DNA of 37,492 nucleotides, taken from assembly GCA_937922735.1 (NCBI GenBank), contig CALAJL010000060.1, positions 1 through 37,492 on the forward strand, read 5' to 3'. Origin of the DNA: an uncultured Gammaproteobacteria bacterium (GTDB lineage: Bacteria > Pseudomonadota > Gammaproteobacteria > UBA4575). Each line of letters begins with the position of its first letter. The stretch's first letter is position 1. A program made the translations under genes and the position numbers. Shown here piece after piece: positions 1-37,492 of this stretch. A model generated the notes under the pieces. It did no database searches. It was not told where the DNA came from and was given only the letters and a program-made list of their open reading frames with translations.

Positions 1-1
1 G

Positions 2-259
2 ATGTCTGTTTTTACATATAGTTTAATTAAAGAATTATCATCAGATTCAGATGTGCATGAAGATGATATTTATTTGCGTTACTTGATGGGTGGCGGATTA
101 AATGCAAAACAAGCTAAAACCGTTGTAGATCGAACAAGAGATGAGTTTACTCAAAGAGAGTTTGGAAAAGAATGTTTGCAAGCTGGAAAGGAAGTCGTGG
201 CAAAATGGAATACTGGTGACAAAGATATACAACCCTTTTTACATAATTTACTAATATAG
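2..259 (+). CDS. hypothetical protein, possibly truncated at the window edge
   Basis: ORF from the window edge to a stop at 259; no family recognised; the true start may lie upstream of the window. Confidence 0.45.
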   Translation: MSVFTYSLIKELSSDSDVHEDDIYLRYLMGGGLNAKQAKTVVDRTRDEFTQREFGKECLQAGKEVVAKWNTGDKDIQPFLHNLLI

Positions 260-351
260 ATTAATTAAATCAGATTTAGCTTGGGTTGGGCTGACTGACT
301 TATTTTCATATCTAGTTAGTATCAATTAGCATTATCAGCTAATGTAGGTAA

Positions 352-1380
352 ATGAGTAATTCATATCACGTAGCAGAAGATTCTTCCGATCCAGGTTCTG
401 TCATCAATCATCCATTCGATGCCCTAACTCCCAGTTTTGTATTAAATGCGGTTGATCATCATGGTTATGTAAGTGATGGTCGAATCCTTGCATTAAATAG
501 TTATGAAAATCGGGTTTATCAAGTTGGTATTGAAGACGATGAGCCTATCATTGCCAAATTTTATCGACCAGAGCGTTGGAGTGATATTCAAATACTAGAA
601 GAGCATCAGTTTTGTGCGGAATTAGTGGATCAAGAGTTGCCAGTTGTACCACCTTTGATTAAGGACGGGGAGAGCTTACTTCATTATGGTAATTTTCGCA
701 TGGCATTATACCCACGCAAGGGTGGTCATGCGCCTGAGTTAGATAACCTAGATAACTTATTTATTATGGGGCGTTATTTAGGTCGAATACATAGGGTGGG
801 CGCAGTTAAGCCTTTTGAAGTTCGCCCTGCAATTACGTGCAAACATTATGGTCACGAAAGTGCGGCTTTAATTACAGATAAGTTTATGCCTGCTCATATT
901 CAAGCGTCATATGATGCAGTGGTAGAAGAGATATTAAAAAAAATAGATATGCTTTATGTTGATGCTGAAACTTCAGAATATATTCGTGTGCATGGCGATT
1001 GCCATGTAGGGAATATACTTTGGAGAAATGATGCACCACATTTTATTGATTTTGATGATTCTAGAATGGCGCCTGCTATTCAAGATATTTGGATGTTACT
1101 TTCGGGTGATCGTTTACGTCAAACTGCTCAATTAAATGAGATTATTGAAGGTTATAATGAATTTTCAGAATTTCCTTTACAACAGATTAAATATATCGAG
1201 TCATTAAGAACACTGAGGATTATGTATTTTAGTGCATGGTTAGCAAAGAGGTGGAGTGACCCAGCTTTTCCACGTGCTTTCCCTTGGTTTAATACAACTC
1301 AATATTGGGAACAACATATTCTCGATTTACGTGAACAATTAGGTGAGTTAAATCAACCTAATATACAAATCTATGGGTAA
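352..1380 (+). CDS. srkA: Stress response kinase A (SrkA/YihE/RdoA-like, APH fold)
   Basis: ORF with SrkA-like N-terminus (LALNSYENRVYQVG), EPIIAKFYRPERW, and kinase motifs VHGDCHVGNILW and HFIDFDDSRMAPAIQDIWMLL. Confidence 0.93.
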   Translation: MSNSYHVAEDSSDPGSVINHPFDALTPSFVLNAVDHHGYVSDGRILALNSYENRVYQVGIEDDEPIIAKFYRPERWSDIQILEEHQFCAELVDQELPVVPPLIKDGESLLHYGNFRMALYPRKGGHAPELDNLDNLFIMGRYLGRIHRVGAVKPFEVRPAITCKHYGHESAALITDKFMPAHIQASYDAVVEEILKKIDMLYVDAETSEYIRVHGDCHVGNILWRNDAPHFIDFDDSRMAPAIQDIWMLLSGDRLRQTAQLNEIIEGYNEFSEFPLQQIKYIESLRTLRIMYFSAWLAKRWSDPAFPRAFPWFNTTQYWEQHILDLREQLGELNQPNIQIYG

Positions 1381-1616
1381 TGATCATGTCAGATTCTAAA
1401 AAAAACCACGCGCTTGAAAAAAGAGTAATTGAGTTAGAAACAAAACTATCATTTCAAGATGATTTGCTAGAGGAACTCAATTCACATGTTATTAGTCAAC
1501 AAAAAGAGATAGATAAATTAACTACTCTATGCCAGATGTTAAAGGATCAATATAAAGAAGTAATATCTAATCTGCCTGATGCATCAACTGGTAATGAAAT
1601 TCCGCCTCATTACTAA
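1380..1616 (+). CDS. slyX: SlyX family protein
   Basis: Short coiled-coil ORF (EKRVIELETKLSFQDDLLEELNSHVISQQKEIDKL) ending in PPHY, typical of SlyX; overlaps the srkA stop. Confidence 0.85.
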   Translation: MIMSDSKKNHALEKRVIELETKLSFQDDLLEELNSHVISQQKEIDKLTTLCQMLKDQYKEVISNLPDASTGNEIPPHY

Positions 1617-1678
1617 TTATTAGTGGTGATTGATAATAATTATTAAATAAAAGGGATGGAAAGTCTTAAACATCATTA

Positions 1679-2422
1679 TTAATAATAGTCTTTAGGTAAC
1701 CATCCACCAGTGGTTTGTAGTGGTCGTAAGTTTTCACCTTCATTGATCCAAATCGCTAACCCATATCGCTCTGCCTTGGGTGAAACGCTATCTGGTAATG
1801 TAACTTCCCAGCTCTGATTTGAGCTTTTATGTTTTGAATGTGAGAGTAGAACAAAGTCTTCTTCTAATATGCGATTAGAATTTTCACCTGATTGAATAGG
1901 TGTTTGATAGCCAAATCCTAATACACCAACATTTAAGGTTGTAGTGTGAGTCGCCTTTTTAGAGTCAAAATTAACTTTTAGTGTATTAGCGCTTAAGGTG
2001 GCATGTATATTACCAACAGACTGATTGCTTACTGTGGGTGTACTTCTGCCAAATCTTTGTTTCCATTCATTTCCATTAAGAAAAAAACCTGGGGTATATA
2101 CAACTTTTACATTACCTTGTTTTCTATGCAAGCGTTGTCTATTCGAATATTCAGCTTTAGAAAAACTATCTTTCCAACCTAAGTAATCCCAATAATCTAC
2201 GTGGAATGCTATAGGTACAAACTCACTCCATAACCCAGGTTCGTTTTTAAGTTCACCAAGCCACTCATCTGCTGGTGGGCAACTGCTACACCCTTGTGAT
2301 GTATATAACTCTACTAATGCTACTTGTTTACTTCCACTCTTGAATTCTATGTCTTGACTTAAAGCTATATTATTAGCGCTAAAAATCAATAATAAAATGA
2401 TAAGTTTGTGTTGTATTTTCAT
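1679..2422 (-). CDS. DUF1223 secreted thioredoxin-like protein
   Basis: Signal peptide followed by VELYTSQGCSSCPPADEWL and FHVDYWDYLGWKD, hallmarks of DUF1223. Confidence 0.88.
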   Translation of the reverse strand: MKIQHKLIILLLIFSANNIALSQDIEFKSGSKQVALVELYTSQGCSSCPPADEWLGELKNEPGLWSEFVPIAFHVDYWDYLGWKDSFSKAEYSNRQRLHRKQGNVKVVYTPGFFLNGNEWKQRFGRSTPTVSNQSVGNIHATLSANTLKVNFDSKKATHTTTLNVGVLGFGYQTPIQSGENSNRILEEDFVLLSHSKHKSSNQSWEVTLPDSVSPKAERYGLAIWINEGENLRPLQTTGGWLPKDYY

Positions 2423-2619
2423 TGGGTGATCCTTTAATAACTACATATACGTGATTATTCTTGGTGGTAATTTAGTATGTCGTCATAATTAAGCTAAATA
2501 TAAGTATAGGTGGTTGAACTGGAATTATAAAACGTAGTAATTGGGTCTTTGAATAGTTGTATATATCCATTATCCTTTCCGCTCCAGCATTATTAACAGA
2601 CCGTTAAAGTGAGCCTAAT

Positions 2620-3408
2620 ATGACAGAGCAAAATCCATATCAAGCGCCTGATGCTAATTTAACAGAAGGTAGAAAGTCTGCTGATGTTGAATTAGCGGTT
2701 ACCGGCATCAAGTCATTGCCTGCAAGTGCTGGTATCACTTGGATTAAAGACGCATTTAATCTATTCAAAATGAATCCACTCATCTGGATTGTGTTAGTTA
2801 TTCTGTGGTTTGTCTTAAATATCGTGATGCAATTTGTGCCTGTAATTGGTGGCTTAGCTATGTCGTTACTATATGCGGTTTTTATGGCGGGGTTTATGAT
2901 TGGTTGTGCAGCTTTAGAGCGCGGAGAGAATCTTGAAGTGGGCCACCTTTTTGCTGGTTTTAAAAATAATACAGGATCATTAGTAGGGCTTGGAGCAGTT
3001 TACCTAGGTATTATTATTGCATTTATGGTGATTTTTGGAGTTTTGGTATTTGGTGGTGTGGGTGGTATTGGGGCATTTAATGATCCTGAGTCAATAAATC
3101 CAGCTGCTATTTTTACTTCTGGGATCATGTTGACCGTGCTCATTGCACTTTTACTAATGATTCCAATATTTATGATGTTTTGGTTTGCACCTGTGCTTAT
3201 TTCTCTTGGTGGAGTGCCATTAGTTGAATCATTAAAAATGAGTTTCTCGGGATGTCTAAAAAATATTCTACCGATGTTTATTTTTGGAATAGTGATGACC
3301 GTGTTAGCGATTGTAGCTTCGATACCATTTTTCTTAGGCTGGCTAGTACTTATGCCAATGGGGATGGCAGCATTTTATACAGCATATAGATCTATCTATA
3401 CTGATTAA
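2620..3408 (+). CDS. BPSS1780-like integral membrane protein
   Basis: N-terminal NPYQAPDANL, then a multi-TM region; matches the remembered pattern of the BPSS1780 family. Confidence 0.7.
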   Translation: MTEQNPYQAPDANLTEGRKSADVELAVTGIKSLPASAGITWIKDAFNLFKMNPLIWIVLVILWFVLNIVMQFVPVIGGLAMSLLYAVFMAGFMIGCAALERGENLEVGHLFAGFKNNTGSLVGLGAVYLGIIIAFMVIFGVLVFGGVGGIGAFNDPESINPAAIFTSGIMLTVLIALLLMIPIFMMFWFAPVLISLGGVPLVESLKMSFSGCLKNILPMFIFGIVMTVLAIVASIPFFLGWLVLMPMGMAAFYTAYRSIYTD

Positions 3409-3431
3409 GCTGTCCATAAACTAGATTACTT

Positions 3432-4736
3432 TTAAAGTTTGCTTGAACGTTTGATGTTTAAATACTCATTAACTAAATGTATAGGTAACTGTTCTGCGGA
3501 AACATCAAGGCAAATAACACCTAAATGTCTCAATTTGCGATGATTTTCTTGGCGTTGATGGAGAAATTGTTCTGTTGCATGAAAGTGTAATGCGCTATCT
3601 AAATCAGTGACTGATTGCGATTGATATTCATTCAGTGATTCTTCGCGTAAGTCTGCAAGAATGACTAAATGACGTGTACTGAGTAAACGTATGGCTGAAA
3701 CTAAATTATCATAATCATCATCACGAGTATTTGTAACGATAATAACTAAAGAGCGACGTCTTTGGTGTCGTAATATATCTTCAGCAGCTGCAATATAGTC
3801 AGCTGAATCTAATGTAGATGGCAAATCGTAAGTTTTATGTAGTAAATTATTAACAACGTGAGGCCCCTTTTTTGGTGGTACCCAGCGTTCATCACCAGCA
3901 AAAGACTTGAACCCAACCGCATCACCTTGTTGTACTGCTACATATGCTAATAATAACATAGAATTAATTGCTTGATCTAAGTGGGTATAATGTTCATCAG
4001 CATGTCGCATTCGACGCCCACAATCTAATAAGAATACTATTTGTTGATCACGTTCATCTTGATATTCTTTTGATATTAATTTATTCAGGCGTGAACTGGC
4101 TTTCCAATCTATTTGTTTAAGGCTGTCACCGATGTAGTATTCCCGCAATTGATGAAAGTCATTACCTTCACCTCTGCGTTGTTTCTTTTTTATACCAAGT
4201 TGGCTTAATCTATTGTCTGTCGCCAGTAATATATATTTACTGATGGATGCGAAATTTGGAAAAACTCTCACATTTTTATTATTTTTATAAAAAAACTTAC
4301 GTAGCCAAAGATTTAGAGGAGATCGTCTGAGAATATCAGTACCACTGAAAGAAAAATCGCCACGAGAAAGTGGTTTTACTCTATATTTCAATTCAATACT
4401 CTCATTTGGTGCGAGTATAAATGCTTCAGGTAGCTTTTCTACGTTAAACCCAACAGGGTAGTGATCATGGGCGAGAAGATGCAGATGATTAGTAGATTGA
4501 TTGCGTATTGTTTGCTTGATGTTGCTCCAACTATATATAGGCAAATTATGATTAATCTCATTTTTTATTGAGATGTTTGGTTTTTGGAAAACTGCTAATG
4601 CATCGATAGCTAAAATTATAATGAATCCAATGCCAAATATTTCCCAAAATATAATAAGTTGAGGAAAAAATGCTGCAAACAGACCTAATGCAAACCATAA
4701 GCTTGCAATCCAAATAGCTAATTTAGAAGGTTTCAT
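3432..4736 (-). CDS. DUF58 domain-containing protein
   Basis: Two N-terminal TMs and the DUF58 core GNDFHQLREYYIGDSLKQIDWKASSRLNKLISKEYQDERDQQIVFLLDCGRRM; adjacent to MoxR. Confidence 0.92.
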   Translation of the reverse strand: MKPSKLAIWIASLWFALGLFAAFFPQLIIFWEIFGIGFIIILAIDALAVFQKPNISIKNEINHNLPIYSWSNIKQTIRNQSTNHLHLLAHDHYPVGFNVEKLPEAFILAPNESIELKYRVKPLSRGDFSFSGTDILRRSPLNLWLRKFFYKNNKNVRVFPNFASISKYILLATDNRLSQLGIKKKQRRGEGNDFHQLREYYIGDSLKQIDWKASSRLNKLISKEYQDERDQQIVFLLDCGRRMRHADEHYTHLDQAINSMLLLAYVAVQQGDAVGFKSFAGDERWVPPKKGPHVVNNLLHKTYDLPSTLDSADYIAAAEDILRHQRRRSLVIIVTNTRDDDYDNLVSAIRLLSTRHLVILADLREESLNEYQSQSVTDLDSALHFHATEQFLHQRQENHRKLRHLGVICLDVSAEQLPIHLVNEYLNIKRSSKL

Positions 4737-4742
4737 GTTGAT

Positions 4743-5753
4743 CTAAATTCTAGGCGCTTCAACTTCTTTAAGAATATCATCAATAACTTTGTCTACTGGG
4801 TAACCTTCAATTTCAAGGTCTGCATTAAGTGTAATTCGATGACGCAATACATTTGGCGCTACGGATTTGACATCATCAGGGGTAACAAAGGCATTGCCAC
4901 TAATTAGAGCATTCGCTCGTGCCGCTCGTAATAAAGCGATACTACCGCGTGGACCCGAGCCAATATCTATGCCATTGCGATTTCTTGTCGCGGTTACAAT
5001 GCGCACTGAATATTGAATGATTTGTTCATCAATATGTAATTTGGCTGCAGTTTTCTGTAAGTCAACAACTTGCTCAGGGGTCAACTGTTGTGTCACAGCA
5101 GATACATCGAGTTTATCACCAACACTCTGTGAGGTAACTTGTTTAACGATGCTTACTTCATCTTCATGGTTAGGGTAATCAATTTTTATTTTTAGTAAAA
5201 AACGATCTAATTGAGCTTCAGGTAATGGATAGGTGCCTTCTTGCTCAATCGGATTTTGTGTCGCTAATACTAGGAACGGTTCTTGAAGTTGATATGAGTT
5301 TCCTTCAATTGTTACTTGCTGTTCTTGCATCACTTCAAGTAAAGATGATTGTGTTTTAGCAGGGGCGCGATTTATTTCATCAGCTAATAAGAAATTACAA
5401 AATACAGGCCCACGCCTGACTTTAAACTCAGTAGTTTTCATATCATACATGACGTGTCCAGTAACATCGCTAGGCATCAGGTCTGGTGTGAACTGCACAC
5501 GATTAAATTTTCCGCCCACAGCAGATGCTAATGATCTAACCAACAAGGTCTTGCCAGTTCCTGGAACACCTTCAATTAATGCATGACCCGCTGCGATGAG
5601 TGTTACAAGGATTTGCCTAATTACATTATCTTGTCCAACAATGGCTAAAGAAATTGAAGACTCTAATTTTTTGATTAGTTCGTTAGCGGTATGTAGGTCT
5701 ATATCTATATTACTGGGATTATTATTTATATTGTCTTTCATTGGAGTATCCAT
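4743..5753 (-). CDS. MoxR-family AAA+ ATPase
   Basis: Walker A GVPGTGKT, LLADEINRAPAKTQSSLLEVMQEQQVTIEG, ATQNPIEQEGTYPLPEAQLDRF. Confidence 0.95.
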   Translation of the reverse strand: MDTPMKDNINNNPSNIDIDLHTANELIKKLESSISLAIVGQDNVIRQILVTLIAAGHALIEGVPGTGKTLLVRSLASAVGGKFNRVQFTPDLMPSDVTGHVMYDMKTTEFKVRRGPVFCNFLLADEINRAPAKTQSSLLEVMQEQQVTIEGNSYQLQEPFLVLATQNPIEQEGTYPLPEAQLDRFLLKIKIDYPNHEDEVSIVKQVTSQSVGDKLDVSAVTQQLTPEQVVDLQKTAAKLHIDEQIIQYSVRIVTATRNRNGIDIGSGPRGSIALLRAARANALISGNAFVTPDDVKSVAPNVLRHRITLNADLEIEGYPVDKVIDDILKEVEAPRI

Positions 5754-6931
5754 ATTTTTTGTAGATAGTGTGATGAGTTTATGAATTCGTTGGTAGAGGT
5801 GGGTGTGTAATAAAGTGCGCTATGAACTTTTTCTGGTTTTATATCTAAAATTTCAGAAATATGATTTAGCCGTTCTTGTGTCGACATTGGTTTGAGTGTT
5901 GGATATCTAATTAACAAGGCATTTTCACATGCAATGCGACTGTGATTGAGCAGCTGCATGCCATGATCCTGTCGCCAACTAAATTTACCAATAGCCCTTA
6001 AATGTTCTGTGATGTTACGGTTTGAAAAATCTATAATAGGCTTAATCGGCCCAAATCTATTGCGTAGTGACCATAAGAAAAAAATTAATAATACTAAGAA
6101 AGCTATACATGCTTGCCGGCCATTTTTCCAAATTAAAGAAAATATTGAATCTGATTGATTATTATAGAGAAGAAGAATATTTTCACTTAACGAACTATTT
6201 TCTTGATTTAGATAAGAGACTAAATATGCATGATCATGATTGCCAATATATTCATTACTCAAAAACATATTATCACTTAATATAGTCAACTTTCCTTTGC
6301 CAATATCAAGCTGTAATAAGTGTGCACCATAACGATCGCTTAAAGAATAAGATGCAAGATTATGGCTATCGACCAGTTGCTTGTCAGGATCAAAATATAT
6401 ATCAATTTCTATGTCTTCATTAAATTTGTATTGATATGCCTTACGTTCTTCAGGATACGGTATGCTTTTACTATAATTAGTATAACGGGCTTGTATTGCA
6501 TATTCTTCGAGTAATTGGTTGTGTCTAAAAGTATCATCAGTGTATTCGTAATCTTCGTCTTGACTGGCTACATACTGGAATTTGTTTACAGTAAAAATCA
6601 GATGGCCACCATTTTCTATCCATTTTTTTAGTTTTTTATAATGTGTAAGCGATAGTTTTGGGCCATAGTCATTAATGAGTATGGTTTTGTAGTTGAGATT
6701 TTCCTCTAATAAGCGTGCGCGATTACTATCACTTTCTACCTGGTGCCCCAATTTCTGTAAATAATATTCTGCAGCTAAAAATTTATTACGTTTGGCTTCA
6801 ATTGAATAGCCAGAATGTTTTTCAACATCTTTATATTCAAAATTTTTGTTGAACCATGTGCTACCTAATATACCAATTACAGTTAGGGTGACGATCAGAA
6901 AAAATGCAATAAGACGAGGGTCGCGACTCAT
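5738..6931 (-). CDS. DUF4350 domain-containing membrane protein
   Basis: N-terminal TM, GATase-like region (ILINDYGPKLSLTHYKKLKKWIENGGHLIF), C-terminal TM (LWSLRNRFGPI); position beside moxR/DUF58. Confidence 0.82.
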   Translation of the reverse strand: MSRDPRLIAFFLIVTLTVIGILGSTWFNKNFEYKDVEKHSGYSIEAKRNKFLAAEYYLQKLGHQVESDSNRARLLEENLNYKTILINDYGPKLSLTHYKKLKKWIENGGHLIFTVNKFQYVASQDEDYEYTDDTFRHNQLLEEYAIQARYTNYSKSIPYPEERKAYQYKFNEDIEIDIYFDPDKQLVDSHNLASYSLSDRYGAHLLQLDIGKGKLTILSDNMFLSNEYIGNHDHAYLVSYLNQENSSLSENILLLYNNQSDSIFSLIWKNGRQACIAFLVLLIFFLWSLRNRFGPIKPIIDFSNRNITEHLRAIGKFSWRQDHGMQLLNHSRIACENALLIRYPTLKPMSTQERLNHISEILDIKPEKVHSALYYTPTSTNEFINSSHYLQKIWILQ

Positions 6932-8490
6932 GTGTTCACCTTATTAGTATTGTTTTGATAATACTTGACCCAACCATCACGTAACATTGATAAAGTTTTC
7001 TTAGTGGGTATTCGGTCAGCATAGGCGAGAAGGATCCAGGTGTGTGTAAGGGAATGAAAGAAACTGGCTTCCTCTTGGTTGCGATGATTGTGTACTAATT
7101 CACTGCATTCTTGTTCGGTAGCGCTTGCCAGTACTTCTATGTCGCCATGATTGACTATAGATGACAACGATGCTCGATATAATAAACTTAGTGCTTCTCT
7201 ATATTGTTTTTGGTTTAGATATGTAGTGAATTCAGCTAGGACATCTTTAGGTAAAGAATCCGTCGTCATATCCATGCCTAATACTATATTTGGCATAGAT
7301 TTAGATTCTTTATTGGTTCGTGGTGTAGGATTGATCCACGTTAACCAATATGAGTATTTTTTAATAAGAAAAATTATAAATGCGGCAACCGCTATCCAAA
7401 TAAATATTTCTAAAATATTTAATCCGCTATTGATATCCTTATCAAATATGTCCGCAAACAGCCATTCAAAGATTTTTTCTAACCATTCTGATGGTTCATC
7501 CTCTGTTTTTTCTATATTTTCATTGCCAATATAAGTCCAGCGTTTTTCAGTTGTTGTTTCCCCAAAGTCTTCAAGTTTTAATACTTCTTCAATGGTGGTT
7601 TTGGAATCCTCTTTAGAAATAGTGAGGTTGTTTGCATAGCTTTGTTCAGGTGATAATGAAAATATAATTAAACTAGAAACTAGAGGTAAGCACGCAGTTA
7701 TAGAACGGCCAGCTTTTTTCCCCTGATTATTATGGTTAAGACGGTTCTTCATACGCTTAAACGCTAGTTCAATATCCCAGCCTTCAAGCTTCACGCGACG
7801 CGTTATATATAAAGAAAATCCTGCAGCCACATAAAAAGGAGCAATTATTGATATAGCGATAAAATAAGCGATATTTGTAATGCTAATAAATAAAAAATTA
7901 TCTTCATCAAAGATTTCAAAAAACTCAAAATCGCTATAAAGTTCAGATGGTACAAGTGCAAAGACAAAAAATAATAAAGCAAAATAAAGTAAAATCTCAA
8001 GATGAAGACAAATTATGGTTAGCCATTGGCTAGCGCTACTTTGCTGAGAGTGAAGAACATTAAGCCTTGAGCGACGTGGTTTGCCTTTTATGTTTTCTAA
8101 CATGGCAACAGGATTATTAAATGAACGACTAAGGCTAAACCTTCTCCATGATAATAAAGCACCTAGTTGAGGTTTTACTATCTGAAAATAATTAAGTTTT
8201 ATATTATTTAAGGTGATTGGTTCAGAAAATAATTGCCGGCTTAATATAAATAATAAAGGCTGTTCATATAGTGGCTTTAGCCACCAGAATAATATAAATA
8301 TAAAAGAATTGAATAAATCATTGTTTACAAAATAAGTCAGTAACATGATTATAATGAATACAGGTAAAGCGCCTATCAACCATGCCGCCCATAATCTTAA
8401 GAACCAATGTCTAGCTAAGACAAATCCTAGATCTATAGCTTCCCAGTTAGATCGATTTCGTAAAGCAATGGTTAAATCTTCAACCTTCAT
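6928..8490 (-). CDS. DUF4129 domain-containing multi-TM protein
   Basis: Long multi-TM ORF with C-terminal DUF4129-like region (YREALSLLYRASLSSIVNHG...ATEQEC). The ORF track starts at 8529, but MKVEDLTIALRNRSNWEAIDLGF at 8490 is the more plausible start. Confidence 0.75.
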   Translation of the reverse strand: MKVEDLTIALRNRSNWEAIDLGFVLARHWFLRLWAAWLIGALPVFIIIMLLTYFVNNDLFNSFIFILFWWLKPLYEQPLLFILSRQLFSEPITLNNIKLNYFQIVKPQLGALLSWRRFSLSRSFNNPVAMLENIKGKPRRSRLNVLHSQQSSASQWLTIICLHLEILLYFALLFFVFALVPSELYSDFEFFEIFDEDNFLFISITNIAYFIAISIIAPFYVAAGFSLYITRRVKLEGWDIELAFKRMKNRLNHNNQGKKAGRSITACLPLVSSLIIFSLSPEQSYANNLTISKEDSKTTIEEVLKLEDFGETTTEKRWTYIGNENIEKTEDEPSEWLEKIFEWLFADIFDKDINSGLNILEIFIWIAVAAFIIFLIKKYSYWLTWINPTPRTNKESKSMPNIVLGMDMTTDSLPKDVLAEFTTYLNQKQYREALSLLYRASLSSIVNHGDIEVLASATEQECSELVHNHRNQEEASFFHSLTHTWILLAYADRIPTKKTLSMLRDGWVKYYQNNTNKVNT

Positions 8491-9469
8491 CCGAGGTGCG
8501 TCCCACAAAGATAAAGTAACCAATAACAATCAACCATAAGAATGCAGCTGCTATATATTTAATATTAGTGGTTATAAATGACGAGGGTGACCAAAATGCT
8601 TCTATGAAAGCTGCTACGACCAACATTAATGCCGCTCCCATGACTAATTGAATAGCATCCATAGCCGTAAGTTTGAGTGCGTCGATTCTAGTCATATTGC
8701 CAGGTGAAAAAATTGGTTTTGCAAGTAGCAAACCAGCCATACCACAGATGACAATAGCAGTGAGTTCGAATGAACCATGCCCAGATACGAAAGACCAGAA
8801 GGTTTCAACAAAGCCTAAGCTTGTAAGGTAGCCAGATACTCCGCCAATGACGAGACCATTGTAAAATAAAAAGAAAATCGAACCTAGTCCCAATAATATG
8901 CCACTAGCAAAAGTGCGAAAACCTACTGAGATATTATTAAATATATAATACCCAAACATCATAATATCAGTATCGGTTTGCCTTGCTTCGTTTCGTCCTA
9001 TTTTTCTATTTTCTGGATCGTACATGTACTCCATATCAGCTACTGATGATTGATCCATAACACTATAGATTATTTCGTTATTCTTGAAACAAGATATGCC
9101 CATGGCAATGGCTGGGATGTAAAAAAGTGCGGTAGCTAACCAAAATATTTTATAGTGTTTACGGATAAGGTTTGGAAAACTACTGCTTAGAAATTCTATA
9201 ACTCGCCATAGCCAGAATGTTTTGTTGCGGTAAATTTGCTCATGTCCTCTTAATACCAGGCTATGTAAGCGTTCAATTAGGATTGGGCTGTAATGTCTTT
9301 GTTTTGCGATTGCTAATTGATTGCATACTTCGCGGTATTGCCTGGGAAAGTCATAACGCTCTAGTAAATTAGTTTTTTGATTCTTTTTGCTTTTTTCTAA
9401 GTCATTTATCAAATATGAAAAATTTTCCCAGCTAGCATTATATTTATTTTCAAATTGAATCTGTTTCAT
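8480..9469 (-). CDS. Stage II sporulation protein M (SpoIIM)-like membrane protein
   Basis: FGYYIFNNISVGFRTFASGILLGLGSIFFLFYNGLVIGGV...SFVSGHGSFELTAIVICGMAGLLLA is typical of the SpoIIM family. Confidence 0.9.
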   Translation of the reverse strand: MKQIQFENKYNASWENFSYLINDLEKSKKNQKTNLLERYDFPRQYREVCNQLAIAKQRHYSPILIERLHSLVLRGHEQIYRNKTFWLWRVIEFLSSSFPNLIRKHYKIFWLATALFYIPAIAMGISCFKNNEIIYSVMDQSSVADMEYMYDPENRKIGRNEARQTDTDIMMFGYYIFNNISVGFRTFASGILLGLGSIFFLFYNGLVIGGVSGYLTSLGFVETFWSFVSGHGSFELTAIVICGMAGLLLAKPIFSPGNMTRIDALKLTAMDAIQLVMGAALMLVVAAFIEAFWSPSSFITTNIKYIAAAFLWLIVIGYFIFVGRTSDEG

Positions 9470-9472
9470 TAT

Positions 9473-10150
9473 CTACTGACCTTTTAAAAGCCAGTTGGCA
9501 TATCTATGAAGTTCTTTGACAGAATCTTTATTCTGTTTTTGAGTCAGATCGGTGAGGATATTGCTAAGTTCTTGTTGGCGAGGAATGGAGAGAAAATCAT
9601 GTCTTTCAGCAAAGTCTAAAATAGATCTCTGTTCTGTGATTGTAAGAGGTAATGGTAATGGGCTAGGTTCTTCATTTGGCAAATTGATTTTTGTATTTTT
9701 ATTGTTTCGATATACCACTACAGTTCCAGCAGCAATGTCACCCAGACGTTTAAAATCTTTATTTATAAACATTGAGAGTAAACCTAAGGCATAGCCAAAA
9801 GGTAAAAAATCAGCAACTCTTAATAAATTTCTCAACATCGAACTTTGCCAATTTACGGGGGTACCATCATCATGGCAAACATATAAATTAAGTGTTTTTT
9901 TGCCCGGTGTCGCACCTTGATAGAGTTCAAATAAAACTGGATAGAACCATTCGACAATAAATATTGTAAGAAGAATTAATCCCCATCCAATGTTGCCTAA
10001 CCAAATAAGCATAAAGTATGCAGCAGTCTGAATCGTTGAACGAATAATAAAATCTATTAACCATGCATTTATTCTAACCACTGGTCCGGCTAAGCGTAGT
10101 TCGAGATCAACTCCTTCAGGTATCTCAAACTTGCGGATGGTATCTAACAT
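9473..10150 (-). CDS. RDD family membrane protein
   Basis: RINAWLIDFIIR...YPVLFELYQGATPGKKTLNLYV...RLGDIAAGTVVVY RDD signature. Confidence 0.92.
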   Translation of the reverse strand: MLDTIRKFEIPEGVDLELRLAGPVVRINAWLIDFIIRSTIQTAAYFMLIWLGNIGWGLILLTIFIVEWFYPVLFELYQGATPGKKTLNLYVCHDDGTPVNWQSSMLRNLLRVADFLPFGYALGLLSMFINKDFKRLGDIAAGTVVVYRNNKNTKINLPNEEPSPLPLPLTITEQRSILDFAERHDFLSIPRQQELSNILTDLTQKQNKDSVKELHRYANWLLKGQ

Positions 10151-10413
10151 GTGAGCCTAAAATTGTTAATGGAATTCTATTATTAGTTGAAGTAACTGAT
10201 TAATATAAGGATATTAGATGATTATATTTGCTTATATTAACAAATATGTCAGTAACTATAACCGTAGAGTTGCTGATTAAGTGTGTCAGGCGGCTATATG
10301 ATGAATAGGCAAATATGGTCAATAAAACAGACGAGTATATGAAGTTATGAAAGGTTAATTTCGTACAAACACGTTATCTGTCGAAGAAGTGTATAAAGCT
10401 GGTGATATGATGT

Positions 10414-10461
10414 GACCCCTGCCTAATAAAGAACATATTAGGCCAGACTAGGACAGGGGTC
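10414..10461. repeat. Nested inverted repeat (outer GACCCCTG/CAGGGGTC, inner GCCTAATA/TATTAGGC)
   Basis: Read directly: GACCCCTG at 10414-10421 pairs with CAGGGGTC at 10454-10461; CCTAATA at 10422-10428 pairs with TATTAGG at 10436-10442. Confidence 0.8.
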
Positions 10462-10470
10462 GTTACGTGT

Positions 10471-10908
10471 TTAGTCGAGTGGAATGCGAATTTTTTGGCC
10501 TGGATAGATTAAATCAGGGTCTTTAATGACTTCACGATTGGCTTCGAATATTTTTGGGTAGTCCATAGCGTTGCCATAGTATTGTTTAGCAATCTTTGAG
10601 AGCGAATCCCCACTTTGAATTACATAGTATTCTACTTTGGCTTCTACTTCTGAGGCTGGAACACTAAGTCCCTCGGCTGTAACTTCAGTTACTCCTTTAA
10701 CATTGCCCGCCATAAGGATGGCTTTTTCATAAGCTTCCATACTAGAGGCATTGCCAGCAAGTGTAACTTTTCCGTCTTCATAGGCAACACTTAATGGGTC
10801 AATTCCTGGGTTTGATTCTTGTATATGCTGGGTGATTTTTTCTGCGGCATCGTCATCTTTGCCAAATAGTTTCTTGCCGAATTCTTTTGCAAAATCGAAT
10901 AGTCCCAT
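10471..10908 (-). CDS. kbp: BON plus LysM protein, Kbp (YgaU)-like potassium-binding protein
   Basis: Starts MGLFDFAKEFGKKLFG, then BON domain, then LysM YVIQSGDSLSKIAKQYYGNAMDYPKIFEANREVIKDPDLIYPGQKIRIP; colinear with E. coli YgaU as remembered. Confidence 0.88.
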   Translation of the reverse strand: MGLFDFAKEFGKKLFGKDDDAAEKITQHIQESNPGIDPLSVAYEDGKVTLAGNASSMEAYEKAILMAGNVKGVTEVTAEGLSVPASEVEAKVEYYVIQSGDSLSKIAKQYYGNAMDYPKIFEANREVIKDPDLIYPGQKIRIPLD

Positions 10909-11063
10909 AGTCAGTTCTCTCTTTTATTATTATTGGTATTTCAGCATACCGGCATTAAAAAATGCTGTCTACTTGAGATATATAAGTAATATTCGATCAT
11001 GGATATCCTTTGTGTTTAATAAGTATAATATTCGTAAGTTAACGAATTTACTGGAGAAATTAT

Positions 11064-11450
11064 ATGTTTGATGCACTTAGTATCCCGTTCGGATCTGTCA
11101 TGTTATACAACGTTGTAAAGCTCAAAGAGGGTGTCTCTGAAGAAGATGTACAACTTGCATTGGGCGAAATGTGTAATGTTGTTAAAAATAAGTATGGGGA
11201 TGATAAAGGTGGATTTATAGCTGGTCAGGTCTTCAAGTTTTCAGGATTTGTGTCTGATGAAGGCTCGATTGCTTCAAAGAAACAAACTGAAGACCACATT
11301 GCAATCATTACCTATTGGAAATCTTTTGAGCAGCATGAAAAATCTCATGCAGATGAAGCTTTTAAAGAAAAATTTGATGCTCTAGGTTCTTATTCAAGAG
11401 AAGCCTATGAAATTGGTTATGAAATGTTATGGCAAGGCGGGCCAGAATAA
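11064..11450 (+). CDS. Small cytosolic protein, possible dimeric alpha/beta-barrel (Dabb/ABM-like) fold
   Basis: ORF with GSVMLYNVVKLKEGVSEEDV...HIAIITYWKSFEQHEKSHADEAFKEKF; pattern resembles a Dabb/ABM fold. Confidence 0.6.
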   Translation: MFDALSIPFGSVMLYNVVKLKEGVSEEDVQLALGEMCNVVKNKYGDDKGGFIAGQVFKFSGFVSDEGSIASKKQTEDHIAIITYWKSFEQHEKSHADEAFKEKFDALGSYSREAYEIGYEMLWQGGPE

Positions 11451-11484
11451 CTTGCCAATAAGTTATTCATAATTGATATTGCCG

Positions 11485-12030
11485 TTATTTTATTGATTTT
11501 TTATTTTTCTTGTTTAGTGGTGTTTTTCGTTTGCTACGTTTAGGACTAAGTGTAAACCAAAATTCTTTATTCAAGGCATGAAAATAATCTGCTTCTTCAA
11601 TTAATAGTTTTGACGTTGTGCTAGGCACCGAAGCAATTTCAACCCTTACACCCTCAGCTTTTAGGTGACGGACTAGCTCGATAAAGTCAGAATCACCAGA
11701 CATGATAATGATGGTGTCTACTTTACTAGCAACTTGAGTAGCTTTGATTGAAAGTGGTATGTCTGCACTTTTATGGCAAGGGCGTACAGACCCATGATAA
11801 AACTCGTGTAAGCGATCTTTGAGTTTTTGTGAAATTTGCTTGCCTTCGCGAAAGTATACCAAGCGGCTAAGGCCGCGATTGTCTAGTAGTCTTGGTATTA
11901 ATGTGTCGAAGTTAAGCATGGAGTTTTCATCTCCAGTTTCACTATGAATACTACGTTCTATGTTATTGCCGTCTATTAGTATTGCGACAGACTGGCTAAT
12001 GAGTACGCCTTCAGTTTGAGAGGGTGTCAT
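11485..12030 (-). CDS. NYN domain (PIN-like nuclease, LabA/DUF88) protein
   Basis: AILIDGNNIERS...KVDTIIIMSGDSDFIELVRHLKAEGVRVEIASVPSTTSKLLIEEADYFHAL is a typical NYN/LabA signature. Confidence 0.88.
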   Translation of the reverse strand: MTPSQTEGVLISQSVAILIDGNNIERSIHSETGDENSMLNFDTLIPRLLDNRGLSRLVYFREGKQISQKLKDRLHEFYHGSVRPCHKSADIPLSIKATQVASKVDTIIIMSGDSDFIELVRHLKAEGVRVEIASVPSTTSKLLIEEADYFHALNKEFWFTLSPKRSKRKTPLNKKNKKSIK

Positions 12031-12082
12031 ATATAATTTTTTCTTTGGATTTAAATGAACAAATGTTTACAAAATAATCATA

Positions 12083-12111
12083 CAGACAGTGTTAAGTGCT
12101 GTCTTTATAAT
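12083..12111 (+). promoter_or_regulatory. Candidate promoter with overlapping inverted repeat upstream of the GH13 phosphorylase
   Basis: TATAAT at 12106-12111, CAGACA at 12083-12088 (17-nt spacing), inverted repeat AGACAG (12084-12089)/CTGTCT (12099-12104). Confidence 0.45.
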
Positions 12112-12154
12112 TTTGAGTGTATATAAAAGTTTTAGGAGAGCTAAGTAGATAATC

Positions 12155-13909
12155 ATGGATGTTTTAAGTTTAACAAAGCAAGAGTTTCATAAAAGATTGA
12201 GTTCTCATGTTGAGTGTATCTATGGGAAAGAGAATACTGAAGATATTGTTAATAGGATATTAGATGTTTTTGTAGATTTACAGCCAGCTGATTTGAACGT
12301 TGAAGCAGATTTTGTTAATCAAGCATGGAATGAGAGTGACATATATCTTATTACTTATGGGAATTCATTTTTTTATGATTCTCAAAAGCCATTACATGTT
12401 TTATATCAATTCTTAATGAAGTATATGAAAGGTGTTGTCAGTACCGTGCATATATTACCTTTTTTTCCTTATAGCTCAGATGATGGCTTTGCAGTAACAG
12501 ATTATAAACAGGTTAACCCAGAATTAGGTGACTGGAATGATATTAACCGTATTGCACAACAATTTGATTTAATGGCTGACCTGGTCATTAATCATATTTC
12601 ATCTAAAAGTGATTGGTTTCAGCAATTCTTAAATAATAAAAAGCCTGGAAGTGAGTATTTTATTGAAGCAGATCATACTGATGATATAGCTAAAGTAGTA
12701 CGCCCTCGTGCAAGCGAATTAATACAAACGGTTGAGTCACCTTTGGGTCAAAAGAAAGTATGGTGCACTTTTAGTGCTGATCAAGTTGATCTGGACTTTT
12801 CTAATCCAGATTTATTCTTAGAGTTCATAAGCATTCTTCGCTTTTATATGGAACAAGGTGTGCGAACAATACGTCTTGATGCGGTAGCATTTTTGTGGAA
12901 ACAATTAGGTACTAGTTGTATTAATCTATCTCAGACTCATGAGATTGTAAAAGTACTCCGTCTTATTATTGAACGTTATTTCTCGCGTGCATTGTTTATC
13001 ACTGAAACCAATATACCAAATATCGAAAACTTGAAGTATTTTGGTAACTCAAATGAAGCACATATTATTTATAACTTTAGTTTGCCACCTTTATTATTGA
13101 ATGCAATGTGGGCTGGCAATTCAGATTACTTAGTGAGGTGGTCTATGAGCTTGCCACCAGCACCACTAGGGTGTACATACCTTAACTTCACCGCCTCACA
13201 TGATGGTATTGGTTTAAGACCTGCAGAAGGTATGTTGAGTGACTCTGAAATAGATTCTTTAGTTTCTGGTATGCGGGATTTTGGTGGGGAAGTCACATCA
13301 AGAGCAATCAGTGACTCTGGTGAGCGACCTTATGAAATCAATATTACATGGATGAGTGCAATGCAGGGCACTTCTGCAGGCAAAGATGGATATCAAATAG
13401 AACGTTTTTTGTGTTCGCAAATTGTAATGTTAGGTTTAGAGGGTATCCCTGCTTTCTATATTCATAGTTTATTAGCTGGAGAAAATGACTATGAAAAATT
13501 AGCTGCAACAAATCATAAACGATCCATTAATCGTGGGCAGTGGGATTTGGAAGAGGTGGATTCTATTTTGAGCGATTACACATCGAATTCATGCAAAGTT
13601 TTTTATGAGTTGCGAAGGCTTATCAAGGTACGCTCTAAACAAGCAGCGTTTCATCCAAACGCAACACAATATACATTGCATTTAGGTCAATCAGTTTTTG
13701 GGTTTTGGCGCCAGAGTGTTAATCGTGATCAAAGTATATTCGCAATACATAACATTACTAACGCTTCACAAGAGATTTCTTTAGCAAATATTAACTTAAT
13801 TTGTACTGACACTTGGATCGATTTGATCGCATGGGATACGATAGATTTGACCGGTGGTGTACTTGTCTTAAAACCTTATCAATGTGTATGGATCACTAAT
13901 AAAGCTTAA
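12155..13909 (+). CDS. GH13 subfamily 18 sugar phosphorylase, probable glucosylglycerate phosphorylase (sucrose phosphorylase-like)
   Basis: GH13 motifs ADLVINHIS, IRLDAVAFLWK, ITETN, TASHDGIGLRPAEG; neighbouring GpgS/GpgP genes favour glucosylglycerate as substrate. Confidence 0.82.
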   Translation: MDVLSLTKQEFHKRLSSHVECIYGKENTEDIVNRILDVFVDLQPADLNVEADFVNQAWNESDIYLITYGNSFFYDSQKPLHVLYQFLMKYMKGVVSTVHILPFFPYSSDDGFAVTDYKQVNPELGDWNDINRIAQQFDLMADLVINHISSKSDWFQQFLNNKKPGSEYFIEADHTDDIAKVVRPRASELIQTVESPLGQKKVWCTFSADQVDLDFSNPDLFLEFISILRFYMEQGVRTIRLDAVAFLWKQLGTSCINLSQTHEIVKVLRLIIERYFSRALFITETNIPNIENLKYFGNSNEAHIIYNFSLPPLLLNAMWAGNSDYLVRWSMSLPPAPLGCTYLNFTASHDGIGLRPAEGMLSDSEIDSLVSGMRDFGGEVTSRAISDSGERPYEINITWMSAMQGTSAGKDGYQIERFLCSQIVMLGLEGIPAFYIHSLLAGENDYEKLAATNHKRSINRGQWDLEEVDSILSDYTSNSCKVFYELRRLIKVRSKQAAFHPNATQYTLHLGQSVFGFWRQSVNRDQSIFAIHNITNASQEISLANINLICTDTWIDLIAWDTIDLTGGVLVLKPYQCVWITNKA

Positions 13910-13911
13910 AC

Positions 13912-15123
13912 TTATTGGTTATCTTCCGTAACTGCTTTATGTAAATCAGTGTATATATCTGGAATTGCGCTTACAACACGCGACCAGGTTGGCATAAACG
14001 GTGTTTCCATTGGATTAGTAAGATACATATCACCAGCGTCCATAATATTCTGTGCGAATAATTCAACTGTGCCTTCTTCTTTATGGCGATCTACTTGTAA
14101 TTCATTGATTGCTGCATCGTTATAATAGTTGTCAACTAAATCCAATGCTCGTCTATAGTATGCAGCTTTAATAGTGCGAAACTTTTCTAATGAAAGAGTA
14201 ATGCCTTGAGTGGAGAGCTTTCGGAATATGTTTTTTGTTATATCAACACTCATTTTAGATAATCCAGCACTCTGATCATTTTCAGAGAGGACTTGATGTT
14301 TATGGTCGTAACATTTAGCAATATCTACTTGGCAGATGCGTTGATTAGAGTATCTACGATGCATTTCTGAAAGAATGCCAATTTCTAGACCCCAATCACT
14401 AGGAATGCGTAATGAAGGTACTACACCTGCACGCATAGAAAATTCACCTGCCAATACATATCGAAAGCTGCCAAGAAAATCTAAATAATCATGGGAGCCA
14501 ATAACTTGTTTCAATGCAGTAAGTAGAGGTAGCACTAATAAGCGTGATACGCGACCAGAAAAATGATTTTCATGTGCACGATAATAGTATCCTTTGCAAA
14601 ATACATAATCGAAAGTTGGATGAATTACAGGATAGAGTAATTTGGCAGGGATGCTACGATCATAAGTAACTATATCGCAATCATGCAACGCTACCGCTTT
14701 AGATTTTCCAGAAGCTAAAAAATATCCAAGGCAATACCAGACATTACGCCCTTTACCTAACTGATCAGGCGCTAAACTATGAGCATTAATGGCTTGATCA
14801 ATTTTACGGAGTCTTGGCCCATCATTCCATAAAATGACATGATGTTGAGGTAGTACACTAAAAAATTCTCGAGCATGTTCAAATTCTTCTTTATTGGCTG
14901 CATCTAAACCAATAATAATTTCAGATATATATGATGCTTTTGAAAGTTGTTTAATAATATTGCCTAATGCGGGGCCTTGAAGTTCTGAATATAAACAAGG
15001 GAGGATTAGTGACATCGGGCTGTTTTTGCTCCAATCCGACAGTTCTTTTTCTAATGACTCAGTACTACGGTCAGTAAGATTATGTAGTGTAGCAATTACG
15101 CCATTTTGAAAAAAATCTGTCAC
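13912..15123 (-). CDS. Glucosyl-3-phosphoglycerate synthase-like glycosyltransferase (GT81/GT-A type)
   Basis: ILPCLYSELQGPALGNIIKQLSKASYISEIIIGLDAA, KGRNVWYCLGYFLASGKSKAVALHDCDIVTYD, LAGEFSMRAGVV...DWGLEIGILSEMHRR. Confidence 0.82.
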   Translation of the reverse strand: MTDFFQNGVIATLHNLTDRSTESLEKELSDWSKNSPMSLILPCLYSELQGPALGNIIKQLSKASYISEIIIGLDAANKEEFEHAREFFSVLPQHHVILWNDGPRLRKIDQAINAHSLAPDQLGKGRNVWYCLGYFLASGKSKAVALHDCDIVTYDRSIPAKLLYPVIHPTFDYVFCKGYYYRAHENHFSGRVSRLLVLPLLTALKQVIGSHDYLDFLGSFRYVLAGEFSMRAGVVPSLRIPSDWGLEIGILSEMHRRYSNQRICQVDIAKCYDHKHQVLSENDQSAGLSKMSVDITKNIFRKLSTQGITLSLEKFRTIKAAYYRRALDLVDNYYNDAAINELQVDRHKEEGTVELFAQNIMDAGDMYLTNPMETPFMPTWSRVVSAIPDIYTDLHKAVTEDNQ

Positions 15124-15926
15124 TCAATTAACTCCTTTAGCAATGTTAATAACGAATCATTCCAGCCCTGCGGGCCAGGGTGTTCGGCTACTCTAAGATT
15201 AGCATGATTATCAATGCACATCTTTGGTGCATGAGGGTTGGGGATCACGATGCCATAATCTGAAGTTTGTAACATCTTTATATCATTTGGACTATCGCCC
15301 AATGCAATTGAAGTAATTTCAGTGTTGTTATAGTTTTTAAATTCTTTCAGCAAGATAGTCATGGTGGTAGCTTTGTCGTGAGCCCCCATTACATGATGAA
15401 AACGTCCACCACTAATTAGTCTTAAACCATGTTCCTCTAATTGAGCGGCAAAGGCTTTTAACTTTGTTGGGTCATCTAACCACAAAAGAGGTTCAGTGCT
15501 ATCACGCTGATTTGCATATAATGCTTGATATGGCTTTAATCCTGTATGTTTAACGAGCTCTTCATTGCTCATATCGTTGAAGCTTTTAAAGCTGTATGAA
15601 AGCGAAAGATTATGTAATGCATGATTTATCTCTTTACGAGATTTCCCAATGACGTGTTTTATATATTTATTTGTAGTCTCCTGATCTGAAAAATAATTTT
15701 CAGGTATGGATAACAAGCCGCCATTTTCAGCAATAAAAGGGTGGAAAAAGTTAGTATTTTTACAAAGCTCTTCTACTTCAATAGCAGTTTTGCTGGTAGT
15801 AAATATGAGTGGGATTTGGTTATTGCGAATAAACTCTAAAGTGGGTTTTGCTGCATTAAAACTATAACTATCATGATCAAGTAGTGTGCCATCAAGATCG
15901 GTACACACAACAATGCTATTTTTCAT
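15120..15926 (-). CDS. HAD phosphatase, mannosyl/glucosyl-3-phosphoglycerate phosphatase-like
   Basis: N-terminal VVCTDLDGTLLDHDSYSF, PFIAENGGLLSIP, IALGDSPNDIKML; 4-bp overlap with the GpgS-like gene. Confidence 0.85.
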   Translation of the reverse strand: MKNSIVVCTDLDGTLLDHDSYSFNAAKPTLEFIRNNQIPLIFTTSKTAIEVEELCKNTNFFHPFIAENGGLLSIPENYFSDQETTNKYIKHVIGKSRKEINHALHNLSLSYSFKSFNDMSNEELVKHTGLKPYQALYANQRDSTEPLLWLDDPTKLKAFAAQLEEHGLRLISGGRFHHVMGAHDKATTMTILLKEFKNYNNTEITSIALGDSPNDIKMLQTSDYGIVIPNPHAPKMCIDNHANLRVAEHPGPQGWNDSLLTLLKELIE

Positions 15927-16018
15927 ATACAGTTCTTTGTCATCTGAATGGTAGTACTGACTATTGAATTATGACTTTAACTAGAACTTGAGTTAAGTTG
16001 TTAGCAAGAAAACAAGAA

Positions 16019-16588
16019 TTACCAGGAGCGCGGTTTTCCCATATCGATATGTAAGAAATTGCTTTTTGCATAATATCCAACACCTCCAGCCTGTAAAGAT
16101 AATGCAGCATTGCGTAAATGTTTTAGCTCTACATCAGGTATGCGAATATCGATAGCCATGCCTTGCATATGAAGACTTTTTTTGGCAACACCAGTAGTTT
16201 GTGTACGTAATTTTGCATTAGTTTGAGGAGAGCGGTATGCAGAAATGACATGGAAAGGAGAATTTGAACCAGTAGCTGTATGCAGGGTATGGAGCATCTC
16301 TAGTAAGTTAGTATCTATTTCGTGTACTTCATCCACTCGGTGATCACGTAAAATATAATTGATTTCACTCAAACTGGCTGTGTCATATTCGCCGTTTGAC
16401 CAATAAGTACTGCGTAATTTTTCATCAGTATGTAGATTGACAAATTCTAAAGTTCTTTCTGAAGAGCTGTCGGTACTGGCATGAATTATATTAGAAAAAG
16501 CACTAGTTGCTGCGATTGCAATGCCACATTTTAGAATTTTACGGCGCGCAAATTTTGTTGAATTGATCGGTTTGGGAAGACGTTCCAC
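16019..16588 (-). CDS. DUF882/YcbK-like (peptidase M15 family) protein with probable Tat signal
   Basis: ARRKILKCGIAIAATSAFS signal; VISAYRSPQTNAKLR...KKSLHMQGMAIDIRIPDVEL. Confidence 0.9.
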   Translation of the reverse strand: MERLPKPINSTKFARRKILKCGIAIAATSAFSNIIHASTDSSSERTLEFVNLHTDEKLRSTYWSNGEYDTASLSEINYILRDHRVDEVHEIDTNLLEMLHTLHTATGSNSPFHVISAYRSPQTNAKLRTQTTGVAKKSLHMQGMAIDIRIPDVELKHLRNAALSLQAGGVGYYAKSNFLHIDMGKPRSW

Positions 16589-16617
16589 AGAGTATCCTTG
16601 TATACATGCTGATTTAT

Positions 16618-18285
16618 TTATTGTGCAGTATTATACAAGTTGTCGGCTATTTGGCTATCTCGTTTATAGATGTCAGGTCTAAAATTGATGACGCCATGCT
16701 CGTCTGCCCATGCTGTCATATAAGTGATATGTATTGGAATAGGATTTTCAAACCTTAGAACTTTTGTTTTATTGCGCTTTGCATAGTAGTCAAACTTTTC
16801 GCTGTCCCAATTCTCAGTGCCTGACATTAAAACTTTTGCAAATTCAAATGGATTTTCTACACGAACACAACCATGGCTAAAAGCACGATAATTCTGTGAA
16901 AATAAATTTCGTGATGGTGTATCGTGAAGGTAGACACTATAGTTATTTGGGAACATAAATTTTATTCTACCTAACGCATTGTTTTTGCCAGGATCTTGTC
17001 TGATGCGTAGTGGGGCATTTTCTAAATCAACATTTTTCCAATCAATAATACTTGAATCGATTATTGTATTTTTATTGTTAATTTTTGAAATAACTTTCAT
17101 ACCATTATTGATAAGATATTCGGGGTCTTCATGAAGTTTAGGTATTATTTCTTTCTTGGTGATTGAGGTAGGGACGTTCCAATATGGATTTAAGACCAGC
17201 TCAGATATCTGAGAGGTTAATACGGGTGTTTTATTTTCTTTCTTGCCTACCACTACACGTGCTTCATAAATCATTTTCCCATTTTCAATTACATACAGCA
17301 TGTAGTCAGGCACATTCACTAATATATATCGACTTTCACCAAGATCAGAGATTTGTTTTGCTCGATGCAAATTGACTTCCAGTTGGGTTATACGAGACTC
17401 GAAGGATTGATTAATTTCTTTAACTGTTCTTTTCCCTAGTACGCCATCCGCATCCAAGCCATGCCTAAGTTGAAAGTTACTAATTGCAATGGCTAATTCT
17501 TCATCATATATTTCATTTGATATCGTAGAATTTTTATAATCTCCTAACTTAGAAAGTCTGTTTTTTACTTTGATTACTTCAGGAGAAGCGTCACCTATAG
17601 CGAGAGATTTTTTTTGTAAAATTATCGGCTCAAAATCATCATTTAGTAGACGATAAGTTTCAATAGCATTTAATAGTCTAGTGTAAGGGTCTTGGTTTTG
17701 ATGCGGGGCAACAGCAACAATTCCAATGTTGTTATTGTATGCAGGGTGATTTTTGATTTCTGTCAAAAACGAGTTATTTTCAAATAACGCATATTCATCG
17801 GTCAAGTCATATGAGACAGGATTTTCATTAATATGATTGGCTAATTTTACGTAAGCATGTGTAAATGTAATATCGGATTTACTTAGAATGGTCTGGTCAT
17901 CAATGGTAGATTCTAAAAAGTATTTTATTATATCAAGATCATAATCACTCGGGTTTAAACCTAATTTGCGTGAATTTAAAATTGCTTTATATAAAGCATG
18001 CGCGTCATTGTTGTAGGTAAAACCATTACTCCAGATAGGGTTAAACTTCCTCGGTTCATATACTTTAATTACATCATTGATTAGTGGTAATGAAGAATTA
18101 TTTAACGCGTGTTGAAGTGCAATGTTTGTTGTGTTGTTAGTCTCATGATTGCTATTGGGCTGCGAAACATTATTAGCAAATACAGGAGAAAAAGTTATTG
18201 TTGTAATTAGCAATGCATTAATGCACCTTCGATATAATTTATCGATAAGCGCAGGCAAACCATTCATTGCTTTGATAACTAGCAT
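16618..18285 (-). CDS. L,D-transpeptidase, YcbB (LdtD)-like
   Basis: PG-binding region (DASPEVIKVKNRLSKLGD...LRHGLDADGVLGKRTVKEIN), YkuD catalytic motif YLHDTPSRNLFSQNYRAFSHGCVRVENP. Confidence 0.94.
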   Translation of the reverse strand: MLVIKAMNGLPALIDKLYRRCINALLITTITFSPVFANNVSQPNSNHETNNTTNIALQHALNNSSLPLINDVIKVYEPRKFNPIWSNGFTYNNDAHALYKAILNSRKLGLNPSDYDLDIIKYFLESTIDDQTILSKSDITFTHAYVKLANHINENPVSYDLTDEYALFENNSFLTEIKNHPAYNNNIGIVAVAPHQNQDPYTRLLNAIETYRLLNDDFEPIILQKKSLAIGDASPEVIKVKNRLSKLGDYKNSTISNEIYDEELAIAISNFQLRHGLDADGVLGKRTVKEINQSFESRITQLEVNLHRAKQISDLGESRYILVNVPDYMLYVIENGKMIYEARVVVGKKENKTPVLTSQISELVLNPYWNVPTSITKKEIIPKLHEDPEYLINNGMKVISKINNKNTIIDSSIIDWKNVDLENAPLRIRQDPGKNNALGRIKFMFPNNYSVYLHDTPSRNLFSQNYRAFSHGCVRVENPFEFAKVLMSGTENWDSEKFDYYAKRNKTKVLRFENPIPIHITYMTAWADEHGVINFRPDIYKRDSQIADNLYNTAQ

Positions 18286-18302
18286 CTTGTCTCTCTCCTT
18301 AG

Positions 18303-18342
18303 AAGTGATTCACTTTCCGTATGAATACACTCACTTAGTGTA
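18303..18342. promoter_or_regulatory. Two adjacent palindromes upstream of the LdtD-like gene
   Basis: AAGTGATTCACTT (18303-18315, perfect odd palindrome) and TACACT-CACTT-AGTGTA (18326-18342), just upstream of the minus-strand SD (taaggagag) of the gene starting at 18285. Confidence 0.4.
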
Positions 18343-18615
18343 AGGCAGGAATTCTGAAGCTTCTTTGTGCTAGATCACGACTATGATAAATAGCGATGCG
18401 ATTTAATGATAAATCTTAAAATCCTTATATAACATGAATATTCAATGAGTTATTTAATCGCATAATTCTCTTCAAGAGAAAATAGCAAAACTCTTATAGT
18501 GAGGCTTGATAGATTATATTTTCATATGCAATCTGGTCTAGCGAGATATCTGCCTATAACCAATTCATTTCTGGTGTTATATTTGCGCTCAAGACAAGGA
18601 TGAAGAATTAGTTAC

Positions 18616-19992
18616 ATGAAGATACACATCTACAATACGCTTACACGTAAAAAAGAAGAATTTATACCTGGTGACCCTAAAAGAGTAACCATGTATGTGT
18701 GTGGGCCAACGGTTTACAGTCATCCACATATTGGTAATGCAAGACCAGCTGTGGTTTTTGATACATTTTTCAGGTTATTGCAACATGAGTTTACTAATGT
18801 TGTGTATACGCGAAACATCACTGATGTAGATGACAAAATAAATGCTTCTGCACAGCAGGAAAATACTTCTATAGACACTATTAGTAAACGCTTTACAGAC
18901 ATCTATCATCAAGACATGGGTGCGCTTGGTGTATTGCCACCAACTATTGAGCCACGTGTGACGGAGCATATGCCGCAAATCATAAATATGATTCAACGGT
19001 TGATTGATAACGGTCATGCGTATGAAGCAGAAAGGCACGTGCTTTTTGATGTGCCATCTTATAAAGAATACGGAAAGCTTTCTGGGCGTGATCAAAATGA
19101 GATGTTAGCGGGTGCACGTGTTGAGATTGCGCCCTTTAAAAAAGATCCTTCTGACTTCGTATTGTGGAAACCTTCTACTGAAGATCAGCCAGCTTGGGAC
19201 AGTCCATGGGGTGCTGGACGACCGGGATGGCATATCGAATGTTCGGCTATGATAGAAGAACATCTAGGGCAAACGATTGATATACACGGTGGCGGTCAAG
19301 ATTTAGTGTTTCCACATCACGAAAATGAAAGAGCGCAGACTACATGTGTGCATGGTGGCAATTTGTTTAGCCGTTATTGGATGCATAATGGATTTGTAAA
19401 TGTAGACCAGGAAAAAATGTCAAAGTCGATTGGCAATGTCTTGTTAGTTAAAGAGTTGTTAGAGCAAGCTTCGGGTGAGGCTATACGCGTGACATTGTTA
19501 AGTACTCATTATAGAAGCCCATTGGACTGGACGGACGATGCATTAAAACAATCTACCAGAATATTGGATAAACTATATGGCGCACTACAAGAATTACAAG
19601 ATGTGGAAGTGGAAGTCTCTTCAGATGATGTGACGGATGAATTTTTGCATGCTCTTAAAGATGATTTGAATACACCCGCAGCATTTGCAGAGCTACATAA
19701 GCTCGCCAAGCGGGCTAATACGGAAAAAGAAACTGTCTCAAGGAGTGTTCTAAAAAAACAAATTATAGCTTCCGGTAATATCCTAGGAATACTGCAACAA
19801 AATCCGAATGAGTGGTTTCAGGGAGACAGTGATACTGATGAAAGTGAAATTCAAAAATTATTAGATTTAAGAGCACAAGCTAAAAAAGATAAGAATTTTG
19901 CTTTGGCGGATGAAATTCGCGATAAAATTACTGCTATGGGAATACAAATACTGGATCACCCCGATGGTAGTTCGAGTTGGAGAAGACTCTAA
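18616..19992 (+). CDS. cysS: Cysteinyl-tRNA synthetase
   Basis: MYVCGPTVYSHPHIGNARPAVVFD, VVYTRNITDVDDKI, GWHIECSAM, IHGGGQDLVFPHHENERAQ, KMSKSIGN. Confidence 0.98.
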   Translation: MKIHIYNTLTRKKEEFIPGDPKRVTMYVCGPTVYSHPHIGNARPAVVFDTFFRLLQHEFTNVVYTRNITDVDDKINASAQQENTSIDTISKRFTDIYHQDMGALGVLPPTIEPRVTEHMPQIINMIQRLIDNGHAYEAERHVLFDVPSYKEYGKLSGRDQNEMLAGARVEIAPFKKDPSDFVLWKPSTEDQPAWDSPWGAGRPGWHIECSAMIEEHLGQTIDIHGGGQDLVFPHHENERAQTTCVHGGNLFSRYWMHNGFVNVDQEKMSKSIGNVLLVKELLEQASGEAIRVTLLSTHYRSPLDWTDDALKQSTRILDKLYGALQELQDVEVEVSSDDVTDEFLHALKDDLNTPAAFAELHKLAKRANTEKETVSRSVLKKQIIASGNILGILQQNPNEWFQGDSDTDESEIQKLLDLRAQAKKDKNFALADEIRDKITAMGIQILDHPDGSSSWRRL

Positions 19993-20019
19993 AAGTATAA
20001 TGAACCGGAGGAGAGTTTT

Positions 20020-20763
20020 ATGAATGATGCAAGTGTAAATAGTGCGACTGTTAAAAAAGGATTTAGTGGTAAGCAGGTATTTTTAATTATTCTAGCAACA
20101 ATTTTCGTTGCAGTTGTATTGACGTACTTTGTGCTTCAGCATTATGTGTTTGCGAAGGAGTTTAAACCTGTACTTTTGTCACAATCTGAAACTGTAGAAT
20201 TAAATGAAAAATTGCAAGCATTAGGTTTTCAACCTGACACAAGCAATGTTAATAACGAACCAAAAAAGAAAAAACCATTCTGGGGTTCCGGTGATAAAAA
20301 AGTAGAAGAAGCAGAAGAATATGAAAGCGAGTCTGTGTTAACACCTGAAGCTTATAGTGAAGATGCTTCTAAGCGTGAAATTAACTTTAGTGAAAAAGAG
20401 CTTAATGCAATGCTCGCTAAAAATACGGATATGGCTAAACGTGTGGCGATAGATCTAGCTAATGATTTAGCAAGTGCAAAAATGATTATACCTATGGATC
20501 CAGATTTTCCATTTATAGGTGGTAAAACTTTAAGGGTAAATACTGGTTTAGGTTTATCTTTTGCAAATGATCGGCCGGTAGTGATATTGAAGGGCGTTAG
20601 CATTATGGGTGTGCCGATTCCAAACGCATGGCTTGGGAATTTAAAAAATGTTGATTTGGTTCAGGAATTTGGTTTAGAGAGCGGTTTTTGGAAGACCTTT
20701 TCTGCTGGTGTTGAGTATATTAATGTTGCAGATGGAATGTTGCAGATTAAGTTAAAAGAATAA
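20020..20763 (+). CDS. Conserved hypothetical membrane-anchored protein
   Basis: Single N-terminal TM, charged linker, conserved-looking C-terminal domain; SD ggaggag before the start; no characterised family recognised. Confidence 0.7.
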   Translation: MNDASVNSATVKKGFSGKQVFLIILATIFVAVVLTYFVLQHYVFAKEFKPVLLSQSETVELNEKLQALGFQPDTSNVNNEPKKKKPFWGSGDKKVEEAEEYESESVLTPEAYSEDASKREINFSEKELNAMLAKNTDMAKRVAIDLANDLASAKMIIPMDPDFPFIGGKTLRVNTGLGLSFANDRPVVILKGVSIMGVPIPNAWLGNLKNVDLVQEFGLESGFWKTFSAGVEYINVADGMLQIKLKE

Positions 20764-20807
20764 GTGTTTTTTAGTTGGTTATTAAATTGCTTAGGATGAT
20801 GATTTAA

Positions 20808-21080
20808 ATGCATGGGTTCGTTCCACCCGATCCCGATGGTGGTGTTTCAGAATTACAATTTGCCGTAATTTATGCCCCAAAATTAAATAAATCTGGGCGG
20901 AATCGTAAACGTTTTTCTGCTAATTGTGTAGAAATCAAAGCTACAGAAAATGAAGCACATGAAGATGAGGATCATCAGAAAAATCTGTATGCTGCAAGAG
21001 TGCTGGGGCCGTCCAAATCATCTGAAGGCCAATATATTTTCTATTTGGTTGAATGGTTACTATCTAATACAGATGCATAG
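20808..21080 (+). CDS. Small hypothetical protein next to the H4MPT genes
   Basis: ORF located between the DUF-type gene and beta-RFAP synthase; no family recognised. Confidence 0.55.
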   Translation: MHGFVPPDPDGGVSELQFAVIYAPKLNKSGRNRKRFSANCVEIKATENEAHEDEDHQKNLYAARVLGPSKSSEGQYIFYLVEWLLSNTDA

Positions 21081-21134
21081 ATTTATCCGTAAAACATAAG
21101 GTCATATTGCTCAATATCGAATAGAATTAGCGTT

Positions 21135-22148
21135 ATGAATTCGACGCCGATATATGTAGAAGCTCCAGCACGTTTGCACTTGGGGTTTTTGGATCTTAAT
21201 GGTGGCTTGGGAAGGCGTTTTGGCAGTGTTGGGCTAACATTAGATGGATTAGCTACTAAGATCATTGCGCGACCTGCTGACCAACTTAAAGTCATAGGTG
21301 ATCCGACTGGCCGTGTTCAGAAATACGCAGAAAAATTTATTGCCTACAAAGGTTTGTCTGATAACTTCGAGCTAGAAGTCGTGGAACAGATTCTAGGTCA
21401 TTCCGGTTTAGGCTCTGGCACTCAGTTAGCTATTGCAGTCGGCACAGCACTTTCTAGGTTATTTGGACTCGAGACAAAAAGCGCTGAGATTGCCGTTTTA
21501 TCAAACCGTGGCGCTAGATCAGGTATTGGTATCGGAGCATTTGATCGAGGCGGGTTTTTAGTTGACGCGGGACGAAATTCAGAAAGTACGGTGCCGCCAA
21601 TAATTTCTCGATTGGCATTTCCATCGAATTGGCGCGCAATACTCATCTTTGATAAAAGTCAGCGTGGGCTTCACGGGCAAGATGAAGATGCATCATTTGC
21701 TAAATTGCCTGATTTTTCGCCACAAACGGCGGATAAGCTATGTCGATTAGTGATTATGCAGATTTTGCCAGCGGTATGTGAACAAAGCATTGATATCTTT
21801 AATCAGGGTATATACGAACTACAAAAATGTATTGGTGAATATTTCGCGTCAGCTCAAGGAGGGCGTTATACTAGTCCCGCAGTCGCAGAGGCATGTGGTT
21901 TTCTAGAGTCTTTAGGTGTGCAAGGAGTGGGCCAAAGCTCCTGGGGACCTACAGGATTTGCATTTGTTGACAGTGAAACAAATGCGCATTTAATGTTGAG
22001 AAAGTTACAGTCAAAATTTGAGTCTGTTGAAGAGTTAAATTTTAAGATCGTTTCAGCTAGAAATACTGGAGCAGTCGTGAAAAATTTAGAACAAAAAGAT
22101 TTAGAAAAACAAGAAATTACTTCTTTGTCAAAATCAAATAAGTCTTAA
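21135..22148 (+). CDS. Beta-ribofuranosylaminobenzene 5'-phosphate (beta-RFAP) synthase, GHMP-like
   Basis: EAPARLHLGFLDLNGGLGRRFGSVGLTLDG, HSGLGSGTQLAIAVGTAL, GARSGIGIGAFDRGGFLVDAG. Confidence 0.93.
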   Translation: MNSTPIYVEAPARLHLGFLDLNGGLGRRFGSVGLTLDGLATKIIARPADQLKVIGDPTGRVQKYAEKFIAYKGLSDNFELEVVEQILGHSGLGSGTQLAIAVGTALSRLFGLETKSAEIAVLSNRGARSGIGIGAFDRGGFLVDAGRNSESTVPPIISRLAFPSNWRAILIFDKSQRGLHGQDEDASFAKLPDFSPQTADKLCRLVIMQILPAVCEQSIDIFNQGIYELQKCIGEYFASAQGGRYTSPAVAEACGFLESLGVQGVGQSSWGPTGFAFVDSETNAHLMLRKLQSKFESVEELNFKIVSARNTGAVVKNLEQKDLEKQEITSLSKSNKS

Positions 22149-22243
22149 TATAAAACCAAATATTTGCAAGCATAAATATGATATATATTTAGTGCATGTT
22201 TTTAATTAACATCATCTATAGAAGAGAAATAAGAGAGTAAAAA

Positions 22244-23152
22244 ATGGAAAAGCCATATATCCTTCACATGTTCACCCCCGCAAAAAATTTAAGTCCTTTT
22301 GACGTTAACATGGCACTAGATGCTGGTTGGGATAACGCAGTGGGTTATACAGACGTAGAAAAGGATGATGTTCAAGCCTTAACGCAAGATGCAATTTTCT
22401 CACGTAGTCCATCTGGCCTTAAGCGCACAGGTATATTTTTAGGTGGGCGCGATATGCATATGGCAATGGATATGATGGAAATCGTTCAAGAATCAATGGT
22501 GCCACCCTTTAAGGTTTCGTGTTTTGCTGACCCTAGTGGAGCTTTTACAACTGCTGCGGGCATGGTTGCGTCGGTTGAGCAAGCATTGAAAGATAAGCAT
22601 GATACTGATCTTAATGGCAAGTGCGTAATTGTCATGGGCGGAACAGGGCCAGTAGGTTCTACTGCTGCTGTTTTGGCCGCCAAAGCTGGTGCGGCTAGCG
22701 TGAAAATTTTAGGTCGTAAAAAAGATAAATCACAACGTGTGGCAGCGTTATGTAATAGCGAATACGGTGCTGATCTGACTGGAATTGAAGGTGAGGCTAA
22801 TGATGAGATTGATGCAATTGTGGATAAGGCTGATGTGATTTTGGCTTGTGCTGCAGCGGGTGTTCAAGTAATTACAGAAGAACATATCAAAAACGCCGCG
22901 ACAGGGTTAAAAGTTGCTGCTGATGTAAACGCAGTACCACCATCAGGGATTTATGGACTTGATGTGATGGGTGCATGTGAGCCAATTGAAGGTTCCAAGA
23001 ATGCATTTGGAATAGGTGCATTGGCAATTGGTAACGTGAAATACCAAACCCAACACAGATTACTGAAAGAGATGCATGATCGAGATGAGCCTATCTATAT
23101 TCATTTTGAGCGTGCGTTTGAAGTAGCTAGAGAAATTGTGCAAGGAAAATAA
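22244..23152 (+). CDS. mtdB: NAD(P)-dependent methylene-H4MPT dehydrogenase
   Basis: LHMFTPAKNLSPFDVNMALDAGWD, GGRDMHMAMDMM, CFADPSGAFTTAAGMVA, VIVMGGTGPVGSTAAVLAAKAGA. Confidence 0.93.
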   Translation: MEKPYILHMFTPAKNLSPFDVNMALDAGWDNAVGYTDVEKDDVQALTQDAIFSRSPSGLKRTGIFLGGRDMHMAMDMMEIVQESMVPPFKVSCFADPSGAFTTAAGMVASVEQALKDKHDTDLNGKCVIVMGGTGPVGSTAAVLAAKAGAASVKILGRKKDKSQRVAALCNSEYGADLTGIEGEANDEIDAIVDKADVILACAAAGVQVITEEHIKNAATGLKVAADVNAVPPSGIYGLDVMGACEPIEGSKNAFGIGALAIGNVKYQTQHRLLKEMHDRDEPIYIHFERAFEVAREIVQGK

Positions 23153-23187
23153 CTCACTAATATTTTTATAAGGTCAAGGCTTTAACC

Positions 23188-24291
23188 TTGCCTAATTATT
23201 TGGTTTTAGCTACATCTGGCCGTGCAATTGCGCAAGGTATAACGTCATTAGGATGTACGGTTGCTGTTGTAGATGGGTTTGGAGATTGTGATACTCATGC
23301 AGCAGCAACTGAAGCTTTAAAAATCGAACGATCTTACTTTGGTCTGGATCACGACAGTGTATTGCGGTCAGTTCAAGACTTGCAGACTAGAATGTCCTTC
23401 GATGGAGTACTGTTTGACGCTGCAATTGAATCAGATCCACAGTTACTGGATGCAATTAATATATTCCCCATACTTGGTAACTCAAGACATGTTATAGAGA
23501 CAGTAAAAAATGCTGAGATATTTTTTTCAACATTAGATCAGTACTCCATTCCCTATCCTGAAACTAAGCTTCATTTATCACCACAAGAGTACTCTAGTGA
23601 TATGTGGCTAGTGAAACATGCACAAGGAACAGGAGGAGTGGGGGTAACGGCTACAAATACAGATGTTGATATAACTAAAAACGTCTACTTTCAAAAAAAA
23701 TTAAACGGTAAAAGTTTTTCGATTACTCTTTTGGCAAATGGAGATGATCTATTTGCATTAGGTTTCAATACATTATGGAGTGAGTCGCTTGGACAATCAG
23801 TTCCTTATGCATATGCAGGAGCTATTAATCAAGTAAAGCTTGCAGATAATATTCTAGAAACCGCCTTGAGCTATGCAAAAGTGTTAGTTAAAGAGTTCAA
23901 GCTTGTAGGATTGAATAGTATCGATTTTATATATGCAGAACATTCAATGTATGTTCTAGAAATTAATCCGCGCATTCCTGCAACCTATGAGTTATATGAG
24001 ACTAAACACGGTGAATTGATGGAGCGACATATTCAGGCATGCGTGCATCAGCAGTTGCCAGAAGTAATAAGTAAACCATTATTACGAGCCCATGCGGTAG
24101 TGTATGCCCCAAAAGATATAACTATTCCAGCAGACGTATCTTGGCCACTCTGGACAGCCGACAGGCCGCAAGCGCTAGAGTTGATTAAGAAATTAGACCC
24201 GCTATGTAGTATTTTTGCAGGAGGTAAGAATTACTCTCAGGTGAATGATTCGATAAAAACACGCAAACGTACTATTTTAAGTAAATTTTAA
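23188..24291 (+). CDS. ATP-grasp domain protein (H4MPT cluster)
   Basis: ATP-grasp features (WLVKHAQGTGGVGV, FIYAEHSMYVLEINPRIPATYELYE); TTG start preceded by AAGG; position between mtdB and mch. Confidence 0.82.
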   Translation: MPNYLVLATSGRAIAQGITSLGCTVAVVDGFGDCDTHAAATEALKIERSYFGLDHDSVLRSVQDLQTRMSFDGVLFDAAIESDPQLLDAINIFPILGNSRHVIETVKNAEIFFSTLDQYSIPYPETKLHLSPQEYSSDMWLVKHAQGTGGVGVTATNTDVDITKNVYFQKKLNGKSFSITLLANGDDLFALGFNTLWSESLGQSVPYAYAGAINQVKLADNILETALSYAKVLVKEFKLVGLNSIDFIYAEHSMYVLEINPRIPATYELYETKHGELMERHIQACVHQQLPEVISKPLLRAHAVVYAPKDITIPADVSWPLWTADRPQALELIKKLDPLCSIFAGGKNYSQVNDSIKTRKRTILSKF

Positions 24292-24399
24292 GTTAAGTAG
24301 TAAAGAAATTTTCTAGCAAAGCCTGGCAATGTTAGGTGATTACGTTTAATTTACCTTTATTTAACCAACCACTCATTACAATTAAGAAGGAAGAAGTCG

Positions 24400-25344
24400 A
24401 TGATCAGTGTAAATGAATTAGCAAAACCATTAGTACATGAACTGATATCTAAAAGTGAAGCATTACGAGTTAATGTTGGAAAGTTTTCTAATGGTGCGAC
24501 TTATATAGATGCCGGTATTGAATGTGTTGGTGGATTAGAGGCTGGAAGGATAATTGCTGAAATATGCATGGGCGGTTTGGGGAATGTGAATCTATATCAT
24601 GCATCTGCTATAGGGGATTGGCCTTTGTCTCTGCATGTACACACATCACATCCCGTATTAGCTTGTTTAGCAAGCCAATATGCTGGCTGGAGCCTATCAC
24701 ATGAAAAATTTCATGCGCTAGGTTCAGGTCCGGGTCGTGCAATTGCATTAAAAGAACCTTTGTTCGAAGAACTTGGTTATAAAGACGAATGTGATAGTGC
24801 CGTGTTTGTGCTTGAGGTGGATACACTGCCACCTATCGAAGTTATTGATAAGGTTGCTGAAACATGCAAACTGGCACCAAGTGCACTGACATTTATTTTA
24901 ACTCCAACAAGCTCTATAGCTGGAAACATGCAAGTAGTTGCTCGTGTGCTAGAAGTTGCATTGCACAAAACTCATGAATTACATTTTCCGTTAGATCATA
25001 TTCTTGATGGTTCCGCTAGCGCACCGCTGTCTCCACCGATCCCTGATTTCGTAAAAGCCATGGGCCGCACGAATGATGCAATCTTATTTGCAGGCAGAGT
25101 GCAATTGTTTGTAAAAGGAGATGATGTTGCTGCAGAAAAATTAGCGAAAGAGTTGCCTTCAAGTACATCTCGAGATTATGGGAAACCGTTTGCACAAATC
25201 TTCAAAGATTATGAATATGATTTCTTTAAAGTTGATCCAATGTTATTTAGTCCTGCATCGGTAATGGTTACAGCAGTAGATAGTGGTAAAACATTCCGTG
25301 GAGGTGCTTTAGACTCTGCTTTATTAGAAAAATCATTTACATAA
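24400..25344 (+). CDS. mch: Methenyl-H4MPT cyclohydrolase
   Basis: [60 protein letters not shown]-type C-terminus. Confidence 0.95.
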
Positions 25345-25353
25345 TACAATTCT

Positions 25354-26268
25354 GTGTCAAAGCATATTGCATTAGTTACGGATGATCCTGGCTGGCATGG
25401 ACGACAGCTTCATGATGCGTTTTTAAGAAAAGGTTATAAATGTACAAACGTATCGCTGGCTGACTGCTATATTAATGTTGGTTGTGGTGATGACACTGAA
25501 AAAAATAAAAATACTTTATATATACCTGGATTTGAAGATTCATTGCCGGATGGTGTATTTGTGCGTGGAGTGCAGGGGGGGACCTTAGAAGAAGTCGTCT
25601 TTTATTTGGATGTACTTCATGCCTTGCATGAATTAAATATTCTTGTGTATAACAGTGCTCGAGCCATTGAACGTAGTGTTGATAAAGGCATGACAAGTTT
25701 TTTGTTGGACCAGGCCGGTATACTTACGCCACCCACCTGGGTTGGAAATGATGTCCATCAGGCTTACTCTTTTATTCGAAGAGAATTAGCGTTAGGTAAT
25801 AAAGTGGTTGCTAAGCCACTATTTGGATCGCAAGGAAAAGATCTGCAGCTTATTTCTAAGGCTGAGGATATTACAAATTTTAAGGTCTACAATAAAATTT
25901 ATTACTTGCAACGCTTTATAACAACGGGTGATCAAAGCGCGTTTGATTGGCGAGTATTTGTCATTGGGGATGAGGTGGTTGCTTGTATGAAAAGAGAAGG
26001 GATGGATTGGATTAGCAATGTTGCAAATGGTGGCAAGTGTTACTCAGCAATGATAGATGACCAGTTTGCGAGTATCTCAAAACGGGCTGTGCGTGCAGTC
26101 GATATGCATTATGCAGGTGTTGACGTTATGCAAGATCTACATGGCAAATTGTGGGTTACTGAAGTGAATAGTATTCCCGCCTGGAAAGGTTTGGAAAGTG
26201 TAAATAATCTTGTAGTTGCCGATAAACTTGTCGAGAATTTCATAAATAGTATGGGTGTTGGGAACTGA
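25354..26268 (+). CDS. RimK-like ATP-grasp protein (H4MPT-cluster orf5-like)
   Basis: NSARAIERSVDKGMTSFLLDQAGILTPPTW, VVAKPLFGSQGKDLQL, GVDVMQDLHGKLWVTEVNSIPAWKGLE; GTG start. Confidence 0.87.
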   Translation: MSKHIALVTDDPGWHGRQLHDAFLRKGYKCTNVSLADCYINVGCGDDTEKNKNTLYIPGFEDSLPDGVFVRGVQGGTLEEVVFYLDVLHALHELNILVYNSARAIERSVDKGMTSFLLDQAGILTPPTWVGNDVHQAYSFIRRELALGNKVVAKPLFGSQGKDLQLISKAEDITNFKVYNKIYYLQRFITTGDQSAFDWRVFVIGDEVVACMKREGMDWISNVANGGKCYSAMIDDQFASISKRAVRAVDMHYAGVDVMQDLHGKLWVTEVNSIPAWKGLESVNNLVVADKLVENFINSMGVGN

Positions 26269-26335
26269 TACTTAGTATCAAATTTCTAATTCATAGTTTT
26301 AGTGCTTATTTCACTTTCATAATTTAATTGCGATA

Positions 26336-26357
26336 AGTGTGCTGCTTCAAGCACACT
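26336..26357. repeat. Inverted repeat / hairpin between the RimK-like and CitG-like genes
   Basis: AGTGTGCT (26336-26343), loop GCTTCA, AGCACACT (26350-26357); perfect 8-bp stem. Confidence 0.75.
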
Positions 26358-26407
26358 GTATGTTCTAAAATTTACAACTAGCACTATCAGTATGCCTTTT
26401 TAATCTT

Positions 26408-27256
26408 ATGGATCAGTACCCAAAATTACGCAAAGAGCTAATTAAGCACTATCTTTATGTCTGTAAGTTAGATGTAGAGTCATTAAAGCCAGGCAATATA
26501 AGTGTTTACTCGGGCGGCAAAGATCTTAGTGTTGATGATTTTTTGAGCAGCGCCAAGGTGAGTTCAGAACCAATAACAGACCCTGAATCTTCTTTGGGGT
26601 TGCGAATTCTGAATGCAATTACTGCAACTCATGCCGCGGTTCATACCAATACAAATTTAGGAATGGTGCTTTTAATGGCGCCACTCATTCATGCGAAGTT
26701 CAAAAAGCGTCAAGAAGAGAGTATCGAGGATGCAATCACCAAAGTGATGTCTTCTACTACGATTAACGATGCGCAGAACGTATATCAAGCTATTAGTGTG
26801 GCAAAACCAGGTGGAATGGGAGAAAAAAGTAATCAAGATATTTCTGAAGAACCTACTGTAACCCTCTTAAATACAATGGAAATTGCTTCAAAATGGGATT
26901 TGATTGCTGCTCAATATTCGAACAATTTTGATGATATATTTAATTTTGGTGTGCCGCGTTATCAAGCATTGCTGAAGAAGTGGGGTGATGAAAAATGGGC
27001 TACCACAGGATTGTTTCTATCCTATTTAAGGTACTACCCAGATAGTTTAATTGAACGTAAATTTGGGCTGTTAAAAGCTAGAGAAATTAGTGATATGATC
27101 TCGGCTCTTGAGATGGAGCTCTGCCATTCGGACTCACCGAGTAGGTACGAGGCACAATTATTAGAAATTGATCGCCAACTCAAGCGTAACCTAATAAACC
27201 CGGGGACCACAGCGGATCTCACTGCAGCTAGCATTTTTGCGGCTGGCCTAATCTAA
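26408..27256 (+). CDS. Triphosphoribosyl-dephospho-CoA synthase (CitG)-like protein (H4MPT-cluster orf7-like)
   Basis: LDVESLKPGNISVYSGGKDLSVDDFLSSA, THAAVHTNTNLGMVLLMAPL, VAKPGGMG are CitG-family features. Confidence 0.87.
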   Translation: MDQYPKLRKELIKHYLYVCKLDVESLKPGNISVYSGGKDLSVDDFLSSAKVSSEPITDPESSLGLRILNAITATHAAVHTNTNLGMVLLMAPLIHAKFKKRQEESIEDAITKVMSSTTINDAQNVYQAISVAKPGGMGEKSNQDISEEPTVTLLNTMEIASKWDLIAAQYSNNFDDIFNFGVPRYQALLKKWGDEKWATTGLFLSYLRYYPDSLIERKFGLLKAREISDMISALEMELCHSDSPSRYEAQLLEIDRQLKRNLINPGTTADLTAASIFAAGLI

Positions 27257-27357
27257 TTTAGGGCAGTTGTGGAACGCAGTAGGTCTTCAGACTTTGTCTG
27301 TGATGGTTTTCAAGGAGATTAGGAGATTGTATGGGCTTGTCGTGAGATGGGTCCGTA

Positions 27358-27371
27358 ATTTGTCGACAAAT
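27358..27371. promoter_or_regulatory. 14-bp perfect palindrome ATTTGTCGACAAAT upstream of fae
   Basis: Read directly; 28 bp between its end and the fae start codon, upstream of the SD AGGAG. Confidence 0.6.
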
Positions 27372-27399
27372 AGAAATATAAATTTAGGAGAATATAATA

Positions 27400-27927
27400 A
27401 TGGCAATAATCAATAGAGTTATGACTGGAGAGTCGCTCGTTAATGATAACGATCCTTCAGGCACTATGGCTGAAATTGCACACATCGATTTATTGATCGG
27501 TCCACGCGGTTCTGCTGTTGAAACTGCTTTTTGTAATGGCTTGGTAAATAACAAGGACGGCTTCTCAACTTTATTAGCTGTTGTTGCACCAAACCTTCCT
27601 TGTAAGCCAAATACAATGATGTTCAATAAAGTGACCATCAAAGGTGGCGAGCAAGCAGTTCAAATGTTTGGCCCAGCTCAAGCAGCTGTAGCTAAAGCAG
27701 TAGCTGATAGTGTTGAAGATGGCACTATCCCTGCAGACGAAGCGGATGACGTTTTTGTTTGTGTTGGTGTTTTCATTCACTGGGAAGCTAAGAGTAACGA
27801 AGCTATCTATGAAAACAACTACAAAGCTGTAAAAGAATCTTTAGAGCGCGCCGTTAAGGACGAGCCTAAGGCTGCTACAGTTGTTGCACAAAAAGACAGC
27901 GCAGAGCACCCATTCAAGGGTTTCTAG
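27400..27927 (+). CDS. fae: Formaldehyde-activating enzyme
   Basis: [72 protein letters not shown], highly characteristic of Fae. Confidence 0.97.
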
Positions 27928-27951
27928 ACTGCTTTTTAGCGCAATTTATAG

Positions 27952-27983
27952 AAATGCCTCGATTTATATCGGGGCATTTTTTT
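27952..27983 (+). terminator. Rho-independent terminator after fae
   Basis: 11-bp stem AAATGCCTCGA/TCGGGGCATTT (one T:G wobble), 6-nt loop, followed by a T tract. Confidence 0.88.
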
Positions 27984-28079
27984 GTCTGCGACTTTATTCT
28001 TAGTCAGCAAGATTTTCTTATATAATGACTCCAAAGTAGATTGATCAGGTATATTGGCCTAGTTAATTAAACTGAAAAA

Positions 28080-28130
28080 CTAGCCAGTTCATTTGTCTAG
28101 CCAGTTCATATGTCTAGCTAGTTCATTTAT
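28080..28130 (+). repeat. 3 x 17-bp tandem repeat upstream of the PTPS-like gene
   Basis: CTAGCCAGTTCATTTGT / CTAGCCAGTTCATATGT / CTAGCTAGTTCATTTAT read directly. Confidence 0.9.
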
Positions 28131-28174
28131 TCAGTACAATTAACAAGTAAATACAATCAGACAAATTTGATGGA

Positions 28175-29401
28175 ATGCGTATGCAATGTAAGGAATGTAA
28201 CAAAGAGCTTGTAAACCAAATAGACAATACGCACTTGTATGACTGTTGTGGTTTAACGTTGCAAGAATATGCATTACGCCACCATCTACCTTTAGATCTG
28301 TTGCTGAACTCAGACCAGATTAATCAGCGCGATGATATTACTAACTATATAAAACCAACTCAGACATCTACTCAACAAGTTCAAGATATTCTTGCCGGTC
28401 TTTATATGGCAAATGCTATAAGGCAAGATGGTGATTTCACAGTTATCACGCTAGGTATTCGTAGATTAGAACAATTGCTCTGGTATCAACAATCTTTACA
28501 AGTAGTTGGTTTTCAGTTTAAGCAAGAATATTTTTACGAGAATAATAGCCATCGAGTAGTGGCAAAAAATTCCATTAAAGTCCCATCATCTTATTTGCCT
28601 CCTCGTATTGTTAATAGCTCAGATGAGTCGTTTCTACAACAAATTGCAGTATTGATTGGGCATATTGGTGAAATGCATAGTGGTTATTTGTTTCTAGACT
28701 TTCCTGGTGCGGAAGATGCAAATCGTGTCGAGAGTGAATTAGCTAAAAAACATCAAATTCGTTTTACAGAACTTGATGCATCGGAACATGAAAAAGGCCA
28801 GTTAATGAGGTGTGAAACACTTGAAGACACCTCACGATTAATCAGTCTCCTGTCTCGTTATTTGCAAGAAATACCAAATGCTTGTGAAAGGTTTTTTGAT
28901 CAACATGAGCAAGCGACTGTGGTTAAAGAATTGGTTTTTGATTCTGCACATTTCATAACTGACCATCCAGATAAGTGTGTAAATCTGCATGGCGGTAGAT
29001 ATGCCATGAATGTCAAAGTAAAAGATTATATTGATCCTTTAACAGGATTTGTTTTGGACTATGGGTATTTGAAACGCATCGCAAAACAAAAAATAGTAGA
29101 TGAATTGGACCACCACAACCTAAATTATGTTACTGCTGAATTATCATGGCGTTCTAGTACAGAGTTGTTGAATATATTCATTTGGGAGAAATTGATAGAA
29201 TATCTTCCTGGTTTAACTGAACTGCAGATATATGAAACAAGTCAATCACATTGTACGTTTGTTGGACCAAGTTTGGATGAATTACAAAAGAAAGGTAAAA
29301 GCAGTTTATTGAGATATTTTGTCTCGGACGAATTAGGTAAGTCGCAACTACGTAATCTGTTAAGCCAAAGTTCTCTGCGCAGGCTCAAAGTTATTGGTTG
29401 A
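28175..29401 (+). CDS. 6-pyruvoyl-tetrahydropterin synthase / QueD (COG0720)-like protein with N-terminal extension containing a CxxC motif
   Basis: C-terminal LVFDSAHFITDHPDKCVNLHGGRYAMNVKVKDYIDPLTGFVLDYGYLK...LDHHNLN resembles PTPS; N-terminal CKECNKEL...CCGLTLQEYALRHHLPLDLLL. Confidence 0.85.
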   Translation: MRMQCKECNKELVNQIDNTHLYDCCGLTLQEYALRHHLPLDLLLNSDQINQRDDITNYIKPTQTSTQQVQDILAGLYMANAIRQDGDFTVITLGIRRLEQLLWYQQSLQVVGFQFKQEYFYENNSHRVVAKNSIKVPSSYLPPRIVNSSDESFLQQIAVLIGHIGEMHSGYLFLDFPGAEDANRVESELAKKHQIRFTELDASEHEKGQLMRCETLEDTSRLISLLSRYLQEIPNACERFFDQHEQATVVKELVFDSAHFITDHPDKCVNLHGGRYAMNVKVKDYIDPLTGFVLDYGYLKRIAKQKIVDELDHHNLNYVTAELSWRSSTELLNIFIWEKLIEYLPGLTELQIYETSQSHCTFVGPSLDELQKKGKSSLLRYFVSDELGKSQLRNLLSQSSLRRLKVIG

Positions 29402-30098
29402 GTTGTAGGATATCATTAGGTTCAATACTTTGTTTATGCAGGGAAGTTGATATAAGTGCGCCAGCGCAACCAATTGATTTCAAGCTTTCCATTTCACTTA
29501 TATTTCTAATACCTCCACCATAGAAGATATTAAAATTATTAATTAATTCTATTTTATTAAGGTCAGACGGAAATTGAAAACCTTGTTCTGAGCCAACACT
29601 ATGAAGGTTTAGTATGATTACATCCTTGGGCCATTGTTCTTTGTACTGTAATAGTTCTTGTAAGCCTATTAAGTGATCAGATTTATAATCCAAAGATAAG
29701 ATAAAATTATGATTATGATACTGCTTAAGCGTAGAAGAAAAAGCATCTATCGAGGGTAATGATTCAGAAGACAATATGATGCGTAAATTCTCTAGCTTGG
29801 ATCTATTTAAATAATGTTTAATTAATAAAAAACCAGTATCTAACCAAAATTCTACATCTGGAAAGGTGTGGCAAATAGATTCTATGGTATTAATGTGATT
29901 GTCTAGATGTTCTAGAGCATCTAAGTCAGCAATATAGAATGATTTAAAATCAAATACTTTTAATAAACCATTAATGACCTCAAGAGGATGAGAAGAGATG
30001 CAAATATTGGAGGATATTGGCTGATATTGATCTCGTTTTCCTTGTATAGCGTGGACAACGATGCCTTGGCTTAAATCAAGTACAGGAATAGTTAACAT
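29391..30098 (-). CDS. HisA/HisF-related TIM-barrel protein (H4MPT/methylofuran cluster)
   Basis: MLTIPVLDLSQGIVVHAIQGKRDQYQPI, FYIADLDALEHLDNHINTI, FNIFYGGGIRNISEMESLKSIGCAGALISTSLH; start trimmed from 30149 to 30098. Confidence 0.87.
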   Translation of the reverse strand: MLTIPVLDLSQGIVVHAIQGKRDQYQPISSNICISSHPLEVINGLLKVFDFKSFYIADLDALEHLDNHINTIESICHTFPDVEFWLDTGFLLIKHYLNRSKLENLRIILSSESLPSIDAFSSTLKQYHNHNFILSLDYKSDHLIGLQELLQYKEQWPKDVIILNLHSVGSEQGFQFPSDLNKIELINNFNIFYGGGIRNISEMESLKSIGCAGALISTSLHKQSIEPNDILQLNQ

Positions 30099-30108
30099 TA
30101 CTAATAAT

Positions 30109-31104
30109 ATGAATATATTGATTTTTGAGTATATCACTGGTGGTGGCATGGTGGGGCAGTCATTACCTGCAGCGCTTGTGAAGGAAGGAGAAGTGATGCT
30201 AAAGGCTATTGCATGTGATTTTTCAGATATAAGTGATGTCCAAGTGAGTATTTTACGTGATTATAGATTGTTGTCGTCTGATCGGGATATGGTTGAATAT
30301 GTAGTTACAGAGGAGCGTAATTACAGGGATATTATTGAGTCTATTGAAGAGGAAATTGATGCTTTAATAATAATTGCGCCAGAATGTAACGGCGTATTAG
30401 AAAATCTATGCAATGAATATTCAGATCGAAATTTCATATTATTAAATAGCGCAACGGAGAGTGTTGAGTTAACCAGTGATAAATTAAAAACGCATGCATA
30501 TTTATCTGAGAACAATATTGCTCAGATTCCAACTTTTGAGATCCATGATATTGATTGTATTGAGTCAGAAAAAATTATTGTCAAACCCGTTGATGGTGTA
30601 GGTTGTGAAAATATATACCTTGCAACTAAAAAAACTAATTTTGATAAGTTATTGAGTTCAGCTGAAGAATATAACTATATTGTACAACCTTATATACAGG
30701 GTAAAAATGCAAGTTTATCTTTATTGTGTTGGGATGGCGAATGCAGAATATTGTCTGCAAATGCTCAGACTATAAATGTAAATGACGAGTGTCTGAGTTT
30801 ACAAGGGTGTGTCGTTAATGCATTAGAACGTGATGAATTTTTACAATTTAGCATGAATTTAATTAAAGCTATTCCTGGCTTAAAAGGGTATGTAGGAATA
30901 GATATCATTATTACGGAAGACGAAATATTGTTAGTGGAAATCAATCCAAGGTTAACAACTTCCTATGCAGGATTGAAGTCAGCTTGTGGATTAAATGTAG
31001 CAGAATTGATTCTAAAAACATTTGTTAATCAGCGTTTGCCAAGCTTTATAATTCCACAAGGCACAAGCGTTGTAATTCATACTGGGGCTGAATATGCAGC
31101 CTAA
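30109..31104 (+). CDS. ATP-grasp protein, MfnD/orfY-like
   Basis: MNILIFEYITGGGMVGQSLPAALVKEGEVMLKA, KPVDGVGCENI, GYVGIDIIITEDEILLVEINPRLTTSYAGL; start trimmed from 30061 to 30109. Confidence 0.87.
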   Translation: MNILIFEYITGGGMVGQSLPAALVKEGEVMLKAIACDFSDISDVQVSILRDYRLLSSDRDMVEYVVTEERNYRDIIESIEEEIDALIIIAPECNGVLENLCNEYSDRNFILLNSATESVELTSDKLKTHAYLSENNIAQIPTFEIHDIDCIESEKIIVKPVDGVGCENIYLATKKTNFDKLLSSAEEYNYIVQPYIQGKNASLSLLCWDGECRILSANAQTINVNDECLSLQGCVVNALERDEFLQFSMNLIKAIPGLKGYVGIDIIITEDEILLVEINPRLTTSYAGLKSACGLNVAELILKTFVNQRLPSFIIPQGTSVVIHTGAEYAA

Positions 31105-32155
31105 AGCAATTGGTTGGGATATTGGTGGGGCGCATGTAAAGATTGCAATACATGATGGGAAACACATTACACAAATCTATCAATTTGAATGCCCACTTTG
31201 GAAAGGGATCGATGAATTAAGTTCATGTATTCATGAAGTCAAAAATTTAATTAATGTGTTGGACTATACGCATGCGGTCACGATGACAGGTGAATTAGTA
31301 GATCATTTTGAAAATAGAGAGCAAGGTGTTCGTGCGATTATTTCTGAAATCTCGACGAGATTAAGTAAAGCTGATATTAAGTTTTATGCAGGAAGTATAG
31401 GGTTTGTCGGTTTAGAATCAGCGATTGCAGAGCATAGTAATATCGCTTCTGCAAATTGGTTGGCGAGTGCACATTATACTGCGATGAAAATGGAAGATGC
31501 ATATTTCATTGATATAGGAAGTACAACAACAGATATCGTAGAAGTGCGCGATCATAGAGTGCTAAATAGCGGTATTACGGATGAGCAAAGGCTAATCGCT
31601 AAAGAATTAGTATATTGTGGGGTAGTTAGAACTCCTATTTTTGCAATTTGTAATTCTGCACAAGTCGGTGACAAAAATGTACCAATAATAAATGAATACT
31701 TTGCAAATACTGCAGATGTCTATCGGTTAACAGATGAGTTACCAGGGCATGCAGATCTTGGGAATACACTTGATGGGCGCAATAAAGATAAAATTAATAG
31801 TGCAAAACGACTTGCACGTATGTTTGCAAATGATTTCAAGAAGGAAGATATTTCTAAATGGGAAAAAGTGGCCATGCAAGTACGCACACATCAAGTTCAA
31901 ATGCTAAAAGATGCTTGTCGGCATCAATTTATGAATAAAAAAGTGCCATTAACTACTCCAATGGTAGGCGCTGGAGTTGGGCGTTTTCTAATCAAAGACC
32001 TGGCGCATCAACTGGGTAGGCAATATATAGATTTTGATGAATTGTTTGCTAAAAGTGCAATTGATACTGAATTTGAAATTGGTGATTGTGCGCCTGCCGC
32101 TGCGGTAGCATGTTTATTACTAAACGCTCAAAACAAACCGGATAAATTTGCGTGA
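31094..32155 (+). CDS. Hydantoinase/oxoprolinase-like H4MPT-linked C1 transfer pathway protein (MfnF-like)
   Basis: AIGWDIGGAHVKIA, FIDIGSTTTDIVEV, ARMFANDF, MVGAGVGRFLIKDLA, CAPAAAVACLL. Confidence 0.88.
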   Translation: MQPKAIGWDIGGAHVKIAIHDGKHITQIYQFECPLWKGIDELSSCIHEVKNLINVLDYTHAVTMTGELVDHFENREQGVRAIISEISTRLSKADIKFYAGSIGFVGLESAIAEHSNIASANWLASAHYTAMKMEDAYFIDIGSTTTDIVEVRDHRVLNSGITDEQRLIAKELVYCGVVRTPIFAICNSAQVGDKNVPIINEYFANTADVYRLTDELPGHADLGNTLDGRNKDKINSAKRLARMFANDFKKEDISKWEKVAMQVRTHQVQMLKDACRHQFMNKKVPLTTPMVGAGVGRFLIKDLAHQLGRQYIDFDELFAKSAIDTEFEIGDCAPAAAVACLLLNAQNKPDKFA

Positions 32156-33549
32156 GTGACTTCTTAATTGCCGATATACCGTACTCCACTGATAGTAGTG
32201 TGTTATTTGATAAATTTGCAGATGAGCCATGGTCTGTTTTTTTAGACAGTAATCAACCCAATGCTATACATGGACGCTATGACATTATCAGTTCAAGGCC
32301 TAAGGTTTGTATAACCAGTAAAAATAATCGAAACAGTATAGATTCTTTTACTGAATCATTATCGATCCCTGGAGATCCATTCTCGATTCTAAAAGAATAT
32401 ATGCAACCGAATGAAATAGCAGAAACTGATCTGAAGCTTCCTTTCCTGGGTGGTGCGATCGGCTATTTCAGTTATGACTTAGGCCGGTCTATAGAAAAAA
32501 TTCCAGATTTATCAGAGAATGACTTAGACCTTCCTGACCTTAAAATTGGTATTTATTCATGGGCACTCATAGTTGATCATCGGAAGAAGGTATCGGTGCT
32601 TGTGGGCAATAAAAATGATTTACGTACAAGGCGAGAGTGGAATGATTTAGTAAGTCTCATTACAGATAAAAGTCCACTCAAAAAGCGCAAAAAATTTAAT
32701 GTTTTGAGTGAGGTTGTTTCGAATACAAGTGAAGCTAATTATGCAAGTTCATTCGCTAAAATAAAATCATATATTAGCGAGGGTGATTGTTACCAGGTCA
32801 ATCTTGCGCAGCGATTTAATGCATCAGTGCAAGGTGACCCATGGGAAGCCTATCAATTACTGCGGTCGATTAACCCATCTCCATTCAGTGCTTATCTGAA
32901 CTATAAAGATATCCAAATTCTAAGTAATTCGCCCGAACGATTTTTATCAGTTCGTGATCGAATAGTAGAAACAAAACCAATTAAAGGTACAAGGCCTAGA
33001 TCGAAGAATAATCTCGAAGATGATGCACTTATGCGGGAGTTGATTAACAGTAAAAAAGATCAGGCCGAGAATGTAATGATAGTAGATCTTCTGCGTAATG
33101 ATATAAGCAAAAACTGTTCACTAGGTTCAGTTAAAGTGCCTAAGTTGTTTGATATTGAAAGTTATCCCAATGTTCATCATATGGTCAGTACGATTACAGG
33201 AAAGTTACGTAAAAATCGAACTTCAATCGATTTATTGCGGGGTAGTTTTCCTGGTGGATCTATCACCGGTGCACCAAAGCTGCGATCTATGGAAATAATA
33301 GAAGAATTAGAGCCGCATCGACGTGGTATATACTGTGGATCGATAGGCTACATAAGTAATGATGGCAATATGGATACGAATATAGCAATACGCACTATCT
33401 TACATAAAAATAAAAAAATGTATTTCTATGCAGGTGGCGGTATCGTGTATGACTCTGATGTGCATGCAGAATATCAAGAAACATTTGATAAAGCTGCGGC
33501 GATGATGCAAGTGCTTAATCAAGGTAACCAATATGCAGAAGGACAGTAG
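32152..33549 (+). CDS. pabB: Aminodeoxychorismate synthase component I
   Basis: Chorismate-binding fold with PIKGTRPR (PabB-type Lys), NVMIVDLLRNDISK, GSFPGGSITGAPKLRSMEIIEELEP, DTNIAIRT; GTG start overlapping the upstream stop (GTGA). Confidence 0.93.
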   Translation: MSDFLIADIPYSTDSSVLFDKFADEPWSVFLDSNQPNAIHGRYDIISSRPKVCITSKNNRNSIDSFTESLSIPGDPFSILKEYMQPNEIAETDLKLPFLGGAIGYFSYDLGRSIEKIPDLSENDLDLPDLKIGIYSWALIVDHRKKVSVLVGNKNDLRTRREWNDLVSLITDKSPLKKRKKFNVLSEVVSNTSEANYASSFAKIKSYISEGDCYQVNLAQRFNASVQGDPWEAYQLLRSINPSPFSAYLNYKDIQILSNSPERFLSVRDRIVETKPIKGTRPRSKNNLEDDALMRELINSKKDQAENVMIVDLLRNDISKNCSLGSVKVPKLFDIESYPNVHHMVSTITGKLRKNRTSIDLLRGSFPGGSITGAPKLRSMEIIEELEPHRRGIYCGSIGYISNDGNMDTNIAIRTILHKNKKMYFYAGGGIVYDSDVHAEYQETFDKAAAMMQVLNQGNQYAEGQ

Positions 33550-34147
33550 TGTATGTCCCGACGCTTGGGCAATAAAAATAGGTGGAAGTCTATATAACAG
33601 CAAGTACCTCGTCGAGTGTCTAGAAGTTATAAAAAAGTGCTCTGACAAGAATATTGTTATTATTCCTGGAGGAGGGCCCTTTGCTGATCAAGTCAGGTTG
33701 GCAGATAAGAAATTTAGTATAAAACCATATTATTCACATCAGATGGCCGTATTAGGCATGCAACAATTTGGGTATCTACTAGCTTCCAGGTGTACTGAGA
33801 TGGTCTTAGCCAATTCCACAGAAAAAATAAATCAAGCTTGGGGTGTATCAAAAGCAGTCATATGGGAACCATATGAGATGGTTCGGGACCAATGTAGACT
33901 AGATCAAACCTGGGAGGTGACATCTGATAGTCTTGCAGCCTGGTTAGCAAATGTTTTAAATATAAGAAATTTATTATTAATTAAGTCTTCTAAAATAGTG
34001 CTAGAAACAACCAATCTAGATGAGCTTGCGCGGTCTAGATGTATCGACATAGGTTTGCAAAAATTAGTGGATCTTTATCAGATCAACACGCAGGTTCTAC
34101 ACAAATCTAAATCAACAAATTTGTCTCAATTATTGAACTCAAATTAG
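33533..34147 (+). CDS. Amino acid kinase family protein (MfnE-like)
   Basis: AIKIGGSLYNSKYLVECLE, VIIPGGGPFADQVR, VTSDSLAAWLANVL. Confidence 0.85.
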   Translation: MQKDSSVCPDAWAIKIGGSLYNSKYLVECLEVIKKCSDKNIVIIPGGGPFADQVRLADKKFSIKPYYSHQMAVLGMQQFGYLLASRCTEMVLANSTEKINQAWGVSKAVIWEPYEMVRDQCRLDQTWEVTSDSLAAWLANVLNIRNLLLIKSSKIVLETTNLDELARSRCIDIGLQKLVDLYQINTQVLHKSKSTNLSQLLNSN

Positions 34148-34180
34148 TACCTTCTAAATAGCTAATAAGAAAAAATATAT

Positions 34181-36676
34181 ATGTTTAAGAATATAGTAAA
34201 TCTGCTGGCAGATGTCGTTATACGTAAACCAGTTGTTGTTCTAGTGATTATGTTTTCAATAATTACATTATGTAGCCTCTATATAAAAGATCTAAATATC
34301 GATGCATCACCAGATTCGTTAATGTTAGAGAGTGATCCTGATCTTAAATATTATCGTGAAGTGCATCGATATTATGGTACAGATGAATATGTCATTGTTG
34401 GTTTTAAACCTAATAAGGGCATGTTAGAAGAAAGTACTATTCAATATATTGAAGACCTTTCAAATCAATTTAAGAAAATAAATGGAATATCAGGAGTCAC
34501 CTCTCTTAGTAATGTGCCACTTTTATTGCAATTAATAGAAGATGAGAAAACAGGTCAAACTAATTTCTCTAACTTGTTGACGCCAGGTGTTGATATTGAA
34601 AAGGCAGAACAAGAATTTACTACAAGTCCAATTTACGTTGATAATTTAATTAGTAAAGATTTGACTACTACCGCAATAAAAGTCGATATCAAGAAAAACA
34701 CAAAACTTATCGACTTGATTGAGCAGAAATATAGCTTATTAGCCGAGCAAGAATCAGATCCTCAGAATATAGCTATATTGACTCAACTGGAAGATCTTCG
34801 CACAACAATTATTTTTGAGCGACAGGTTATTAACCAACGTTATAAAGAAGTATTGGACTCTGTACGATCAATTCTTGTTAATGAGGCAACACAAGGTACG
34901 TTTTATTTAGCAGGTGCACCATTAATTGGTAATGATATGAAAGAGTATGTTGTTAAAGACATACGTACTTTTGGTGTTGGCATCATAGCGATAATGATAG
35001 TTGTACTATTTTTATTTTTTAGAAGGCCTGCGTGGATATTTTTAGCATTAATATGCGCAGTATTAAATGTGATATTTGTAGCTGGTTTGGCAGCGTTGTT
35101 GGACTTTCAGTTAACTATTATTTCGTCTAATTTTGTTGCGTTGCTTATAATTTTCTCTGTTACATTGTCTATACACGTCATCATTCGTTATCAAGAAATT
35201 CAAGCATTACATCCTAATGATAGTGTTGAAGATGAATTGAAAATCACATTATCACAAATCGTGACACCCTGTTCATATATGGTCTTAACATCGGCAATTG
35301 CGTTCCTATCATTGGTTGTAAGTGATATTAATCCGGTAATTACTTTTGGCTACATAATGATACTAGGACTATTTTGCGCGTTTCTTTTGACTTTTACTGT
35401 ATTGCCAGCATTAATCAAACTTATTAAGCCAAAATCTAGGCAGCATGAAACAGATAAATCAGCTGATTTCTTGGAAAACGTACTAGAGGTGATTGTTAAA
35501 CACAAAAAAATGACACTGGGAATATTAGTTGGGATGTTTGCATTGAATATTTTAGGTATTAGTCAGATTACTGTAGAGAATCGCTTTATCGATTATTTCA
35601 AGAAATCGACTGATATTTATCAAGGGTTAGAGCTGGTCGACCAAGATTTGGGTGGCACAGTACCATTAGAAATTATGTTAGAAGCAGGAGCCAATGCAGA
35701 AGATGAAAGTGACATAGATGATGCGGGTGAAGATGAGGAGTTTGATGATTATTTGTCTGAGTTAGAAGAAACTCAAGATGATTTCACAGCGAAAAGTTAT
35801 TGGTATAACCGCAGCGGTATAAAGAAAATAAATAAAATTCACAATTACTTAGAAGATCTTCCTCAAATTGGCAAAGTGTTGTCATTATCTAGCACAGAAG
35901 AAGTTTTTAGAACGATTAATAAAGGTGAGCCATTAGAAGATTTTCATTTGTCACTTGTTTATTCAAAAGTTCCACAGAACATCAAAGATGTATTAATTTC
36001 ACCATACGTTTCAAGTGATGGTAGTCAAGCGCGAGTATTGGCCCGAATAAAAGATTCAGATCATACTTTGATACGTAATGATCTATTAAATAAGATCAAA
36101 ACAGATTTAAATGCAGAATTTGTAAAAAATGGAGAAACGGTACGTTTAACAGGTATAAGTGTTTTATATAATAATGTTCTTCAAAGCTTATTTAAATCTC
36201 AAATATTAACGTTAGGCACGGTTTTTATTGCCATATTGATCATGCTGATTGTTTTATTCAGAAGCATCAAACTTGCAATAATCGGCACACTCCCAAATAT
36301 ATTTACTGCATTATTTATACTCGGTTGTATGGGTGTATTTGGAATACCGCTAGATATAATGACAATTACAATTGCGGCAATAACTATTGGTATTGGAGTA
36401 GACTATGCCATTCATTATATTCATCGATATAAAAAAGAATATGCACAGAGCGGAAATAATTACCAAGCTATACATAAGTCTCAAACCACGGTAGGTAAAG
36501 CACTGTATTTTACATCCATAACGATCACGTTAGGTTTTGTGGTGTTGATTCTCTCTAACTTTGTGCCATCAATTTATTTTGGTTTGCTTACTAGTGTAGC
36601 CATGTTGGTGTCTTTGTTTGCAACCTTCAGTATCATTCCTTTGCTGCTATCGGTTATGAAGCCACTTAAAGTGTAA
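34181..36676 (+). CDS. MMPL/RND superfamily exporter
   Basis: About 12 TMs in two halves, each with a large periplasmic loop; LNIDASPDSLMLESDPDLKYY, TITIAAITIGIGVDYAIHYIHRYKKE. Confidence 0.93.
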   Translation: MFKNIVNLLADVVIRKPVVVLVIMFSIITLCSLYIKDLNIDASPDSLMLESDPDLKYYREVHRYYGTDEYVIVGFKPNKGMLEESTIQYIEDLSNQFKKINGISGVTSLSNVPLLLQLIEDEKTGQTNFSNLLTPGVDIEKAEQEFTTSPIYVDNLISKDLTTTAIKVDIKKNTKLIDLIEQKYSLLAEQESDPQNIAILTQLEDLRTTIIFERQVINQRYKEVLDSVRSILVNEATQGTFYLAGAPLIGNDMKEYVVKDIRTFGVGIIAIMIVVLFLFFRRPAWIFLALICAVLNVIFVAGLAALLDFQLTIISSNFVALLIIFSVTLSIHVIIRYQEIQALHPNDSVEDELKITLSQIVTPCSYMVLTSAIAFLSLVVSDINPVITFGYIMILGLFCAFLLTFTVLPALIKLIKPKSRQHETDKSADFLENVLEVIVKHKKMTLGILVGMFALNILGISQITVENRFIDYFKKSTDIYQGLELVDQDLGGTVPLEIMLEAGANAEDESDIDDAGEDEEFDDYLSELEETQDDFTAKSYWYNRSGIKKINKIHNYLEDLPQIGKVLSLSSTEEVFRTINKGEPLEDFHLSLVYSKVPQNIKDVLISPYVSSDGSQARVLARIKDSDHTLIRNDLLNKIKTDLNAEFVKNGETVRLTGISVLYNNVLQSLFKSQILTLGTVFIAILIMLIVLFRSIKLAIIGTLPNIFTALFILGCMGVFGIPLDIMTITIAAITIGIGVDYAIHYIHRYKKEYAQSGNNYQAIHKSQTTVGKALYFTSITITLGFVVLILSNFVPSIYFGLLTSVAMLVSLFATFSIIPLLLSVMKPLKV

Positions 36677-36742
36677 AACATTAAGGTATAAACCTTATAT
36701 AAGATGATAATTAAATCTATTTGTCATGTTTAATGATTTCAA

Positions 36743-36784
36743 TTATTAGATAATAAAAATGACTGATCTACTTTATTAGATAAT
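36743..36784 (+). repeat. Direct repeat TTATTAGATAAT x2, 30-bp period
   Basis: Identical 12-mers at 36743-36754 and 36773-36784 in the AT-rich gap after the MMPL gene. Confidence 0.55.
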
Positions 36785-37180
36785 TATATTTAAAAACTTA
36801 AACTATATATAAGTGGTAATACTTTTTTATCAATTATTAAATCTTGTGTTTCAATCTGATGCTTCTTTGATATGCGCGCAATATATCCAAAAGCTGTGCA
36901 AGTAAAATAATTACAATTAAAAAGAACTATTTTATTTTGCATGATATGGTAACGAAGACTTGTGCAATACAAGCGTAGTATGATCATCAATTACTATTGA
37001 GAGCCGCAGTTTTATATAATATTGTTTATTTTAGTGTTTGAAGCATATTTATACATTAATAATGCAATGTTACTGTGAAATTGATTGAGTATAATAAGCC
37101 AGTCTCGATAAATATTTCTTAGTATTCATCTCATTAGTTTTGTAATAAATACCTTTTAGGTAAAGAAGGGGCTTGCCTAT

Positions 37181-37492
37181 ATGAATAAGAAGAATAGACA
37201 TAAACTTTTCTCTAATTTAGAAGTTTATAATATTGCTAAGAAGCTAACCGATGTCGTACATCACGAGGTCGAATTAGCATTGGGTGGGTATAATGTTTCT
37301 TTCAAACAATGGCAAGTGCTTAATGTTGTAAGATTAAATATTGCAGTTACGCCAACCTCCATAGCCAATCAAATATGTGCAGATAAGCCATCGATAACAA
37401 GAGTTACTGATCATCTCGTTTCATGCTCGTTTCTGAAAAGAGAAAGAGGTGTTGATGATCGGCGCACAATACAGCTAAAGCTTACCGAAGTA
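37181..37492 (+). CDS. MarR-family transcriptional regulator, truncated by the window end
   Basis: Hand-translated: MNKKNRHKLFSNLEVYNIAKKLTDVVHHEVELALGGYNVSFKQWQVLNVVRLNIAVTPTSIANQICADKPSITRVTDHLVSCSFLKRERGVDDRRTIQLKLTEV; wHTH and DDRRTIQLKLT wing motif. Confidence 0.88.
   Translation, partial: MNKKNRHKLFSNLEVYNIAKKLTDVVHHEVELALGGYNVSFKQWQVLNVVRLNIAVTPTSIANQICADKPSITRVTDHLVSCSFLKRERGVDDRRTIQLKLTEV

Follow-up and report, generated by a model that had tools for sequence, protein, structure and literature searches.

A CitG-like protein of the methylotroph one-carbon cluster as a candidate for α-ribose attachment in H4MPT biosynthesis

The one-carbon cluster and its CitG-like gene

The window analyzed here, a 37,492-nucleotide stretch of DNA from an uncultured gammaproteobacterium (contig CALAJL010000060.1), harbors the 'archaeal-like' one-carbon cluster of methylotrophs. 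On its plus strand, mptG (21135–22148; TIGR00144, 167 bits against a cut-off of 113.5) encodes β-RFAP synthase, the enzyme of the first committed step toward H4MPT, and is followed by mtdB for methylene-H4MPT dehydrogenase (22244–23152; PF09176 Mpt_N, E = 5e-35), a gene for an ATP-grasp protein (23188–24291; PF02655), mch for methenyl-H4MPT cyclohydrolase (24400–25344; PF02289, E = 8e-129, and TIGR03120) and a gene for a RimK/MptN-like ligase (25354–26268; PF08443), which scores 187 bits with the MptN model, below the cut-off. The ATP-grasp protein occupies the same place in most orthologous loci and is possibly OrfY/MyfA of methylofuran. The ligase corresponds by position to orf5/myfB, the function of MyfB being in methylofuran polyglutamate (PMC8141765).

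The CitG-like gene lies at 26408–27256 on the same strand, as an intact open frame of 282 amino acids that runs from ATG to stop over exactly this interval; stops occur throughout the minus strand across it. The gene for the formaldehyde-activating enzyme, fae (27400–27927, plus strand; TIGR03126, 229 bits), starts 143 bases 3' of it. The encoded protein matches the Pfam family CitG (PF01874) over residues 19–278 with an E-value of 9e-61 and a score of 206 bits (cut-off 27), covering profile positions 8–283 of 284; a match of this strength over nearly the full length excludes chance similarity. It is the single PF01874 gene of the source genome (2.14 Mb, 92% complete). Its AlphaFold2 model, built from 32 sequences, is all helical (mean pLDDT 94.3, pTM 0.93), and Foldseek returned one significant PDB match, 3h9p, with an E-value of 3e-7, a TM-score of 0.63–0.66 by query length and 24–25% identity. 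A search against a defence library gave no match. Gene fusions of 370–570 amino acids, suggested by four orthologues, were rejected: their extra N-terminal sequence comes from reading through the upstream rimK in an alternative frame, on GC-rich DNA, and contains no homologous domains.

The order mch-orf5-orf7-fae has been published for Methylosinus trichosporium (PMC3615186), and the CitG-like gene, occupying the same slot in the same order, is thus orf7 by position. It is almost certainly the orthologue of methylotroph Orf7, an identity judged by gene order and not by comparison with the named Orf7 sequence; the literature covered gives no function for Orf7. The preliminary description of this locus had placed here a CitG-family protein with fae next downstream and β-RFAP synthase nearby, and had seen no citrate-lyase or malonate-decarboxylase genes in view. 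The family assignment and both neighbors are confirmed by the matches given above, and the latter statement holds for the window genes scanned.

Beyond fae, between it and the orf17 homologue, positions 28175–29401 encode a 408-residue protein whose N-terminus contains cysteine and whose C-terminal part is a 6-pyruvoyl-tetrahydropterin synthase domain; two annotated plasmid cassettes have no counterpart at that place. Further along, the plus strand carries genes for an ATP-grasp protein related to MfnD (30061–31104; NF040722, 130 bits, below cut-off), an orf9/MfnF-like protein (31094–32155; TIGR03123, 320 bits), a pabB-like protein (32152–33549; TIGR00553, 394 bits against 328) and an MfnE-like kinase (33533–34147; NF040622, 87 bits, below cut-off). 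p-Aminobenzoate is a substrate of RFAP synthase. The orf17 homologue itself, on the minus strand (29391–30149; PF00977, TIGR00734), encodes a HisA/HisF-related protein with a function in methylofuran; it was considered as an H4MPT enzyme and rejected, since an orf17 mutant still contains methenyl-dH4MPT (PMC8141765).

Separation from CitG and MdcB

CitG and MdcB (ATP:3'-dephospho-CoA triphosphoribosyl transferase) share a Pfam family with the window protein over nearly its whole length, but the window gene has no cit or mdc genes around it and stands among one-carbon and methanopterin genes. Curated NCBIfam models for CitG and MdcB (TIGR03125, TIGR03132 and NF002315) have cut-offs of 272 bits or more. 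The window protein reached 19 bits against the CitG cut-off of 272, and the NCBIfam profile search listed no match to MdcB or NF002315. Genuine CitG/MdcB proteins from other Pseudomonadota passed the cut-offs with 286–481 bits under their best models, and in the two loci checked they had mdcA of malonate decarboxylase or citF of citrate lyase as a neighbor. The public name 'triphosphoribosyl-dephospho-CoA synthase', carried by plasmid-borne orthologues of the window gene, is not supported given the score of 19 bits against 272.

In a tree of 68 sequences, a branch of 3.46 changes per site (SH-aLRT 100) set all 15 genuine CitG/MdcB proteins apart from the window protein, its orthologues and all archaeal proteins, together with proteins from Methylomirabilota, Nitrospirota, Planctomycetota, Acidobacteriota and Chloroflexota. 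The structural match 3h9p, an Archaeoglobus fulgidus 'putative triphosphoribosyl-dephospho-CoA synthase' with a function by name only, has Archaeoglobus relatives in the window protein's clade; its identity with the window protein is about 25%, and the A. fulgidus sequence also ends in NPGT.ADLT.

The two clades differ in a signature, which reads NPGT.ADL in the window protein and SPGG.ADLL in genuine CitG/MdcB. This motif comparison is based on loci found with Pfam, namely the 14 orf7 loci, L178–L197 and L228–L237; loci L067–L146 were fetched by the NPGT pattern, so that the motif is built in there. About ten positions are common to both clades (an acid at 22, K27, P28, N81, G85, D212, P265, G266, A269 and D270), a pattern suggestive of one shared catalytic core and, with it, of common chemistry. 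Conversely, the window clade has N30, P92, K218, N264 and T267 where CitG/MdcB have L, L, R, S and G, substitutions that suggest an acceptor other than that of CitG/MdcB. Finally, citF (PF04223) was not found in the 92% complete source genome.

The reading as a true CitG/MdcB was therefore rejected on its low model score, separate clade, signature residues and the lack of a detected citF: the window protein is, very probably, a methanopterin-branch member of the CitG superfamily. The preliminary description had likewise set it apart from CitG/MdcB, and the same four lines of evidence agree with it. The protein did not cluster with bona fide CitG/MdcB in the tree, and no citF was found in the genome as a sign of the citrate lyase operon whose presence the description had regarded as evidence to the contrary.

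Distribution and neighborhoods of the window-type gene

Among 299 Pseudomonadota genomes, PF01874 occurred in 42 and mch in 15. All 15 mch genomes carried a window-type copy close to mch, and in every case in which the motif was read, the PF01874 genes of the other 27 genomes, as well as second copies, showed the SPGG of true CitG/MdcB. In 14 control genomes, PF01874 was present in E. coli and in exactly the four archaea with RFAP synthase: M. jannaschii, M. acetivorans, H. volcanii and S. acidocaldarius, the last of which has MptG and the CitG-family gene and lacks mch. Of 151 Thermoproteota, 58 had both genes, 4 MptG only, 14 CitG only and 75 neither, with MptG counted at 80 bits or above and thus including matches below the curated cut-off; by this count, the CitG-family gene accompanies MptG in 58 of 62 genomes. 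Mch is present in 12 of the 14 CitG-only Thermoproteota. Mch and a CitG-like gene were seen with no recognizable RFAP synthase (TIGR00144) in G459, G472, G480, G504, G510, G532, G558, G564, G579, G585, G588 and G600 and at locus L087 (G310), which may point to a diverged or alternative enzyme at the start of the pathway in these genomes.

PF01874 was found in 113 of 119 Halobacteriota. A match to MptG was obtained in all 26 of these that were checked, exceeding the cut-off in 24 and being weak in one and partial in another, and three of the six Halobacteriota without CitG also lack MptG while keeping Mch. Across 44 named genomes of the window type, MptG scored above its cut-off in 34. Fisher tests gave p-values of 3e-23 and 1e-25, which overstate the case because the relatedness of the genomes violates independence, but the same pattern is seen in seven Pseudomonadota families and several phyla. 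In five sampled genomes with Mch and MptG, not even a clade-specific profile revealed a CitG relative, namely G408, G418 and G428 (Halobacteriota; one lineage by MptG similarity) and G483 and G597 (Thermoproteota). They are the main counter-evidence to a ribosyl-transferase reading; these genomes may encode a replacement enzyme or make a cofactor without ribose.

In 14 Pseudomonadota loci, the rimK-citG order is invariant, mch precedes it wherever the locus is long enough, mptG and mtdB lie upstream in most and fae is usually downstream. Thiodictyon and Phyllobacterium plasmids carry the same order as one compact cassette. On plasmid pT1293c of Phyllobacterium sp. T1293 (L239), the cassette spans about 16 kb and holds most known H4MPT and methylofuran genes, including CitG-like, DUF447 and DHPS-like genes, which makes it a convenient minimal set for heterologous reconstruction. 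The order Mch-MptN-CitG extends to Thermofilaceae, Baldrarchaeota, Caldisericota and Methylomirabilota, and we observed Mch-MptN-CitG-flavoprotein-DHPS-like-DUF447-MptG in a Nitrospirota MAG and CofD-Dus/marker9-CitG-DUF447-dihydromethanopterin reductase-DHPS-like in a methanomicrobial MAG. Within 6 kb, we saw a core one-carbon or methanopterin gene in 44 of 80 window-type loci, many of them on short contigs, and in none of six true CitG loci.

The commonest archaeal neighbor of the CitG-like gene is DUF447, which directly follows it in Archaeoglobi, Hydrothermarchaeota and haloarchaea. DUF447 proteins are FMN-bound split barrels related to flavin reductases (2nr4, 2iml, 2ptf) and, given this fold, likely reductases; perhaps they open the ribofuranosyl ring to ribitol. 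Two further neighbors were observed. A protein with a weak match to the nucleotidyltransferase fold (PF01909) stands beside the CitG-like gene at L085:4798–5832 (minus strand), at the corresponding position of some ten Bathyarchaeota loci, and at L110:6753–7769; it might be a CitX/MdcG-like partner for a phosphodiester step. In Methanomicrobia and haloarchaea, a dihydrouridine-synthase-like protein directly precedes the gene (L116:4775–5881, L108:5156–5902), with a methanogenesis marker 9 domain in addition at L116, and may be another pterin-pathway reductase.

Haloarchaea are reported to use folate, and methanopterin-specific enzymes are said to be absent from them (PMC8305020). The presence of the CitG-like family there is a point against an H4MPT ribosyl role. 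We observed the haloarchaeal CofD-Dus/marker9-CitG-DUF447 cluster together with an MptG homologue at L108:4164–7361 (Haloarcula japonica), at L117 and in genomes G318, G349, G389 and G444. In Haloferax volcanii, the MptG homologue is HVO_2628. This cluster and its MptG, along with the joint loss of CitG and MptG in the three Mch-keeping Halobacteriota, suggest a methanopterin-like cofactor in haloarchaea that has so far gone unrecognized.

Taken together, co-occurrence and conserved operons in both bacteria and archaea make it highly probable that the window protein belongs to the H4MPT biosynthesis pathway, as the preliminary description had proposed.

Proposed reaction, alternatives and implications

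CitG takes the 5''-triphosphoribosyl group from ATP, setting adenine free, and attaches it to the 2'-hydroxyl of dephospho-CoA; the linkage in its product is α. From this chemistry, from the way the cofactor is built and by elimination among the genes of the module, we propose that the window protein forms the α-ribosyl bond of H4MPT to the ribitol, a function that we regard as reasonably probable and for which the CitG-like family is the best current candidate. With regard to elimination, the listed genes of the Phyllobacterium cassette include no O-ribosyltransferase-like gene besides the CitG-like one, and DUF447, being an FMN split barrel, is a less likely ribosyl transferase.

The acceptor, the donor (ATP and not PRPP), the stereochemistry and the step order outlined here are conditional on the analogy with CitG. 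The acceptor would be the ribitol part of an intermediate derived from β-RFAP, (dihydropterinyl-methyl)aminophenyl-ribitol. The terminal ribitol hydroxyl would attack C1 of the 5'-triphosphoribosyl group of ATP and displace adenine, and inversion at C1, from β in ATP to α in the product, would yield a triphosphoribosyl-ribitol. In bacteria, the triphosphoribosyl group would later be trimmed to the free ribose of dephospho-H4MPT, and in archaea it would later be linked to 2-hydroxyglutarate. Thermococcales have a modified folate with an aryl-ribitol and, as far as is known, without the α-ribose. The dH4MPT of Methylobacterium differs from H4MPT in lacking phosphate and hydroxyglutarate (PMC8141765), so that the α-ribose should be present in dH4MPT and therefore be added in bacteria too.

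ATP is favored over PRPP in this proposal because it is a β-riboside from which one inversion would give the α product, whereas PRPP, an α-diphosphate, would require retention. Older work on cell extracts reportedly had PRPP as the ribosyl donor, which counts against ATP, and the assignment of ATP as donor with a triphosphate product is tentative, with the balance leaning against it. Equally tentative is a broader reading, in which ATP-based CitG chemistry with its single inversion would leave a 5''-triphosphate that powers the archaeal phosphodiester to 2-hydroxyglutarate, as CitX/MdcG do with triphosphoribosyl-dephospho-CoA. The pathway would then be kin to that of the citrate-lyase prosthetic group, and the same genes may make a methanopterin-like cofactor in haloarchaea.

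The strongest alternative is that the protein acts at another step of H4MPT biosynthesis, such as another transfer or phosphate handling with the aryl-ribosyl or ribitol intermediate as substrate, or that it partners the DUF447 or DHPS-like protein, with the ribosyl bond formed by an unrecognized enzyme. All pathway evidence is just as compatible with this alternative, the protein departs from CitG in its signature residues, and in 2011 some seven methanopterin genes had yet to be identified (PMC3087415). Nevertheless, we consider it rather unlikely, as it would make a coincidence of the conserved CitG core and of the fit between CitG chemistry and the cofactor's single O-ribosyl bond.

A function in methylofuran instead of methanopterin, as for the neighbors orf5 and orf17, has very little probability. 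In archaea and other bacteria, the gene is found with MptG, DHPS-like, DUF447 and dihydromethanopterin reductase genes, and it follows MptG into S. acidocaldarius, which has no mch, and H. volcanii; to our knowledge, methylofuran contains no ribose. What favors this function is the position of the gene between myfB and fae in Pseudomonadota, together with the reassignment of orf5, orfY and orf17 to methylofuran by LC-MS of mutants (PMC8141765). Least probable, to the point of being scarcely credible, is an ordinary CitG/MdcB making triphosphoribosyl-dephospho-CoA for some acyl carrier protein: the Pfam match and the public annotation of orthologues agree with it, and in Geobacter sulfurreducens citG and citX persist although citrate lyase subunits are absent, so that such proteins can outlive the lyase (PMC2996986), but the model score, clade, signature residues and undetected citF described above argue against it, as does the tie to mch in every mch genome examined.

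The CitG family is already known; what would be new is the function proposed for its methanopterin clade, namely α-ribosyl transfer, and no earlier proposal linking CitG to methanopterin was found in the open-licence literature searched. H4MPT carries one-carbon units in methane formation, in the anaerobic oxidation of methane and in much of bacterial formaldehyde oxidation. If the proposal is true, one gap among the enzymes of H4MPT biosynthesis would close, at a step directly testable in Methylobacterium, and a group of database entries called citrate-lyase accessory proteins would prove misnamed. The gene would also provide a marker for methanopterin-type cofactors and, possibly, a target for lowering the methane output of methanogens.
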